Below, piece by piece: positions 1 through 64,000 of a stretch of DNA of 64,000 bases (positions are counted from its first letter, which is position 1; each line of letters begins with the position of its first letter). Location: the NCBI GenBank assembly GCA_019637095.1, contig JAHBWG010000001.1:124001-188000 (forward strand), read 5' to 3'. Under the pieces are notes generated by a model. The model searched no databases. It saw only the letters and a program-made list of their open reading frames with translations, and was not told the origin of the DNA. The DNA is from Sandaracinaceae bacterium (GTDB lineage Bacteria > Myxococcota_A > Polyangia > Polyangiales > Sandaracinaceae). The translations under genes were made by a program, and so were the position numbers.

Positions 1-1
1 C

Positions 2-2680
2 TTGCACCCCCGCGTCTGGCCGGAGCTGCGACGCTTCCTCGATCCGGACGGCGACGGAATCCATCGCGGCTTCGTCGACGCCCGCGACCGAGGCCCGATC
101 CCCGGGTACATCGACCTCGACGGCGACGGCCTCTCGGAGTACCGCGAGGTGCCGCGGGCCGAAGGCGGCGACGCGTGCGTCGAGGCCGTCCCACCGCGGC
201 CCGATCGCTGCTGGCTCGCGACCCGCAACGACAATTGCGCACCTCCACCCGATCTCTCGTGGCAGTTCCGCTATTCGAACCTGGACCAGCGCGACAGCGA
301 TGGCGACGGGCTCGGGGACGTGTGCGATCCGTGCCCGCAGGTCCACGGTGAGGTCGCGACCTGCCCGGCGTGGCGAGACCTGACCGCGGAGGAGAGCCCG
401 AGCGGCTTCCCCGTCGTGGCCGGCGCCCCCGTCGGCCTCTCTTGCCCGCGGAGCGGCCGGCAAGGCCTCGACAACGACGGCGACGGATTGCCGGACCTCA
501 CGTGCGACAACTGCGCGCGCTACCCACCCGCCGCCGACTCGGCGGGCTCGTCGGCCTCGGGAGCGGGACGGCAAGACTGCGTCGGAGAGCCCGACATGCA
601 GCCCGGTTGCGTCAACCCCGACCAGGCGGACCGCGACGGTGACGGCGTCGGAGACGTGTGCGACCTCTGCCCCGACTTCCCGAACCCGCGGGTCTTCCGC
701 AGCCCGGGCGGCGGCCGCGCGCGGGTGTGGATGCAGGATCCTACGGACACCGACGACGACGGCGTGATCGACGCGTGCGACAACTGCCCCGGTGTCGCCA
801 ACCCGGATCAGGCCGACCGCGACGGAGACCGCATCGGTGACGCCTGCGACAACTGCCCGCGCCACCCCAACCCGGCGCAGCAGAACTGCAACCTCGAGGC
901 GGAGACCTTCCTCGGCGTGGGCCCCGCCGGCGACGCCTGCGATCCGGTGCCCTGCGCCGAGACGTGGCTGACCGTCGGCTCGTCGTCGACCGACCCGCTC
1001 GGGCGGCGCACGACCTCGATGGACCGCATCAGCTTCGACGCGCGCGTCGGCACCACGCTCCCTCCGCCGGCGCCGGCGCACTCGATCCGAGGCCGGACGA
1101 CGTTCCGGTTCTGTCGGTGCTCGGATGCGGGAAGTGACTCACCAGCGGCCCGCGCGCGATGTGCGGAGACCGATCTCGGCCTCGGCGACGGCCTCTGCGA
1201 GCTGCTCGACATCGACGCCCACGACGACCCCATCGAGCGCGCACCCTGGCGCTGGACCTCGCAGGCCGGCCTCGGCACCAACCCCACCATGGTCGACACC
1301 TACGGCCCGCCGACCGGCACCTTCGACGCCGACCGCGCCACCCGCTGGCGCCTCCATGACCTCGACGTCCCGCGCTGGCTCCGAGACCGCGTCGCGAACC
1401 CCGACCGCCCCGACCTCCTCGAGTCGATCCCGACGGGCGTGCCGCTCCCCGGCGTGCTCTGGACCCACACGCCCGGCGAGCTCGGCCAGCCGAACTTCGA
1501 CGTCGTCCCCGGCGGCAGCCGCGCGTTCCGCCAGCTCGCCAGCTTCTACTGGAGCGGCGGCGTCGAGCCGCCGATCACCACGCGCGAGCCCTTCCCGTGC
1601 TTCCTGCCGTTCGCGCCGTTCCTCGGCGGCAGCGCGATCTGCCCCTTCTGCCGCGGGCACGTCCCGCAGCCCTGGCTCGCCTTCCCGGCCCTCGCCGGCT
1701 GCGGGGGCGTGCGCTTCGACGTCCCCTTCATCCAGCTCGGCGACTTCGTCATCGAGCCCAACGAGCTCCGCCCCCTCCCCGGGCTCGCCGGCTTCGCCGA
1801 CGACCCTGGGCCGTGGGTCCCCGCCGCCGAGACCGGGCGTTGGCTCCACGCGCAAGACGGCTTGCGATACGCCACCCTGGCGCAGGGCGCGCGCGTGGGC
1901 CGCGTGGTCTACGAGCTCGACGGGGGGCTCTTCGACGTCCCGCTCGGCTGCAACGTCCCGCCGTGCGACCTCGTCGGCCCGTTCGCCGCGGGCGGCGGCG
2001 TCGCGACCGCGAGCGCCGGGAGCGACGCGGCCGCCCCGCTCCCGCGTGAGGGTCACGCCGCGGTGTTCTCCGCCAGCCTCGGCGCGCTGTTCACCGTCGG
2101 CGGCCGCGACGCCGAGGGCGGCGGCGAGCTGCGCGACCTCTGGCGCTACGACGTCGGGACCGCGACGTGGACCTCGCTGCCCATCCTCGACCACACCCTG
2201 GGCACCGTGCTCGCCGCGACGTACTCGCCCGTCGCGCGCCGGCTCCTCGTGCTCGACGAGGTCGTCACCACGCGCCGCCTCGGCCGCTCGCCGCGCGTCG
2301 AGATCGTGCGCACCGCCCGCCTCCTCGCGATCCCACCCGAGGGCGGCCGCGCCGCGCGCCTCGCGAGCTGGCCGCGCGTGTCGGCCAACGCGACGTACGC
2401 GCTCTCCGTCGACCCGGACGGCGCGGTGTGGGTCGCGGCCTCGCCCGCGCGCGCGCCGGTGCACGTCGTGGCCCGCCTCGCCGTCGTGCCCGAGGGCGAC
2501 GCCGCGTATCTCGCGGGCTGGCGCGTCGGACCGGGCCGGCTCCTGCCCGGCGGCGCCCGCGCCGACGACGCCGGCCTGACCGTCGTGACCGAGCTCGTCC
2601 CCGGCCGCGCCCCCCGCGTGCGCCACCACCCCGCCGCGAGCTTGCTCCGCGCGCCCGGAGGCGAGCGCGAGTGCTTCTGA
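2..2680 (+). CDS. Secreted protein with thrombospondin-type-3-like Ca-binding repeats (5'-truncated)
   Basis: The frame is open from the first bases, so the true start probably lies upstream; 892 residues are visible. The first third carries repeated acidic Ca-binding loops of the thrombospondin type 3 kind, with D-x-D-G-D-G followed by D-x-C-D-x-C-P (for example DRDGDGVGDVCDLCPD and DRDGDRIGDACDNCPR), interspersed with Cys pairs. Further on is one kelch-like stretch around residue 680-720 (GHAAVF, then FTVGGRD, then LWRYDVGTATW), suggesting a partial beta-propeller. No membrane segment is visible in the part seen. Such proteins are usually exported and Ca-stabilised in myxobacteria; the substrate or partner is unknown. 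The stop overlaps the start of the next lipoprotein by 10 bases, which suggests one transcript. Confidence 0.8.
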   Translation: MHPRVWPELRRFLDPDGDGIHRGFVDARDRGPIPGYIDLDGDGLSEYREVPRAEGGDACVEAVPPRPDRCWLATRNDNCAPPPDLSWQFRYSNLDQRDSDGDGLGDVCDPCPQVHGEVATCPAWRDLTAEESPSGFPVVAGAPVGLSCPRSGRQGLDNDGDGLPDLTCDNCARYPPAADSAGSSASGAGRQDCVGEPDMQPGCVNPDQADRDGDGVGDVCDLCPDFPNPRVFRSPGGGRARVWMQDPTDTDDDGVIDACDNCPGVANPDQADRDGDRIGDACDNCPRHPNPAQQNCNLEAETFLGVGPAGDACDPVPCAETWLTVGSSSTDPLGRRTTSMDRISFDARVGTTLPPPAPAHSIRGRTTFRFCRCSDAGSDSPAARARCAETDLGLGDGLCELLDIDAHDDPIERAPWRWTSQAGLGTNPTMVDTYGPPTGTFDADRATRWRLHDLDVPRWLRDRVANPDRPDLLESIPTGVPLPGVLWTHTPGELGQPNFDVVPGGSRAFRQLASFYWSGGVEPPITTREPFPCFLPFAPFLGGSAICPFCRGHVPQPWLAFPALAGCGGVRFDVPFIQLGDFVIEPNELRPLPGLAGFADDPGPWVPAAETGRWLHAQDGLRYATLAQGARVGRVVYELDGGLFDVPLGCNVPPCDLVGPFAAGGGVATASAGSDAAAPLPREGHAAVFSASLGALFTVGGRDAEGGGELRDLWRYDVGTATWTSLPILDHTLGTVLAATYSPVARRLLVLDEVVTTRRLGRSPRVEIVRTARLLAIPPEGGRAARLASWPRVSANATYALSVDPDGAVWVAASPARAPVHVVARLAVVPEGDAAYLAGWRVGPGRLLPGGARADDAGLTVVTELVPGRAPRVRHHPAASLLRAPGGERECF

Positions 2681-3927
2681 GGCCCCAGCGCGCGGCTCGA
2701 CGATGGCAAGTCCTCTTGCCCTTGGCGGCCGTGCTCCTCGCCACCTGCGACGGCCCCTCCGCCCCCGACGCGGGCGAGGACGCCGGCCACGACGCGGGGC
2801 GCGACGCGGGCTCCGACGCCGGCCACGACGCCGGCCCGCGCGACGCGGGCCACGACGCGGGCCACGACGCCGGCCCGAGCGATCCCGGCTGGGCCCCGTG
2901 GGTCACCCTCGAGGCCTGCACCTTCGAGCGCGCCGAGCGCCCCGAGGCCGTCCTGCGCGTCGACTGGGAGCCGTGTGACCTCGTGCCGAGCTGCCTCCGG
3001 CCCATCCAGCGCGGGCTCAACACCAGCCGTGGCTGGTTCGATGGTGGTGAAGGCTTCTTCCAAGTGACGTCGATCGACGACAGCCGGCGGGCGACGCTCG
3101 CCCTCGTCGCGGTCTCCGGCCGGACCCTCGCGGCCTGGCGCTACTTCCTTCGCCGAGGCGAGGACGTGTGTCTGTTCGACCTCGGCGTCGGAGACGGGAC
3201 GATTGCCATCGTCCCCGGTTACTTCGATGGCACGCTGTCGGGTCGTAGCATCGAACATGTGTTCCACGGACCGTTGGCCGCCCTCGATGAGATGGTGGCC
3301 CCGGTCGCGATCGTGTCTCCCGGGGTGCAGCCCCAGACCGTCGCCGTCTCCGCGGACGTGATCGCCTTCTGGACCGGCGCGTGGGCCGTCGCCGTCGATC
3401 CGGCCACCGGCCGCGTCGTCTACCTCAACGAGCCCCTCGAGGGCATCCCTCAGAACGTCACCGTCGTCGGCCCGCACGTCCTGTGGGAGGACTGGGCCGA
3501 CCTCGTCCGGGTGGCGCACGCCGACCTCGGGACGGCGGCCAGCCTCTTCCACCGCGCCGACCCGGGCGACGTCAAGGGCTTCGGCACCGACGGCGTCGAC
3601 CTCGCGTGGTTCGAGGGCTACGACCGCCAGCCCGACGGCCACTACGCCCGCCTCGAGCTCTGGACCGCGCCCTACACCCGCGACCCCGCTGCCCTCGCGC
3701 CACGCCGCGTCCGCGACATGGACCTGCGCGGAGGGTCGATGTACGGCGGCGGCTGGTACCTCGTGCGGCGAGGCGCGAGCGCCGGCTACGACATCGTGGA
3801 CGTCCGTGACGGGTCGCTGCGCCGGCTGGAGAGCGGTGGCTCCACGCTGCCGCTCTACGTGTCCGAACGCGAGATCATGTTCGGCAGCATGCGCTTCGAC
3901 CCTCACGAGCTCCCCGTGGCAGACTGA
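2671..3927 (+). CDS. DAG-repeat lipoprotein, function unknown
   Basis: A 418-residue protein starting at GTG 2671, inside the end of the preceding gene. This start gives a lipoprotein signal (basic RRPQRAARRW-type n-region, hydrophobic LLPLAAVLLATC) with lipobox Cys at about residue 26. The mature protein begins with a low-complexity spacer rich in DAGHDAG/DAGRDAG units (DNA about 2770-2880) and continues into a roughly 350-residue domain with regularly spaced beta-type segments, possibly a WD/kelch-like propeller; I cannot name the family. The longer open frame upstream of 2671 lies antiparallel to the previous gene and is not used. It is probably outer-membrane anchored with the DAG run acting as a flexible tether; that role is inferred. 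Confidence 0.8.
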   Translation: MLLRPQRAARRWQVLLPLAAVLLATCDGPSAPDAGEDAGHDAGRDAGSDAGHDAGPRDAGHDAGHDAGPSDPGWAPWVTLEACTFERAERPEAVLRVDWEPCDLVPSCLRPIQRGLNTSRGWFDGGEGFFQVTSIDDSRRATLALVAVSGRTLAAWRYFLRRGEDVCLFDLGVGDGTIAIVPGYFDGTLSGRSIEHVFHGPLAALDEMVAPVAIVSPGVQPQTVAVSADVIAFWTGAWAVAVDPATGRVVYLNEPLEGIPQNVTVVGPHVLWEDWADLVRVAHADLGTAASLFHRADPGDVKGFGTDGVDLAWFEGYDRQPDGHYARLELWTAPYTRDPAALAPRRVRDMDLRGGSMYGGGWYLVRRGASAGYDIVDVRDGSLRRLESGGSTLPLYVSEREIMFGSMRFDPHELPVAD

Positions 3928-3953
3928 TGCACGACGCCACGACGAGAGGCGTG

Positions 3954-4676
3954 ATGCGCCGACGGGCGAAGCACGTTGCAGGCGCCCTCGGGCTCCTCTG
4001 GGCGCTCCTCGCGACCGCGGGGTGCGGCCGATCGCCGGTGGAAGGGGAGCCCTGTGATCCGGCCCACGATCGCCACCGCGTCGACATCGAGCGCGACGAA
4101 GAAGCCGGGCTCAGTGAGTGGCTCTGGTGCGCGCCGGGGGACGGCTGCGACGCCACGCAGTGGCGTTGGCGCAGGAGGCGCGGGACTTGGGAGATTCACA
4201 CGTTCCTCGCGTGCTCTTGCACGGGGCGAACGGTCGAGGTCGCGCACTGGGACGGTCGCGCAGACGAGCCGTGGGCCTACGGAGGACCGTGTGAGGATCC
4301 GTGCGACGGGGTCGTGGTGACCGACGGCCGCCTGCACCGACCCGCTGACCTCGCTCCGGTCTCACCCTCCTGCACCTGCGATGGCGCGATGCCGGATCGC
4401 TCGGAGGCGTACCAGTGCATGAGCGCGTCCGGGCTCCGCCTGCCACAAGGGTGCTGCGATCGCTGCTGGGGGGCGGTCCTCCGCACCGATGGACAGTGCT
4501 GGAGTTGGGGCGAGCGCGTCGAAGGGTGTTGCGACTTTTGCCGTGACGTCGACCCGCTCCCCGGTTGCGTAGGTGCGCCGGAGAGCTGCTGCGACTGCGG
4601 GGAGACACGACACCTCGACCCCGACGGGCGGTGCGTCACTGATGCTCGAGTCGTCGCCGACGCGTGCTGCCGCTGA
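3954..4676 (+). CDS. Cys-rich lipoprotein, function unknown
   Basis: A 240-residue lipoprotein from ATG 3954, preferred over the in-frame ATG at 3927 because GAGAGG lies 4-5 bases upstream and the signal then looks normal (MRRRAKHVAG, hydrophobic core, ATAGC lipobox). ATG 3927 overlaps the previous stop (TGATG) and would add nine residues. The mature part holds over 25 Cys, many as CC or CxC pairs (GCCDRCW, EGCCDFC, ESCCDCG), so it should be disulfide-rich and extracytoplasmic. The spacing is reminiscent of small Cys-knot modules but matches no family I know. It is third in a run of same-strand secreted proteins. Confidence 0.75.
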   Translation: MRRRAKHVAGALGLLWALLATAGCGRSPVEGEPCDPAHDRHRVDIERDEEAGLSEWLWCAPGDGCDATQWRWRRRRGTWEIHTFLACSCTGRTVEVAHWDGRADEPWAYGGPCEDPCDGVVVTDGRLHRPADLAPVSPSCTCDGAMPDRSEAYQCMSASGLRLPQGCCDRCWGAVLRTDGQCWSWGERVEGCCDFCRDVDPLPGCVGAPESCCDCGETRHLDPDGRCVTDARVVADACCR

Positions 4677-4761
4677 GCACCCGCGAGCGCGAGTGTCTGG
4701 CGCGACCACCGACGACCGTCTCTCCCGTGGCGACACCGCGCACGGGATCGTAAGATGCGTC

Positions 4762-5340
4762 ATGTCCAGCACAGGCTCCGCGCGGCCCTCGCGCCACCAC
4801 CATTCCTACCAGGAGTACCTCGCCTACGAGCGCGACAGCGGGCTCAAGCACGAGTACGACGACGGCGAGATCTTCGCGATGGCGGGCGGCTCGCGGCGCC
4901 ACAACGCGCTGGCCTCGCGCGTGAGCGCGGCGCTCGAGGCCGCGAGGGCAGACGACTGCGTCGCGTTCCAATCGGACCAGAAGGTCCGCGTGCTGGCCAC
5001 GGGCAAGGCGACCTACCCCGACGCGTCGATGGTGTCTGGCGAGATCGACGGCGACCCGGCGGACCCGTCGGGACAGACGATCACGAACCCAACGCTCCTC
5101 GTCGAGGTCCTCTCGCCGTCGACCGAGGAGGACGACCGCGGAACCAAGTGGCTGCACTACCAGCTGATCCCCTCGCTGCGCGAGTACGTCCTGATCAGCC
5201 AGGCTCGCCCGCGCGTCGAGCGGTATCGACGGCTGCCGTCTGGAGCCTGGGAGTACCGGGACGCGACCAGCGGCGTGGTCGCGCTCGAGTGCGGCGCCGC
5301 GCTCGACCTCGATCGGCTCTACGCGAGCCTCCCCGACTGA
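4762..5340 (+). CDS. Uma2 family (DUF820) PD-(D/E)XK endonuclease-like protein
   Basis: 192 residues from ATG 4762. The family begins with a short helix (YQEYLAYER) followed by HEYDDGEIFAMAGGS, the usual Uma2 N-terminus (here KHEYDDGEI), then the nuclease-type core FQSDQKVRV ... YPDASMVSGE ... LLVEVLSPSTEEDDRGTKW, which contains the conserved Asp and Glu and the E-V-L-S-P-S-T signature. The length matches the family (180-200 aa). Uma2 proteins are abundant in cyanobacteria and myxobacteria; their fold is a restriction-endonuclease core but the biological role is unsettled. The open frame continues upstream to 4573, but that stretch overlaps the preceding gene and has no family similarity. It stands alone, convergent with the large minus-strand gene 6 bp downstream. 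Confidence 0.9.
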   Translation: MSSTGSARPSRHHHSYQEYLAYERDSGLKHEYDDGEIFAMAGGSRRHNALASRVSAALEAARADDCVAFQSDQKVRVLATGKATYPDASMVSGEIDGDPADPSGQTITNPTLLVEVLSPSTEEDDRGTKWLHYQLIPSLREYVLISQARPRVERYRRLPSGAWEYRDATSGVVALECGAALDLDRLYASLPD

Positions 5341-5346
5341 AGGCGC

Positions 5347-7941
5347 TCACTCGCGCGCGAGCTCGAGGTCGCTCATCCACACCGAGCCGGCGGGTGCGCC
5401 GCCCGGGAGCGGCATGCCGAGCTCGAGCGCGGTCAGCCGCCCGAGGTCGAGGCCGGGCGCAGCCGCGCGGAGCGCCGAGAGCGGCACCCGCACGGTGGAC
5501 AAGATCTCTTGCTCGAACCGGCTCGTGTAGCGATGCGGCACGCGCCCGACCGCGCGCAGCGTGACCTCGGCGGTCGTGCCGCCCGCGTCGCGCACGCGGA
5601 TCGCGAGGTCGTGCTCGGTGATCCCGTCGTTGATCGTCGCGATGCGCGAGGCGAAGCGCATCGAGAGCACCTCCCACCCCGTCGCGTCGAGCCCGCCGAG
5701 CGCGAAGCTCATCTGCGCCGGCGCGTCGCGCCAGGCCGGCCGCACCGCGCTCACGCGGTGGCTGAAGTTGCGCGCGCAGGTCCCCGTGCACGTGATGTCC
5801 GCGATCATCCCGGAGTAGAGGTTGCTCTCGCCGAGGTCGTTCAGGAGCGGGGCGCCCGCGCCGGCGAAGTCGTCGACCACGAGGCGCTCGGGCCCCGCGT
5901 ACGACCAACGCAGATCGAGCGCGCGATCCGCCCAGAAGTCGATCAACGCGGGGGTGCCCGCCTCCGCGCGCAGGTAGGCGGGCGTCGGCGCGCCCTCGAC
6001 CGTCGCGCGCAGCCAGTCCGCGAGGACGATCTCGAGCATCCCGCGCTGCGCGGCGGCGCCGACCTGCTGCGCGCTCGTGCACGCGCGGCGCGCTCCGTCG
6101 TTGTCGTCGAACCGCCACTCGCGGTTGAAGTAGTTGTGGTTCGCGCCGAGGAAGAGCACCTGCGCGCGATCGCGCGGATCGTACGGGTCGAGCCCGCGGT
6201 CGTACTGGCGCAGCGCCTCGAGCGTCGTCACGTCCGCGTCGCACGCGGGCAGCACCGCCGCGAACGCGACCCCCGTCGGCGTCGGCGTCTCGTAGTCGGT
6301 CGAGCCGATGCCGAGCACGCTCGCGATCGCGACGCCCTCGATCGGGCTCGCCCGCAGCGCCGCCGGCGCGCCGGCGACCGCCTCGCCGCCGCGCGAGTGC
6401 CCGACCAGCGCGACGCGAGAGAGATCGAGCGCGCCCGCGAAGGTCGCGCCGAACGGCGGGCCGCCGGCGCCGGCCCACCCGCGCCAGCGCCGGAGGTGCT
6501 CGAGGATCAGCTGCGTGCGCTCGCGCAGGAACCCGTCGCGGCAGTTGAGCGCGTTGGCGCTCAGGCTCACCGTCACGTAGCCCGACGCCGCCAGCGTCTC
6601 TTGCAAGTACAGGTAGCCCTCGGCGTTGGGCGTGGTGGTGAAGCGCGCGTCCTGGCAGTCGTGCACGGTGCGCGTCTCGCACTGGTCCTCGCGCCCGTCG
6701 GCGGGGCGACACGTCCCGTGGTTGCCGTGCAGGAACACGACGAGCGGGAACGGGCCGCGCGAGAGATCCATCGGGGCGCGCACGACGCCGTAGAGCGAGG
6801 TGCGAAAGCCGATCCCGGGCACCGCCTCGTCGCGCAGGTGGTAGCCCTCGGCCGCGATCGAGAGCGCGCGCACCGGCGCGGTCACGCCGCCCTCGACCGC
6901 GCCGGCGAGCGCGACGAGCCGGTAGTACGCGACGGGCGCGGGGGCCTCGGCGTCGGTGTAGGTCGCGGCGCCCGGCGCGGCGTCGAGCGTGGCGATCGCC
7001 GCGAACGGCCCGTCCGGCGCCGTCGCGCGCTCGAGGCGCACGGCGGTCGCGTCCGCGCCGCCGCCGTCCTCCCAGCCGAGGGTGACGTCGGTCGTCCCGT
7101 CGCCCGCGAGCTCGGCCGAGATCACGCGCAGGCCGACCGGCGCGAACACGTCGCGCACCGTCACCTCGAGGTCGCAGCGCGCGGTGCCGCCCGCGTCGTC
7201 GGTCGCGGTCACCGGCACGGTGTGCGTGCCGCGCGCCGACGGCACCGGAGCGAGCGCGACCTCGACGTCCTCGTCGCACGCGTCGGTCGCGCGCGGCGCC
7301 GGGACGACGATCGCCGCGTCGGGCGCGGTCCGCGTCACGGTCACCGGCGCGCACGCGAGCGACGGCGGCGTCGCGTCCGTGACCTCGACGCGCGTGACGC
7401 ACGCGAGCGGCGCGCCGCCCGAGACCGGCGCGCTCCACGTGACGCTCGTGACGCCGACCGCGAACGCCCCCGGCGCGTCGCTCGTCGGGTCGCCGACGTC
7501 CCCGCCGTCGCACGAGGCCATCACGCTCGGCCGCGGCACGTCGAGCGCGGTGCGCGCGCTCGTGCACGCGACCGTCACGCTCGGCGTGCAGCCGAGGCTC
7601 GCCGGGCCGCGCACGCGGTAGCGGATCGGGAAGGCGCACTCGGCGCGCGCGCCGCTCGGCGCGACGGCCGCGCACGTCCCGCCGGTGGTGCCGGCGACGA
7701 CGCGCTCGGGCGTGCAGGTGACGGTGATGGGCGAGCCGTCGCAGCTCGCGGCGGCGACGTCGACGTCGAGGGGCGCGCCGCCCTCCTCGACGCAGCCGAG
7801 CTCGACCACCGCCGGGCAGCCGATCGAGGGCTGGTCGGCCGGGCGCCCCGGCTCGCCGCAGCCCGCGTCGGACAGCGGCGGCGGCGCGCCGTCGCAGCCG
7901 AGCGCGACGAGCACCGCGAGCGCGAGCGCGACGCGCCTCAC
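5347..7941 (-). CDS. HYR/Fn3-type lipoprotein fused to an alpha/beta hydrolase
   Basis: 864 residues from GTG 7941 (MRRVALALAVLVALGC lipoprotein signal). The first 280 or so residues hold Cys-rich HYR-like/Ig-like modules (repeats of CTPSVTVACTS and TVPVTATDDAGGTARC, where TATDDAG is typical of HYR domains), then one Fn3-like module (LAGDGTTDVTLGWEDGG ... YYRLVAL). The second half is an alpha/beta hydrolase: strand plus oxyanion LVVFLHGNHGTC, nucleophile elbow VALVGHSRGGEA with the Ser, and a carbohydrate-binding-like C-terminal beta domain (residues 650-860). It is probably a surface-anchored esterase or lipase-like enzyme; the substrate is unknown. The start overlaps the stop of the upstream lipoprotein by GTGA, so the two are translationally coupled. 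Confidence 0.85.
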   Translation of the reverse strand: MRRVALALAVLVALGCDGAPPPLSDAGCGEPGRPADQPSIGCPAVVELGCVEEGGAPLDVDVAAASCDGSPITVTCTPERVVAGTTGGTCAAVAPSGARAECAFPIRYRVRGPASLGCTPSVTVACTSARTALDVPRPSVMASCDGGDVGDPTSDAPGAFAVGVTSVTWSAPVSGGAPLACVTRVEVTDATPPSLACAPVTVTRTAPDAAIVVPAPRATDACDEDVEVALAPVPSARGTHTVPVTATDDAGGTARCDLEVTVRDVFAPVGLRVISAELAGDGTTDVTLGWEDGGGADATAVRLERATAPDGPFAAIATLDAAPGAATYTDAEAPAPVAYYRLVALAGAVEGGVTAPVRALSIAAEGYHLRDEAVPGIGFRTSLYGVVRAPMDLSRGPFPLVVFLHGNHGTCRPADGREDQCETRTVHDCQDARFTTTPNAEGYLYLQETLAASGYVTVSLSANALNCRDGFLRERTQLILEHLRRWRGWAGAGGPPFGATFAGALDLSRVALVGHSRGGEAVAGAPAALRASPIEGVAIASVLGIGSTDYETPTPTGVAFAAVLPACDADVTTLEALRQYDRGLDPYDPRDRAQVLFLGANHNYFNREWRFDDNDGARRACTSAQQVGAAAQRGMLEIVLADWLRATVEGAPTPAYLRAEAGTPALIDFWADRALDLRWSYAGPERLVVDDFAGAGAPLLNDLGESNLYSGMIADITCTGTCARNFSHRVSAVRPAWRDAPAQMSFALGGLDATGWEVLSMRFASRIATINDGITEHDLAIRVRDAGGTTAEVTLRAVGRVPHRYTSRFEQEILSTVRVPLSALRAAAPGLDLGRLTALELGMPLPGGAPAGSVWMSDLELARE

Positions 7942-8486
7942 GGCAGCTCCAGCGCGTCGGCGATCGAGACACGGTGGTCGGGCTCGCCGGACCACGAGAG
8001 GTAGAGCGGCACGCCGCGCGGGAGCGCGCCCGCGTCGGCGGCGACGAACCGCAGCACGCCGGGCGACGGATGCGTGTAGCGCGTGAAGGAGAGCTCGCCG
8101 ACGACGAGGATCGGATCGCGCGCGCGGGGCTCGAAGCGCTCCGCGTCGAGCTCGATCGCGACCGCGTCCACCGCCGCGACCAGCGCACCGCGGCCGTCCT
8201 CCCCTTCGCTCGCCTCGATCCGCCGCACCGTCACGAGCGGCCGCGGCGCGACCGGCGCGACGCGCGGCGGCGCGAGCTCACCGCGCGCTTCGGCCGCGAC
8301 CGCGAGCTCGCGCGAGGCGCGCGTCGTCCCGGCGCCCTCGCGACGCGCGTCCACGACCGTCGCCCGCGACGGGCTCGGATCGTCGGGCCCCGCGCAGCCG
8401 AGCGTGGCGAAGAGCGCCCCGGCGGCGAGGGCCGCGAGCGCCGCGGCGTTCCACCGATCGATCGGCCCCGGCGCGCGTACCGTCAC
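7938..8486 (-). CDS. Small lipoprotein, function unknown
   Basis: 182 residues from GTG 8486 (MTVRAPGPIDRWNAAALAALAAG... with lipobox ATLGC about residue 31). The mature protein has an Ala/Arg-rich linker and then a compact beta-rich domain of about 100 residues (VTVRRIEAS ... ILVVGELSFTRYTHPSPGVLRF ... VPLYLSWSG). No family recognised. It sits 53 bp downstream of the MFS transporter, on the same strand, and ends in a GTGA overlap with the large hydrolase lipoprotein, so all three may be one operon. The longer frame upstream is antisense/offset reading of the transporter and is not used. Confidence 0.75.
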   Translation of the reverse strand: MTVRAPGPIDRWNAAALAALAAGALFATLGCAGPDDPSPSRATVVDARREGAGTTRASRELAVAAEARGELAPPRVAPVAPRPLVTVRRIEASEGEDGRGALVAAVDAVAIELDAERFEPRARDPILVVGELSFTRYTHPSPGVLRFVAADAGALPRGVPLYLSWSGEPDHRVSIADALELP

Positions 8487-8539
8487 GGTCGGAGACGATA
8501 GTGGAGCTCGCGCCCGCGGGGAAGGTGGCCGCGCGCTCC

Positions 8540-9715
8540 TCACGCCGCCGGCGCGCCCGCCGCGCGCCGGTGCGGGCCGTCCCACACGTGGAAGATCGCC
8601 GTCCCCACCACGGGGAGCGCGGCGGCGACGAGGTACATCGTGCGGTAGTCGGTGACCTCGACGATCCAGCCCAGGACCGGGCTCCCGAAGAGGATCCCCG
8701 CGTCGAAGATCGCGGTGAAGAGCGACATGGCCGAGCCGCGGTCCGCCGGGTGCGCGCGCGTGACGGCGATCGCGCTCAGGATCGGGAACGCGTAGCCGTG
8801 CCCGATCCCCGCGAGCGCGCCCGCGACCGCGATCCACTCCGCGCTCGTCGCGCGCGCGAGCACCACCATCGCGATCGCGAGCAGGGCCATCGACGGGTAG
8901 TAGACCCGCATCGCGCCGACGCGATCGGGGAGCCAGCCGAGCCCGACGCGCAGCACGATCGCGCTGATCGTGTACGAGGTGAAGAACACCCCGACCGAGC
9001 CGAAGCGCAGGAAGTCCTCCGTGTAGCCCTTGAGGAACGCGAAGATCCCCGCGAGCGCGGTCGCGAACATCGAGCCGACGAACCACACGGGCAGCAAGTC
9101 CTTTTGCATCGCTGCACCGAAGAACCCGCGCCCGGTCGCGCGCGAGCGCTCGGGCTCGGGCAACGGGATCGTGAAGAGCAGCGCGAGACTCGCGAGCGCC
9201 GCCGTGATCATGAACAGCTCGGTGTAGTCCCAGCGCGCGAGCGCCCAGTCGCCGAGCAGGCCCCCGAGCGACATCGGCAGCATGCCGGAGACGCCGAACA
9301 GCGCGATCCCCTGCATGCGGCGCGCGGCCGGCACGATGTCCGCCGCGTACGTGAACAGCGAGCTGAACAGCGCGCCGATCGCGACGCCCTGGAGGCAGCG
9401 CACGGCGAAGAGCCACGGCCCGACCTCCCAGACCGTCGTGTAGAGGAGGCACACCGCGACGTGCACGACGCCGCCCGCGAGCATCACGCCGCGGCGGCCG
9501 TAGCCGTCCATCACCCGGCCCGCGAACGGGCGCACGACGATGGCGGCGCCGCTCATCATCCCGAACACGAGGCCGATGAGGGTCGGCGTCGCGCCCCACC
9601 GCGCGAGGAGCCCCGGCAGGTGCAGGTAGGGGTGGATCGCCAGGCCGTGGAAGAAATTGGCCGCGAACACGAGCGCGAACGAGCCCGTCAGGAACCGCTC
9701 GGGACTCGAGGCCAC
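8540..9715 (-). CDS. MFS transporter
   Basis: 391 residues, starting at ATG 9715, with about 12 hydrophobic segments and no large soluble domain. The loop 2-3 signature of the major facilitator superfamily is visible after the second helix (GRVMDGYGRRGVMLAGG, matching the G-x-x-x-D-x-x-G-R-R pattern), and a degenerate copy between helices 8 and 9 (GWLPDRVGAMRV). It resembles the drug/sugar-exporter-like MFS_1 branch; substrate cannot be told. Located in the inner membrane. The two genes downstream are lipoproteins, which do not explain the substrate. Confidence 0.9.
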   Translation of the reverse strand: MASSPERFLTGSFALVFAANFFHGLAIHPYLHLPGLLARWGATPTLIGLVFGMMSGAAIVVRPFAGRVMDGYGRRGVMLAGGVVHVAVCLLYTTVWEVGPWLFAVRCLQGVAIGALFSSLFTYAADIVPAARRMQGIALFGVSGMLPMSLGGLLGDWALARWDYTELFMITAALASLALLFTIPLPEPERSRATGRGFFGAAMQKDLLPVWFVGSMFATALAGIFAFLKGYTEDFLRFGSVGVFFTSYTISAIVLRVGLGWLPDRVGAMRVYYPSMALLAIAMVVLARATSAEWIAVAGALAGIGHGYAFPILSAIAVTRAHPADRGSAMSLFTAIFDAGILFGSPVLGWIVEVTDYRTMYLVAAALPVVGTAIFHVWDGPHRRAAGAPAA

Positions 9716-9804
9716 GGCGAGCCATAGCAGGCCGCCGCGGCGCGCGCGATGGGCGAGCGGCCGTCGACTTCTCCGCCGGCCGGCGCCGCGGCTATCATCG
9801 CGGC

Positions 9805-11043
9805 GTGGACCCGGCGCGCACCACGGAGCTCGACCGCCGCCTCGTCGAGGCGGCGAGCAAAGTGAACGTCCTCGCGCGCCTGACGTGGAGCGAAGGGGTC
9901 GTGGAGGGTTTCCTCGCGAGCTGGCGCGAGGGCGCGCCGAGGCTCCCCGAGGTCTCGCTCGAGGTGCCCGATCTCTCCGACGTGCGCGCGGAGCTCGACG
10001 CGGTCGCCCGCGCCGCCGATCCGAGCGATCCCCTCCAGGCGTTCGTGCGCACCACGGCAGAGAGCTACTCGACCGCCGCGCGCATGCTCGAGTCGATCGG
10101 GACGCCCGCGTTCACCGAGCTGTCGAGCGCGCTCTACGGGCGCCCCGACGATCGCGTGCCCGGCGGCGTGCACACGCACGACGAGCTCGCCGACTCGCTG
10201 CTCGCCAACACCGACGATCTGCGCGCGGCCGGCATCGTGCGCGACGTGGACCTGTGCCTCACCGCCGACGAGGTCGCCTCGCACCTCGGCCAAGCGTTCG
10301 GCGAGTTCTTCGGGGCGATGGCGCCGTCGATCGAGGTCGACCCGGACCTCGCGTCCAAGGCCGCGGCGGGCGCGACGCGGGTGCGGCTGCGCGGGCGGAC
10401 GTGCTTCAGCAAGCTCGACGTCGCGCAGCTCCGCGAGCACGAGGGCTTCATCCACGCCGCGACGATGCTCAACGGCCGCGCGCAGCCGGTCCTGAGCTGC
10501 ATGGGGATCAGCACGCCGCGCACCACGCTGACGCAGGAGGGCCTCGCGACGTTCGCCGAGGTGATCACGCACTCGATCGACATCGCGCGCCTGCGGCGGC
10601 TCGCGCTGCGCACGGTCGCGATCCACGCGGCGCTCGACGGGGCGGACTTCGTCGAGGTCTTCCGCGTCTTCCTCGACGGGGGGCAGAGCGAGGACGAGAG
10701 CGCGCGCTCCGCGATGCGCGTCTTTCGCGGCGGCGACGTGCGCGGGCGCGTCGCGTTCACGAAGGACGTCGTCTACCTCGCGGGGCTCGTGGCCGTGCAC
10801 TCGTACCTGCGCAAGGCGATCGCGGAGGGCCGCCCGGAGCTGGTGCGGCGGCTGTTCTCGGGGCGGCTCGCGCTCGCCGACATCGTCGCGCTCGCGCCCG
10901 GATACGACGCGGGGCACCTCGACGAGCGAGGCTTCGTCGCGCCCTGGGCGACCGACCTCGACCGCCTCGGCGCGTACCTCGCGTTCAGCGCCGCGCTCGA
11001 TCGCGTCGATCTCTCGATGGTCTCCCTCGGCGCGCCGGGGTGA
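9805..11043 (+). CDS. QEGLA-motif protein (DUF1704; MATCAP-like putative metallopeptidase)
   Basis: 412 residues from GTG 9805; the GTG follows a short gap after a divergent MFS gene. Two family signatures are clear: HEGFIH at residues 212-217 (an HExxxH metal site) and TQEGLA at 243-248, the motif that named the bacterial 'flavohemoglobin expression-modulating QEGLA' family. The Glu of QEGLA is expected to be the third zinc ligand. In eukaryotes, relatives (MATCAP/TMCP1) are tyrosine carboxypeptidases acting on tubulin; in bacteria no substrate is established. No signal peptide, so cytoplasmic. The length is close to that of the bacterial family. It ends 4 bp before the convergent MYXO-CTERM-like gene. 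Confidence 0.9.
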   Translation: MDPARTTELDRRLVEAASKVNVLARLTWSEGVVEGFLASWREGAPRLPEVSLEVPDLSDVRAELDAVARAADPSDPLQAFVRTTAESYSTAARMLESIGTPAFTELSSALYGRPDDRVPGGVHTHDELADSLLANTDDLRAAGIVRDVDLCLTADEVASHLGQAFGEFFGAMAPSIEVDPDLASKAAAGATRVRLRGRTCFSKLDVAQLREHEGFIHAATMLNGRAQPVLSCMGISTPRTTLTQEGLATFAEVITHSIDIARLRRLALRTVAIHAALDGADFVEVFRVFLDGGQSEDESARSAMRVFRGGDVRGRVAFTKDVVYLAGLVAVHSYLRKAIAEGRPELVRRLFSGRLALADIVALAPGYDAGHLDERGFVAPWATDLDRLGAYLAFSAALDRVDLSMVSLGAPG

Positions 11044-11047
11044 GACG

Positions 11048-12736
<1,689 letters not shown>

Positions 12737-12872
12737 GAGGCGTAAGGTAACTCAGGCCCGAGTGACTAGGCCAGACCCCGGGCGGAGAATTCCCACGGTC
12801 CGCGGCCGGCGACATGCAGCGGAGACGCTCGAGCGCGCGAAAAGACTCGCGATCCGGGGGGTGCCCAGGCGT

Positions 12873-13580
12873 TCACTCGGCGAGCTGGACCTCGGCGCGG
12901 GCGGTGGCGGCGAGCGCGCGCAGGAGATCGATCCCGAGCGGATCCGCGTCGGGCGCGAGCGGGACGCGCGCGAGCGCGTCGGGGACGTCGAGGTGGACGT
13001 CGAGCGCGGCGCGCGCGGGCGCCTCGCCGACCTCGAGCGGCTCGCGCAGCGCGACGTCCCACGCGCCGTTCGAGTACGCGCTCAGCTCGCGCGGGCGCTC
13101 GCCCTCGTGCCCTCGCGCGAAGAGCGTCCAGCCGATCATCGCCGGGTCGGGGAGCCCATGCGCCGCCGAGCCCGCCGGCGTCACGACGAGGCGCACGGCG
13201 CAGTAGCGGCCCGGCCCTGGACGGAACACGCCGAGCGTGTGCGCGGGGCCGTGCAGCGCGACCGCGTGCGCGCCCGCGATCGCCCTTCCGTCCCCCGCGC
13301 CGTGGTGCGCGCGAGCGACGGACGGGCCGAGCGCGCGCGCCTCGCGCCGCGCCTCGGGCTCGCCCGCGCACGCGACGAGCTCGGCGCCTCCGACGTGCAA
13401 CCAGGCTTGCTCGAGCGTGATCGTGATCCCGTCGAGGCTGCTCGCTTCGCCCGTCCGGCCGCGCACGCGGAGCGTGGCCTCGTGGCCGTCGCTCAGCTCG
13501 AGCACGCACGAGGGCCACGCCGCCGCGCCGAGGGTCGCGGCGACGGCGAGCGCGAGGCTGGCGCTCGTTCGTGATCTCAT
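12873..13580 (-). CDS. Exported hypothetical protein
   Basis: 235 residues from ATG 13580 with an N-terminal signal peptide (MRSRTSASLALAVAATLGAAA, then WPSC, so possibly a lipoprotein). The rest is beta-rich with internal Cys pairs (ELVACAGE, RYCAVRLVV) and a C-terminal amphipathic helix (DLLRALAATARAEVQLAE). The segment SSLDGITITLEQAWLHVGGAELVAC resembles metallochaperone-like or MbnP-type beta domains in general layout, but I cannot assign a family with confidence. A 136-bp gap to the upstream gene contains no recognisable feature. Confidence 0.65.
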   Translation of the reverse strand: MRSRTSASLALAVAATLGAAAWPSCVLELSDGHEATLRVRGRTGEASSLDGITITLEQAWLHVGGAELVACAGEPEARREARALGPSVARAHHGAGDGRAIAGAHAVALHGPAHTLGVFRPGPGRYCAVRLVVTPAGSAAHGLPDPAMIGWTLFARGHEGERPRELSAYSNGAWDVALREPLEVGEAPARAALDVHLDVPDALARVPLAPDADPLGIDLLRALAATARAEVQLAE

Positions 13581-13659
13581 GAGGGCGCATGTACACGCCG
13601 AGCGCGCCGCTCGCCTGTGGCGAATCGTCGCAGCGCCCCGAGGACGCTCGCGCCGGCGA

Positions 13660-15048
13660 TCACCAGCCGCAGGTCGTGCGCGCGAGCGCGACCTGCGCGA
13701 GCAGCGCGTCCCAGTCCGGAGCCACGCCGGGCGCGTCGAGCCGCCGGACCCGCTCGATCCGCGGCGCCGCGCCGCGCGCGTTCCGACCCCACGCCTCCTG
13801 GAGCTCCGCGAGCGTGTCGGCGACCTCGCCCCAGCGCGCGGCCGGCGCGCCCTCGTCGAGGTGCGGCGCCGCGCCGCGCATGTAGGTCGCGACCCGGTCG
13901 AGGCGCAGCCCCGCGTGCAGGCGCGCCCAGCGGCAGCGCGCGGCGTCGTCGCCGAGCCAGACGCCGACCGCCTCGAGCGCCACGCCGAGCGCGTCGAGAT
14001 CGCCCGCGAACGTCTGACGCCGGACGCCGAGGTCCGTCCACGCGACCGCGCGGCTCGCGCGTGCGCGCAGCCCGGCGGCGCGATCGGCGTCGACCGGCTC
14101 GACGTAGTCGGCGGCGCGGGTGAGCGCCGCGCGGCGCTCTCGACGAAGATCCTCGACGTCGCTCTCCGTCAGATCGCGCGACCCGTCGTCGGCCGCAGCC
14201 GACGCGAGCAACGCGTCGGCGAACGCCGTCGCGATGGACTGGGTCGTGCGCGCGTGCGCGCTCGCGATGGCCTCGCGGTCCGCCGGCGGGGGGACGTACG
14301 GCGGCGGCAGCGCCCCGACCGCGACCCGCGGCGTCCGCTCGCCCTCGAGCGCGCTCGGCGCGTGACCCAGGATCCGCAGCTCCGAGACGCACGCCTCCCG
14401 CCACCGCGGGTTCGTCCCGGGCGTCAACGCGACGAGCTCGATGCGGTACACGCCACCCGGACCCTCGACGTCGTCGAGCACCTGGGCGGCGCGCGACTCG
14501 ACGTCGAGGTCCACCGTCGCGAGCTCGGCGCCGTCGCGCAGCACCCGCACGCGCGACACCCGGTGGTTCCCGGTGAACAGATCCGTCTCGCCGCCGTCGC
14601 GCGTGAAGCCCGCGGTCATCGACATGGAGAACACGCGCGCGTCGCTCGGGATCCGCACCTCGATCCAAGCGCCCTCGAGGTCGCCGGTGCGCGAGTTCCA
14701 CGCGGTCTGGAGGTCGTCGTCGACCAGCGCGCGGACCTGGCTCTCGCGGTCCTGGTACGCGGAGGACGTCGCGACGTCGACGCGCACCGCGCGCAGCAGA
14801 TCGACGAGCTCCGTCTCGTCGATGTCGTCGGGCGGCGCGCTCGGCGCCGGCGCGCTCGGGGCCGGCGCGCTCGGGGCCGGCGCGCTCGGCGCGGGTGCTT
14901 CCGCCGGCGCGGGCTCCGCGCTCGCCGGCGCGCCCTGGGCCGCGGGCTCGCCCTGAGCCGGCGCGGCGGGCGCGCTCGGCTCCGCCGGCTGCTCCGACGA
15001 TCCGCAGGCCCACGCGCCGAGCACCGACAACACGACCACCGTTCGCAT
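13660..15048 (-). CDS. Lipoprotein with NADase-type glycan-binding (discoidin-like) domain
   Basis: 462 residues from ATG 15048; an in-frame GTG at 15057 is less likely. The signal ends MRTVVVLSVLGAWAC, a lipobox. The next 60 residues are a Pro/Ala/Ser tether with four APSAPAPSAP-type repeats. Residues 95-225 look like the discoidin-like 'NADase-type glycan-binding' domain found in many bacterial surface proteins: AYQDRESQVRALVDDDLQTAWNSRTG, where DGD-TAWNS is diagnostic, then WIEVRIPSDARVFSMSM and the end YRIELVALTPG. The remaining 230 residues are helical and unrecognised. Likely outer-membrane bound and carbohydrate-binding; this is inferred from family resemblance. Confidence 0.8.
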   Translation of the reverse strand: MRTVVVLSVLGAWACGSSEQPAEPSAPAAPAQGEPAAQGAPASAEPAPAEAPAPSAPAPSAPAPSAPAPSAPPDDIDETELVDLLRAVRVDVATSSAYQDRESQVRALVDDDLQTAWNSRTGDLEGAWIEVRIPSDARVFSMSMTAGFTRDGGETDLFTGNHRVSRVRVLRDGAELATVDLDVESRAAQVLDDVEGPGGVYRIELVALTPGTNPRWREACVSELRILGHAPSALEGERTPRVAVGALPPPYVPPPADREAIASAHARTTQSIATAFADALLASAAADDGSRDLTESDVEDLRRERRAALTRAADYVEPVDADRAAGLRARASRAVAWTDLGVRRQTFAGDLDALGVALEAVGVWLGDDAARCRWARLHAGLRLDRVATYMRGAAPHLDEGAPAARWGEVADTLAELQEAWGRNARGAAPRIERVRRLDAPGVAPDWDALLAQVALARTTCGW

Positions 15049-15145
15049 CACGTCCACGTCCGCTCTCCCGCCTCGGCTCTCGGCGCGCAGGATAGCTCGT
15101 CCGATGGAGGCGCTGTCGGCGCCAGGCCTCCGCCCCTTTTCCTTG

Positions 15146-15166
15146 ACGACGTTTATTTAACATCGT
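15146..15166. promoter_or_regulatory. 21-bp near-palindromic TetR operator candidate
   Basis: The half sites ACGACGTT and AACATCGT are inverted copies with one mismatch per arm around an AT-only centre, in an otherwise GC-dominated region. It lies 12-32 bases before the GTG of the TetR gene and overlaps a TTGACG -35-like hexamer (15143-15148). Size, symmetry and position are those of a TetR autoregulatory operator. Confidence 0.7.
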
Positions 15167-15177
15167 AAGCGATTGTC

Positions 15178-15810
15178 GTGGGTCGCCCCGTCCTCACCGA
15201 CGCGCAGGTCGAAGACTTCCGCGGACGCGCGTGCGACGTGGCGATGCGCCTCTTCGTCCGGGAGGGCTACGAGGGCTTCACGCTGCGCGCGCTCGCCGGT
15301 GAGCTCGGCTGCTCGCACGCGACCCCGTACCGCTACTTCGAGGGCAAGCCCGAGCTCTTCGCGCTCGTGCGCGCCGAGGGCTTCCGGCGCTTCGAGGCGT
15401 TCCTGCGCCGGCGCCTCGCGGGCGCGTCCGACCCGCTCGCGCGGGTGCGCCGCCTCGCGCGCGCCTACTTCGACTTCTCGGTCGAGCACGCGGCGGAGTT
15501 CACGGTGATCTTCGAGATCGGCCAGCCCGATCCGGACGAGTACCCCTTCGTCGGCGAGGCGGGCCACGCGGCGTGGTCGGTGCTGTTCGACGTCGTGCGC
15601 GAGGCGGTCGCCGCCGGGGCGCTCGCCGGCGACCCGAGCGAGCTCGCGCACACGATGTGGGCGGGCATCCACGGGGTCGCGACCCTGTCGCTGGCGCGCA
15701 AGCTCGCGATGGGCCGAGACGCCGAGGCGCTGCTGGCGTCCATGACCGACGCGCTGATCCGGGCGCACGAGCCAGAACGATCCAAGCGAAAGCGAGCGAA
15801 GCGAACGTGA
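15178..15810 (+). CDS. TetR/AcrR family transcriptional regulator
   Basis: 210 residues from GTG 15178. The N-terminal HTH is canonical: DVAMRLFVREGYEGFTLRALAGELGCSHATPYRYFEGKPELF at residues 16-58, matching the TetR_N pattern with the Y-R-Y-F-x-x-K ending. The ligand-binding C-terminal half has the TetR_C-type WAGIHGVATLSLA segment. There is no Shine-Dalgarno before the GTG; the putative promoter places transcription start at or near the GTG, so the mRNA may be leaderless. Any later Met would cut into the HTH. The stop overlaps the oxidoreductase start (GTGA), so both are expressed together, and the palindrome just upstream is the obvious operator. The effector is probably lipid- or terpenoid-like, by context only. 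Confidence 0.92.
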   Translation: MGRPVLTDAQVEDFRGRACDVAMRLFVREGYEGFTLRALAGELGCSHATPYRYFEGKPELFALVRAEGFRRFEAFLRRRLAGASDPLARVRRLARAYFDFSVEHAAEFTVIFEIGQPDPDEYPFVGEAGHAAWSVLFDVVREAVAAGALAGDPSELAHTMWAGIHGVATLSLARKLAMGRDAEALLASMTDALIRAHEPERSKRKRAKRT

Positions 15811-17387
15811 GCGAGCACTACGACGTCATCGTGATCGGATCCGGCATCGGCGGGCTGACCGCCGCGCTCACCTGCGCGCGCGAGCGCCGCTCGGTGCTCG
15901 TGCTGGAGGCCGGAAAACAATTTGGCGGGTACACGAACCCGTTCGCGCGCAAGCACTTCCACTTCGACCCGGGGATCCACTACGTGGGCGACGCGGGCCC
16001 GGGCGGCGCGTTCCGGCACCTGCTCGACAAGCTCGGGCTCGTTCGGGTGGCGTTCACCGAGCTCGACCCGGACGGCTTCGATCACTACGTGTTCCCCGGC
16101 TACTCGGTGAAGAACTGCGTGGGCCTCGAGCGCTTCCGCGACCGGCTCGCGGCGGACTTCCCGCGCGAGCGCGCCGGGCTCGATCGCTTCTTCGCGCTGC
16201 TCGCCGACGTCGACGCCACGCTGAAGACCGCGCCGCGCGTGCGCGGCCCGCGCGACCTGCTCTCGCTCCTCCGCACCGCGCCGAGCGTGATCCGGTGGAG
16301 CCGCGCGACGCTCGCCGAGCTGCTCGACCACCACTTCGACGATCCGTGCCTGAAGGCGGCGCTCGCGGGGCCGTGTGGCGATCTGGGCCTGCCACCCTCG
16401 CGGCTCTCGGCGATCCTGCACATGGGCGTGCTCACGCACTACGCGGGCGGCGCCTACTTCCCGCACGGCGGGAGCGGCGCGCTGCGCGACGCGTACGTCG
16501 AGGCGCTCGGGGCCGAGGGCGCGGTGCTGCACCGCAACGCGCGCGTCGAGCGGATCCTGACCGACGGCGGGCGCGTCACCGGCGTGCGGACCGCGGCGGG
16601 CAAGACGTATCGCGGCGACGTCGTGATCTCGAACGCGCAGGCCACCTCGACGTACGAGCTGTTGGGGCTCGAGCACGTCGGTCGCCGGCTGCGCAAGAAG
16701 CTCGCGCGCACCGAGCACTCCTACGGCTCGGTCGTGATCTTCCTCGGCGTCGACGGCGCGCTCGACACGAGCGCCGTCGGGAGCGCGAACGTGTGGAGCT
16801 ACGGCGACGTCGACATCGAGCGGATGTACTCGGACGCGGCGCTCTCGGACTTCAGCGCCGGCGGCTCGTTCTTCCTCACCGTCCCGACGAACAAGGATCC
16901 GCGAGGCGGCCTCGCGCCGGCCGGCAAGCAGACCGTGGAGCTCGTCACCCTCTGCCGCTCGGAGCCGTTCGCGCCGTGGTTCGGCGACAAGACGATGAAG
17001 CGCGGCCAAGCGTACGAGGACATGAAGGAGCGCATCGCCGCGCACTACCTCGAGCTCGCGGAGCAGCACCTGCCGGGCCTGCGCGATCACATCGTGCTGA
17101 AGGAGATCGCCACGCCCGCCACGAACCTGAGCTTCACCCTCTCGCCGGCGGGCAACATCTACGGACCCGCGCACACGCCGGCGCAGGCGCCGCCGTTCCG
17201 CTTCGGCGCGCGCGCGCCGATCGACGGCCTGTTCCTCTGCGGCGCCTCGACGATGAGCGCGGGGATCGTCCCATGCGCGTCGTCGGGCCGGGCCGCGGGC
17301 AAGCTCGCGCTCTCGCACCTCGCGTCGCGCCGCCGCCTCTTCTCGCGCCTGCCCGCGGTGCGACAGCTCCGCGAAGCGTTCGCCTGA
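15807..17387 (+). CDS. CrtI-like FAD-dependent oxidoreductase (phytoene desaturase / retinol saturase family)
   Basis: 526 residues from GTG 15807, overlapping the TetR stop. The dinucleotide-binding fold is at the N-terminus (VIVIGSGIGGLTAALTCARE, residues 7-26), followed by GGYTNPFARKHFHFDPGIHYVG typical of the CrtI/RetSat branch. The C-terminal FAD motif GLFLCGASTMSAGIVPCASSGRAAG corresponds to the conserved G-A-S-x-x-P-G-G-G of phytoene desaturases with the Gly run replaced. Family members saturate or desaturate isoprenoid chains; this one lacks carotenoid neighbours, so the substrate is open (possibly a polyprenyl or retinoid-like lipid). The gene stands in a two-gene unit with its own regulator. 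Confidence 0.88.
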   Translation: MSEHYDVIVIGSGIGGLTAALTCARERRSVLVLEAGKQFGGYTNPFARKHFHFDPGIHYVGDAGPGGAFRHLLDKLGLVRVAFTELDPDGFDHYVFPGYSVKNCVGLERFRDRLAADFPRERAGLDRFFALLADVDATLKTAPRVRGPRDLLSLLRTAPSVIRWSRATLAELLDHHFDDPCLKAALAGPCGDLGLPPSRLSAILHMGVLTHYAGGAYFPHGGSGALRDAYVEALGAEGAVLHRNARVERILTDGGRVTGVRTAAGKTYRGDVVISNAQATSTYELLGLEHVGRRLRKKLARTEHSYGSVVIFLGVDGALDTSAVGSANVWSYGDVDIERMYSDAALSDFSAGGSFFLTVPTNKDPRGGLAPAGKQTVELVTLCRSEPFAPWFGDKTMKRGQAYEDMKERIAAHYLELAEQHLPGLRDHIVLKEIATPATNLSFTLSPAGNIYGPAHTPAQAPPFRFGARAPIDGLFLCGASTMSAGIVPCASSGRAAGKLALSHLASRRRLFSRLPAVRQLREAFA

Positions 17388-17459
17388 TCCGCCGCCTCCC
17401 CAGCGAGCGACCCGTCTCGAGGCCGCTCTCGATCCGCAGACCTCGCGATCGGGACGCGC

Positions 17460-18194
17460 TCAGCGGCGGCGGCGGCCTTCGCGCGTAGACAGGAGCGCGA
17501 GCGTCTCGTCGCGCATGGCCTTGGCGAACAGGAGCTTCACCGTGCGCAGCCCCGGCGGGACGAGCGCGTCGACCGCGTCTTGCAGCTGCTTGGGCGAAGG
17601 CTGCTTGCGCCGCCCCGCGACCTCGCTCGCGAAGTGCGCGACCACCTCCTTGCCGGCGCGGGCGATGTGCTTGGCGAGGATGTCGTGCGCGCGCACCGCC
17701 GCGTCGATCCCGAAACCGGCGCGCTCGATCTCGAGCGCGACCGAGAGCATCGCGGGGCTGCGGATCACGTAGCCGTCGCCGCTCTCCTCGATCAGGCGGT
17801 GGCGCAAGAGATCCCCGACGAGGCCCGGGCGCGGATCGCCGCCGAGCGCCTCGACGAGCTCGGCCTCGGTGACGACGCGCGCGCGATCCTCGAGGAAGCC
17901 CGCCGAGAGGCGGCTGTCGGTCCCGAGCCACTCCTCGAGGTCGACCTCGCCGCGGTCGGCGCGCGCGAGCAGCTCCCGGATCGCCCGGATCTTCAGGCCG
18001 CGATCCTGCAGCTTGCCGATCACCTCGAGCCGCTCGGCGTGGTGCGGGCCGTAGTACGCGACGCGCCCGCGGATCAGCGGCTTGGGCAGCGCGCCGTTGG
18101 ACTGGTAGAAGCGGATCGTCCGGCTCGGGACGCGCGTCGAGGCGGCGAGCTCGTCGATCGTCAGCTCACCCTCGGCCGGTTCGTGGCTCGCCAT
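17460..18194 (-). CDS. MerR family transcriptional regulator
   Basis: 244 residues from ATG 18194. Residues 10-75 form a MerR winged helix (LTIDELAASTRVPSRTIRFYQSNGALPKP, then YYGPHHAERLEVIGKLQDRGLKIRAIRELL), followed by a long effector domain without the metal-binding Cys of classic MerR proteins. It lies 47 bp downstream of the desaturase on the same strand, so it probably belongs to the same transcript and controls the promoter in front of the desaturase. A lipid-related or membrane-fluidity signal is plausible but is inference. Confidence 0.88.
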   Translation of the reverse strand: MASHEPAEGELTIDELAASTRVPSRTIRFYQSNGALPKPLIRGRVAYYGPHHAERLEVIGKLQDRGLKIRAIRELLARADRGEVDLEEWLGTDSRLSAGFLEDRARVVTEAELVEALGGDPRPGLVGDLLRHRLIEESGDGYVIRSPAMLSVALEIERAGFGIDAAVRAHDILAKHIARAGKEVVAHFASEVAGRRKQPSPKQLQDAVDALVPPGLRTVKLLFAKAMRDETLALLSTREGRRRR

Positions 18195-18241
18195 GCGCGG
18201 CCGAGTGTCCAAGAGCGCGGGCGCGACCGCAACGAGCGCGC

Positions 18242-19420
18242 TCACGCCGCCTGCTCGCTGGGCTGCGGGCGGCCGAGGCGCCGGATCTTCGCGAGCGCGC
18301 TCTTCAGCGTCTCGGGCCAGCTCGCGCTGCGGTACGCGACGCCGTGCTCCTCGCAGATGCGCTTCACCTCGGGCGCGACCTGGCGCAGGCGCTGCGTCGG
18401 GAAGCGCGGGAAGAGGTGGTGCTCGATCTGCCGGTCGAGCGCGCCGCAGAGCACGCTGACGGGGAAGCTCACGTCGAAGTCGTTGCTCGCCTCCACCTGC
18501 ATCGCGTACCAGTGGCCGCGGCCCTTGGGGATCGTGCCCTCCGGGTAGCTCGCCGTCTCCTCGCCGACGTGGCCGCAGAAGATGGTCACCGCCGAGTAGA
18601 CGTCGCGCATCACGTCGGACAGCACGTTGCCGAGCAGCACCTTCGGGAAGAGCGGGCCCGCGAGCGCCGGCCAGAACACCCACTCGCGCAGGTAGTACGG
18701 GCCCCAGCCGCGCAGCGCGCGCCGCCACGCGTCGCGCACGCTCGCGGGGCTGCGGTCGCGCAGGAAGTCGAGCTCGTCCTCGCGGCCGTTGCCGACGTAC
18801 GCGTCGATGAGCCCCGCGAAGTGCGCGCCCATGTGGAAGGTGAAGAACGGCCAGATGACGAGGACCGACGTGGCGAGCTGCCCGCGGTGGTACCAGTGGT
18901 GCGGCGTCTCGTCGGTGAGGCGGACGTTGCCGAAGTGGATGTCCGGATCGCGCCCGGCGACGTTGGTGCCGCCGTGGTGGCGGGCGTTGTGGCCGCGGCG
19001 CCAGCTGTCCTCGTCGATCGGGATCTTCCAGCGGTAGCCCTTGGACTGGAAGGCCTCGGCGCCCTCGAGCCCGTCGAACGCGCCGTGCAGCACGGTGTGC
19101 CCGATCTCGGCCGCCTCGAGCTGCTTGTGGACGAACAGCGCGACGACGCCGGCGCCGTACGTCAGCGGGTCGAAGCCGACGACGATCAGGCTGCGACCGA
19201 GGACCTCGGCGACGCGCGACACGCGCTGGACGCGCGCGATGTAGCGGACGTCCTCTCCGCCGATCTCGGCCTGCACGCGGGCCTTCAGCGCGTCGATGGC
19301 CTCGCCGAAGCGCTCGAGGCGCGCGAGGTCCTCGTCGGTGGGGACGCTCTTCTCGTGGGACTTCGTGTCGGCGGCGGACCTGGCCGCCGCGGGGTGCGGC
19401 GCGAGCGCGGTGGTGGGCAT
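18242..19420 (-). CDS. Membrane fatty acid desaturase
   Basis: 392 residues from ATG 19420, chosen because a strong GGGAGGAG ribosome site lies 5-12 bases upstream; the frame opens 16 codons earlier. All three His boxes are present: H108-TVL-H112, H144-NAR-HH149, and QIEHH about residue 323 (the Q-x-x-HH box of front-end/acyl-lipid desaturases). Hydrophobic pairs around the boxes fit a two-hairpin diiron membrane enzyme. It introduces double bonds into acyl chains, probably adjusting membrane fluidity or making polyunsaturated lipids, for which myxobacteria are known. Regulated with the MerR gene downstream; see the promoter at 19463-19493. Confidence 0.92.
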   Translation of the reverse strand: MPTTALAPHPAAARSAADTKSHEKSVPTDEDLARLERFGEAIDALKARVQAEIGGEDVRYIARVQRVSRVAEVLGRSLIVVGFDPLTYGAGVVALFVHKQLEAAEIGHTVLHGAFDGLEGAEAFQSKGYRWKIPIDEDSWRRGHNARHHGGTNVAGRDPDIHFGNVRLTDETPHHWYHRGQLATSVLVIWPFFTFHMGAHFAGLIDAYVGNGREDELDFLRDRSPASVRDAWRRALRGWGPYYLREWVFWPALAGPLFPKVLLGNVLSDVMRDVYSAVTIFCGHVGEETASYPEGTIPKGRGHWYAMQVEASNDFDVSFPVSVLCGALDRQIEHHLFPRFPTQRLRQVAPEVKRICEEHGVAYRSASWPETLKSALAKIRRLGRPQPSEQAA

Positions 19421-19462
19421 GGGCTCCTCCCGGCGGGGCAACCGTCGCCCCGACTGATGCAC

Positions 19463-19493
19463 CACCATTTACCATGACACCATTTGCTGTCAA
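19463..19493 (-). promoter_or_regulatory. Desaturase promoter with direct repeats
   Basis: Reading on the minus strand: a consensus -35 TTGACA (19493-19488), a 16-base spacer and TAAATG (19471-19466) as -10. Two AAATGGTG direct repeats (19485-19478 and 19470-19463, 15 bp apart) lie across the spacer and -10, where a MerR-type regulator would bind. It is one of few AT-rich spots in the region. Confidence 0.6.
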
Positions 19494-19558
19494 GCCATTC
19501 GCTGACATGTTTGGCGAGACCTCGCTCGCGCCCCGTGGCGTCGCTACGATTCGCGCCG

Positions 19559-20581
19559 ATGGGCCGCGGTCTCACGCTCTTGCTCGCCTTCTGTGCCCTC
19601 GCCTCGGTCGCCGGCTGCGACGGTGACGCCACACCCGACGCCGCGGTCCCGATCGACGCGGCGCCCTCGACCGACGCGGCGCTCCCGGCCGACGCGGCGC
19701 CCCCGATCGACGCGGCGCGCCCCGACGCGGGCGCCGCGGTCGATCCGTCGGGGCCAGGCCCGCTCTCCACCATGGAGCGGACCGACACGGTCCGGCGCGC
19801 CGGCCGCAACACGCCGGTCGTCGCCTACGTGCCCGAGGGCGCGGGCGAGTGGCCGCTCGTCGTGTTCTTGCCGGGCTTCCAGCTCGAGTCGCGCCGCTAC
19901 GCGGCCCTCTGTGAGCGCGTCGCGAGCCACGGGTTCGTCGTCGTGCGGGCCGACCCGCCCGCCTCGCTCCTCACCGTCTCGCACGTCGCGATGCGCGACG
20001 ACGCCGTCGCGGTGATCGCGTGGGCGCGCGAGAGCCTCCCCGTGGGGGGATCCGTCGGCGTCATGGGACACAGCCTCGGCGGCAAGGTCGCCACGATGAC
20101 GGCGGGCGTCGTGGGCGAGGTGAGCGCGCTGCTCGGCATCGACCCCGTCAACGGCGGCAGCCCGATCACCGGCTACACGATGGACCTGCCGGACATCGTG
20201 CCCTCGGTCACCGAGACGCTCGGCCTCGCCGCCGGCTACCTCGGCGAGCTCACCAACGCGACCGGCGGCAGCCTCGGCATGGCCTGCGCGCCGATGGCGC
20301 AGAACTACCAGACGTTCTACGAGGGCTCGACGCGCGCGACGTGGGCGGCGGAGTGGACCTTCGAGGGCGCCGACCACATGGACTTCGTGCCCGACACCGC
20401 GGGCTGCGGCTTCACGTGCTCGGCCTGCACCGACGGCACCGCCGATCCGGCGGCGGTCGTCGCGTCGACGAGCACGATCGCGGTCGCGTTCTTCCGCCGC
20501 CACCTCGGCGGCGAGACCGCGCTCGAGCCCTACCTCACCGGCGCGTCGGTGCCCGCCGGCGTCCGCGTCCGCAGCCGCTGA
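19559..20581 (+). CDS. Lipoprotein alpha/beta hydrolase (chlorophyllase/dienelactone hydrolase-like)
   Basis: 340 residues from ATG 19559 (MGRGLTLLLAFCALASVAGC lipobox). A DAA/PDA-rich tether spans residues 25-60 (IDAAPSTDAALPADAAPPIDAA). The enzyme core begins WPLVVFLPGFQLESR (strand and oxyanion), has the nucleophile elbow VGVMGHSLGGK with Ser about residue 180, and the catalytic His in GADHMDF about residue 278. Extra Cys pairs (GCGFTCSAC) suggest disulfides and an extracytoplasmic location. The type resembles chlorophyllase-like and cutinase-like hydrolases acting on esters; the actual substrate is unknown. It diverges from the desaturase promoter, starting about 65 bp away. Confidence 0.88.
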   Translation: MGRGLTLLLAFCALASVAGCDGDATPDAAVPIDAAPSTDAALPADAAPPIDAARPDAGAAVDPSGPGPLSTMERTDTVRRAGRNTPVVAYVPEGAGEWPLVVFLPGFQLESRRYAALCERVASHGFVVVRADPPASLLTVSHVAMRDDAVAVIAWARESLPVGGSVGVMGHSLGGKVATMTAGVVGEVSALLGIDPVNGGSPITGYTMDLPDIVPSVTETLGLAAGYLGELTNATGGSLGMACAPMAQNYQTFYEGSTRATWAAEWTFEGADHMDFVPDTAGCGFTCSACTDGTADPAAVVASTSTIAVAFFRRHLGGETALEPYLTGASVPAGVRVRSR

Positions 20582-20728
20582 GGGAGCCGGCTCGTCTCGA
20601 TCGGTCGGCGCGCCGAGCCAGCTCCTCGTCGAGGCGGCGATCGAGGACCTCGTCGGGCGGCGCGAGGCCGGCGGCCTCCCTCACCACGAGCCCGAGGCCG
20701 CTCCGCGCGGGGTGCGACGAGATGCCGC

Positions 20729-21142
20729 TCAGCGCGGCGCGAGGTGGCGCTCGAAGAGCGCGCGGTACTTCGGCGGGATGGCGCGGCCGCGGTAGTCGTC
20801 CATCCCGATGCAAGCGACCACGACCCGACCCGTGCACGCGCGCGTCCCGTCCTCGCGCGTGATCGCGTAGTCGAAGGTCACGCTCTTGTCGCCGATCGCG
20901 GGGATCGTGAGCGTGACGGTGATCCACTCGCCGAAGCGCACGGGCCGCTCGAAGTCGGCCTCCGCGTGCACCGCAGGCCAGCCGACGCCGTCGCCGTCGA
21001 GGCACGCGCGGTACGGATAGCCCTGCTCGTCGAAGAAGTCCTCGAAGGCGGAGTGGAAGAAGTGGAAGAAGCGCGGGTAGTAGACGATGCGCGCGTGGTC
21101 CTCGTCGCCGAAGCGGACCTTGATGCGGGTCTCGAACGCCAT
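20729..21142 (-). CDS. 4HBT-type acyl-CoA thioesterase
   Basis: 137 residues, hot-dog fold of the YbgC/4-hydroxybenzoyl-CoA thioesterase type. RFGDEDHARIVYYPRFFHFFH at residues 10-30 holds the catalytic Asp (D15) in the D-x-D-x-x-x-V-Y-Y pattern; the long helix FHFFHSAFEDFFDEQ and the strands FERPVRFGEWITVTL and VTFDYAI complete the fold. It hydrolyses a CoA thioester in the cytoplasm. The 147 bp downstream of the stop contain no supported gene. Its 5' side faces the SSB gene (21307) across a segment with a dispersed repeat. Confidence 0.9.
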   Translation of the reverse strand: MAFETRIKVRFGDEDHARIVYYPRFFHFFHSAFEDFFDEQGYPYRACLDGDGVGWPAVHAEADFERPVRFGEWITVTLTIPAIGDKSVTFDYAITREDGTRACTGRVVVACIGMDDYRGRAIPPKYRALFERHLAPR

Positions 21143-21169
21143 GCGGGTGGCGGAGAATAGGCCGGGACC

Positions 21170-21253
21170 GCGGCGATCGCCGCGCCTCGTTTCGCCGTTT
21201 CGCCACTTCGCGCCGCCAAGTACGCGGAATCATTCGAGCCGATCTCCGGCACG
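21170..21253. repeat. Dispersed repeat, copy X
   Basis: An 84-bp intergenic segment that starts with the 14-bp perfect palindrome GCGGCGATCGCCGC and ends GATCTCCGGCACG. A diverged copy lies at 26195-26277 with the same start, the same end and matching blocks between (GCGCCTC, TTCGCCG, AAGT, ATCA, CGAGC). Both copies sit just upstream of a plus-strand gene. Confidence 0.6.
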
Positions 21254-21306
21254 CGCCGTGAAGAGGCCCCCTCGGACCCGTTTCACCCCACACCGAGGAG
21301 AGAGAC

Positions 21307-21666
21307 ATGCCGCACATCGGCCTCAACCGCGTGCTCCTGATCGGCGACGTCGCGTCGGAGCCCCGCTTCAAGCTCACCCCGGAGCGCAAGCTCCCGCGCC
21401 TCTGGTTCCGCGTGCGGACCGAGGAGGCGTACCGCGGCGCGGACGAGCAAGAGCGCACGCGCTCGAGCTACCACACCGTCGTCGTCTGGGGCGATCGGGC
21501 CCAGGCGCTGCGCGCGTTCCTGCGGCCCGGCCACACCGTCGCGATCGAGGGGCGCCTCTCGACGAGCGTGTACGAGCTCGCCGGCAAGAAGCGCTACGAG
21601 ACCGAGGTCGTCGCCACGAGCGTCGTCGTGCTCACGCCGCGCGACGCGCGCGAGCACGCCGCGTAG
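21307..21666 (+). CDS. ssb: Single-stranded DNA-binding protein (short paralogue)
   Basis: 119 residues from ATG 21307, behind a strong GAGGAGAGAG ribosome site. OB-fold pattern of bacterial SSB: NRVLLIGDVASEPRFKLTPERKLPRLWFRVRTEE, then YHTVVVWGDRAQALRAFLRPGHTVAIEGRLSTSVYE and a final strand VVATSVVVL. The flexible Gly/Pro linker and the acidic C-terminal tip (DDDIPF) that recruits partners in the main SSB are missing; the protein ends REHAA right after the OB fold. It is therefore likely an accessory SSB for stress, competence or a specialised role, not the main replicative one. Confidence 0.9.
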   Translation: MPHIGLNRVLLIGDVASEPRFKLTPERKLPRLWFRVRTEEAYRGADEQERTRSSYHTVVVWGDRAQALRAFLRPGHTVAIEGRLSTSVYELAGKKRYETEVVATSVVVLTPRDAREHAA

Positions 21667-21675
21667 GGGCGGCGC

Positions 21676-22158
21676 TCAACCGAAGCGGGACCCCAGCATC
21701 CGACAGAGCGCCTCGAGGTGGCGCTGGTCGACCGCGTCGAACGCGTCGGGCGCGTTCGAGTCCACGTCGAGCACCGCGAGCACGGAGCCGGCGGCGCCGT
21801 CGGCGCCGTCGGCGCGCAGCACCGGCACGACGATCTCCGAGCGCGTCGTGCTCGAGCACGCGATGTGCCCCTCGAAGCGCTCGACGTCGGGCACGAGCTG
21901 CGTCGCGCGCGTGCGCGCCGCCGCGCCGCAGACCCCGCGGGAGAACGGGATGCGCAGGCACCCGTGCGTGCCCTGGTAGGGGCCGATCACGAGCTGCTCA
22001 CCAGGGATCGCGCGGTAGAAGCCCGTCCAGTCGTAGTGGTCGAACGCGTGGTGCAGCTCGCAGGCGACCGTCGCCATCGCCGCGACCCAGTCGTCCTCGC
22101 CCTCGAGCAGCGCGTCGATCGCGCGCCGCGTCGCCTCGTACGTCGCGTCCTTGTCCAC
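21676..22158 (-). CDS. msrC: Free methionine-(R)-sulfoxide reductase (GAF domain)
   Basis: 160 residues, a single GAF domain. The three redox Cys are at 67, 77 and 101 (GCLRIPFSRGVCG and HIACSSTTRSEIVVPV), with spacing 10 and 24, the same as in the E. coli fRMsr (Cys84, 94, 118). It reduces free Met-R-sulfoxide in the cytoplasm using thioredoxin. Start ATG 22158 is 3 bp after the stop of the thioesterase upstream, so the two are co-transcribed. Confidence 0.93.
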   Translation of the reverse strand: MDKDATYEATRRAIDALLEGEDDWVAAMATVACELHHAFDHYDWTGFYRAIPGEQLVIGPYQGTHGCLRIPFSRGVCGAAARTRATQLVPDVERFEGHIACSSTTRSEIVVPVLRADGADGAAGSVLAVLDVDSNAPDAFDAVDQRHLEALCRMLGSRFG

Positions 22159-22161
22159 GCC

Positions 22162-22953
22162 TCAGCCTCCCGTCGAGAACAGCGCGTACTGCCGGCTCAG
22201 CGCGACGAGCCGGCCGCTCGCGTCCCAGAGCTCGCCGTCCTCCTCGAGCCGCCCACCGATCAAGAAGCGAGTGGAGAACCACGCGCGCACGAAGCCCGGC
22301 GAGGGCCGCCGCCGCACGTGCACGGTGAGCTCGATCGTCGGCACCCACACGCGCGCGTCCACCCCGTTGAGCGCGGGCGGCGGGAACGCGTCCGCGAACA
22401 GCAGGAGCACGTGCGGGTCGGGCTCGCGCCCGTCCGCGAGCCGGATCCAACCGCCGAGCGCCATCGGGCCGCGCTCGCCGTCGAGGAAGGGGACCGTCCC
22501 GGGCGCGAAGCGCAGATCCACCCGGTCGCCGAACGTCGAGCCGGGCGGCGCGCCGATCCGCGGCGCGATCGCCTCGGGCGGGGGCATCGGCGGTGGCGCG
22601 CCGGTCTCGAGCGTCGGCCCGTCGAGCGCGTCGAGCGCGCCGTACGTCGCGGTGACGCGGAGACGTTCCTTGCCTTGCTGCAGCACCTTGGCGACCCCGG
22701 CCGACTGCGTGCGCCCGATCTTGATCAGCTCGCACTCCACGCGCGCGGGCCCGACGAGGGCCGGGCGCGCGTAGCGCGTCGTCACCGTCAGCGGGTCGGG
22801 GTGCGGCAGCACCGCCGCGAGCGCGCGCGCGCCGAGGTACGACAGGTAGCCGCCGTTCGGGATGCCCGAGATGCCCCAGCCGCCGCTCACGTCCACGTCG
22901 AACGCGAGCTCACCGGCGGGGCGTAGGATCACGGCGTCGTCGAGCTCGCTCAT
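22162..22953 (-). CDS. Acyl-CoA thioesterase, double hot-dog (TesB/ACOT-like)
   Basis: 263 residues from ATG 22953. Two hot-dog domains: N-terminal WGISGIPNGGYLSYLGARAL (the central-helix N-G-G-Y motif), TVTTRYARPALVGPARVECEL; C-terminal VWVPTIELTVHVRRRPSPGFVRAWFSTRF and LWDASGRLVALSRQYAL, which is the end typical of the TesB-like branch. Cytoplasmic thioesterase with no narrower substrate prediction. It starts 5 bp after the stop of the MopE-like lipoprotein and is followed by msrC, so the three genes form a minus-strand run. The open frame upstream of 22953 is antisense to the lipoprotein gene. Confidence 0.88.
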   Translation of the reverse strand: MSELDDAVILRPAGELAFDVDVSGGWGISGIPNGGYLSYLGARALAAVLPHPDPLTVTTRYARPALVGPARVECELIKIGRTQSAGVAKVLQQGKERLRVTATYGALDALDGPTLETGAPPPMPPPEAIAPRIGAPPGSTFGDRVDLRFAPGTVPFLDGERGPMALGGWIRLADGREPDPHVLLLFADAFPPPALNGVDARVWVPTIELTVHVRRRPSPGFVRAWFSTRFLIGGRLEEDGELWDASGRLVALSRQYALFSTGG

Positions 22954-22958
22954 TGCGC

Positions 22959-24401
22959 TCAGTACGTGGGGTCTTCGAGGGTGAGGTGGTAGCCGGTGGT
23001 GAGCCCGGGCCGGTGGAGCTGGCGGACGTCGCAGCCGATCGTCTCGCCGCTCGACGGGTCGACCGCGACGGTGACGTCGGCGACGCGCCACATCGCGCCG
23101 ATCGAGCGGTTCCCGCTCGGGCCACGGAACAGCCGCACCTCGTCGGGCGCGCGACCGAACGTGGCGACGCGTCGTCCTCCGCAATACACGTTGACGACCG
23201 GTCGCGTGAGCCCGCCGGTGAAGCTCTGCACCATGATGCGGAACGTCTCGCCGTCGCGCGGGTTGTCGACGTTGACGTTCTCGGGCACCCCGATGCCCTC
23301 GGAGAGGTTGTTGTCGATGTCGAGCCGCGGGTTCGCGCACTCGCCGAGCGCGCGCCACGCGTCGCCGAGCGGGCCGTTCTCGCAGCGCTCGAGCGGCGTC
23401 GGCGGGTAGCCCCAGTCGGCGCGTCCGACCGGCGCGCCGGTGACCGGGTGGCTCGGCATGCGGAGCGTCGCCTCGCAGTTGTGCCAGCCGCACGAGGCCT
23501 CGGGCAGCGGCTGGTGTGCGGTCGCGCGTGCGCTCGGGTACCAGTCGGTCGTGTCGTCCGGGCGGTGCAGGAAGAGATCGAGGTCCTCCGTCTCGGACTC
23601 CGGGTAGCACATCTCGACGCGCAGCCCGGGGCCCTCCACGTGCACGAGCCACGAGCACGCGAGCCGCTCGCCGCCGGGCACGAGCACGCGCAGCGTCACG
23701 CGGTAGTCCCCGCTCAGCCGCGGCGTGAGCACCGCCACCTCCTCGCGCGCCCCGCTGAGCTCGAAGCTCGTGAGGTTGGGCGCGAGGTCGTCGCACGGGC
23801 CGCCTTCGACGACCCACCGGAACCCGTCGGCGGGCCCGGCGTAGAAGTCGCGCGCGGCGAGCGGGTACGGCCGGAACGGCTGTCCGTCGGGCACGCGCGG
23901 GTCGCCCGGGCTCGGGCAGTCGATCGGGCAGATGCGGGCGTCGCTGCACCCGTCGCAGAGATCGTCGCGGCCGGTGCACGCGTCGGCGCTCGGCAGGATG
24001 CCGCCCGCGCACGGGCCCCACGTCCCGCTCCCGAGGCACACCTGCGAGCCGTCTTGACACGCACCGACGCCGCGGCGCGCGGGCGGGCCGCCGAAGCACG
24101 CCTGCACCGCGCCCGGCTCGCACGGGCAGCCCTCGTCGACGAGCCCGTCGCAGTCGTCGTCGCCGCCGTCGCCGCACGCCTCGACGGGCAGGCAGCCGTC
24201 GCCGAGCGGGACACAGCCACCGTCGAAGGCGGCGTCGAGCCCCGCGTCCGCGCCGGCGTCCGGGAGCGCCGCGTCGGCGCCGGCGTCCGGCCCCGCGACC
24301 GCGCCGTCACGGCCGCGCGGCGACTCGTCGAGCGCGGCGTTCGTCCGCGCGCCGCAGGCGGCGACCCCGAGGGCCATGGCGATGGCGATCCAGCGGCGCA
24401 C
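22959..24401 (-). CDS. MopE-like lipoprotein with DAG-type tether
   Basis: 480 residues; signal MRRWIAIAMALGVAAC ends at a lipobox. A tether of GPDAGADAALPDAGADAG units is followed by one MopE-type loop (ACGDGGDDDCDGLVDEGC) and a Cys-rich block common in myxobacterial surface proteins. The C-terminal 300 residues form a beta domain with NLTSFELSG, SGDYRVTLRVLV, ETEDLDLFLHRPDD and DIDNNLSEGIGVPENVNVDNP; the DLDLFL and 'PENVNVDNP' segments recur in myxobacterial secreted proteins that bind metals, but I know no characterised member. Divergent from the zinc-ribbon gene at 24541 with a 139-bp gap. Confidence 0.8.
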   Translation of the reverse strand: MRRWIAIAMALGVAACGARTNAALDESPRGRDGAVAGPDAGADAALPDAGADAGLDAAFDGGCVPLGDGCLPVEACGDGGDDDCDGLVDEGCPCEPGAVQACFGGPPARRGVGACQDGSQVCLGSGTWGPCAGGILPSADACTGRDDLCDGCSDARICPIDCPSPGDPRVPDGQPFRPYPLAARDFYAGPADGFRWVVEGGPCDDLAPNLTSFELSGAREEVAVLTPRLSGDYRVTLRVLVPGGERLACSWLVHVEGPGLRVEMCYPESETEDLDLFLHRPDDTTDWYPSARATAHQPLPEASCGWHNCEATLRMPSHPVTGAPVGRADWGYPPTPLERCENGPLGDAWRALGECANPRLDIDNNLSEGIGVPENVNVDNPRDGETFRIMVQSFTGGLTRPVVNVYCGGRRVATFGRAPDEVRLFRGPSGNRSIGAMWRVADVTVAVDPSSGETIGCDVRQLHRPGLTTGYHLTLEDPTY

Positions 24402-24512
24402 GAGGCGCGCAGCCTAGCCGCCGCCGGAGGACCGCGCAGCACGGATCCCGGTCGGAAGGCCACTGGCACAACCGTGCACACCAAGGCACGCTTGCGGCAC
24501 CCCGACACGCGG

Positions 24513-24527
24513 TGGCACTCTCGTTGC
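24513..24527 (+). promoter_or_regulatory. Exact sigma-54 (-24/-12) promoter consensus
   Basis: TGGCAC, five bases, TTGC: all ten conserved positions of the RpoN promoter match, with the GG and GC at the required spacing. It ends 13 bp before ATG 24541. The predicted transcription start (about 24539) leaves a near-leaderless mRNA although a GAGGAG site is also present at 24529-24534, so the two signals are not fully compatible. Confidence 0.45.
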
Positions 24528-24540
24528 TGAGGAGAGGGTC

Positions 24541-24912
24541 ATGTCCAAGCTCAACGCCTGCTCCAGTTGTTCGTCGTTCCTCCCCATGGGCGCCTCCGCG
24601 TGCCCGGCCTGCGGCGCTCGGGTCCCCGCGACGCTCGGCCTCAAGGTGCTGCGCGGCCTCGCCGCGACCGGCGCGGGCTCGCTGCTCGCGATGACGCTCT
24701 CGGCCTGCTACGGCGCGCCGATCGGCCCGGAGTACAACCCCTGGTGCAGCGACTCGTCGAGCGACCTCGACGGGGACGGCTACTGCGGCGTGTACGACTG
24801 CAACGAGAGCGACGCGAGCGTGAACGCCGGCGCGAGCGACCCCGTGGGCGACGGCATCGATCAGAACTGCGACGGCGTCGACGGCGTCCTCGAGGCCGAC
24901 GGAGGGATGTGA
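24541..24912 (+). CDS. Zinc-ribbon / lipobox / MopE-loop small protein
   Basis: 123 residues behind a strong GAGGAG site. Three parts: a double CX2C zinc ribbon (C7, C10, C21, C24; ten residues between the pairs); a hydrophobic stretch LAATGAGSLLAMTLSAC ending in a lipobox-like LSAC (C56); and a MopE-type Ca/metal motif LDGDGYCGVYDCNESDASVN ... DQNCDGVDG. If the lipobox is used, the ribbon would be cut off with the signal; if not, the ribbon is cytoplasmic and the MopE part periplasmic. The protein ends ATGTGA, where the GTG is the start of the radical SAM gene. It could be the substrate or the sensor of that enzyme. A protein with the same layout is at 40942. Confidence 0.75.
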   Translation: MSKLNACSSCSSFLPMGASACPACGARVPATLGLKVLRGLAATGAGSLLAMTLSACYGAPIGPEYNPWCSDSSSDLDGDGYCGVYDCNESDASVNAGASDPVGDGIDQNCDGVDGVLEADGGM

Positions 24913-26183
24913 GCCAGAGCGCGCGACGGCGGCGGCTCGACGTGCTCGACACGTCGAGCTTCCACCCGCGCTACGTCGTCTGGGAGCTCACGCTCGCCTG
25001 CGATCACGCGTGCACGCACTGCGGCTCGCGGGCGGGCGTGGCCCGCGACACGGAGCTGACCACGGCGCAAGCGCTCGCGGTCGTCGACGAGCTCGCGGCG
25101 ATGGGCGCGGGCGAGGTCGTGCTCATCGGAGGCGAGGCGTACCTGCACGAGGGCTTCCTCGACATCGTGCGCGCGCTCGCGGCGCGCTCGATCACGCCCG
25201 TGATGACGACGGGCGGCCGCGCGCTCGACGCCGCGCTCGCGCGCGCGATGCGCGAGGCCGGCCTCGAGCGCGTCTCGGTGAGCATCGACGGACTCGAGGC
25301 GACACACGACCTCATGCGCGCCCGGCGCGGCTCGTTCGCGGACGGCATGCGCGCGCTCGCCGCGTGCCGCGAGGCCGGCCTCGGCGTCTCGGCGAACACC
25401 AACCTCAACCGGCTCAACGCGCCGGACCTCGAGGCGCTCTACGAGACCCTGCGGGACGCCGGCGTGCGCTCCTGGCAGGTGCAGCTCACCGCGCCGCTCG
25501 GCCGCGCGGCGGACCGCCCGGACCTCTTGCTCCAGCCCTACGATCTGCTCGCGCTCCTGCCGAGGATCGCCGCGCTCAAGACGAGAGGATTGCAAGAAGG
25601 CTTGCTCCTCATGCCGGGCAACAACCTCGGCTACTTCGGTCCGGAGGAGGGCCTCTTGCGCTCGCAGCGCCCCGAGGACGGCGATCACTTCGGCGGCTGC
25701 CAGGCGGGCCGCTACGTGATGGGCATCGAGTCGGACGGCGCGGTCAAAGGCTGCCCTTCCCTCCAGACCGCCTCGTACGTCGGAGGTCACGCCACTCGCG
25801 CGAGCCTGCGCTCGATCTGGGAGGACGCGCCCGAGCTCGCGTTCACGCGCGCGCGCACGCGCGCCGACCTGTCCGGCTTCTGCGCCGAGTGCCCTTACGC
25901 CGACACCTGCCTCGGCGGCTGCTCGTTCACCGCGCACTCGTTCTTCGGCCGGCCTGGCAACGACCCTTACTGCCACTTCCGCGCGCTCCACCACGCGCGG
26001 CGCGGGCTGCGCGAACGCCTCGTCGCGACCGACCCGGCGAGCGGCCGCCCGTTCGATCACGGCCTGTTCGAGCTCGTCGTCGAGCCGCTCGACGCGCCGG
26101 AGCCCGCCGCCCCCGCGCGCGAGGCGCTCGTGAAGATCGGCCGTCGCCCCCGACGCGCCGAGCGCCGACGAGAGCACGCCTGA
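24909..26183 (+). CDS. Radical SAM/SPASM-domain enzyme
   Basis: 424 residues from GTG 24909. The first 4Fe-4S site is C31-xxx-C35-xx-C38 (ACDHACTHCGSRAG), preceded by FHPRYVVWELTLAC as in the SPASM/PqqE/anSME group. TIM-barrel motifs follow: EVVLIGGEAYLHEGF (the G-G-E motif), RVSVSIDGLEATHD. The C-terminal SPASM part has C264, C282 and the exact CX2CX5CX3C pattern at C325, C328, C334, C338 plus C355, enough for two auxiliary clusters. Such enzymes modify peptides or proteins (RiPPs, sulfatases) or cofactors. The only partner here is the preceding Cys-rich small protein, which it overlaps by 4 bp. No protease, exporter or RiPP-recognition protein is adjacent, so a protein-modification role is a hypothesis. 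Confidence 0.92.
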   Translation: MSQSARRRRLDVLDTSSFHPRYVVWELTLACDHACTHCGSRAGVARDTELTTAQALAVVDELAAMGAGEVVLIGGEAYLHEGFLDIVRALAARSITPVMTTGGRALDAALARAMREAGLERVSVSIDGLEATHDLMRARRGSFADGMRALAACREAGLGVSANTNLNRLNAPDLEALYETLRDAGVRSWQVQLTAPLGRAADRPDLLLQPYDLLALLPRIAALKTRGLQEGLLLMPGNNLGYFGPEEGLLRSQRPEDGDHFGGCQAGRYVMGIESDGAVKGCPSLQTASYVGGHATRASLRSIWEDAPELAFTRARTRADLSGFCAECPYADTCLGGCSFTAHSFFGRPGNDPYCHFRALHHARRGLRERLVATDPASGRPFDHGLFELVVEPLDAPEPAAPAREALVKIGRRPRRAERRREHA

Positions 26184-26194
26184 CCACCGAAATG

Positions 26195-26277
26195 GCGGCG
26201 ATCGCCGCGCCTCCGTCGCCGCGTTCGCCGCTCTGCATCCGTAAGTGCACGAGATCACACGAGCGGATCTCCGGCAT
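26195..26277. repeat. Dispersed repeat, copy Y
   Basis: A diverged copy of the segment at 21170-21253: starts with the same 14-bp palindrome GCGGCGATCGCCGC, ends GATCTCCGGCATG. It fills most of the gap between the radical SAM gene and the Rpn-type nuclease gene. Confidence 0.6.
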
Positions 26278-26298
26278 GGTCCGTGGTGGATCACGCGC

Positions 26299-27276
26299 AT
26301 GGCGAAGCGCAAGACCAGCCCGCACGACCACCTCGTGCGCCACACGCTCGCGATCCCCGAGAACGCGGCCGTCGTGTTGCAGTCCGTCCTGCCGCCGAAG
26401 CTGCTCTCGCGCCTGGACCTCACGACGCTGCGGCGCGAACCGGGCACCTTCGTCGACGCGAGCGACGAGGCGCGCACCGACCTGCTCTTCTCGGTCCGCC
26501 TCGATGGGCGTCAGGTCTTGCTCTACCTCCTCATCGAGCACCAGAGCCGGCCCGACCCATCGATGCCGCTCCGGATGTACGTCTACTTCGGCCGCGTCTG
26601 GAGCGCGCTCTGGGGCGATGGTCGTCGGGAGCCGCTGCCCATCATCGTGCCCGTGGTGCTCCACCACGGCCCCGAGGGCTGGACCGCGCCGCGGAGCCTG
26701 GGCGCCATGCTCGACTGGGCGGACTGGGATCCGGGAGCCCGTGCGCTGGTGGCGCGCTGGGTGCCCGACTTCGAGCTCTTGATCGACGACCTCGCGCGCG
26801 TGCCGGAGACCGCGCTCCTCGCACGCGCAGGCGCGCCGCTCGGGCGGGTCGTCGTCTGGGTCCTGCGCGCGACGCGCGTCGGCTTCGGTCCCACGCTGCT
26901 CTCGCGCTGGGCGCGCGAGCTCGACGCGGCCGAGGCGAGCGGCGCGCGGGAGGCGTTCCTGCACGTGGTGCAGTATCTTGTGGGGACCGACGAGGGCAGC
27001 GCGCTCGTCGAGGCGCTCGAAGCGACGCTGTCAGGGCGCGTGAGGGAGGTCGTCATGGGGCTTCAGAAGAGGTGGCTCGACCAAGGGCGCGAAGAGGGGC
27101 GCGAAGAGGGGCGCAAGAAGGGACGCGCGGAGATCCTCCTGAAGCAGCTCCGGCTTCGCTTCGGTCGTGTCCCTCGGGCCACCGAGCGCCGCGTTCGCGC
27201 GGCCTCCGACGCCGAGCTCGAGCGCTGGGCCGAGCGCGTGCTCTCGGACGGGTCGCTCGACGACGTGCTCGGCTGA
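26299..27276 (+). CDS. Rpn family recombination-promoting nuclease / PD-(D/E)XK transposase-like, with DUF4351-like C-terminus
   Basis: 325 residues from ATG 26299 (MAKRKTSPHDHLVR). The N-terminal half has the RpnA/YhgA-like PD-(D/E)XK nuclease core: ARTDLLFSVRLDGRQVLLYLLIEHQS (D, then E-x-Q) and PLPIIVPVVLHHG. The C-terminal part is a highly charged helix (RWLDQGREEGREEGRKKGRAE) and then the DUF4351-like LLKQLRLRFGRVP ... ASDAELERWAERVLS. Rpn proteins promote RecA-independent recombination in E. coli and are found in many copies in mobile-like contexts; no IS ends are seen here. It is preceded by repeat copy Y and followed by hairpin repeat A. Confidence 0.9.
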   Translation: MAKRKTSPHDHLVRHTLAIPENAAVVLQSVLPPKLLSRLDLTTLRREPGTFVDASDEARTDLLFSVRLDGRQVLLYLLIEHQSRPDPSMPLRMYVYFGRVWSALWGDGRREPLPIIVPVVLHHGPEGWTAPRSLGAMLDWADWDPGARALVARWVPDFELLIDDLARVPETALLARAGAPLGRVVVWVLRATRVGFGPTLLSRWARELDAAEASGAREAFLHVVQYLVGTDEGSALVEALEATLSGRVREVVMGLQKRWLDQGREEGREEGRKKGRAEILLKQLRLRFGRVPRATERRVRAASDAELERWAERVLSDGSLDDVLG

Positions 27277-27345
27277 GTTTACTGAAGGGGCGCTTCGCAC
27301 CCCTCCCCCCATGGCCTGGCCTCGAATGGCCCGTCGGCCGCGTAC
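27277..27345. repeat. Dispersed hairpin-cluster repeat, degenerate copy A
   Basis: Directly after the stop of the Rpn gene: GGGGCGCTTCGCACCCCTCC (a 7-bp-stem hairpin with TTC loop), a C-run, then ATGGCCTGGCCTCGA. The same blocks occur in copies B (40217-40312) and C (50109-50285). The GGCCATCGC hairpin present in B and C is lost here. Confidence 0.6.
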
Positions 27346-27401
27346 AGTCTTTGAGCTGGCGGAGGGTCGTGCGCGCCGGAGCCCGCCGCCTCGGCTTGAC
27401 A

Positions 27402-27417
27402 CTGAACTAGTGTTCAG
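27402..27417. promoter_or_regulatory. LexA (SOS) box
   Basis: CTGAAC-TAGT-GTTCAG: a perfect inverted repeat with a 4-base centre that contains the GAAC-N4-GTTC core of LexA boxes in myxobacteria and Gram-positive bacteria. It overlaps the end of a TTGACA -35 hexamer (27396-27401) and lies 18 bp before imuA, whose product is SOS-induced in other bacteria. Confidence 0.8.
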
Positions 27418-27434
27418 GCATCGATCGGAGGACC

Positions 27435-28037
27435 ATGGTCCTCGCGACTGGTCTCGTGCGCGCGCTCGATCTGCCCGTCCGGGCGCGTCGCGCCCTGCCT
27501 CCGGACGGGCTCCTCGAGCTCGTCCGGGCGCCGGGGGCGGCGGCGACCACGCTCGCGGTCGAGCTCGTCCTCGAGAGCCAGCGCGCGGGCGATCCGGCCG
27601 CGTGGATCCAGCGCGAGGACGGGGCGCTGTTCCCCCCGGATCTGGCCGCGGCGGGCGTCGACCTCGAGGCCCTGCTCGTGGCGCGCGTGCCCGCGAGCCA
27701 CGCGAGCCTGCCCAAGGCCGCGGAGCTCGTCCTGCGCTCGGGCGCGTTCGGCGTCGTGGTGATCGACGCCGACGGAGCGGCGCTCCCGCGCGGCGAGGCG
27801 TGGCTCGGGAGGCTCGGCGCGCTCGCGCGCGAGCACGCGTGCCGCTGCGTGCTGTTGACCGCGCCGGCCGAGGGCTCGCTCGGCCCCTTGATCCCGCTGC
27901 GGCTCGCGGCCGCGAGGAGGCGCCTCTGGCCGGGGCGTTTCGCGCTGTCCGCCGAGGTGCACAAGGACAAGTCCGGCGCGCGGCCGGAGCGCCTGCCCGG
28001 CCCGCTCGTCTACGCGGGCCCGCCGGGGCTCCCATGA
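27435..28037 (+). CDS. imuA: ImuA-like RecA-fold accessory protein of the SOS mutasome
   Basis: 200 residues from ATG 27435, with GGAGG at 27427-27431. Layout of the RecA-like ImuA/SulA-type family: DGLLELVRAPGAAATTLAVELVLESQ, AAWIQREDGALFPPDLAAAGVDLEALLVARVP and LRSGAFGVVVIDADGA, then CRCVLLTAPAEG. The Walker A P-loop is degenerate (RAPGAAATTLA in place of GxxxxGKT), so it may not hydrolyse ATP. ImuA works with ImuB and DnaE2 in damage-induced mutagenesis; in Myxococcus xanthus it has been reported to restrain RecA. First gene of a three-gene unit (ATGA overlap with imuB) under a LexA box. Confidence 0.9.
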   Translation: MVLATGLVRALDLPVRARRALPPDGLLELVRAPGAAATTLAVELVLESQRAGDPAAWIQREDGALFPPDLAAAGVDLEALLVARVPASHASLPKAAELVLRSGAFGVVVIDADGAALPRGEAWLGRLGALAREHACRCVLLTAPAEGSLGPLIPLRLAAARRRLWPGRFALSAEVHKDKSGARPERLPGPLVYAGPPGLP

Positions 28038-29503
28038 GCGGGCGGATCGCCTGCGCCGACGTGCCCGCCCTGCCGCTCCAGCTCCTCGCGCGAGAGCGCA
28101 AGGGGTGGCGCGACGCGCCGCTCGTCGTGGTCGAGGCGGACGCGCCCGAGGCGAAGATCCTCTGGGCCGACGCGCGCGCGCGCGCCTGCTCGGTGCGCCC
28201 CGGGATGCGCTACGCGAGCGCGCTCGCGCTCTGCCGCGAGCTGCGCGCGGCGCCGGTCGCCGCAGAGGCCGTCGAGGCGCTCCGCGTGGAGCTGCTCGCG
28301 GCGTTGAGCGCGCGCACACCGCGCGTCGAACCGGACGCGGCGCGGCCGGGGGTCTTCTGGCTCGATCCGGCGGGGCTCGTCCCGCTCTTCGGCGCGCTCG
28401 ACGCATGGGCTATACATGTGCACGACACGTTGACGGACCTCGAGCTGACCGGCGCGGTGGTCGTCGGCTTCTCGCGCCTGCCGTGCTGGGCGATCACGCG
28501 CGGGATCGACGGAGTGCTCGTGCTGTCGAGCCCCGAGGAGGAGGCCGCGCGCGCCGGCCGTGCGCGCGTCGTCGACCTCGACTTGCCGGCGGAGCTGTGC
28601 GAGGCGCTCCTCGCGCTCGACGTGACGACGCTCGCGGGCTTCTTGGCCTTGCCGCGCGGCGAGGTGGGCGTGCGCTTCGGGCCCGTCGCGAGCCGGCTGC
28701 ACGCAGGCTTCGCGGGCGCGCTCCAGGTCCCGATGCAGCCGGCGCACCTCGAACCGCCGGTCGTCGTGGAGGCCGAGCTCGAGCCGCCCGACGACGACGT
28801 CCACCGGCTGCTCTTCTGCATCAAGGGCGGCATCCACGCGCTGATGGCGGAGCTCGGCCGCCGCGCGCTCGCGCTCGGTGCGCTCGAGCTCACGCTCGAG
28901 CTCGAGCGACCGAACCGCACGCCTCACCACCGCGAGCGGCTCGAGCCCGCGCAGCCGACCCGCGACGCGCTCGCGCTCCTCGAGCTCGTGCGGCTGCGCC
29001 TCGCGGACCGCCGGCTGCCGGCGCGGGTCGAGCGAGTCGCCCTTCGCGCAGAGCCGGCGCGGCTCGACGGACGTCAGCTCGAGCTCTTCGCCGGGCGCCG
29101 GCGCGATCCGGACGCCGCCGCGCGGGCGATCGCGCGGCTCCGCGCCGCGTTCGGTCCGCACGCCGCGGCGCGCGCGGTCTTGCGCGACGCGTGGCTGCCG
29201 GAGCACCGCTTCGCCTACGAGCCGGCGGCCGCGCTCGAGGCGCCTGCGCCCGAGCCGCGCGAGAAGGGGACCTTGGTCCGGCGCCTGTTCGCCGCACCCG
29301 CGCCGCTGCCCTCCGACCGGAGCGGGCGCCCTCGGACCACGCCACCGCTCGTCGCGCTCAGCGGCCCGTACCGCATCCAGGGTGGCTGGTGGGAGCAAGA
29401 AACGTTGCGTGACTACTTCTTCGGCGAGCGCGCCGACGGCGCCCTCCTCTGGCTCTACCGCGCGCCGAGCGGCGGCTGGTTCCTCCATGGCGACGTGGAT
29501 TGA
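28034..29503 (+). CDS. imuB: ImuB, catalytically inactive Y-family polymerase-like protein
   Basis: 489 residues from ATG 28034, overlapping imuA by ATGA. The Y-family fold is recognisable (RIACADVPALPLQLLARER at the start, a palm-finger region, the helix-hairpin-helix ELCEALLALDVTTLAGFLALP). The acidic catalytic residues of active Y-family enzymes are replaced (VFWLDPAGL where S-x-D-E is expected), as is normal for ImuB. A canonical beta-clamp binding motif QLELF is at residues 348-352. ImuB is the hub of the mutasome: it binds the sliding clamp, ImuA and DnaE2. The open frame before 28034 is in another gene's shadow. Confidence 0.93.
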   Translation: MSGRIACADVPALPLQLLARERKGWRDAPLVVVEADAPEAKILWADARARACSVRPGMRYASALALCRELRAAPVAAEAVEALRVELLAALSARTPRVEPDAARPGVFWLDPAGLVPLFGALDAWAIHVHDTLTDLELTGAVVVGFSRLPCWAITRGIDGVLVLSSPEEEAARAGRARVVDLDLPAELCEALLALDVTTLAGFLALPRGEVGVRFGPVASRLHAGFAGALQVPMQPAHLEPPVVVEAELEPPDDDVHRLLFCIKGGIHALMAELGRRALALGALELTLELERPNRTPHHRERLEPAQPTRDALALLELVRLRLADRRLPARVERVALRAEPARLDGRQLELFAGRRRDPDAAARAIARLRAAFGPHAAARAVLRDAWLPEHRFAYEPAAALEAPAPEPREKGTLVRRLFAAPAPLPSDRSGRPRTTPPLVALSGPYRIQGGWWEQETLRDYFFGERADGALLWLYRAPSGGWFLHGDVD

Positions 29504-29508
29504 GAGCG

Positions 29509-32595
<3,087 letters not shown>

Positions 32596-32706
32596 CGGCG
32601 CCAAGGACACCGTCGCCCTCGAGCGAGGCGCGCGTTCGTTCGAGTGGGCACGGGCACGGGCGAGCGCGTGCTTCCAGGCGAGCGCGGGACGTGGTAGCGA
32701 GGCTGC

Positions 32707-33261
32707 GTGACGCGCGAAGCAGCGGGCCGGGTCGAGGCGGATCGGGTGGTGGCCGCGGAGCTCCGCCTCACCGACGACGCCGGCGCCGTCCTCGAGTCGG
32801 CGAGCGCGAGCGTGCCGTTCGTGTACCTGCACGGGCACGGCGCGATCCCGAAAGCGATTGAGGCGGCGTTCGAGGGGCGCGAGGTCGGCGAGCGGTTCGA
32901 GAAGGCGATCGCGCCGGAGGAGCTCGTCGGGCCCAAGCGCACGGACGCGGACCGCGCGCTGCCCATCGACGCCTTCCCGCCCGGCGCGCTGCCCGACGTC
33001 GGGACCGAGCTCGAGCTCGAGGAGGGCACGTCGAACGTGTCCGCGTGGGTGGTCGCGATCCACGCGGAGCACGTGCGCGTGAGCCTCGACCACCCGTGGG
33101 CCGGGCGCTCGGTCACGCTCATCGCCGAGGTGCTGAAGGTGCGCGCCGCGACGGACGGCGAGCTCGCGCGCGGCGAGGCCGACGGGATCGAGCCCCTCGA
33201 CGCGAGCCCGACCACCGCGGCACCTCGGCGCCGCGAAGCAGAGCGCGGCGAAGAGGAGTGA
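32707..33261 (+). CDS. FKBP-type peptidyl-prolyl isomerase, SlyD-like
   Basis: 184 residues from GTG 32707. The FKBP start VEADRVVAAELRLTDDAGAVLESASASVPFVYLHGHGAIPKAIEAAFEGREVGERF is the SlyD pattern, with an inserted flap domain (PEELVGPKRTDADRALPIDAFP ... VGTELELEE) and return strands VSLDHPWAGRSVTLIAEVLKV. The His/Cys-rich metal tail of E. coli SlyD is absent; an acidic/Arg tail replaces it. Cytoplasmic folding helper with prolyl isomerase and chaperone activity. The 111-bp gap after dnaE2 contains no clear terminator. Confidence 0.88.
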   Translation: MTREAAGRVEADRVVAAELRLTDDAGAVLESASASVPFVYLHGHGAIPKAIEAAFEGREVGERFEKAIAPEELVGPKRTDADRALPIDAFPPGALPDVGTELELEEGTSNVSAWVVAIHAEHVRVSLDHPWAGRSVTLIAEVLKVRAATDGELARGEADGIEPLDASPTTAAPRRREAERGEEE

Positions 33262-33365
33262 GAGGCGGGTCGACGGGTCACGCGCCCGGCTCGCCGACGT
33301 AGCGGTCGAGCCGGCCCCGGGCCGCCGAGATCCCGTTCGCGCCGGCGGAGGGTATGCTCGGGCAG

Positions 33366-34880
33366 ATGCAACGGCTGCGCTGGCTCGTCGGGTTGGCGGC
33401 GTTCGCGTGCGCGCCGAGCGGGGCCGAGCTCGCCGTCGAGGTCCGCACGGACTTCGCGCCGGGCGACGAGCTCGCCGCGGCGCGCGCCGTGCTCGAGGCG
33501 CAGCCGGGCATCCGCGAGCGCGCGGCCGAGGTCCCCGCCCTGAGGGGCCAGGACTTCCGCGGCGGGCGCCGGATCGCGACGTTCGACGGAGTACCCCTCG
33601 GCGACCGCGTCATCCGCGTCGATCTGCTCGACCGAGACGGCGCGGTGCTCGTCAGCCGACGCGTCGCGGTCGAGCTGCGCGCGAGCCGTGTCGTCGTCGC
33701 CGTCATGAGCCGTGCGTGCCGCGACGTCGAGTGCCCGCGACCCGGTGCCCCCGACGCGACCGAGTGCCAGGCGGGCGTGTGCGTCGCGCCGAGCTGCGGC
33801 GCGCTCGGCGAGCGCTGCGCGCCGTGCGCGCGCGACGATGACTGCGCGACGACGATCGCCTGCGCGCGCGGCCGCTGCCGAGACGGCGCGTGCGAGCAGC
33901 TCGCCGACGACACGCGCTGCGCGCCGGGCGCCGCCTGCGACGTGGACCTCGGCTGCGCACCGAGCGCGGCCCCGGACGCAGGTGCGGGGCCGCCCGACGC
34001 GGGCGCGATGGACGCGGGCGCGATGGACGCCGGCATCGACGCCGCGACCGGGATCGACGCCGGTCCGAGCCCGCTGGATGCCGGCACGCCGCCGCGCGAC
34101 GCGGGGTGCACGCGCTCGTGCGCGGGGAGGATCTGCGGCGACGACGGGTGCGGCGCGACCTGTGGATCGTGCACGGGGACTTGCACGTCCGGGGACTGCC
34201 TCGCGCCGCCGTCGACCACCGCGACGCTGTGCGTGGACGGCCTCGCGAGCTCGTGCGGAGGCTCGTGGACGGGCTCGACGTGCTGCGTCGCGGGAGCCTC
34301 GGCGTGCGTCACGGGCAACGGCGCGTCCTGCATGGGCGCCCCCCTCGCGTGGACCGGCGCGGCGTGCTGCCTGCGCGCGGTGGGGCGCTGCGTCGACGGG
34401 AACGGCGCCTCCTGCATGGGCGGCGGCCGGCGGTGGACGGGCGCGCGGTGCTGCGTCGAGAACGCGACCGCGTGCGTCCCGGGCAACGGCGCATCGTGCA
34501 TGGGCACCTCGCTCGCGTGGACCGGCGCGGAGTGCTGCTTCACCGCGCCGGGCCTCTGCGTCGACGGAAACGGCGCCTCCTGCATGGGCGGTGGCCGGCG
34601 CTGGACGGGCAGCCGCTGCTGCGTCGAGGGCGCGACCGCGTGCGTCCCGGGCAACGGCGCCTCGTGCATGGGCACCTCGCTCGCGTGGACCGGCGCGGAG
34701 TGCTGCTTCACCGCGCCGGGCCTCTGCGTCGACGGAAACGGCGCATCGTGCATGGGCGGCGGCCGCCGCTGGACCGGCAGCCGGTGCTGCGTCGAGGGCT
34801 CGCCGAGCTGCGTGAGCGGCTCGGCGAGCAGCTGCGCGTCGGGCGGCGGCGCGTGGACCGGCAGCCTGTGCTGCCATTGA
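33366..34880 (+). CDS. Secreted Cys-rich protein with eight 28-residue repeats
   Basis: 504 residues from ATG 33366 (ATG 33354 is an alternative with GGAGGG too close to it). Possible lipoprotein: MQRLRWLVGLAAFAC. Residues 20-110 form a beta domain; then Cys-rich spacer, a DAG/DAGAMDAG tether (residues 200-240), the segment CAGRICGDDGCGATCGSC common in myxobacterial surface proteins, and finally eight tandem repeats. The unit is C-V-x-G-N-G-A-S-C-M-G-x4-W-T-G-x2-C-C-x6; six inner units are exactly 28 residues, the first is 25 and the last ends CCH at the stop. Units alternate between GGGRRWTGSRCC and TSLAWTGAECC types, so the DNA repeats with an 84-bp and a stronger 168-bp period. No match to a family I know. 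Confidence 0.85.
   Translation: MQRLRWLVGLAAFACAPSGAELAVEVRTDFAPGDELAAARAVLEAQPGIRERAAEVPALRGQDFRGGRRIATFDGVPLGDRVIRVDLLDRDGAVLVSRRVAVELRASRVVVAVMSRACRDVECPRPGAPDATECQAGVCVAPSCGALGERCAPCARDDDCATTIACARGRCRDGACEQLADDTRCAPGAACDVDLGCAPSAAPDAGAGPPDAGAMDAGAMDAGIDAATGIDAGPSPLDAGTPPRDAGCTRSCAGRICGDDGCGATCGSCTGTCTSGDCLAPPSTTATLCVDGLASSCGGSWTGSTCCVAGASACVTGNGASCMGAPLAWTGAACCLRAVGRCVDGNGASCMGGGRRWTGARCCVENATACVPGNGASCMGTSLAWTGAECCFTAPGLCVDGNGASCMGGGRRWTGSRCCVEGATACVPGNGASCMGTSLAWTGAECCFTAPGLCVDGNGASCMGGGRRWTGSRCCVEGSPSCVSGSASSCASGGGAWTGSLCCH
34481..34800 (+). repeat. 168-bp tandem DNA repeat inside the Cys-repeat gene
   Basis: The unit beginning GGGCAACGGCGC at 34481 recurs at 34649, 168 bp later, with only a few third-position differences over its length. 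It encodes two 28-residue protein units (one of each type). The high identity points to recent duplication or ongoing homogenisation. Confidence 0.85.
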
Positions 34881-34887
34881 GCGCGAG

Positions 34888-36048
34888 CTACGACGCGATC
34901 AGCTTGGTGAGGTCCTTCGTGAGGTTCTTCTGGTGCGCCTCGAGCGTGCCGCCGCCGATCTCGAGGAGCTTGGCGTCGCGCCACAACCGCTCGACCGGGT
35001 ACTCGCGGCAGTAACCCGCGCCGCCCATCACTTGCATGGCCCAGTCCGCCACCGTCTTGCCGACGGGCGCGGCGAAGAGCTTGGCCGCGTCGGAGCCGAC
35101 GCGCGCGCGCCGATCCGGCCGCACGTCGCGGGCGACGTTGTAGGTCAGGCAGCGCGCCGCCTCCGTCATCGCGTAGCCGTCGCCGATGTAGCGCTGGATC
35201 TGCCCGAAGCGGTTGAGCGGCTCGCCGAACGCCTTCCGGTCCTGCCCGTAGCGCACCATGATCTCGACGCAGCGCGACGCGATGCCGCAGCTCATCGCCG
35301 CGAGCGTGAGCCGCTCGATCTCGAGGTTGCGCATCATGTGGACGACGCCGCCGCCGATCTCGCCGAGGAGGTTCTCGGCCGGCACGCGGCAGCCGTCGAA
35401 GACGAGCTCCGCCATCGTCGAGCCGCGCATGCCCAGCTTGTCGATGTGGTTGGACGTGGAGAAGCCGGGGCAGTCGCGATCGACGACGAACGCGGTGACC
35501 TTGCCGTCGACCTTCGCGTACACGAGGAAGCAGAAGCCCTCGCAGCCGTTCGTGATGTACGTCTTGGTGCCGTCGAGGACCCAGTGCGCGCCGTCGCGCC
35601 GCGCGGTGGTGCTCATGCCCAGGACGTCGGTGCCCGCGCCGGGCTCGGTCATGCCCATCCCGGCGACCCACTCGCCGCGGATCGTCTTGTCGAGGTAGCG
35701 CCGCTTCTGCGCGTCGTTCGAGCAGTGGAAGAAGTTGTTCACGAACAGCATCGAGTGCGCGAGGTACGCGAGGCAGAAGCCCGGATCGGACTTGCTCAGC
35801 TCCTCGTGGACGATCACCGCCGCGACCGCGTCCATGCCCGCGCCGCCGTGCGCCTCGGGCACGGTGATGCCGAGCAGACCGAGCTCGCCGAGCTTGCGGA
35901 AGAGCGGGACGTTCAGCTCGCCCCGCGCGTCGTGCTCGGCCGCCTGCGGCTCGACCTCGCGCGCGACGAAGTCGGCGACGGTCTGGCGCAGCATGCGGTG
36001 CTCGTCGGTCGGGTTGAACAGCGAATCGGAGGTGGGGGCGTCGCTCAT
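34888..36048 (-). CDS. Acyl-CoA dehydrogenase, isovaleryl/long-chain-like subgroup
   Basis: 386 residues from ATG 36048. Conserved flavin and substrate segments: GITVPEAHGGAGMD, MGMTEPGAGTDVLGM (FAD-binding), GTKTYITNGCEGF, and the C-terminal WAMQVMGGAGYCREYPVERLWRDAKLLEIGGGT. The usual E-G-T catalytic position of medium-chain enzymes is G-G-T here; a Glu in NLEIERLTLAA sits where isovaleryl-CoA and long-chain dehydrogenases place theirs, so the enzyme should be active and belong to that subgroup. FAD enzyme of beta-oxidation or branched amino acid breakdown. Lies alone, convergent to the Cys-repeat gene (7 bp apart). Upstream frame before 36048 is shadow. Confidence 0.92.
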   Translation of the reverse strand: MSDAPTSDSLFNPTDEHRMLRQTVADFVAREVEPQAAEHDARGELNVPLFRKLGELGLLGITVPEAHGGAGMDAVAAVIVHEELSKSDPGFCLAYLAHSMLFVNNFFHCSNDAQKRRYLDKTIRGEWVAGMGMTEPGAGTDVLGMSTTARRDGAHWVLDGTKTYITNGCEGFCFLVYAKVDGKVTAFVVDRDCPGFSTSNHIDKLGMRGSTMAELVFDGCRVPAENLLGEIGGGVVHMMRNLEIERLTLAAMSCGIASRCVEIMVRYGQDRKAFGEPLNRFGQIQRYIGDGYAMTEAARCLTYNVARDVRPDRRARVGSDAAKLFAAPVGKTVADWAMQVMGGAGYCREYPVERLWRDAKLLEIGGGTLEAHQKNLTKDLTKLIAS

Positions 36049-36115
36049 GGGGCGAACCGTGGCCCCTCGGCGCCGGCCGGACAAGAGGCACGATCGGGGA
36101 TATGGTCCGCGCCCG

Positions 36116-36961
36116 ATGCGGAGGCGATGGATCGCGGCGTGGCTCCTGTGCGCGCTGCCCGTGGAGGCGGCGGCGCAGGACGTGGTGGTCGTGAGCCTCG
36201 GCGGCGACGCGCCGGCCGAGGCGGCGCGCGAGGCGCGCGAGGCGGTGGCGGCGGCGCTCGTCGAGGACGAGCTCGCGGTGCTGCCGGACGCGGACCTCGG
36301 GCTGCGCGTCCCGCCCTCGCGGCTCGCGCAGTGCCGCGCGAGCGCGTGCGCATACGCGATCGGGCGCGAGCTCGGCGTCTCGATGGTGGCCGCGGTCGCG
36401 GCGTGGATGACCGACGCGCAGGTGAGCTCGCTGACCGTGAGCCTGATCGTGGCGCCGGATCGCTCCTTCACCGCGACCGAGGAGGTCGGCGAGGCGGGGC
36501 TGGTCGCGGCGGCGCGCGCGGCGGTGATCGCCGCGCAGAGCTCGCGCGCACGCGCCGTCGTGCTCGAGGGCTCGACGCGCCCGCGCGCGCGCGTCGAGAC
36601 GCCCGAGGTCGCGGAGCTCGGCGAGGCCGCGACGACGCCGGAGGGCACCGTAGAGAGCCCGCTCCACGCGGACCGCGCGCTCGAGGAGTGGATCCTGCCG
36701 AGCCTGCTCGGCGCCGTCGGCCTCGGCCTCATCGGGCTCGGCGTGTACGCGCTGCTCGATCGGATCTGCGAGGCAGAGGGCCGCTCGGGCGAGTGTCTGC
36801 GCGGGACCGACCCGAACTACGGCGCGGGCGGCACGCTCACCGTGCTCGGCGGGCTCGCGATCGTGGGCGCCGCGATCTGGCTCGTGGTCGGCGGGACGCC
36901 GGCCTCGCAGGGGAACATCGACGTCGTGGTCGGGCCCGGCGGCGTCGGGGTGCGGTTCTGA
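36116..36961 (+). CDS. Exported membrane protein, function unknown
   Basis: 281 residues from ATG 36116 with signal MRRRWIAAWLLCALPVEAAAQ. A mixed alpha/beta domain follows (DVVVVSLGGDAPAEAAREAREAVAAAL, ASACAYAIGRELGVSMVAAVAAW), similar in plan to the lipoprotein-type 'PEGA-associated' sensors, then two hydrophobic segments at residues 205-225 and 243-262. No family assigned. Shares a one-base overlap (TGATG) with the small DAG lipoprotein that follows, so the two are coupled. Confidence 0.7.
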   Translation: MRRRWIAAWLLCALPVEAAAQDVVVVSLGGDAPAEAAREAREAVAAALVEDELAVLPDADLGLRVPPSRLAQCRASACAYAIGRELGVSMVAAVAAWMTDAQVSSLTVSLIVAPDRSFTATEEVGEAGLVAAARAAVIAAQSSRARAVVLEGSTRPRARVETPEVAELGEAATTPEGTVESPLHADRALEEWILPSLLGAVGLGLIGLGVYALLDRICEAEGRSGECLRGTDPNYGAGGTLTVLGGLAIVGAAIWLVVGGTPASQGNIDVVVGPGGVGVRF

Positions 36962-37197
36962 TGCGGCGCGCGATCGTCGCGGTGGCGCTCGGCGCGGCGC
37001 TGCTCGCCGGCTGCATCCGGCAGTCGTTCGACCTCTGCGCGGAGGAGCCCCCGCACCCGGACTGCGCGCTCGACGCGGGAGACGACGCCGGCGGCGGCGA
37101 GGACGCCGGCGACGACGCGGGACACGACGCCGGCGACGACGCGGGACACGACGCCGGCGACGACGCGGGACACGACGCCGGCGACGACGCGGGTTGA
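36961..37197 (+). CDS. Small DAG-repeat lipoprotein
   Basis: 78 residues from ATG 36961: MRRAIVAVALGAALLAGC lipobox, a short CAEEPPHPDCALD segment, then only DAGDDAGHDAG-type repeats to the stop. There is no folded domain, so the mature product is a lipid-anchored acidic tether of about 60 residues. It may be a decayed longer gene or an independent surface 'brush' lipoprotein. Coding 24-bp DNA repeats are listed separately. Confidence 0.75.
   Translation: MRRAIVAVALGAALLAGCIRQSFDLCAEEPPHPDCALDAGDDAGGGEDAGDDAGHDAGDDAGHDAGDDAGHDAGDDAG
37097..37190 (+). repeat. 24-bp tandem repeats coding DAG units
   Basis: The unit GACGCCGGCGACGACGCGGG plus ACAC repeats three times and a fourth in part, encoding DAGDDAGH. 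The copies are almost identical, so the length of the lipoprotein could vary by slippage in steps of eight residues. Confidence 0.85.
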
Positions 37198-37256
37198 GGC
37201 GCCGCCCGCGCTGCGCGGAACATGAAATCCGCACCGAACCCGGCTAGCCTCGCGGG

Positions 37257-38985
37257 GTGACGGTTCAGCCCGGCGGGCTCCAGTACGGTCGCTACGAGAC
37301 GTTGTTCCCCATCGCGGTAGGCGGCATGGCGGAGGTCTACGCCGCGCGCTCGCTCGGCGAAGCCGGCTTCTCGAAGCTCGTCGCGCTCAAGCGCATGAAG
37401 CCGGAGCTCGCGAACGACCCGCGCTTCGTCAGCATGTTCCTCGACGAAGGCCGCATGGCCGCGAACATCTCGAGCCCGAACGTCGTCTCGACGCTCGACC
37501 TCGGCCGCGCGGACGACAACTCCCTCTTTCTGGTGATGGAGCTCGTGACCGGCGTGTCGGTCGCGAACCTCCTCCACGAGCTGATGGTCCGCGGGGAGCG
37601 CATCCCGGTCGAGATCGCCGTCGAGATCATCGCGCAGGCGGCCAACGGCCTGCACGACGCGCACGAGGCGTGCGCGCCGACGGGCGAGCCGCTCGGCATC
37701 GTCCACCGCGACTGCTCGCCCCACAACATCCTCGTCGACGTCGGCGGTCAGGTGAAGATCACCGACTTCGGCATCGCCAAGGCGATGGAGCGCCAGACCG
37801 AGAGCCAGCACGGCGAGATGAAGGGCAAGCTCGCGTACCTCAGCCCCGAGCAGGCGCGCGGCAACCCGGTCGACCGCCGCTGCGACGTCTTCATCCTCGG
37901 CGTCTGCGCGTGGGAGCTGCTGACGCAGCTGCGCCTCTTCGACGCGGGCACCGCCGTCGAGGTCCTCCACAAGATCGTCGCGATGAAGATCCCCTCGATC
38001 GACGAGCTGCGCGCGGACGTGCCCCGCCCCGTGGCCGACGCGATCGAGCAGGCGCTCCAGCGCGAGCCGGACGATCGCTTCTCGACGGCGCGCGCGTTCG
38101 GTCAGGCGCTGCTCTACGCGATCGGCGACCGCCGCCCGACGCGCGCGCAGCTCGGCGCGTTCGTCCGCCGCTACGGCGGCCTGCGGCTCACGGACATGGA
38201 GCGGCGGATCCGCGAGACCTTCGGCACCAAGTCGAGGCCGCGCGAGGCCTCGGTCTCCGAGGCGTCTCCGATCCCGCTGACGAAGCGCCTCGAGGGCCTG
38301 CCGCCCTCGCCCTTCGCGAGCGAGACGCCGTCGGACGCGCCCGCGGCCGCGGGGCTCCCGCCGCTCGCGGGGCTCGATCCCCTGCTCGGCGGCGCGACGA
38401 TCCAGGACCTGCCGCCGTTCGGGACGATCGATCCTCCGGACACGATCCCGACGCAGGCGCTCCAGGGCGTGCAGATCGAGCTCGGCCCGCCGCCGGATCC
38501 CGCGCCGCCGCCGACGCGCGTGCCTCCCAGCGCGCGCCGTCCGCCGCCGGATCGATCGATCCCGGCCATCCCGACCCGCCGCTCGTTCACGGCGTTCGCG
38601 ATCCTGAGCGCCACCGCGCTCGCGATCGCCGCGGGCGTCGGCGCCGCGTGGCTCTTGCGCAGCGACGCGCCGGGGCGCCCGGTGGCACCCGCGGACGCGG
38701 CCGTCGGAGCGCACGTGCTCCCCGCGCCGGCGCCCGCGCCGCCTCCTCCGACCACCGCGCCCGCGCCGCGCACCGCCTGTGCGACGGTCGTCGCGCGCCC
38801 CAGCCGCCGCCGGGGATCGCGTCGAGGCGCTCGCCGCCTCCGAGGCGGCGCCCGTCACGCCCGCGAACGTGGCGCCGCGACGCGGCCTCGCGCGCCCGGA
38901 GCCGGCCGTCGCGCCGCGGACCGTCCGCGGCGACCGGGTACCCAGCGGCGATCGCCAGGCCGCGTTCGAGGAGATTCCCTGGTAG
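37257..38985 (+). CDS. Membrane Ser/Thr protein kinase (C-terminus frameshifted)
   Basis: About 575 residues from GTG 37257. Kinase domain at residues 12-275: glycine loop IAVGGMAEVYAAR, Lys45, catalytic loop HRDCSPHN (H150-R151-D152), DFG at 170-172, SPEQARG in place of APE. The domain is followed by a Pro-rich juxtamembrane region and a single transmembrane segment (444-466, FTAFAILSATALAIAAGVGAA), with about 100 extracytoplasmic residues. After about base 38790 the kinase frame turns into Arg-rich shadow, while coding-like sequence (APAAAGDRVEALAASEAA ... FEEIPW, stop 38983-38985) continues in the next frame; adding one CG in GTCGCGCG near 38793 restores it. Pkn2-type signalling; targets unknown. 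Confidence 0.85.
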
Positions 38986-38995
38986 CTTAGGCGTG

Positions 38996-40216
38996 ATGCG
39001 CGGGACGATCTGGCTCTCGGTGGTGCTCGCCCTGGCGAGCGGGTGCGACCTCCTCGGCGGTGACGACACGGCGCCGCCGCCGCCGCCGCCCGACCCCGCG
39101 CTCGCGCCGCCGACACCCGCCGGAGGCGGGAGCGACTCGACCGGCTCGACGGGTGATGGCAACTCGGGCGGCGCGGGCAACACGCTGCGCATCCCCGGCC
39201 TCGAGGGGCTCGAGATCCCCCTGCCCATCCCGAACCCGAACCGCCCCGACCCCTCGCCGCCCGCGCGCGGCTCGCTCGCCGCGGCGCCCCCGGGCTCGTT
39301 CGACGCGCGCGGCTTCCTCACGCGGGCCTTCATCGAGCAAGAGGCCGAGCGCGTCCACCAGGCGCTCGTCGCGGCGCTCGACGAGCGCGAGCGCGGCCAG
39401 GTGCAGGCGATCCCGTTCGAGATCGTGCAACAGGACGAGCCGAACGCGGCCGCGGGCTGCACGCGCGCGGATCGCCGCGCGGTCATGATGATCACGACCT
39501 CCATGCTCGAGGTGATCGCGGGCATCAGCGAGACGAAGGCCTACGACGAGCAGGCGAGCACGACGAGCTACGAGACGTACGTGAACGCGGTCGTCCAGGA
39601 GGTGCGCGCCGGGCGCGCCGCGCACGGCGTCGACCCCAACGCGCACCAGGCGCCCTGGGCCACCGACGCGCACAAGGTGGCGCGACAAGTCCATTTGTTC
39701 GATCAGCAGGTCGCGTTCATCCTCGGCCACGAGCTCGCGCACCACTACCGCGGCCACACGAACTGCGTGAGCGGGCGGACCGACGCGGAGGTGCAGCGCG
39801 ACGAGCTCGCGCTCATCCTCTCGCGCACCGTGCCGCCGTTCGGACAGCCGCGCGAGGTCGAGTCGGACATGTGGGGCCTCGTCAACGTGCTCGAGGCGGG
39901 GCGCACGCGGACGGGCGGCACGTGGACCGAGGAAGGCGCCTTGCTCAACCTCGACTTCTTCCGCCGCGTCGCCGACCGCGGCGGCCAGGAGCTCGTGATG
40001 GCGTTCCTCTCGACCCACCCGCCGAGCGTCGTGCGCATCCCGATCGTGCGCTCGACGGCGCAGCAGTGGACGCCGGGCTACCGGCCGCCGCGCATGCCCG
40101 TCCCCGGTGAGGGCGAGGCGGGCGGCCTGCGGATCCCCGAGGGCCTCCCCATCCCCGAGGGCCTCCCCATCCCGCGCGACCTGCCGATCCCGCTCCCCTT
40201 CCCGCGCAGCAACTGA
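38996..40216 (+). CDS. Lipoprotein metalloprotease, M48-like
   Basis: 406 residues from ATG 38996 (MRGTIWLSVVLALASGC lipobox). An acidic/Pro linker with PLPIPNPNRP leads to a peptidase core: FDQQVAFILGHELAHHYRGHTNC with the zinc site HELAHH at 245-250, and ESDMWGLVNVLEAG supplying the third-ligand Glu (E-x-x-x-D) as in M48. The C-terminal tail has repeated IPEGLPIPEGLPIPRDLPIPLPFP units. Likely faces the periplasm or outer-membrane surface; processes proteins. It starts 11 bp after the kinase stop, so may be co-transcribed. Followed at once by hairpin repeat B. Confidence 0.88.
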   Translation: MRGTIWLSVVLALASGCDLLGGDDTAPPPPPPDPALAPPTPAGGGSDSTGSTGDGNSGGAGNTLRIPGLEGLEIPLPIPNPNRPDPSPPARGSLAAAPPGSFDARGFLTRAFIEQEAERVHQALVAALDERERGQVQAIPFEIVQQDEPNAAAGCTRADRRAVMMITTSMLEVIAGISETKAYDEQASTTSYETYVNAVVQEVRAGRAAHGVDPNAHQAPWATDAHKVARQVHLFDQQVAFILGHELAHHYRGHTNCVSGRTDAEVQRDELALILSRTVPPFGQPREVESDMWGLVNVLEAGRTRTGGTWTEEGALLNLDFFRRVADRGGQELVMAFLSTHPPSVVRIPIVRSTAQQWTPGYRPPRMPVPGEGEAGGLRIPEGLPIPEGLPIPRDLPIPLPFPRSN

Positions 40217-40312
40217 GTCTCCGTTGGCCGAGGCGTGCTTCGCACCCCCCCTCGGCCAACGGCCATCGCTGCGCGATGGCCTGGCCTCGAGTGGCGCCGT
40301 CAGCGATCAATC
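40217..40312. repeat. Dispersed hairpin-cluster repeat, copy B
   Basis: Directly after the protease stop. Hairpin 1: CCGTTGGCCGAGG (40221-40233) pairs with CCTCGGCCAACGG (40250-40262), enclosing GTGCTTCGCAC. Hairpin 2: GGCCATCGC-TGC-GCGATGGCC (40261-40281). The core 40247-40290 is identical over 44 bp to 50189-50232 in copy C, about 10 kb away. No U-run follows, so it is not a standard terminator. Confidence 0.85.
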
Positions 40313-40331
40313 GACAGGTTTCGAAGGGAGC

Positions 40332-40847
40332 TCAGAGCACCTCGGGTTGCCCGAGATCGTGGCCCCAGACGCGCACGTTGCGGAGCCGCGCGAGCGGGAG
40401 CGCGAACGCGACGTTGACGGTGTGCCGCGAGCGCGGGTGCACCGTGAAGTCGCCCGGCCGCTCGCGGTCCGGGTACGCGACCTCGTCCGCGTCGAGCGCG
40501 AGGACCGCGCCCGCGTCGCCGAGGTGCGTGATCCGCAGCGGCTGGTCGGTGTCGTTGCCGAAGCGCAGCGTCACCACCGTCTGCTCGCCCTCCGCGCGCG
40601 CGACGACGAGCTCGAGTGAGCCGCGCGAGGCGAGCTGCTCGTACGTGCTCACGACCTGCGCGCCATCGGTGGAGGTCGACCCCTCGCGACCGGACCGGAT
40701 CCCCTTGGCGATCCCCGAGCCGATCCCACGCCCGACCTCGACGGTCCGCTCGACGCCCGTCGCCGTCACCTGCTCGGCGGTCTCGCTGCTGCAGCCGCCC
40801 GCGAGGACCCACGCGATCGCCAACACCCCCAGCTTCGCACGACACAT
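40332..40847 (-). CDS. Lipoprotein, function unknown
   Basis: 171 residues from ATG 40847 ([19 protein letters not shown] lipobox). After a helix with [23 protein letters not shown] the rest is one beta domain with [39 protein letters not shown], and a close [20 protein letters not shown], the fold of small periplasmic Ig-like proteins. Convergent with the M48 protease across hairpin repeat B and divergent from the zinc-ribbon gene (94 bp). No family recognised. Confidence 0.75.
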
Positions 40848-40941
40848 CGGCCCGACTCCTTGGTGAGGACAGCGCGAGTCTGGCCCGCGCGCAGGCGGAC
40901 CGCCAGCGCCGCGCGCGGACGCGCGATGCTATCCTCGGCGC

Positions 40942-41307
40942 ATGCGGATGAGCCCCTGCCCCGACTGCGCCCGCCACGTCCGCGACGACGGCGGCGCGTG
41001 TCCGTTCTGCGGCTCCGTCGCGCCGCGCCCCGCGCCGCGCGAGCCGCGGCGGACCGCGCGACCGGTCACCCGCGCCGCGCTCTTCCTCGCGGGCGTGCTC
41101 GGCGCCGGCGCGTGCGGCGATGGCGATCGCGCCGAGCCGGCGCCGCGCGGCGGCGCGGCGTCGAGCGACGGCGAGGAAGACGACCCGGGCATGGCCGACA
41201 TCTACGGCGGCCCGCCCGCGCCCGTCGACGAGGACCCGGCCTCGGACGAGGGGATGCAGGTCGAGGCCTACGGCGCGCCCGCGCCGCCGCCCGACACCGT
41301 CGAGTGA
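40942..41307 (+). CDS. Zinc-ribbon / lipobox small protein (second copy of the architecture)
   Basis: 121 residues from ATG 40942. N-terminal double CX2C ribbon: C6, C9, C20, C23 with exactly ten residues between pairs, as in the protein at 24541. Basic linker [15 protein letters not shown], hydrophobic [15 protein letters not shown] with a lipobox-like Cys at 58, and an acidic/Gly tail ([21 protein letters not shown]) without MopE loops. The signal/ribbon topology puzzle is the same: cleavage at the Cys would remove the ribbon. Overlaps the Sir2 gene by GTGA, so translation of the two is coupled. Function unknown; a membrane-tethered zinc or redox sensor is one possibility. Confidence 0.75.
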
Positions 41308-42131
41308 GCGCCGGCTTCGACGCGCTCGCGGGGCTGCTCGAGCACGCGCGCGTCGCGGTGCTGACGGGCGCGGGCTGCTCGACGGAGAGCGGCATCCCCG
41401 ACTACCGCGGGCCCGAGACGCGGCGCCGCGCGCGCTCGCCGATCCGCTTCGCGGAGTTCGTGAAGGACGAGGCGGGGCGCCAGCGCTACTGGGCGCGGGC
41501 GTTCGTGGGCTGGGAGCGCCTCGCGGACAAGCGCCCGAACGCCGCGCACGAGGCGCTCGCGCACATGGAGCGCGCGGGCCTGCTCACCGGGCTCGTCACG
41601 CAGAACGTCGACCGGCTCCACCACGCGGCCGGCTCCGAGGCGGTGGTCGAGCTCCACGGCGCGCTCGCCGACGTGCGCTGCCTCGCGTGCGGCGCGCTCG
41701 AGCCGCGCGACGGCCTCCAGGCGCGCCTCGACGCGCTCAACCCGGGCTGGCGCGCGCTCCGCGCCGAGCAGGCGCCGGACGGAGACGCGGAGCTCTCGTC
41801 CGAGCTCGTCGCGCGCTTCGTCGTCGCCGACTGCGCGCGCTGCGGCGGCCCCCTCAAGCCCGACGTCGTCTTCTTCGGCGAGGCCGTGCCGCGCGAGCGG
41901 GTCGAGCGCGCCTACGCGATGGTCGACGCGGCCGACGCGCTCCTCGTCGTCGGCAGCTCCCTCGCCGTGTTCAGCGGCTACCGCTTCGTCAAGCGCGCGC
42001 ACGCGCGCGGGCAGCCGATCGCGATCGTGAACCTCGGCGCGAGCCGCGGCGACGCGCTCGCGGACGTGGTCGTCGACGCGCGCGCCGGCGAGGTCCTGCC
42101 CCGCCTCGCCGCGCGGCTCTCCCGCCCCTAA
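41304..42131 (+). CDS. Sir2-family NAD-dependent protein deacylase
   Basis: 275 residues from GTG 41304. All sirtuin motifs are present: [18 protein letters not shown] (G-A-G-x-S-x-x-S-G-I-P-D-Y-R), [23 protein letters not shown] with catalytic His118, the zinc Cys pairs C126/C129 and C177/C180, KPDVVFFGE and [14 protein letters not shown], and the end AIVNLG. It removes acyl groups from protein Lys, using NAD. It resembles the SIRT4-like class by the longer zinc module. Cytoplasmic. Coupled to the zinc-ribbon protein upstream. Confidence 0.93.
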
Positions 42132-42141
42132 GCTGGCGAGC

Positions 42142-42393
42142 ATGTGGGCGTACGTGATCCCGATCGCGGGCCTCGTCCTCGCCGGCGTCGGCGTGCTCGT
42201 CGCGGTGACGCCCGCGCAGACGCTCCTGCGCTTCGACCGCAAGACCGGGCACTTCCTCTATCGCACGGCCCCCGATCACGAGACCGGGCTGCGCCGGGCG
42301 GCCGTCTTCTATCGCCTCTTCGGCGTCGGCTTCGCGCTCTTTGCGCTCGCGTGGAGCGCGCTCGTCACCTACCTCGCAGCGTCGAGCGACTGA
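42142..42393 (+). CDS. Small membrane protein, two TM segments
   Basis: 83 residues. Hydrophobic helices at 4-24 (YVIPIAGLVLAGVGVLVAV) and 59-78 (FGVGFALFALAWSALVTYL) with a charged 30-residue loop (RFDRKTGHFLYRTAPDHETGLRRAAVFYR). No recognised family. It follows the Sir2 gene by 10 bp and ends 10 bp before the convergent caspase gene. Confidence 0.7.
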   Translation: MWAYVIPIAGLVLAGVGVLVAVTPAQTLLRFDRKTGHFLYRTAPDHETGLRRAAVFYRLFGVGFALFALAWSALVTYLAASSD

Positions 42394-42403
42394 GCGCCGC
42401 TCG

Positions 42404-45238
42404 TCAGCGGCGCACGGCCCAGAGCACGTCGGTCGTGGGCACTGCGCCGCGGTCGATCACGAGGTGCTGGTAACCGCTCGACATCCGCACATCCGAGGCA
42501 TGCAAACCGAATTGACGCCACGTGTAGTGCGTGAGCTCGCCGACGGTGAGGATGTCGTTGCGCGGGTCGTTGTCCGCCTCGCCCTGGATCCCGAGCCGCA
42601 GGAAGTGCGAGAGGTAGCCGCCCGCCTGGAAGTTGCTCGCGACGGCGCTCGTCACGTCCTCCTCGCTCGAGAACATCCCCACGCGACCGGGGCGCGTGAT
42701 CACGTCTTTGGCGAAGCCGCCCGCGAAGCACGCGTCGATCGCGACGAGCGCGACGCGCGCGCGGATGGTGTCGAAGATCTGCCCGAGCTCGTCGTCCATC
42801 AGGCGGCCGTCGTAGAGCATGAGGTACTCGTCGCGACCGTCGATCTCGCGCGTGTCGCCGCTCGAGTCGGTCTGCCCGCCGTGGCCCGAGTAGAAGAACA
42901 CGAGCACGTCGTCGGGCTGGATGCGCGACGCGATCGTCTGCAACGCCTGGCGGACCGCGGCGACGGTGACCTGCGCGTCCGTGAACAAGAACTCCTGGCT
43001 CGAAGGCATGTTGCCCTGGTTGCGCACCGCCTCCGCGAGCTTGCGCGCGTCGTTCGCGCACTCGGGCAGATCGTTCGTCGAGCCGGGGTAGTCGGTGATG
43101 CCGGCGAAGAGGCCCCAGACGCGGCCGACCTCGCCGCTCGGCGCGGCGCCCGGTGGCGTGCCCGGCGCGGCGACGGGCGGGCTCGGCGGCGCGACGACCG
43201 ACGGCCCCTCGGTCACACGCAGCGTGTAGCGCCCCGTCTCACCCGGCCGGTAGCTCGTGACGAGGATCTCGTAGTCGCCGGGCTCGGCCACGGGGATGTC
43301 GATGCCGCTGTTCAGGCCCTGCCCCGGCGTGAGGTCGTCGTTGTCGTCCTGGTGGCCGCTCGGCGAGCGCACGATGAGGTACGTGTCGAAGTCGGTCGAC
43401 TCGAGGCGGATCGACACCGCGCTCTGCGGCGTGAACCGCATCGGGTAGTGGTCGACGAACTCTCCCGTCCGCAGCGTGCGGTCGCCCTGCGCGAGCGTCC
43501 CCTGCTCGACGCGCGCGGCGCCGCTCGGCGGCGAGCCCGCGGTGGGCGCGCTCGGCGCGGTCGGCGCGCTCGGCGGCGTCGCGTCGCCGCCGCCGCCGCG
43601 CACGACCAGCGTATAGCGGCCCGTCTCGCCGGGCCGATAGCTCGTGACGATGACGCGCCACGTCCCGGCCTCCTGCGTCTGGAAGTCCATCCCCGCGTTC
43701 AGCGTCTGGCCGGGGATCATGTCGTCGTTGTCGCGCTGCGGGCCGCTGGGCGGGTGCACGATCAGGTACGAGTCGAACTCGGTCGACTGCGCCTCGAGGT
43801 GGATGCGCGCGCCCGCCGGCCAGTCGAAGCGGTGCTCGTCCGAGAACTCGCCGCTCTGGAGCGTGCGGTCCCCCGCGCGCAGCTCGCCCTCGATGCGCTG
43901 CTCGCCCCCCGCGGCGCCGCTCGGCGTCGGTGACGGAGCGCCCGGCGCCGCGGCCGCCGGCGCGTCGCGCGGCGAGAGCACCTTCAGCTCGTACGGGCCC
44001 GTCTCGCCCGCGCGGTAGCTCGTGGCGACGATGCGATAAGTGCCCGCCTCGGTGAGCGGCACGTCGACACGCGAGTTGAGCGTCCCGCCGAAGTCGTCGT
44101 TCTCCCAGTGCGCGCCGCTCGGTCCGTCGACGCGGAGGTAGCAGTCGAACGCGGACGACTCGAGCTCGATCGCCACCGTCTCGCCGGGCTGCGCCACGGT
44201 GAGCTCGTAGACGTCGTAGTGCTCGCCGCTCGGCAGGCGCGCGTCGGTCGCGGAGAGGTTGCCGTTGAGCCGATCGCCGAGGCGGACGGGGAGCGCGCGC
44301 TCGGTCCCGGCCGCGGCCGCCTGCCCCGGCGGCGGCGGCGTGTCGCCGCCGGGATCGCCCGAGCGCGTGGTCCCCGCGAGCTGGCTCACGATCTGCGTGA
44401 ACTGATGGTGGGCGCGCGCGAGGAGCGGCTGCGCCGCGCTCCCGCGGCTGACCTCGACGCGGTACGCGAGCCCCGGCGCGCCGCTCACGCGCAGGCGGTA
44501 GCTGCCCGCGTCGGCGCCCTGATACGCGCCGTCCTGCGGCGAGAGCGCGGCTCCGCTCGGGCTCACGACGGACGTCGAGGGCGCGGCGCCGCCGCGCGCG
44601 CTCACCGCGATGCGGACCGGCCCGTCGGCGCGCACCACGTACGCGTCGCCGTCGCCGCTGACCGTTCCGTCCACCGTCTGCCCCGCGACCAGGAACGGGA
44701 CGTCGGGCTCCGCGCCGTCCGCGCCGACGCGCCGCGCGACGAGCTGGTAGCCGCCGAGCCCCTGGCCGCCGTAGCTGCGGACCTCGATCTTCATCGAGCC
44801 CGCCGTCGGCGAGAGGAGCTCGATCCGCGACCGCGTCCGGTCGCCCTGCCAGTCGTCGTTCACGAGCGTGCCGCCCCCGGGCGGCGTCACCTCGAGGATC
44901 GGATCGAACGCGCTCGAGCTCAGCTCGACGAGGACGCGATCGTTGGCGCGAACGTCGACGAAGAACCGATCGAAGCGGCCGCGGCCGTCGCTCGGGTCGC
45001 TCGCGTCGAGCGCGCCGGCCTGCTCGAGGAGCGGCCCGGTCGCCGACGGCGCCGGCGTCGCAGGGGCCGGCTCGCGCTCGCGCTCCGCGTCGCTCCCGCC
45101 GCCGCAGGACGTCGCGAGCCACGAGGCGGCGAGCGCGGCGACCCAGCGCCCTCGCGACGCCCACCACCACGGACGAGCGCTCCTCGGGGTGAGCGTACCA
45201 GGAGCGATCGAGGCCGCGGCGGAGCCATCCCGTCTCAT
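42404..45238 (-). CDS. Caspase-family (C14) lipoprotein with five PPC domains
   Basis: 944 residues from ATG 45238; signal RWVAALAASWLATSC ends in a lipobox. Then five PPC-like (pre-peptidase C-terminal) beta domains; the last three are clearest, each with a D-x-Y-L-x-V-x-x-P-S-G core, N-D-D, and a closing Y-R-(P/A)-G-E-T-G-x-Y strand (ATSYRAGETGPY, VTSYRPGETGRY twice), joined by Ala/Pro linkers. Residues 700-930 are a caspase domain: FAGITDYPGSTNDLPECANDA, the His in VLVFFYSGHGGQ (H786) and the Cys in VALVAIDACFAGGF (C837). PPC domains normally sit beside secreted proteases. The placement suggests an extracytoplasmic Arg/Lys- or Asp-directed protease, with a role in predation, signalling or cell death open. 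Confidence 0.92.
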   Translation of the reverse strand: MRRDGSAAASIAPGTLTPRSARPWWWASRGRWVAALAASWLATSCGGGSDAEREREPAPATPAPSATGPLLEQAGALDASDPSDGRGRFDRFFVDVRANDRVLVELSSSAFDPILEVTPPGGGTLVNDDWQGDRTRSRIELLSPTAGSMKIEVRSYGGQGLGGYQLVARRVGADGAEPDVPFLVAGQTVDGTVSGDGDAYVVRADGPVRIAVSARGGAAPSTSVVSPSGAALSPQDGAYQGADAGSYRLRVSGAPGLAYRVEVSRGSAAQPLLARAHHQFTQIVSQLAGTTRSGDPGGDTPPPPGQAAAAGTERALPVRLGDRLNGNLSATDARLPSGEHYDVYELTVAQPGETVAIELESSAFDCYLRVDGPSGAHWENDDFGGTLNSRVDVPLTEAGTYRIVATSYRAGETGPYELKVLSPRDAPAAAAPGAPSPTPSGAAGGEQRIEGELRAGDRTLQSGEFSDEHRFDWPAGARIHLEAQSTEFDSYLIVHPPSGPQRDNDDMIPGQTLNAGMDFQTQEAGTWRVIVTSYRPGETGRYTLVVRGGGGDATPPSAPTAPSAPTAGSPPSGAARVEQGTLAQGDRTLRTGEFVDHYPMRFTPQSAVSIRLESTDFDTYLIVRSPSGHQDDNDDLTPGQGLNSGIDIPVAEPGDYEILVTSYRPGETGRYTLRVTEGPSVVAPPSPPVAAPGTPPGAAPSGEVGRVWGLFAGITDYPGSTNDLPECANDARKLAEAVRNQGNMPSSQEFLFTDAQVTVAAVRQALQTIASRIQPDDVLVFFYSGHGGQTDSSGDTREIDGRDEYLMLYDGRLMDDELGQIFDTIRARVALVAIDACFAGGFAKDVITRPGRVGMFSSEEDVTSAVASNFQAGGYLSHFLRLGIQGEADNDPRNDILTVGELTHYTWRQFGLHASDVRMSSGYQHLVIDRGAVPTTDVLWAVRR

Positions 45239-45368
45239 GGCGAGCAGGATAACCTCCCGCCGCCCGCCGCGGCGCGCCCGCGAGTTTCATGCCGATGACG
45301 GCCGCGCGCGGGGCTCGTCACAGCGCGGCTTGACACCACGGCGCGCGCCCGCGTACGTGTCGCGCCGC

Positions 45369-47447
45369 ATGACCACCGAGACCGCGGAGCCCGAGGGCCC
45401 GACGCTGTTCGGCCACCCGACCGGGCTGTTCCAGCTCTTCTTCGCGGAGATGTGGGAGCGCTTCTCGTACTACGGGATGCGCGCGCTCCTGCTCTTCTAC
45501 ATGATCAAGGGCTTCCTCGGTCTCAACGACGGAGAGGCCTACGGCGTCTACGGCGCGTACACCGCGCTGGTCTACATGACGCCGTACTTCGGCGGCATGC
45601 TCGCCGACCGCCTGCTCGGGCGGCGCCGCGCCGTGGTCATCGGCGGGATCTTGATGGCGGCCGGTCATCTCTTGATGACGATCGAGCACCGCTACGCCTT
45701 CTTCGGCGCGCTCGCGCTGCTGATCGCGGGCAACGGCTTCTTCAAGCCGAACATCTCCACGATCGTCGGCGAGATGTACCCGGCCGCCGCTCCGAAGAAG
45801 GACGCCGGCTTCACGATCTTCTACATGGGCATCAACCTCGGCGCGGCGATGAGCCCGATCGTGTGCGGCTACGTCGGCGAGACGTACGGCTGGCACTACG
45901 GGTTCGGCCTCGCGACGATCGGGATGCTCATCGGCGTCGCGGTGTTCGTCGCGCCGACGCGCCTCACGCAGGCGCTGATCGGCACGGGCGCGCTCGCGAC
46001 CGCCGTCGCGATGCCGTTCTGGCAAGACTCGTTGCTCCAGCTCGCGGTGCGCGTGTTCCTCGGGATCATGCTGCTCGTCGCGGGCGTCGTCGCGGTGATG
46101 GCGCTCCAGAAGGGGCCGCTCGCGAAGAGCGCCGGCGCGCCACCCGACCCGGAGAAGCTCAGGAAGAAGCTCCTCGGGTTCTTGCCGGCGGAGTACGCGG
46201 TCTACCTGGGCACCGCGCTCGTCGTGGTCGTGCTCGCGTTCGTCGTCCAGAACGACTCGGTGGCGGGCTGGGTGCTCAACGTCACCGGCGTCGTGTTCCT
46301 CGTCTACGTGATCTACGACATGGTGGCGCGCTGCGACTCGGTCGCGCGCCAGCGGCTCACCGTCGTGCTGATCCTGTTCTTCTTCAACATGCTCTTCTGG
46401 GCGTTCTTCGAGCAGGCGGGGACGAGCCTGAACAACTGGACGGACCGGAACATCGACCGCGTGGTCGAGGACCGGCGCGTCGAGGCCTCGGAGGTCGGGA
46501 CCACGCTGCGCTTCCGCGTCGCGCCGAGCACGAGCGACCCCGCGCTCGCTGCGCTGCCGCTCCTGTCGCAGGAGCAGCTCGGTCGGACCAACGGGAGCCC
46601 CGCGCTCGTCGAGCAGATCGGGCGGGCGATCCGCGCGGTCGAGGCGCAGCGCAACGTGAACCGCGGCGCGGAGGATCGCGTGAGCGAAGCCGCGATGGAT
46701 CAGCTGATCGCGTCGGTCCGCGCGAGCGAGCGCTTCACGATGACCGGCCTGACGTACCTGCGCGCCGCGCAAGACCCCCTCGTGCGCGCCGCGGACGTGG
46801 CGGTCGTCGAGTGGGTGGTGACCGAGGACGACATCGGCATGGGCATCGCGACCTCGGAGATCCCGGCGTCCGAGTACCAGGCGGCCAACCCGATCTACAT
46901 CATCCTGTTCGGCCTCCCGTTCAGCGCGCTGTGGGCCTGGCTCGCCGTGCGCAACCGCGACCCCTCGACGCCGGTGAAGTTCGCGCTCGGGATCGCGCAG
47001 CTCGCGATCGGGTTCGGGATCTTCTGGTGGGGCGCGCAGAGCGCCGACGCGCGCGGGATGAGCTCGATGGGGTTCTTGCTGCTGGGCTGGCTGTTCGTCA
47101 CGACGGGGGAGCTGTGCTCGTCGCCCGTCGGCCTCTCGATGGTCACCAAGCTCTCGCCGCAGCGCCTCGTGAGCACCGTCATGGGCGGCTGGTTCCTCGC
47201 GACCGCGTTCTCGAACTACCTCGCCGCGATCATCGCGCAGTTCACCGGTGTCTCGCACGGCGAGGAGGGCCTGCAGTTCATCCCGGGGCCGACCGAGACG
47301 GTCGCCGGGTACGGCGACGTCTTCGGGATCATCGCGATCGCCGCGTTCGTCGCGGCGCTCGTCTGCCTCGCGCTCTCGCCGATCCTCACGAAGTGGATGC
47401 ACATGGACGAGCTGGCCGCGGAGGGCCGGTCGTCGGCCAGCCACTGA
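45369..47447 (+). CDS. POT/PTR family proton-dependent peptide transporter with an enlarged loop
   Basis: 692 residues from ATG 45369. POT signatures are clear: AEMWERFSYYGMRALLLFYM (ExxERxxYYG), FGGMLADRLLGRRRAVVIG and FGALALLIAGNGFFKPNISTIVGEMY. About 14 hydrophobic segments. The family is normally near 500 residues; here some 150 hydrophilic residues are inserted after FWAFFEQAGTSLNNWTDRNID, up to EYQAANPIYIILFGLPFSALWAW, i.e. in the loop between TM7 and TM8. Transports di- and tripeptides in bacteria, which suits a predator that digests prey protein; that link is inference. Longer upstream frame is shadow. Confidence 0.92.
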   Translation: MTTETAEPEGPTLFGHPTGLFQLFFAEMWERFSYYGMRALLLFYMIKGFLGLNDGEAYGVYGAYTALVYMTPYFGGMLADRLLGRRRAVVIGGILMAAGHLLMTIEHRYAFFGALALLIAGNGFFKPNISTIVGEMYPAAAPKKDAGFTIFYMGINLGAAMSPIVCGYVGETYGWHYGFGLATIGMLIGVAVFVAPTRLTQALIGTGALATAVAMPFWQDSLLQLAVRVFLGIMLLVAGVVAVMALQKGPLAKSAGAPPDPEKLRKKLLGFLPAEYAVYLGTALVVVVLAFVVQNDSVAGWVLNVTGVVFLVYVIYDMVARCDSVARQRLTVVLILFFFNMLFWAFFEQAGTSLNNWTDRNIDRVVEDRRVEASEVGTTLRFRVAPSTSDPALAALPLLSQEQLGRTNGSPALVEQIGRAIRAVEAQRNVNRGAEDRVSEAAMDQLIASVRASERFTMTGLTYLRAAQDPLVRAADVAVVEWVVTEDDIGMGIATSEIPASEYQAANPIYIILFGLPFSALWAWLAVRNRDPSTPVKFALGIAQLAIGFGIFWWGAQSADARGMSSMGFLLLGWLFVTTGELCSSPVGLSMVTKLSPQRLVSTVMGGWFLATAFSNYLAAIIAQFTGVSHGEEGLQFIPGPTETVAGYGDVFGIIAIAAFVAALVCLALSPILTKWMHMDELAAEGRSSASH

Positions 47448-47461
47448 GCTACGCTCCGCGC

Positions 47462-47731
47462 GTGATTCGCGTCATCACCGAGGCCGACGAAAGCGAGTCG
47501 TTCCTCGGTGAGCTCGCAGACAACGAGGCGCTGATCCGACGAGCCGCGAGCGCCTCGACGCCCGCGGAGCGAGTCGCGGTCGTGACTCAGCTCCGGGGGC
47601 GCTCTCTTGGAACCGACGCTCGATCCGATCTTCAGCGAGCTTCCGAGCTACTTGAGGGACTCCCAGGTCCGGTTCGTGATCGTCGGGGCGCACGCGCTGG
47701 CGGTCCACGGCGTATCCCGTTGGACGGGTGA
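47462..47731 (+). CDS. Small hypothetical protein before the nucleotidyltransferase remnant
   Basis: 89 residues from GTG 47462 (MIRVITEADESESFLGELADNEALIRRAASASTP...). The first 50 residues read like a compact helical protein, but the end (VRDRRGARAGGPRRIPLDG) is the offset reading of the next gene, so the real product may be shorter or frameshifted. Small helical genes often precede nucleotidyltransferase genes in toxin-antitoxin-like pairs. Low support. Confidence 0.4.
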   Translation: MIRVITEADESESFLGELADNEALIRRAASASTPAERVAVVTQLRGRSLGTDARSDLQRASELLEGLPGPVRDRRGARAGGPRRIPLDG

Positions 47732-47825
47732 TCTCGACGTGCTCGTCGAGCCGTCGCGCGAGAACGCGGCGCGGCTCGGCGAGGTCGAGCTGCTGCGCGA
47801 GGCCGGCGTCCTCGCCGACGAGTGA
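47607..47825 (+). pseudogene. Internally deleted nucleotidyltransferase (MNT/DUF6036-like)
   Basis: 72 residues from TTG 47607, with GGGGGC nine bases upstream. The N-terminal strand and substrate loop are intact: VRFVIVGAHALAVHGVSRWTGDLDVLVEPSRENAARL, where G-x-H-A-x-x-x-H-G and the D-x-D pair (GDLDVLV) are the nucleotidyltransferase signature. Immediately after, it jumps to RLGEVELLREAGVLADE, which looks like the end of such proteins (KDLADVE-x-L). The normal middle of about 80-100 residues is missing, so the protein probably lacks activity. The family acts in MNT/HEPN-type toxin-antitoxin pairs. Confidence 0.55.
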
Positions 47826-47835
47826 GCCAGGTCAG

Positions 47836-49383
47836 CTAGCCGACGAGCATCTTGTCGAGCAGCGCGCGGTCGCCCTGGACCGCGCAGCGCTGCATGTAGA
47901 ATCGCAAGCCTCGTTCCCCGCCGAGCTCCTCGCCGCCGCCGGCGCGGCCGGGCCCGCCGTGCACGCAGCTCGGCAACACCAGCCCGGGCGAGATCGCCTG
48001 GTCGGCGACCTTCTTGCTGCCCATGAGGACGCGCCCGTGGAACGGCGCGAGGCCCAGCACCAGCGCGCCGAGCTGATCGCGGTCGTCGCCGTAGACGGAC
48101 GCGACGAGGCCACCGCCGCCCTTCGCGACGAGCGCGATCGCCTCCTCGGTCGTCTGGTACGGCAGGAGCGTCGTGCAGGGCCCGAAGACCTCGTGCTCGT
48201 GCACGGCCGCCGCGCTCGCCGGGTCGTCTGCGCGCAGCAGCACCGGACCGACGAAGAAGCCGGCTCGCGCGTCCGCGTCGACGAGCTCGACCTCGGTCGG
48301 GTGGCCCCACACGATCCGCGCGCCCGAGGCGACGAGCTTCTCGACGCCGGCGACGTAGTCGGCCTTCTGTTGCGCCGTCGCGAGCGGACCCATGCGGACG
48401 TCCTTGTGGGCCGGGTTCCCGATCACGACGCGGCCGATCCGATCGATGAGGTCGGCCTGCACGCGATCGACCTGCGCGGCGGGCACGAGCACGCGGCGCG
48501 TCGCCGTACACTTCTGTCCGCTCTTCTGCGTGACCTCCTGCGCGACGTCACGCAGGAACGCGCCGTACGTCTCGTCGCTCGCGTCCTCGCAGAGGATCGC
48601 GGCGTTGAGCGAGTCGGCCTCGACGTTCACGCGGGTGGAGCTCGCGAGGACGTTGTGCCGCCCGCGCAGCGACAGCCCCGTGTCCGCCGAGCCGGTGAAC
48701 GCGAGCGCGTCCTGCGGCCCGAGGTGATCGAGGAGATCGCCAGCGGAGCCCGAGAGGAGCTGGAAGGAGCCCGGCGGCAGCGCGCCGGTCTCGACCATCA
48801 CCTTCGCCATCCGGTACGACGTCAGCGCGGTCGCCGTCGCCGGCTTGCTGATGACGGGGACGCCCGCGAGCAGGGCGACCGCGAGCTTCTCCGCGAGGCC
48901 CCACGCGGGAAAGTTGAACGCGTTGACGTGCACCGCGACGCCGCGCAGCGGCACCCACACGTGCCGGCCGTGGAAGCGCACGCTCTGCGTCAGCTGCTCG
49001 GACTCCTCCGCGATCCAGCGCGCGTCACCGAGGCGCTTGCCGAGGCTCGCGTAGTACGCGAGCGTGCCGCTCGCCCCGTCGACGTCGAACTTCGCGTCCG
49101 AGCGCGGGGTCCCTGCGTTGAGGATCGACGCGTCGATCAGCGCGTCGCGGTGCTCGTGGATCGCCTTGCTCAGCGCCTTGAGCACGGCCCCGCGCTCCGC
49201 GAACGTGAGCGCGCGCAGCGCGGGCCCGCCCACCTCGCGGGCGTGCCGCACCGCGGCGCCGAGGTCGAGGCCTTCGGTCGAGGCCGTGGCCACCGGCTGC
49301 CCGGTCGTCGGGTCGAGCAGCGTCGCGCCCGCGCCGCGTCCGGCGACCCACTCTCCGCGGAGGAAGCTCTCGAGGGTGATCAT
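47836..49383 (-). CDS. boxD: 3,4-dehydroadipyl-CoA semialdehyde dehydrogenase (BoxD) / PaaZ-ALDH-like
   Basis: 515 residues from ATG 49383. The aldehyde dehydrogenase family is unmistakable: VHVNAFNFPAWGLAEKLAVALLAG, catalytic Glu in RVNVEADSLNAAIL, and catalytic Cys in SGQKCTATRRVLVP. The FNFP start of the coenzyme-binding part, the C-terminal LPSCVHGGPGRAGGGEELGG and the length match PaaZ/BoxD-type enzymes that oxidise ring-cleavage semialdehydes attached to CoA, in phenylacetate or benzoyl-CoA catabolism. No other paa/box gene is nearby, so the physiological substrate is uncertain. The GTG/ATG choice before 49383 adds only a poor 12-residue lead. Confidence 0.88.
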   Translation of the reverse strand: MITLESFLRGEWVAGRGAGATLLDPTTGQPVATASTEGLDLGAAVRHAREVGGPALRALTFAERGAVLKALSKAIHEHRDALIDASILNAGTPRSDAKFDVDGASGTLAYYASLGKRLGDARWIAEESEQLTQSVRFHGRHVWVPLRGVAVHVNAFNFPAWGLAEKLAVALLAGVPVISKPATATALTSYRMAKVMVETGALPPGSFQLLSGSAGDLLDHLGPQDALAFTGSADTGLSLRGRHNVLASSTRVNVEADSLNAAILCEDASDETYGAFLRDVAQEVTQKSGQKCTATRRVLVPAAQVDRVQADLIDRIGRVVIGNPAHKDVRMGPLATAQQKADYVAGVEKLVASGARIVWGHPTEVELVDADARAGFFVGPVLLRADDPASAAAVHEHEVFGPCTTLLPYQTTEEAIALVAKGGGGLVASVYGDDRDQLGALVLGLAPFHGRVLMGSKKVADQAISPGLVLPSCVHGGPGRAGGGEELGGERGLRFYMQRCAVQGDRALLDKMLVG

Positions 49384-49445
49384 GGCGGGCGAGCCTATTC
49401 GGGCGGCTCCGCGCGGCAAGGCGTCATCTCACGCGGGGTGACCGA

Positions 49446-49485
49446 GTGGCACCCTCGGTGTGCCACCGGGACATTCGTGTCCCGG
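49446..49485. repeat. Two adjacent hairpins in a divergent promoter region
   Basis: GTGGCAC (49446-49452) pairs with GTGCCAC (49460-49466); CCGGGACA-TTCG-TGTCCCGG follows at 49466-49485. They lie between two divergent genes and so are not terminators; a leader structure or palindromic repeat unit is more likely. Confidence 0.5.
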
Positions 49486-49510
49486 TTTCGTGGCACGGGT
49501 GCGTAGCCCC

Positions 49511-49539
49511 TTTCGCACCGAGGGTTTGGAACGTATAGT
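49511..49539 (+). promoter_or_regulatory. Sigma-70-like promoter
   Basis: TATAGT (49534-49539) as -10, with TTTCGC 17 bases upstream as a weak -35. Transcription would begin about 49546, shortly before ATG 49557. The -10 stands out because the surroundings are over 70% GC. Confidence 0.45.
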
Positions 49540-49556
49540 GCACCCCGGCCGAACCG

Positions 49557-50108
49557 ATGCCGACCTGGGCGAAGACAGCGATCCTGACGCTCGCGGCGCT
49601 CCTCTTGGGGCTCGCCGCCGCGCCGCCGTCGCGCTCGCAGGAGGTCGCCCTCGAGGACTTCGGTGGGACTTGGCAGTTCAACCGGACGCGCCGCGATCTG
49701 CGCGACCTCGAGGAGGGGATCGACCGGGTCGCCGACCAGCTCAACATCTTCATCCGCGAGATCGCGCGCGGGGAGATGCGCCGCCGCATCCAGCCGGAGG
49801 GGCGCGTGCGCTTCGCGATCCAGAGCGAGACGCGCGCGACGATCGCCGTCGACGATTGGGGCCCGCACGCGTTCGAGCTCGGCGGCGCGCCGCGCAGCGT
49901 GCGCGGCCCCAACGGGGACTCGATCCGCGTCGGGCTCGCCTTCCGCAACGGACAGATCGTCCACCGCGAGCTCCACGGGCAGGGCCACCGCACGAACGTC
50001 TTCGCGCTCAGCCCGGACGGGACGCAGCTCACGATGAACGCGTCGATCGGCTCCGACCAGCTCCCCGACCAGATCCGCTACCGGCTCACGTACCGCCGCC
50101 TGCGCTGA
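49557..50108 (+). CDS. Secreted protein, function unknown
   Basis: 183 residues from ATG 49557 with a signal peptide (MPTWAKTAILTLAALLLGLAAAPPSRSQ). The mature part combines a helical stretch (DLRDLEEGIDRVADQLNIFIREIARG) and a lipocalin-like or small beta barrel (RVRFAIQSETRATIAVDDWGPHAFELGG ... VGLAFRNGQIVHRELHGQGHRTNVFALSPDG ... IRYRLTYRR). It resembles short extracytoplasmic 'lipocalin-like' domains of myxobacteria; no family name. Followed by hairpin repeat C. Confidence 0.7.
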   Translation: MPTWAKTAILTLAALLLGLAAAPPSRSQEVALEDFGGTWQFNRTRRDLRDLEEGIDRVADQLNIFIREIARGEMRRRIQPEGRVRFAIQSETRATIAVDDWGPHAFELGGAPRSVRGPNGDSIRVGLAFRNGQIVHRELHGQGHRTNVFALSPDGTQLTMNASIGSDQLPDQIRYRLTYRRLR

Positions 50109-50285
50109 GTCTTCGGAGGGGTGCTTCGCACCCCTCCCCAGTGCGAACGCGGCGGAGCCGCGTTCGACCCCATCGCGGAGCGATGGGGCCCCCTCGGCCA
50201 ACGGCCATCGCTGCGCGATGGCCTGGCCTCGAATGCCGCCGTCGGCGGCGCGGAATGGCGCCATCGACAGGGCATCGACAGGGGA
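50109..50285. repeat. Dispersed hairpin-cluster repeat, copy C (four hairpins)
   Basis: Directly after a stop codon. Four perfect hairpins in a row, each with a 3-base loop: GGAGGGGTGC-TTC (50115-50137), CGAACGCGGC-GGA (50144-50166), CCCCATCGC-GGA (50168-50188) and GGCCATCGC-TGC (50203-50223). The last and its flanks are identical to copy B over 44 bp. The rest of the 302-bp gap to 50410 (CATCGACAGGG twice near 50263-50285) has no gene that I can support. Confidence 0.85.
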
Positions 50286-50410
50286 CGATCCTCGTCATTC
50301 GTCATTCGCTCGCTCGCGACGGGCGGGTCGCGATGGCGCGCTCGACCGCGCGGGCCCTGGCTAGCGCGCCATTCTTCGCGGCGCGTTTGCGCGGCGCGCG
50401 TGAGGGCGTG

Positions 50411-50788
50411 ATGTTGATCCGCATGCGATGGACTCTCTTGATCGCGGCAGCGAGCCTCTCGACCGCGTGCGGTGCCTCCACCACTCATCAGCTCTCGGCC
50501 TACCGGATCGTCGACCAGACGACTGACCCTCGGACGGGCGAGATCGTCTACCGGGGCGTGGCCGAAGACGGCTCGGGCGGCACGGTCGAGATCTACGCCG
50601 GCCCGTCCGCCGCGACGGCGCAACGAGGCCACGCCGCGAGCGCGCCGGCCTTCCGCGCGCCGCCGCCGCACGCGCGCGCGCATCGCCGGCCGCGCTGGGC
50701 GATGAGCCACCGCTTCGCGCGGCGGTGGCGCGGACACCGCCATCACCGCGCGCCCGACGCGGACCACCGCGGGCCCGGCTGCCATTGA
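50411..50788 (+). CDS. Lipoprotein with His/Arg-rich tail
   Basis: 125 residues from ATG 50411 (ATG 50423 is nearly as good). Signal MRWTLLIAAASLSTAC ends in a lipobox. The mature part has a beta segment (YRIVDQTTDPRTGEIVYRGVAED) and ends in an unusual basic tail with ten His and many Arg in 45 residues (HARAHRRPRWAMSHRFARR, then RGHRHHRAPDADH). It could bind metal or nucleic acid; unproven. Convergent with the amidohydrolase gene. Confidence 0.65.
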   Translation: MLIRMRWTLLIAAASLSTACGASTTHQLSAYRIVDQTTDPRTGEIVYRGVAEDGSGGTVEIYAGPSAATAQRGHAASAPAFRAPPPHARAHRRPRWAMSHRFARRWRGHRHHRAPDADHRGPGCH

Positions 50789-50819
50789 GCGGCCGCCGGC
50801 GCGGCGCGCCGGAGCGCGC

Positions 50820-52463
50820 TCAGCGCGCGCGGTAGACCACGCGACCATCGACGACGGTGGCGAGCACGCGCAGCTCGCGCAGCGCGGCGGGCGCGAGCGC
50901 GCGCGGGTCGGCGCCGACGATCGTGAGGTCCGCGCGCGCGCCCGGCCGGATCACGCCGGACTCGTCGTCGCCGAGCGCGCGCGCCGGGCCCCGCGTGAAC
51001 GCGAGGAGCGCGTCCTCGATCGTCAGCCGCTCCTCGGGGCGCCAGCCGCCGGGCGGCGCGCCGTCCGCGTCCTGCCGCGTGAGCGCCGCGTAGAGGCCGA
51101 GCGCGGGCCGATGATCCTCGACCGGCGCGTCGGACCCGAACGCGAGCAACGCGCCGGCCTGCGCGAGCGTGCGCCACGCGTACGCGAAGCGGAGCCGCGC
51201 CGGACCGACGCGCGCCTCGGCCCAGGGCATGTCGCTCGTCGCGTGCGTCGGCTGCATGCTCGCGACGACGCCGAGCGCGGCGAAGCGCCCGACGTCCGCT
51301 TCGCGGAGCACCTGCGCGTGCTCGATGCGGTGCCGCCGCGCTCGGTCGGTGCCCTGCGCGGCCTCGATCGCGTCGAGGGCGACCGCGTTGCCGCGATCCC
51401 CGATCGCGTGGATCGCGAGCTGGTAGCCCGCGTCGTGCGCCTCGCGCGCGAGCTCGGCGAGGCGCTCCGGGCTCTGCGCGAGCAGCCCGCGGTGGCCGGG
51501 GCGATCCGCGTAGTCGTCGAAGAGCGCCGCGCCGCGCGAGCCGAGCGCGCCGTCCGCGAAGTACTTCACGCCGACCACGCGCAAGCGGCCCTCGCGGTCG
51601 GGCGGCTGCCGGAGCCGCTCGCCGACGCCCGCGGCGCCGCCCGCGAGGTACACCGTGACGCGCAGCGTGAGCTCGCCCTGCGCCTCGAGGCGCTCGAGCG
51701 CCGCGAGCTCGTCGAGCTCCACGCTCATGTCGTGCACGCCCGTCAGGCCGGCCTCGGCGCAGCGCGCGAGCGCGTGGCGCAGATCCGCCGCCAGCTCCTG
51801 CGCGGAAGGCGGCGGCAGCGCCTGCGCGACCGCGTCCATCGCGGCGTCGACGAAGAGGCCCGTCGCGCGCCCTGCCGCGTCGCGCAGGAGCTCGCCGCCC
51901 GCCGCGGACTCGGTCGCGTCGGTCACGCCCCCGAGCTCCATCGCGCGCGCGTTGAGCCACGCGGCGTGCCCGTCGACCCGCGTGAGCCACGCGGGGTGAT
52001 CGGGAACCGCGGCGCTGAGCGCGTCGTGCGTGGGCAGCGCGGGGTCGTCCCAGTCGTTCTGGTCCCAGCCGCGCGCGCGGATCCACGTGCCGGAGGGGAG
52101 GCCGCGCGCCGCCTCGGCGACCCGCGCGACGACCTCGGCCTCGCTGCGCGTCCCGCGCAGATCGACGGTGCGCCGCGCGCGGCCGAGCCCCGCGAGGTGC
52201 AGGTGCGCGTCGACGAGCCCGGGCAGGATCACGCCCTCGACGCGCTCGCGCCGGCCCGAGAGCGCGGGATCGTCGGCGGTGAGGACGTGCGTGATGCGCC
52301 CGTCCGCGATGCGCAGCGCGCGCGCGCCGGTCGGGGCGTCGGGGATCACGACCTCACCGATCAGCACGAGCGCGTCGTCGCCGCGCGGCGACGCGACGGG
52401 TGAGCTCGCGCCGCAGCTCGCCGCGACGATCGCGAGGGCGAGGGCCGGCGCCGCGCGGGTCAT
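50820..52463 (-). CDS. Lipoprotein amidohydrolase (YtcJ/AF_0828-like)
   Basis: 547 residues; signal MTRAAPALALAIVAASC with lipobox. Amidohydrolase 3 pattern: GVILPGLVDAHLHLAGLG (H-x-H metal site), LPSGTWIRARGWDQNDWDD, GVHDMSVELDELAALE, KYFADGALGSRGAALF, QLAIHAIGDRGNAVALDAIE, HRIEHAQVL, FGSDAPVEDHRPALGLYAAL, ending with the typical PGARADLTIVGADP. A metal-dependent hydrolase of cyclic or amide substrates, here tethered to a membrane. Such N-terminal lipoprotein forms occur in many myxobacteria. The family is broad, so the substrate is not known. Confidence 0.9.
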   Translation of the reverse strand: MTRAAPALALAIVAASCGASSPVASPRGDDALVLIGEVVIPDAPTGARALRIADGRITHVLTADDPALSGRRERVEGVILPGLVDAHLHLAGLGRARRTVDLRGTRSEAEVVARVAEAARGLPSGTWIRARGWDQNDWDDPALPTHDALSAAVPDHPAWLTRVDGHAAWLNARAMELGGVTDATESAAGGELLRDAAGRATGLFVDAAMDAVAQALPPPSAQELAADLRHALARCAEAGLTGVHDMSVELDELAALERLEAQGELTLRVTVYLAGGAAGVGERLRQPPDREGRLRVVGVKYFADGALGSRGAALFDDYADRPGHRGLLAQSPERLAELAREAHDAGYQLAIHAIGDRGNAVALDAIEAAQGTDRARRHRIEHAQVLREADVGRFAALGVVASMQPTHATSDMPWAEARVGPARLRFAYAWRTLAQAGALLAFGSDAPVEDHRPALGLYAALTRQDADGAPPGGWRPEERLTIEDALLAFTRGPARALGDDESGVIRPGARADLTIVGADPRALAPAALRELRVLATVVDGRVVYRAR

Positions 52464-52499
52464 CGACGCGACGATACCGCGGCGGCGGTCCGCGCGCGC

Positions 52500-54788
<2,289 letters not shown>

Positions 54789-55077
54789 GCGCTCGTGCCC
54801 CCCTGACCTCGGCTCCGGAGCTCCCGCGAGGCGCACGTGGCTGATCCGCGGCTCGGTCGCGTCGTTCACATCGTTCGGCGCTGCGCTCACGGCGCGGGTT
54901 AGATCATGCCCGCGCGCGCGCGTCGATCCCGAAAACGCAATGGATCTCGCGTGCTACGCGGCCACCCCCCACCGGTCGTGGCACCGGCTCGCGACACCCA
55001 AGCGGTCGGGGCGCGCGATCCATCGCGCCGCCGATCGCGGTGACCGGGGCGGCGTTCTTTGGCACCATCGACCGGGC

Positions 55078-56823
55078 ATGACGGTCCATCCCGAGCTCCG
55101 CGCAGCCGCCGAGGCATGGCGCGCCGACGACCCCGACCCGGCCACCCGCGACGAGGTGACCGCGCTGCTCGCCGCCGGCGACGAGGCCGCGCTGCGCGAT
55201 CGCTTCGCGGGCCACCTCGAGTTCGGCACGGCGGGCCTGCGCGGCCTGCTCGGCGCGGGCCCGAACCGGATGAACCGCAAGGTGGTCATCCGCGCGACCG
55301 CGGGGCTCTGCGCCTACGTGCTCGAGAAGGTCCCCGGCGCGCGCGAGCGCGGCGTCTGCATCGGCTACGACGGCCGGCGGCTGAGCAGGGAGCTCGCGGC
55401 GGACACCGCGCGCGTCTGCCTCGGCCTGGGCCTGCGCGTGCGCGCGTTCGACCACGTCGTGCCGACGCCGGTCCTGGGCTACGCGTGCCTCACCTCGCGC
55501 GCCGCCGCCGGCGTGATGGTCACCGCCAGCCACAACCCGCCCGCGTACAACGGCTACAAGGTCTACTGGGAGAACGGCGCGCAGATCATCCCGCCGAGCG
55601 ACGAGGGCATCGCAGCGGCCATCGCGGCGCTCGGCGGGCTCGACACGATCGCGCTCGGCGACCTCGACGAGGCGCGCGCCGACGGCCGCTTCACGATCAT
55701 CGGCCCCGAGCTCGAGCGCGCCTACCTCGACGGCGTCCGCGCGCTGATGGTGCACCCGGGCCTGCCCCGCGACATCACGATCGCGTACACCGCGCTCCAC
55801 GGCGTCGGCGATCGGCTCGCGCGCCAGGCGCTCGCCGAGGCGGGCTTCTCGCGCGTGCACAGCGTCGCGGCGCAGGCGGAGCCCGACGGCGCGTTCCCGA
55901 CCGTCGACTTCCCGAACCCCGAGGAGAAGGGCGCGATGGACCTGGTGCTCGCGCTCGGCGAAGAGGTCGGCGCGGACCTCGTGATCGCGAACGACCCGGA
56001 CGCGGATCGGCTCGCGGTCGCGGTGCGCGATCGCGAGGGAGGGTTCGTGCAGCTCACCGGCAACGACGTCGGCTGCTTGCTCGGCCACTACCTCCTCGAC
56101 CAAGGGCCGGCCGGCGACCGGCGCCTCGTGGTGAACACGATCGTCAGCTCGCCGATGCTCGGCGCGATCGCGGCCGCGCACGGCGCGCGCTTCGAGCAGG
56201 TGCTCACGGGCTTCAAGTGGATCGCGAACACCGCCTTGCGCCTCGAAGCCGACGGCGCGGCGCGCTTCGTCCTGGGCTACGAGGAGGCGCTCGGCTACAC
56301 GGTCGGCTCGCTCGTGCGCGACAAGGACGGCATCGGCACCGCGGTCGTCGTCGCCGACATGGCGGCGTGGTGCAAGAGCCAGGGCCGCAGCCTGCTCGAC
56401 GAGCTCGAGCTCGGGTGGCGGCGCTACGGCATGTACCTGAGCCGGCAGGTCAGCCACACGCTGCCCGGGAGCGACGGCGCCGCGCGCATCGCCGCGGTCA
56501 TGGCGCGGGTGCGCGAGGCGCCGCCCGCGGCGCTCGGCGAGCACTTGGTGATCGCGCGCGCGGACCTCGCGCGCGGCGTTCGCATCGACCGCGACGGCCG
56601 CGAGAGCCCGCTCGGGCTGCCCCCCGGCGACGTCCTCGCGATGGACGTCGAGGGAGGACACCGCGTGATGCTCCGGCCGAGCGGGACCGAGCCCAAGATC
56701 AAGTTCTACTTCGACGTGCGCGTGACGATCGGCGAGGGGGAGACGATCGAGGCGGCGCGGCGGCGCGGCGACGCGCTGCTCGACGCGCTCAGCGCCGGGC
56801 TCGCCGCCGCCACCGGGATGTGA
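55078..56823 (+). CDS. Phosphohexomutase (phosphoglucomutase/phosphomannomutase, PGM2/PgcA-like)
   Basis: 581 residues from ATG 55078. Four-domain alpha-D-phosphohexomutase with LEFGTAGLRGLLGAGPNRMN, the phospho-Ser151 in MVTASHNPPAYNGYK, metal loop IANDPDADRLAVAVRD, sugar-binding GYEEALGYTVGSLVRDKDG, and phosphate loop MLRPSGTEPKIKFYFDV. The length (580) matches the PgcA/PGM2 group rather than the 450-residue AlgC group. Interconverts hexose-1-P and hexose-6-P for cell-wall and exopolysaccharide precursors. The 289-bp space after the divergent SNF2 gene shows no clear element apart from an AT-poor promoter region. Confidence 0.93.
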   Translation: MTVHPELRAAAEAWRADDPDPATRDEVTALLAAGDEAALRDRFAGHLEFGTAGLRGLLGAGPNRMNRKVVIRATAGLCAYVLEKVPGARERGVCIGYDGRRLSRELAADTARVCLGLGLRVRAFDHVVPTPVLGYACLTSRAAAGVMVTASHNPPAYNGYKVYWENGAQIIPPSDEGIAAAIAALGGLDTIALGDLDEARADGRFTIIGPELERAYLDGVRALMVHPGLPRDITIAYTALHGVGDRLARQALAEAGFSRVHSVAAQAEPDGAFPTVDFPNPEEKGAMDLVLALGEEVGADLVIANDPDADRLAVAVRDREGGFVQLTGNDVGCLLGHYLLDQGPAGDRRLVVNTIVSSPMLGAIAAAHGARFEQVLTGFKWIANTALRLEADGAARFVLGYEEALGYTVGSLVRDKDGIGTAVVVADMAAWCKSQGRSLLDELELGWRRYGMYLSRQVSHTLPGSDGAARIAAVMARVREAPPAALGEHLVIARADLARGVRIDRDGRESPLGLPPGDVLAMDVEGGHRVMLRPSGTEPKIKFYFDVRVTIGEGETIEAARRRGDALLDALSAGLAAATGM

Positions 56824-56870
56824 CGCACGCGGGCGTGGTGCGGCGGACGCGCGTGCCGTAGGCTCCGCGC

Positions 56871-57791
56871 ATGCGCAGACTCCTCGCGTCGGCCGCCGTG
56901 CTCGCGGCCCTGTCGGTGTCCTCGATCGCGCACGCACAGGACGCCGAGCGCGCGCTCTCCCGCGTGCGCGAGCTCGTCCAGGGGGCCCGCTTCGCGGAGG
57001 CGGTGCGCGCCGCGCGGACGTTCCTCGATCGCGGCGACCTGAGCGCCTACGATCGCAACACCGGCCTCGAGCTGCTCGCGGTCGCGCAGATCGCGAACCG
57101 CGAGGCGCGCGACGCGGAGCAGACGCTCCTCCTGCTCTACTCGCGCGACCCCCAGCACCGCCTCGCCGATCCGGACGCGAGCCCGCCGGTGCTCTCGGCG
57201 TTCGCGCGGGCCAGAGAGGCGAGCCCGCCGCTCGTGCCGGTGCGCATCGAGCACACGCCGCCGCGGCTCTCGCAGCGCGAGGCCCCCGTGCTCGTCGCGC
57301 GGCTCAGCGAGGGCGCCGACGCGGTGTCCGAGCTGCAGCTCACCTACCGCACCGCGACGGAAGGGTGGTCGCGCGTCGTCATGACGCCGCGCCCGGACGG
57401 CACCTTCATGGCTCGCATCCCGGTCGTCGGCGACCCGCGCGCTCCGGCGGACGTCGCGTACTTCCTGGTCGCGATGGCGCCGTCGATGGCGCCGCTCGCC
57501 ACGAACGGCCGCGAGGCCGAGCCGCTCCAGCTGCGGATCCCCGCGGAGAGCGCGGGCGCCGCCGTCACCGCCGTCGTCGACGAGCGCCCGCCGCCCATCG
57601 AGGAGCGCCCGGCGCCGCGCCCCACCCCCGAGCCCGAGGGCGGGATGAACGTCGCGGAGCAGTGGTGGTTCTGGACGCTGCTCGTGCTCGTCGTCGGCGG
57701 CGGCGTCACGGTCGGCGTGGTGTTCGCCACGATGGAGTCGCCCGAGGAGGGCACGCTCGGCTCCGCGCGCCTGATGCAGCTCGCGTGGTGA
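56871..57791 (+). CDS. Exported membrane-anchored protein, function unknown
   Basis: 306 residues from ATG 56871, signal MRRLLASAAVLAALSVSSIAHA. N-terminal helical repeat-like part (RALSRVRELVQGARFAEAVRAART, DRGDLSAYDRNTGLELLAVAQIANREARDAEQTLLLLY) resembles TPR-like pairs; residues 120-225 form a beta domain; a Pro-rich linker and a C-terminal membrane segment (WWFWTLLVLVVGGGVTVGVVF, residues 268-288) follow. Overlaps the next lipoprotein by GTGA. Together with it, probably part of an envelope assembly; function unknown. Confidence 0.75.
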   Translation: MRRLLASAAVLAALSVSSIAHAQDAERALSRVRELVQGARFAEAVRAARTFLDRGDLSAYDRNTGLELLAVAQIANREARDAEQTLLLLYSRDPQHRLADPDASPPVLSAFARAREASPPLVPVRIEHTPPRLSQREAPVLVARLSEGADAVSELQLTYRTATEGWSRVVMTPRPDGTFMARIPVVGDPRAPADVAYFLVAMAPSMAPLATNGREAEPLQLRIPAESAGAAVTAVVDERPPPIEERPAPRPTPEPEGGMNVAEQWWFWTLLVLVVGGGVTVGVVFATMESPEEGTLGSARLMQLAW

Positions 57792-58525
57792 GCCCCCGCC
57801 GGCCCGCGCGGGCGCGGAGGGTCGTCGCGCTCGTCGCGCTCACGGTCGCGGGTTGTGGCGGCGAGCGCGAGGAGGCGGCGCGCGAGGCGGCCGAGGATCC
57901 AGACGCGCTGCGTCCACGACGCGGAGCGCAGGTCGACTGCGCGGGGCCGCCCGACGACCCCGACGAGGTCGACACGCTCGCCGAGGTCGCGGCGAGCGGA
58001 GACCTCGCGGGCGCGATCCTCGGGCTCGAGGCGCTCACCGGCGCGCACCCGCGGTCGAGCTCCGCGCGCGTGCGGCTCGGCGAGCTGCTCCTGCGCACCG
58101 AGCCGCCGCGGGCCGAGGAGGCCGACGGCTGGTTCGAGCGCGCGCTCGCCCTGCACGCGCGCGGCTGCCGGCTCGGTCACCGCGACGAGTGGGCGGCGCA
58201 CGAGGGCCGCGCGCTGAGCCGCATGATGCGGGGCGACTACGCCGGCGCGATCGCGCCGCTGCGCGCCTCGCTGGCGCGCTGGCCGAGCGTCCCCGCGACC
58301 CGCTACAACCTCGCGTGCGCGCTCTGCCAGACGGGCGACCTCGACGGCTGCGCGCGCGAGCTCGAGGCGACGCTCCGCCGATCGCCCGGGCCGCCTTCGT
58401 TCCTCGCGGGCGAGGCGCGGCCGCCGGCGCACTACCGCGCGCTCGCGCGACGCGACCCGGACCTCGCGCCGCTCCGCGCCGACGCCGCGCGCTTCGCCGC
58501 GCTCGTCGGCGGCGAGCCCCCGTGA
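57788..58525 (+). CDS. TPR-type lipoprotein
   Basis: 245 residues from GTG 57788, overlapping the upstream stop. Basic n-region and VVALVALTVAGC lipobox. Helical pairs in the mature protein: EVAASGDLAGAILGLEALTGAHPRSSSARVRLGELLLR, GRALSRMMRGDYAGAIAPLRASLARWPSVPATRYNLACALCQTGDLDGCARELEATLRRSPG, the last two being good TPR repeats (G-x-x-x-x-A-x-x-x-x-x-x-x-P-x-x-x-x-x-x-x-A). A scaffold lipoprotein; partner unknown. The longer frame upstream is shadow. Confidence 0.8.
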   Translation: MSPRRPARARRVVALVALTVAGCGGEREEAAREAAEDPDALRPRRGAQVDCAGPPDDPDEVDTLAEVAASGDLAGAILGLEALTGAHPRSSSARVRLGELLLRTEPPRAEEADGWFERALALHARGCRLGHRDEWAAHEGRALSRMMRGDYAGAIAPLRASLARWPSVPATRYNLACALCQTGDLDGCARELEATLRRSPGPPSFLAGEARPPAHYRALARRDPDLAPLRADAARFAALVGGEPP

Positions 58526-58612
58526 CCGACTCGAGCCCACCTCGGGCCCGACGTCGCCGCGCAGAGCGGCGCCGGATCCAGCCCTCCGGTCTCGGGGGGT
58601 ATACTGCGGCGG

Positions 58613-58852
58613 ATGGCGATGACCGAGCGGGAGCGGCGCCACTTCGCGGCGATCGCTGAGGCGATGCAAGCCGAAGGCGACGAGCGCCGTCGCGAGGCCG
58701 CGGCGCGCGGCGGGATCGAGAAGGTGCTCGAGGGGCTCGCGCTCGGCGACGCGGCGCCCACGACCGAGGCGATCGAGCGCCAGCTCGACGAGCGCGCGCT
58801 CGGACGAGCCGAGCTCCACCGTCGCGCGCGCCGGCTGGGCCTGATCCCGTGA
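58613..58852 (+). CDS. Small helical protein, first of an overlapping pair
   Basis: 79 residues from ATG 58613. All-helical and charged (MTERERRHFAAIAEAMQAEGDERRREAAARGG, ALGRAELHRRARRLGLIP). No HTH or ribbon-helix-helix that I can identify. It ends with GTGA overlapping the next small gene, a layout common for toxin-antitoxin or MNT/HEPN-like pairs. No other clue to function. Confidence 0.65.
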   Translation: MAMTERERRHFAAIAEAMQAEGDERRREAAARGGIEKVLEGLALGDAAPTTEAIERQLDERALGRAELHRRARRLGLIP

Positions 58853-59091
58853 TCGATGAGATCGCGGCGCTGCTCGTCGACGCTCGGGCCGCGATCGAAC
58901 GAGTCATCGCCTACGAGCTGGTCGCGGGACGCACCCAGGACACCAGCGACATCGAGGCCGTGGTGCGCACGCTGGACGGCGCCGGGGTGGCGATCGACTG
59001 GGCCTACGTGGAGCGGTGGTGCGACGCGTGGGAGCTCGGCGATGCCCTCGCGCAGATCCGCACGCGGCTCGCGCCCCGTCGCCCCGCGTGA
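58849..59091 (+). CDS. Small protein resembling the C-terminal part of nucleotidyltransferase-like proteins
   Basis: 80 residues from GTG 58849. DARAAIERVIAYELVAGRTQDTSDIEAVVRTLDG and IDWAYVERWCDAWELGDALAQIRTRL read like the helical C-terminus (AGR-x-x-D-x-x-D-(I/V)-E-A, then I-D-W-x-Y-V-x-x-W) of DUF6036-type nucleotidyltransferases, but the nucleotidyl-transfer half with G-S/G-x-D-x-D is absent. It is either a solitary helical partner or a remnant. Coupled to the 79-residue gene before it. Confidence 0.55.
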   Translation: MIDEIAALLVDARAAIERVIAYELVAGRTQDTSDIEAVVRTLDGAGVAIDWAYVERWCDAWELGDALAQIRTRLAPRRPA

Positions 59092-59119
59092 CGTCGCGCG
59101 ACACGTCGCCGGGATCGGA

Positions 59120-59581
59120 TCAGAACGACCCGACGAGCGCGAGGCCGACGCCCCCGCGCTCCAGGCGCGGCGCGAGCCCGAGCGCTTCGCGCAGCGCGCG
59201 CCGGCGCCGGTCGTTGGCGCCGCCCTCGAGCGCGGTCGCGACGATGAACGTCACGAGCCCCACCCCCGCGCCCGCCGCGCCGGCGCCGATCGAGATCTCG
59301 GCCGGCATGCAGCCGGTCATGCAGTCGAACGAGAGGATCGATCCCGCGAGGATGGCGACGAGCCCGGCCCCGAGGATCACCGCCGCCGTGACGTAGAGCG
59401 CGGTCGCGACGTCCGCCTGCGCCTGCGCCGCCTCGAGCTCGAGCCGCGCCTCGGCGCGCGCCCGGGACGTCCGCGCTCGCGACGATTGCGCGCACGCCGG
59501 GGCGGTGAGGAGCGCGCTCAGGAGCGACGCGGCGCTGAGCGCGAGCCCGAAGTGGCGAGCGAGGACGTGACGTGCGCGCAT
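59120..59581 (-). CDS. Small exported/membrane protein
   Basis: 153 residues from ATG 59581 with a signal-like start (RHFGLALSAASLLSALLTAPACA), then a coiled-coil-like RARAEARLELEAAQAQADVATALYV and two hydrophobic segments (VTAAVILGAGLVAILAGSIL and AGAAGAGVGLVTFIVATAL) with CMTGCM between them. No family. The open frame upstream (to 60139) is antisense of the gamma-glutamyltransferase gene. Possibly in one unit with that gene, 80 bp upstream. Confidence 0.65.
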   Translation of the reverse strand: MRARHVLARHFGLALSAASLLSALLTAPACAQSSRARTSRARAEARLELEAAQAQADVATALYVTAAVILGAGLVAILAGSILSFDCMTGCMPAEISIGAGAAGAGVGLVTFIVATALEGGANDRRRRALREALGLAPRLERGGVGLALVGSF

Positions 59582-59661
59582 CGCGCGCGACGGTAGCGCG
59601 CGATCGACCCAGGCGCGATCGACCCTCGTCGCGACGCGCGAGGCCAGCGCGCCTCGCTCGC

Positions 59662-61086
59662 TCACGTCACGTGCGCGACGGCGCCGCCGCGGCGCGGGTC
59701 GGCGATCGCCTCGGCGCGGTCGCCCTCGACGCGCACCGCGTTCACGCCGCCGAAGTAGAACGCGCGATCGGGGAACGGGTGCACGCGCGCGAAGCGCTCG
59801 CCGAGCGCGCGCTCGACCGCGTCGGGGTCGCGCCAGCCGGCGCGCTCGAGCCAGACGTGATCGCCCTCGGCGTGGATGCGCGGCGCCATGATCGCCCCCT
59901 CGAGCGAGGCGCCGTGGACGACCCGGTAGAGCACCGCGCCGACCACCGAGCGGATCCGGTTCGAGCCGCCGCTCCCGAGCGCGAGCGCGGGCCGGCCGCC
60001 GTCGAGGGCCACGGTCGGCGCGATCATCGTGGGCAAGACGACGCCCGGCGCGTGCGCGTGGAAGCCGTCCGGGTTGAGGTCCTCCTCGCCGAGGAAGTTG
60101 TTGGGTTGGACGCCGGTGCCCGGCACGACGAAGCCGCACCCCTCACCGTTGGTGAGCGTCACCGCCGCGACGCCGCCCTCGGCGTCGAGCACGCTGACGT
60201 GCGTCGTCGAGCCGTGGCCCGGCGGCGCCGCGCGCGCGCTGGCGAGGCGGCTCGCGGCGGCGAACGCGCAGGCCTCCGCCACCTCGTCTTCGGGATCGCG
60301 ACGAGCCGCGAGCGCGGTGAGGAGGCGCGCGACGCGCTCACCACCCGCGTGCGGCGAGGTGAGCACCGTCCACGCGCCGAGCCGCAGAACGCGCGGCTCG
60401 ACGACGCGCGGAGCAGCTCGCAAGAGATCTTGCGCGCTCAACAGGCCGCCGCGCGCGGGTCCGAACGCCTCGATCAGCCCCTCGGTGAAGCGCGACGGCG
60501 GCGCGCCGAGCGCGGCCGTCTCCTCGAGCAGCTCCGCGAGCGCCGGGTTCGTCAGCGAGGTCTGCTCCGTCGGGGGGACGCCGCTGGCGAGCGCGAGGGC
60601 CTCGGGGCTCTGGGTTTGGATGGGCCAGAGCAGGCCGTAGACCATCGCGTTCTGGGCCGACAGCGTGAGGCCCTCGCGCGCGTGGCGCGCCGCGGGACGC
60701 ACGAGCTCCGCGAGCGGGCGCCGCCCGAAGCGCCGCGCGGCCTCGAGCAACCCCTCGAGCGCGGCGGGCGGCGCGACCGAGCCGCGCCCGACGTGGAACG
60801 TCTGCGTGGTGGACCCGAAGTCGACCTCGACGCTGCGGAAGTCCGGCGCAGCGGGCGCGCCCTCGAGGCCGGGCATCGTCGAGAAGAAGTCGACGACGCG
60901 CGGCGGCGAATCGGGGAGCGCCACCGTCATCATGCCGGCGCCGCCGGCGCTCGCGAGGAGCGGCTCCGCGACGAACGCCGTGAACGCCGCCGCGACGGCC
61001 GCGTCGACCGCGTTGCCGCCGTCCGCGAGCACGTCCCGCCCGGCCTCGGCGGTGCGGCGATCTCCCGCGGCGACGACCCCTCGCAT
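59662..61086 (-). CDS. Gamma-glutamyltransferase-like (Ntn-hydrolase)
   Basis: 474 residues from ATG 61086. Ntn-hydrolase pattern: AEAGRDVLADGGNAVDAAVAAAF, GGAGMMTVALPDSPP at the N-terminal half, and the autocleavage/catalytic Thr294 in GHGSTTHVSVLDAEG, VPGTGVQPNNFLGEED and LALGSGGSNRIRSVV in the small subunit. No signal peptide, unlike the usual periplasmic enzyme (about 580 residues), so it may work in the cytoplasm; it is also about 100 residues shorter than usual. Cleaves gamma-glutamyl bonds, for example of glutathione. The start could be upstream if a signal were lost, but none is visible. Confidence 0.88.
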   Translation of the reverse strand: MRGVVAAGDRRTAEAGRDVLADGGNAVDAAVAAAFTAFVAEPLLASAGGAGMMTVALPDSPPRVVDFFSTMPGLEGAPAAPDFRSVEVDFGSTTQTFHVGRGSVAPPAALEGLLEAARRFGRRPLAELVRPAARHAREGLTLSAQNAMVYGLLWPIQTQSPEALALASGVPPTEQTSLTNPALAELLEETAALGAPPSRFTEGLIEAFGPARGGLLSAQDLLRAAPRVVEPRVLRLGAWTVLTSPHAGGERVARLLTALAARRDPEDEVAEACAFAAASRLASARAAPPGHGSTTHVSVLDAEGGVAAVTLTNGEGCGFVVPGTGVQPNNFLGEEDLNPDGFHAHAPGVVLPTMIAPTVALDGGRPALALGSGGSNRIRSVVGAVLYRVVHGASLEGAIMAPRIHAEGDHVWLERAGWRDPDAVERALGERFARVHPFPDRAFYFGGVNAVRVEGDRAEAIADPRRGGAVAHVT

Positions 61087-61223
61087 CGGCGCGGGAGCCT
61101 ACCCGCGGCTGCGCTCGCGCGTGAAGCAATCGACCGATCTCTCGCGCCCTTCACGCCTCTCGCGGCGGCCCCTCGACGCCTCTCGCTCGCCCCGACCCGC
61201 GCGCGAGCCCATGCTCCGCGGCC

Positions 61224-62129
61224 GTGAGCACCTCGAGCCCGGCGAAGGCCCCGAGCGCCCTGCGGGTCAACCTCGCGCTGATCGCGGTGCAGATCGCCTT
61301 CGGCACGCTGCCCGTGACGGGCAAGCTCGCGATGACCGCCGTCGGCCCGTTCGCCCTCTCGCTGGTGCGGATGGTCGGCGCGGCGGTCGTCCTCGGCGCG
61401 ATGGCGCTGCGACGCGGGGGCGAGGCGCCGATCCCGCGGCTCGACGTCCTGAAGATCGCGGGGTGTGGGCTGCTCGGCGTGGCGGGCAATCAGGTGCTGT
61501 TCCTCGTCGGCCTCGAGCGCACGAGCGCGGCCAACGCCGCGGTGCTGATCACCACGGTCCCCGTCTTCACGTTCGCCGCGGCGACGCTTCTCGGGCGGGA
61601 GCGCTTCGACCGCCGCGGCGGGCTCGGGCTCGCGCTCGCGCTCGGCGGCGTGCTCGCGGTGGTGCCGCTCGAGCAGGCGCGCGTGTCGGCGACGAGCTTG
61701 ATCGGTGACGCCCTGATCGTCGTCAACGCCCTCTGCTACGCGCTCTTCATGGTGCTGGTCAGGCCCCTGGTCGGACGCCACGGGAGCCGGCGGGTGATCG
61801 CGATCGCGTTCGGCGCGTCGGTGATCGCCGTCGCCCCGTTCGGGGCGCCCGAGCTCCACCCCTCGATCGCCGCGCTCGATCCGTCCTCTGGGCTCGCGCT
61901 CCTCTACGTCGTCCTGGTGCCGACGATCCTCACCTACCTGCTCAACACCTGGGCGCTCGGGCACGCTCGCGCGTCGACGGTGGCGATCTTCATCTACCTG
62001 CAGCCGCTGGTTGGGCTCGTCCTGGCGGCCGTCGTGCTCGGCGAGCCCCTCGGCGCGCGGATGCTCGGCGGTGCCGCCGCGATCGTGGCCGGCGTGGCGG
62101 TCGTCGCGGGCCGCCGCACCGCACGCTGA
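61224..62129 (+). CDS. DMT/EamA-type exporter
   Basis: 301 residues from GTG 61224, with ten predicted hydrophobic segments in two EamA repeats (ALIAVQIAFGTLPVTGKLAM ... FLVGLERTSAANAAVLITTVPVFTFAAATLLG, then DALIVVNALCYALFMVLVRPLVGRHGSRR ... YVVLVPTILTYLLNTWALGHARASTVAIFIYLQPLVGLVLAAVVLGEPL). The P-L-V-x-x-x-x-x-x-x-x-x-G-E-P end is typical. Exports metabolites or amino acids; no substrate predicted. It diverges from the gamma-glutamyltransferase gene (137-bp gap). Confidence 0.9.
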   Translation: MSTSSPAKAPSALRVNLALIAVQIAFGTLPVTGKLAMTAVGPFALSLVRMVGAAVVLGAMALRRGGEAPIPRLDVLKIAGCGLLGVAGNQVLFLVGLERTSAANAAVLITTVPVFTFAAATLLGRERFDRRGGLGLALALGGVLAVVPLEQARVSATSLIGDALIVVNALCYALFMVLVRPLVGRHGSRRVIAIAFGASVIAVAPFGAPELHPSIAALDPSSGLALLYVVLVPTILTYLLNTWALGHARASTVAIFIYLQPLVGLVLAAVVLGEPLGARMLGGAAAIVAGVAVVAGRRTAR

Positions 62130-62159
62130 GCGTGCGTCAGGCGGCGACGCTCCCGTCGG

Positions 62160-62586
62160 ATGCTGACCGAGGAGGAGGAGGGACGCTGGCTCGACGCCCT
62201 CCACGCGCGGACGGCGCCGCGCGGCGAGGCGCGGGTCGACGCCGAGGACGCGGGCGTCCCCGAGGACATGCAGGACGGCGCGGTCGACCCCGACGGCGGG
62301 GTGGCCTGGCGCCTCGTCGCGCCGACGCTCGGGCGGGACGCGCTCGCGCCGCTCGAAGCGCGCGTCGGTCCGCTGCCCCGCGCGCTCGTCGGTTGGCTCA
62401 CCGCGCCGCACCACCTCTTCCGACAGGTGAACACCGCCCGCGGGCACCTGCTCTGGCTCCCGACGACGCCGACCGTCTGCGTCGCGCGGCTCGCCGCTCG
62501 GCGAGCTCGCCCACGCGGCGGGAGCGGAGCTGGCCCGCGGGGACGCGCCCGGCGCGCGCTACAGCGGCGCGCGCGTCGCGTCGTAG
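62160..62586 (+). pseudogene. Frameshifted orphan gene (about 142 codons)
   Basis: From ATG 62160 (GAGGAGGAGG lies in the first codons, not upstream) the frame codes GVAWRLVAPTLGRDALAPLEARVGPLPRALVGWLTAPHHLFRQVNTARGHLLWLPTTP up to about 62485, then turns Arg-rich. The next frame codes GSPLGELAHAAGAELARGDAPGARYSGARVAS, stop 62584-62586. One added CG in the GTCGCGCGG run at 62481-62489 joins them as VARGSPLGELA. I do not recognise the family (the PLPRALVGWL...LFRQV plan is vaguely SUKH/SMI1-like). The last 28 bp overlap the convergent monooxygenase gene. Confidence 0.6.
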
Positions 62587-63722
62587 CCGAGCTGCGCGCG
62601 CATCACCCGGTCCACGAGGAAGTCGGGGGTCGCAGCGAACGCGAGGCTCCGCAGCGCGACGAGCGGCGCGCTCGACCAGCCGCCGATGCGGCCGACGCGG
62701 CGCGACTGCTCGACGATGCGCGAGGTGCGCGGCATGCGCGCGCGCTCGTAGGCGGCGAAGGCGCGCGCGTGGTCGGTCGGGTGCGCGGCGAGCGCGCGCG
62801 CGAGCACGATGGCGTCCTCGATCGCCATGCACGCGCCCTGCCCGAGGTTGGGCGTCGTCGGGTGCGCCGCGTCGCCGAGCAGCGTGACCCTGCCCGCGCT
62901 CCAGCTCGGCGCGGGTGGCCGATCGTAGAGATCGTTGCGCAGGATCGCGTCCGGACGCGTCGCCTCGAGCGCCTCGGGGAAGCCGAACGCGAAGCCGTCG
63001 AACCACGCGGCGAGCGCCGCCTTGCGCTCCTCGGGCACGTCGGGCTCCCCCTCGGGCGCCGGCCGGGTCGCCCACCAGTAGATGCGTCCGGGGCCGATCG
63101 AGCACACCGCGCAGCGCAGCCCGCGCCCTTGCACCTCGCGCAGCACGTGCGGCTCGCGCGCGCCGAGATCGCAGACCCCGCGGTAGCAGGTCTCGCCCGC
63201 GTACGACGGCGCCGCCTCGCCGAGGATCGCCGCGCGCACCGCGGAGCGCAGGCCGTCCGCGCCGACGACCAGCGCGCCGCGCACCGCACCCCCGCCGTCG
63301 AGCCGTACCGTCACCCCATCGGCGTCCTGCTCGAGCCCGCTCACGCGCGCGCCCAGCGTCACCGTCGCCGGATCGACGAGCGACGCGATCGCCGCGTGCA
63401 GCTCCGCGCGGTGCACCACGTACGAGCCGGCGCCGAACGCGCTCGTGATGCCCGCGACGTCGACTCGCGAGACGACGCGACCGCTCGCCGTCGCGATCTC
63501 GCCGCATCGGACCTCCGAGCCACGCTCCCACAGCGAGGGCGGGACGCCGATCGCCGAGAGGCACCGCGCCGCGTTCGTCCACAGCCCGACGCCGGCGCCG
63601 ACCTCGCCGAGCGCGTCGGCCTGCTCGAGCACGCGCACCCGCCGGCCGTCGCGCGCGAGCGCCGCCGCCAGCGTCAGGCCGCCGATCCCCGCGCCCACGA
63701 TGATCAACGCGTCGTCGTCCAC
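62559..63722 (-). CDS. FAD-dependent aromatic-ring-hydroxylase-type monooxygenase
   Basis: 387 residues from GTG 63722 (MDDDALIIVGAGIGGLTLAAALARDGRRVRVLEQ), Rossmann GxGxxG at 10-15. Typical group A flavoprotein hydroxylase signatures: ALVVGADGLRSAVRAAIL (D-G motif) and RVTLLGDAAHPTTPNLGQGACMAIEDAIVLA (G-D-A-A-H-P). Acts on aromatic or isoprenoid substrates (salicylate, zeaxanthin epoxidase-like) using FAD and NAD(P)H; no pathway neighbours. Cytoplasmic. An upstream in-frame extension to 63812 is low-complexity and not needed. Confidence 0.9.
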   Translation of the reverse strand: MDDDALIIVGAGIGGLTLAAALARDGRRVRVLEQADALGEVGAGVGLWTNAARCLSAIGVPPSLWERGSEVRCGEIATASGRVVSRVDVAGITSAFGAGSYVVHRAELHAAIASLVDPATVTLGARVSGLEQDADGVTVRLDGGGAVRGALVVGADGLRSAVRAAILGEAAPSYAGETCYRGVCDLGAREPHVLREVQGRGLRCAVCSIGPGRIYWWATRPAPEGEPDVPEERKAALAAWFDGFAFGFPEALEATRPDAILRNDLYDRPPAPSWSAGRVTLLGDAAHPTTPNLGQGACMAIEDAIVLARALAAHPTDHARAFAAYERARMPRTSRIVEQSRRVGRIGGWSSAPLVALRSLAFAATPDFLVDRVMRAQLGYDATRAPL

Positions 63723-63842
63723 GCGGCCGACGGTAGGTGCGCCCGGGCGCGGGGACAAGCGTCGCCCGGCGGCCACGCCGCTCGGCTGCGGGGCTCGCGA
63801 CGCGCGATCCACACCGGCGCGAGCGGCGCTTGGGCGGCTCGG

Positions 63843-64000
63843 TCAGCCCTCGACGCCGCGGATCGTCACGGTGAGCCCGCCCTCCTCGGGCGACTCGAAC
63901 GTCAGCGCGTAGCCGTGCCGCTCGGCGACGTCGCGCACGATGTGCAGCCCCAGGCCCAGCCCCGTCGGGCGGCGCTGGCGCGCGTCGCCGCCGCGGAACT
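63843..64000 (-). CDS. Sensor histidine kinase, C-terminal end (partial)
   Basis: Only the last about 52 codons lie in the window; the gene continues beyond 64000. The reading on the minus strand is FRGGDARQRRPTGLGLGLHIVRDVAERHG, then YALTFES and TVTIRGVEG, stop at 63843-63845. G-L-G-L-G-L-x-I-V-R is the G2 box of HATPase_c, so this is the ATP-binding tail of a two-component sensor. Nothing can be said of its input domain. Confidence 0.85.
   Translation of the reverse strand, partial: FRGGDARQRRPTGLGLGLHIVRDVAERHGYALTFESPEEGGLTVTIRGVEG

Follow-up and report, generated by a model that had tools for sequence, protein, structure and literature searches.

A four-cysteine tandem repeat of predicted myxobacterial lipoproteins, with a signature that is uniform within each array

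Described repeats and the array in the window

Myxobacteria have large sets of modular surface proteins, and the binding heads of these proteins are mostly unannotated. We describe one such head, now defined by its sequence, in which the scaffold can be separated from a signature that is specific to each array. The repeat belongs to a known kind, the extracellular cysteine-rich tandem repeats. The family is undescribed in the libraries that we searched, and we found no paper in the literature that names such a repeat.

One described module with the same order of cysteines is the fungal cellulose-binding CBM1 (as in Trichoderma Cel7A and Cel6A), a small beta module, some 30 residues long, that also has the W-[ST]-G-x2-C(C) motif. 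Unlike CBM1, our repeat is in tandem, bacterial, and without a catalytic domain, and the aromatic residues found on the CBM1 binding face are absent from many of its units. Also, the CBM1 type of disulfide pairing is impossible in every repeat unit, as one cysteine would be used twice. The galaxins (coral and mollusc matrix proteins) are secreted and have tandem repeats of about 30 amino acids with dicysteine motifs; in Amgalaxin-like 1, each 29-amino-acid unit has one CC and two single cysteines (PMC2726143). However, the single cysteines are three residues apart in galaxin and seven apart in the myxobacterial repeat, and the matches are weak. The ice-recrystallization-inhibition beta-roll of grasses (PF21300; PDB 3ult) is a repetitive array with a similar heptad Phi-x-G periodicity, but the aligned stretch of 3ult has no cysteines, the matches are below the cut-off, and there was no fold match. 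Finally, the myxobacterial surface protein TraA has tandem cysteine-rich repeats (TIGR04201), which were proposed to form a rigid stalk (PMC3325183). In contrast to TraA, the family that we describe is of the lipoprotein type, with no MYXO-CTERM after the array and no PA14 domain, and neither the window protein nor the arrays had an NCBIfam match to TIGR04201.

The window (the 64,000-nucleotide stretch of Sandaracinaceae DNA that was analysed) contains an ORF at 33354..34880 on the + strand (stop codon at 34878-34880; all features of this gene are on the + strand). It encodes a protein of 508 amino acids, with an alternative ATG at 33366, and homologous arrays with the same architecture are present in 19 other genomes. 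The original prediction of an eight-fold cysteine repeat is borne out at 34230-34877 (amino acids 293-508), five bases inside the claimed start. Each unit follows C-x2-G-x4-C-x(3-6)-W-T-G-x2-C-C and has one tryptophan and four cysteines (32 cysteines in the array), which was correctly noted to be enough for two disulfides per unit. Chance origin is excluded because there are 20 further arrays of this unit, with the same architecture. Two antisense ORFs (811 and 1318 amino acids) cross 34230-34877 on the minus strand; they are most likely spurious, as GC3 is 96% in the array.

Units 2-7 are exactly 28 amino acids (84 bp) each and alternate between two types, CVDG..GGGRRW..CCVE[NG]ATA and CVPG..TSLAW..CCFTAPGL. 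Type B comprises unit 2 (34305..34388), unit 4 (34473..34556), and unit 6 (34641..34724); type A comprises unit 3 (34389..34472), unit 5 (34557..34640), and unit 7 (34725..34808). The two end units are divergent. Unit 1 (34230..34304; 25 amino acids) contains GLASSCGGS, and unit 8, the C-terminal cap (34809..34877; 23 amino acids), contains GSASSCASG and ends in CCH, followed by the stop codon. The alternation is visible in the DNA, where TRF scored a 168-bp period at 807 (89% matches) and an 84-bp period at 416 (69%), and in the protein, where identity within the window array was higher between units i and i+2 (0.77) than between i and i+1 (0.54; permutation p = 0.004). The copies had also been said to differ mainly at third codon positions. 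This is so within a type, where units 4 and 6 have a single, synonymous difference (1/1 at position 3) and the other comparisons gave 8/12 (5 vs 7) and 5/9 (3 vs 5), but not between types (14/36 for unit 4 vs 5). Within-array pN/pS was below 1 throughout (0.31-0.88), which is consistent with purifying selection on the protein sequence.

The proposal of a true period of 56 residues is not supported in general. Alternation at p < 0.05 at the protein level was found in the window array, in L038 and L040 (from one genus), and in L042; by the same permutation test it is absent from L034, L036, L045, and L051, while L043 and L044 are too short for a firm result. (Related loci are given by L numbers.) Because of these non-alternating arrays, and because other arrays have 3, 5, or 7 units, the 56-residue period is not an obligate structural unit. 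It looks like divergence or duplication of dyads on top of a 28-residue unit.

Upstream of the array, the protein begins with a signal peptide (33354..33410) that ends in LAAFA|C, a lipobox-like sequence with Cys19 as the putative lipidation site. In a pattern scan of 18 members, this lipobox (AFAC) was weaker than in most relatives. The N-terminal display module follows (33423..33956), with about 95 amino acids without cysteine and then a cysteine-rich stretch (amino acids 122-201). There are 15 further stretches similar to this module in the same genome, in about a dozen other proteins, whose C-terminal parts are RCC1-like repeats, LamG-like, InlB-like, or otherwise cysteine-rich (domain names assigned by eye). 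As the module recurs with different C-terminal parts, the array is one of several heads on a common module, which is probably surface-exposed. Between module and array are a DAG/PDAG-rich low-complexity linker (33960..34103; TRF rows at 33964-34034) and a short cysteine-rich segment, CTRSCAGRICGDDGCGATCGSCTGTCTSGDCL (34107..34202). A segment similar to the latter also precedes the array in L050.

Relatives and matches to known families

A profile of the unit, run on Myxococcota genomes, found the repeat in 19 of the 317 genomes of the class; including one MAG labelled Archangiaceae, there are 21 arrays, with 3-8 units each (those of L051 and L006 are cut off by the contig ends). An earlier profile built from two units had matched 4 of the 377 genomes of the phylum. 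The enlarged profile matched 22 of the 317 genomes of the class, three of which we discarded; the matches in G580, G581, and G469 (E about 8e-4) are different sequences and not the four-cysteine repeat. We also rejected L003, L052, L053, and L054, as other cysteine-rich or chance sequences. Among 371 completeness-filtered genomes of the phylum, there was no convincing match outside the class. The distribution is patchy: in the window's own family, Sandaracinaceae, the repeat is present in 1 of 10 genomes, namely the source genome. That genome has a second, more divergent array of four units (L002/L058; L002 1501-1959, contig C118:33616-34074, - strand).

Outside of Myxococcota, the search covered one genome contig scan (with window peptides) as well as collections of plasmids and phages, Pfam, and PDB. 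The contig scan found L004 alone, a five-unit lipoprotein in the MAG labelled Archangiaceae. A tblastn search of plasmids gave 28 weak matches (24 from Klebsiella); the one that we checked lies in unannotated DNA next to a gene for replication initiation, and we rejected them. The phage collection gave no match, and viral contigs gave no usable locus. When the viral contigs were scanned with the L034 array, one IMG/VR stretch was counted as encoding a relative of it, which could reflect carriage by a virus or a mis-binned contig.

In the relatives, the array is at the C terminus of every complete member examined, and 17 complete arrays stop 1-4 amino acids after the last CC. Most of the proteins start with a lipoprotein signal, with clear lipoboxes in the pattern scan such as LGAC, LVAC, LLAC, and VVGC. 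No neighbouring genes are conserved except between close relatives, so the repeat gene appears to be stand-alone. Upstream of the array, eight relatives (those with arrays L038-L044 and L046) have in common another conserved cysteine-rich domain (NGGCPxxP..SCxxYxDCxPxCCxC..YLAAACVDGVC; ORFs L060-L067, for example L060 6800-7768 on the - strand). This domain had no Pfam match in the two members tested.

In line with the original prediction, no family in Pfam, NCBIfam, or PDB reached its threshold for the repeat protein, and EGF and WAP, which had been raised as possible explanations, were not among the Pfam matches. Several families matched below their cut-offs, in counts that are not independent proofs, as these arrays are relatives of one another. 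CBM_1 (PF00734) matched 10 of the 21 arrays (best E = 0.0017), with 19.5 bits for a window unit and 18.6 for the window array (gathering score 20.6). LbR_Ice_bind (PF21300) also matched 10 of the 21 (best E = 8e-6), with 24.5 bits for L062 and 12.2 for the window (gathering score 30). Galaxin_repeat (PF24748) matched 6 of the 21 at E ≤ 1 (best E = 0.00085), and the window array was not among these. None of 20 column-shuffled arrays matched any of these three families, so the resemblances reflect the order of the residues and not mere composition. Shuffled arrays did give chance matches to unrelated Pfam families, down to 1e-8, so we do not trust single E-values on these repeats. PDB 3ult matched the array profile at E = 0.001, with an alignment that looks like low complexity, and a single-sequence search of PDB gave no match. 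Matches to iRhom with the first profile (E of 0.06-0.07) vanished with the wider profile.

The repeat does share with CBM_1 the C-C-C-C order with W/Y-[ST]-G-x2-C between the first two (alignments A3 and A4). The resemblance to CBM_1 is closest in this order, but the profile-profile comparison gave an hhalign probability of just 12%, and we do not file the protein as a CBM_1 member. The three co-planar aromatic residues with which CBM_1 binds cellulose have no counterpart in the NGAS of the window signature.

The signature around the second cysteine

A more telling pattern than the alternation is a short signature that is specific to each array and uniform over its units. It consists of the four residues before the second cysteine (m1-m4) and the two after it (b1 and b2); in the window it is NGASCMG. 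Among inner units, identity at the signature is 79-89% within arrays versus 10-36% between arrays. By comparison, the tail after the CC is 18-48% identical even within arrays.

This uniformity is not just due to recent copying, because the codons differ synonymously as they do at invariant positions. Of pairs of units with the same residue at a signature position, 17-41% use different codons, and the synonymous difference at invariant positions is similar (0.39 for G and 0.31 for T). For example, the serine of TFSG in L050 is encoded by TCT, AGC, TCG, and TCT.

In two pairs of orthologs, the switch of the signature affects every inner unit. The units of L038 can be aligned one to one with those of L040, and their tails match, yet all five inner units have YCS in one and SCI (once SCV) in the other; the cap unit has SCT in both. 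Similarly, each of the three inner units of L046 has S at m3 where L039 has L. The short signature segment thus changes in a coordinated way across inner units. This may be due to selection for matching units or to short tracts of gene conversion. The leucine codons at m3 of L039 are TTG, TTG, and CTC, which favours more than one event. We think that this family is a clear case for studying how the repeats of a single protein come to evolve together. The natural pairs also make function testable, as they offer a direct route to what the signature recognises.

Fold, cysteine pairing, and function

Structure prediction succeeded for two units and failed for the array. The two-unit AlphaFold model (units 5-6; an alignment of 11 rows, all from the window and L004) has a mean pLDDT of 82 and a pTM of 0.60 and is mostly beta, with short strands near the W, the CC, and the first cysteine, a helical turn at the signature, and secondary-structure elements spaced by about 7 residues. 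The full 216-amino-acid array, with a two-row alignment, was modelled poorly (pLDDT 48). Foldseek found no solved fold like the two-unit model, and no structural relative emerged from VIA-align or from a Foldseek search of the viral library.

In five members (L034, L035, L045, L048, and L058), the lipobox cysteine, which is probably the lipid anchor, is the only one in the mature chain ahead of the array, so the cysteines of the array must pair within the array. Pairing within each unit is simplest, as arrays begin at the first cysteine of a unit and end at the last, and the odd numbers of units (3, 5, and 7) fit this. Alternatively, the cysteines of the array may pair by ring closure.

We are fairly confident that these proteins are an exported, disulfide-bonded lipoprotein family. 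More tentatively, and with somewhat less than even confidence in the statement as a whole, we propose that they are lipid-anchored, disulfide-closed beta modules that present identical ligand contacts. The putative lipoprotein signal would tether the N-terminal module and the DAG-rich linker, which would hold up a C-terminal row of beta modules of 28 residues. Two disulfides would close each module; they would form inside the array and, in the simplest case, inside a single unit. The stretch around the second cysteine (NGASCMG in the window) would be the repeated ligand-contact surface. Since it is identical in the inner units, many weak contacts could add up, and a change of ligand would be expected to alter the signature in all units together. 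This segment falls where CBM1 has its ligand-contact tyrosines, in an alignment by eye with the Cel6A sequence. By a loose analogy to the binding of cellulose by CBM1, a polysaccharide, or some other repetitive surface, is the likeliest ligand. Some arrays have aromatic residues in the signature, and many, including the window's, do not. Against multivalent binding, there is no ligand, enzyme, or transport partner in a conserved neighbourhood, and the uniformity of the signature could instead arise from gene conversion or from packing between units.

If packing is the cause, then the array could be a rigid, protease-resistant stalk or a framework of the extracellular matrix, whose units are uniform because they stack into a ladder via the signature. 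We consider this possible but rather unlikely. Packing, too, would select for matching units within an array; the number of units varies, from 3 to 8; and similar roles were proposed for the cysteine-rich tandem repeats of TraA (PMC3325183) and for the galaxin repeats (PMC2726143), which are matched weakly by 6 of the 21 arrays. However, all complete members carry the array at their free C terminus, so there is nothing beyond it to hold up, while TraA presents a PA14 domain; and the signature differs freely between arrays.

The 28-residue unit is built on a 7-residue x-Phi-x-G pattern, and this raises another explanation, which we view as unlikely: a continuous, disulfide-stapled beta-solenoid to which each unit contributes four x-Phi-x-G-x3 heptads, comparable to the left-handed beta-rolls of the grass ice-recrystallization inhibitors, possibly with a flat face that binds ice, mineral, or a crystalline polymer. 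Judging from column composition, with p-values that were computed after the pattern had been seen, the fourth heptad position (unit residues 4, 11, 18, and 25) is G/N/D at frequencies of 1.00, 0.82, 1.00, and 0.59 (mean 0.85; permutation p = 0.0003), and the second (residues 2, 9, 16, and 23; mainly V, C, W, and V) is hydrophobic or cysteine (p = 0.012). The spacing of elements in the two-unit model and the matches to PF21300 (in 10 of the 21 arrays and 0 of 20 shuffles) and 3ult agree with a solenoid. But the PF21300 scores that we saw are all under the 30-bit cut-off, and the 3ult alignment is of the low-complexity kind; Foldseek matched the two-unit model to nothing, and that model has a helical turn at the second heptad; and some units have loop insertions between the second cysteine and the W, or altered tail lengths.

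A more specific version of ligand binding seems to us improbable. The array might be a polymorphic recognition head, with many copies of a signature specific to the strain or species on a common disulfide scaffold, all of them rewritten in concert when the partner changes (through selection for matching units or through gene conversion over short tracts). This might include homotypic kin recognition between cells.

It is very improbable that the cysteines are reduced thiolates that bind metal, as in a metallothionein-like surface store or sensor. The four invariant cysteines per unit, including the CC, would provide 32 of them in the window array, but export and the lipobox imply an oxidising compartment, no gene recurs nearby, and the invariant W-T-G and the beta pattern are not typical of metallothioneins. 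Least probable of all is that the array is secreted and antagonises other cells in the manner of a defensin or knottin: small disulfide-rich units with a CC do recall knottins, but there is a lipid anchor, no immunity or transport genes recur nearby, and the support from PADLOC is a weak match of two members to one candidate model (PDC-M13C).

The genes that flank the repeat-protein gene encode an acyl-CoA dehydrogenase and a protein kinase, and they suggest nothing specific about its function. Low-complexity repeats of the DAG type (GDDAGHDAG), like the linker of the repeat protein, are also found in the window at 2766-2882 and at 37071-37193. The latter is inside a small predicted lipoprotein directly before a protein kinase gene.
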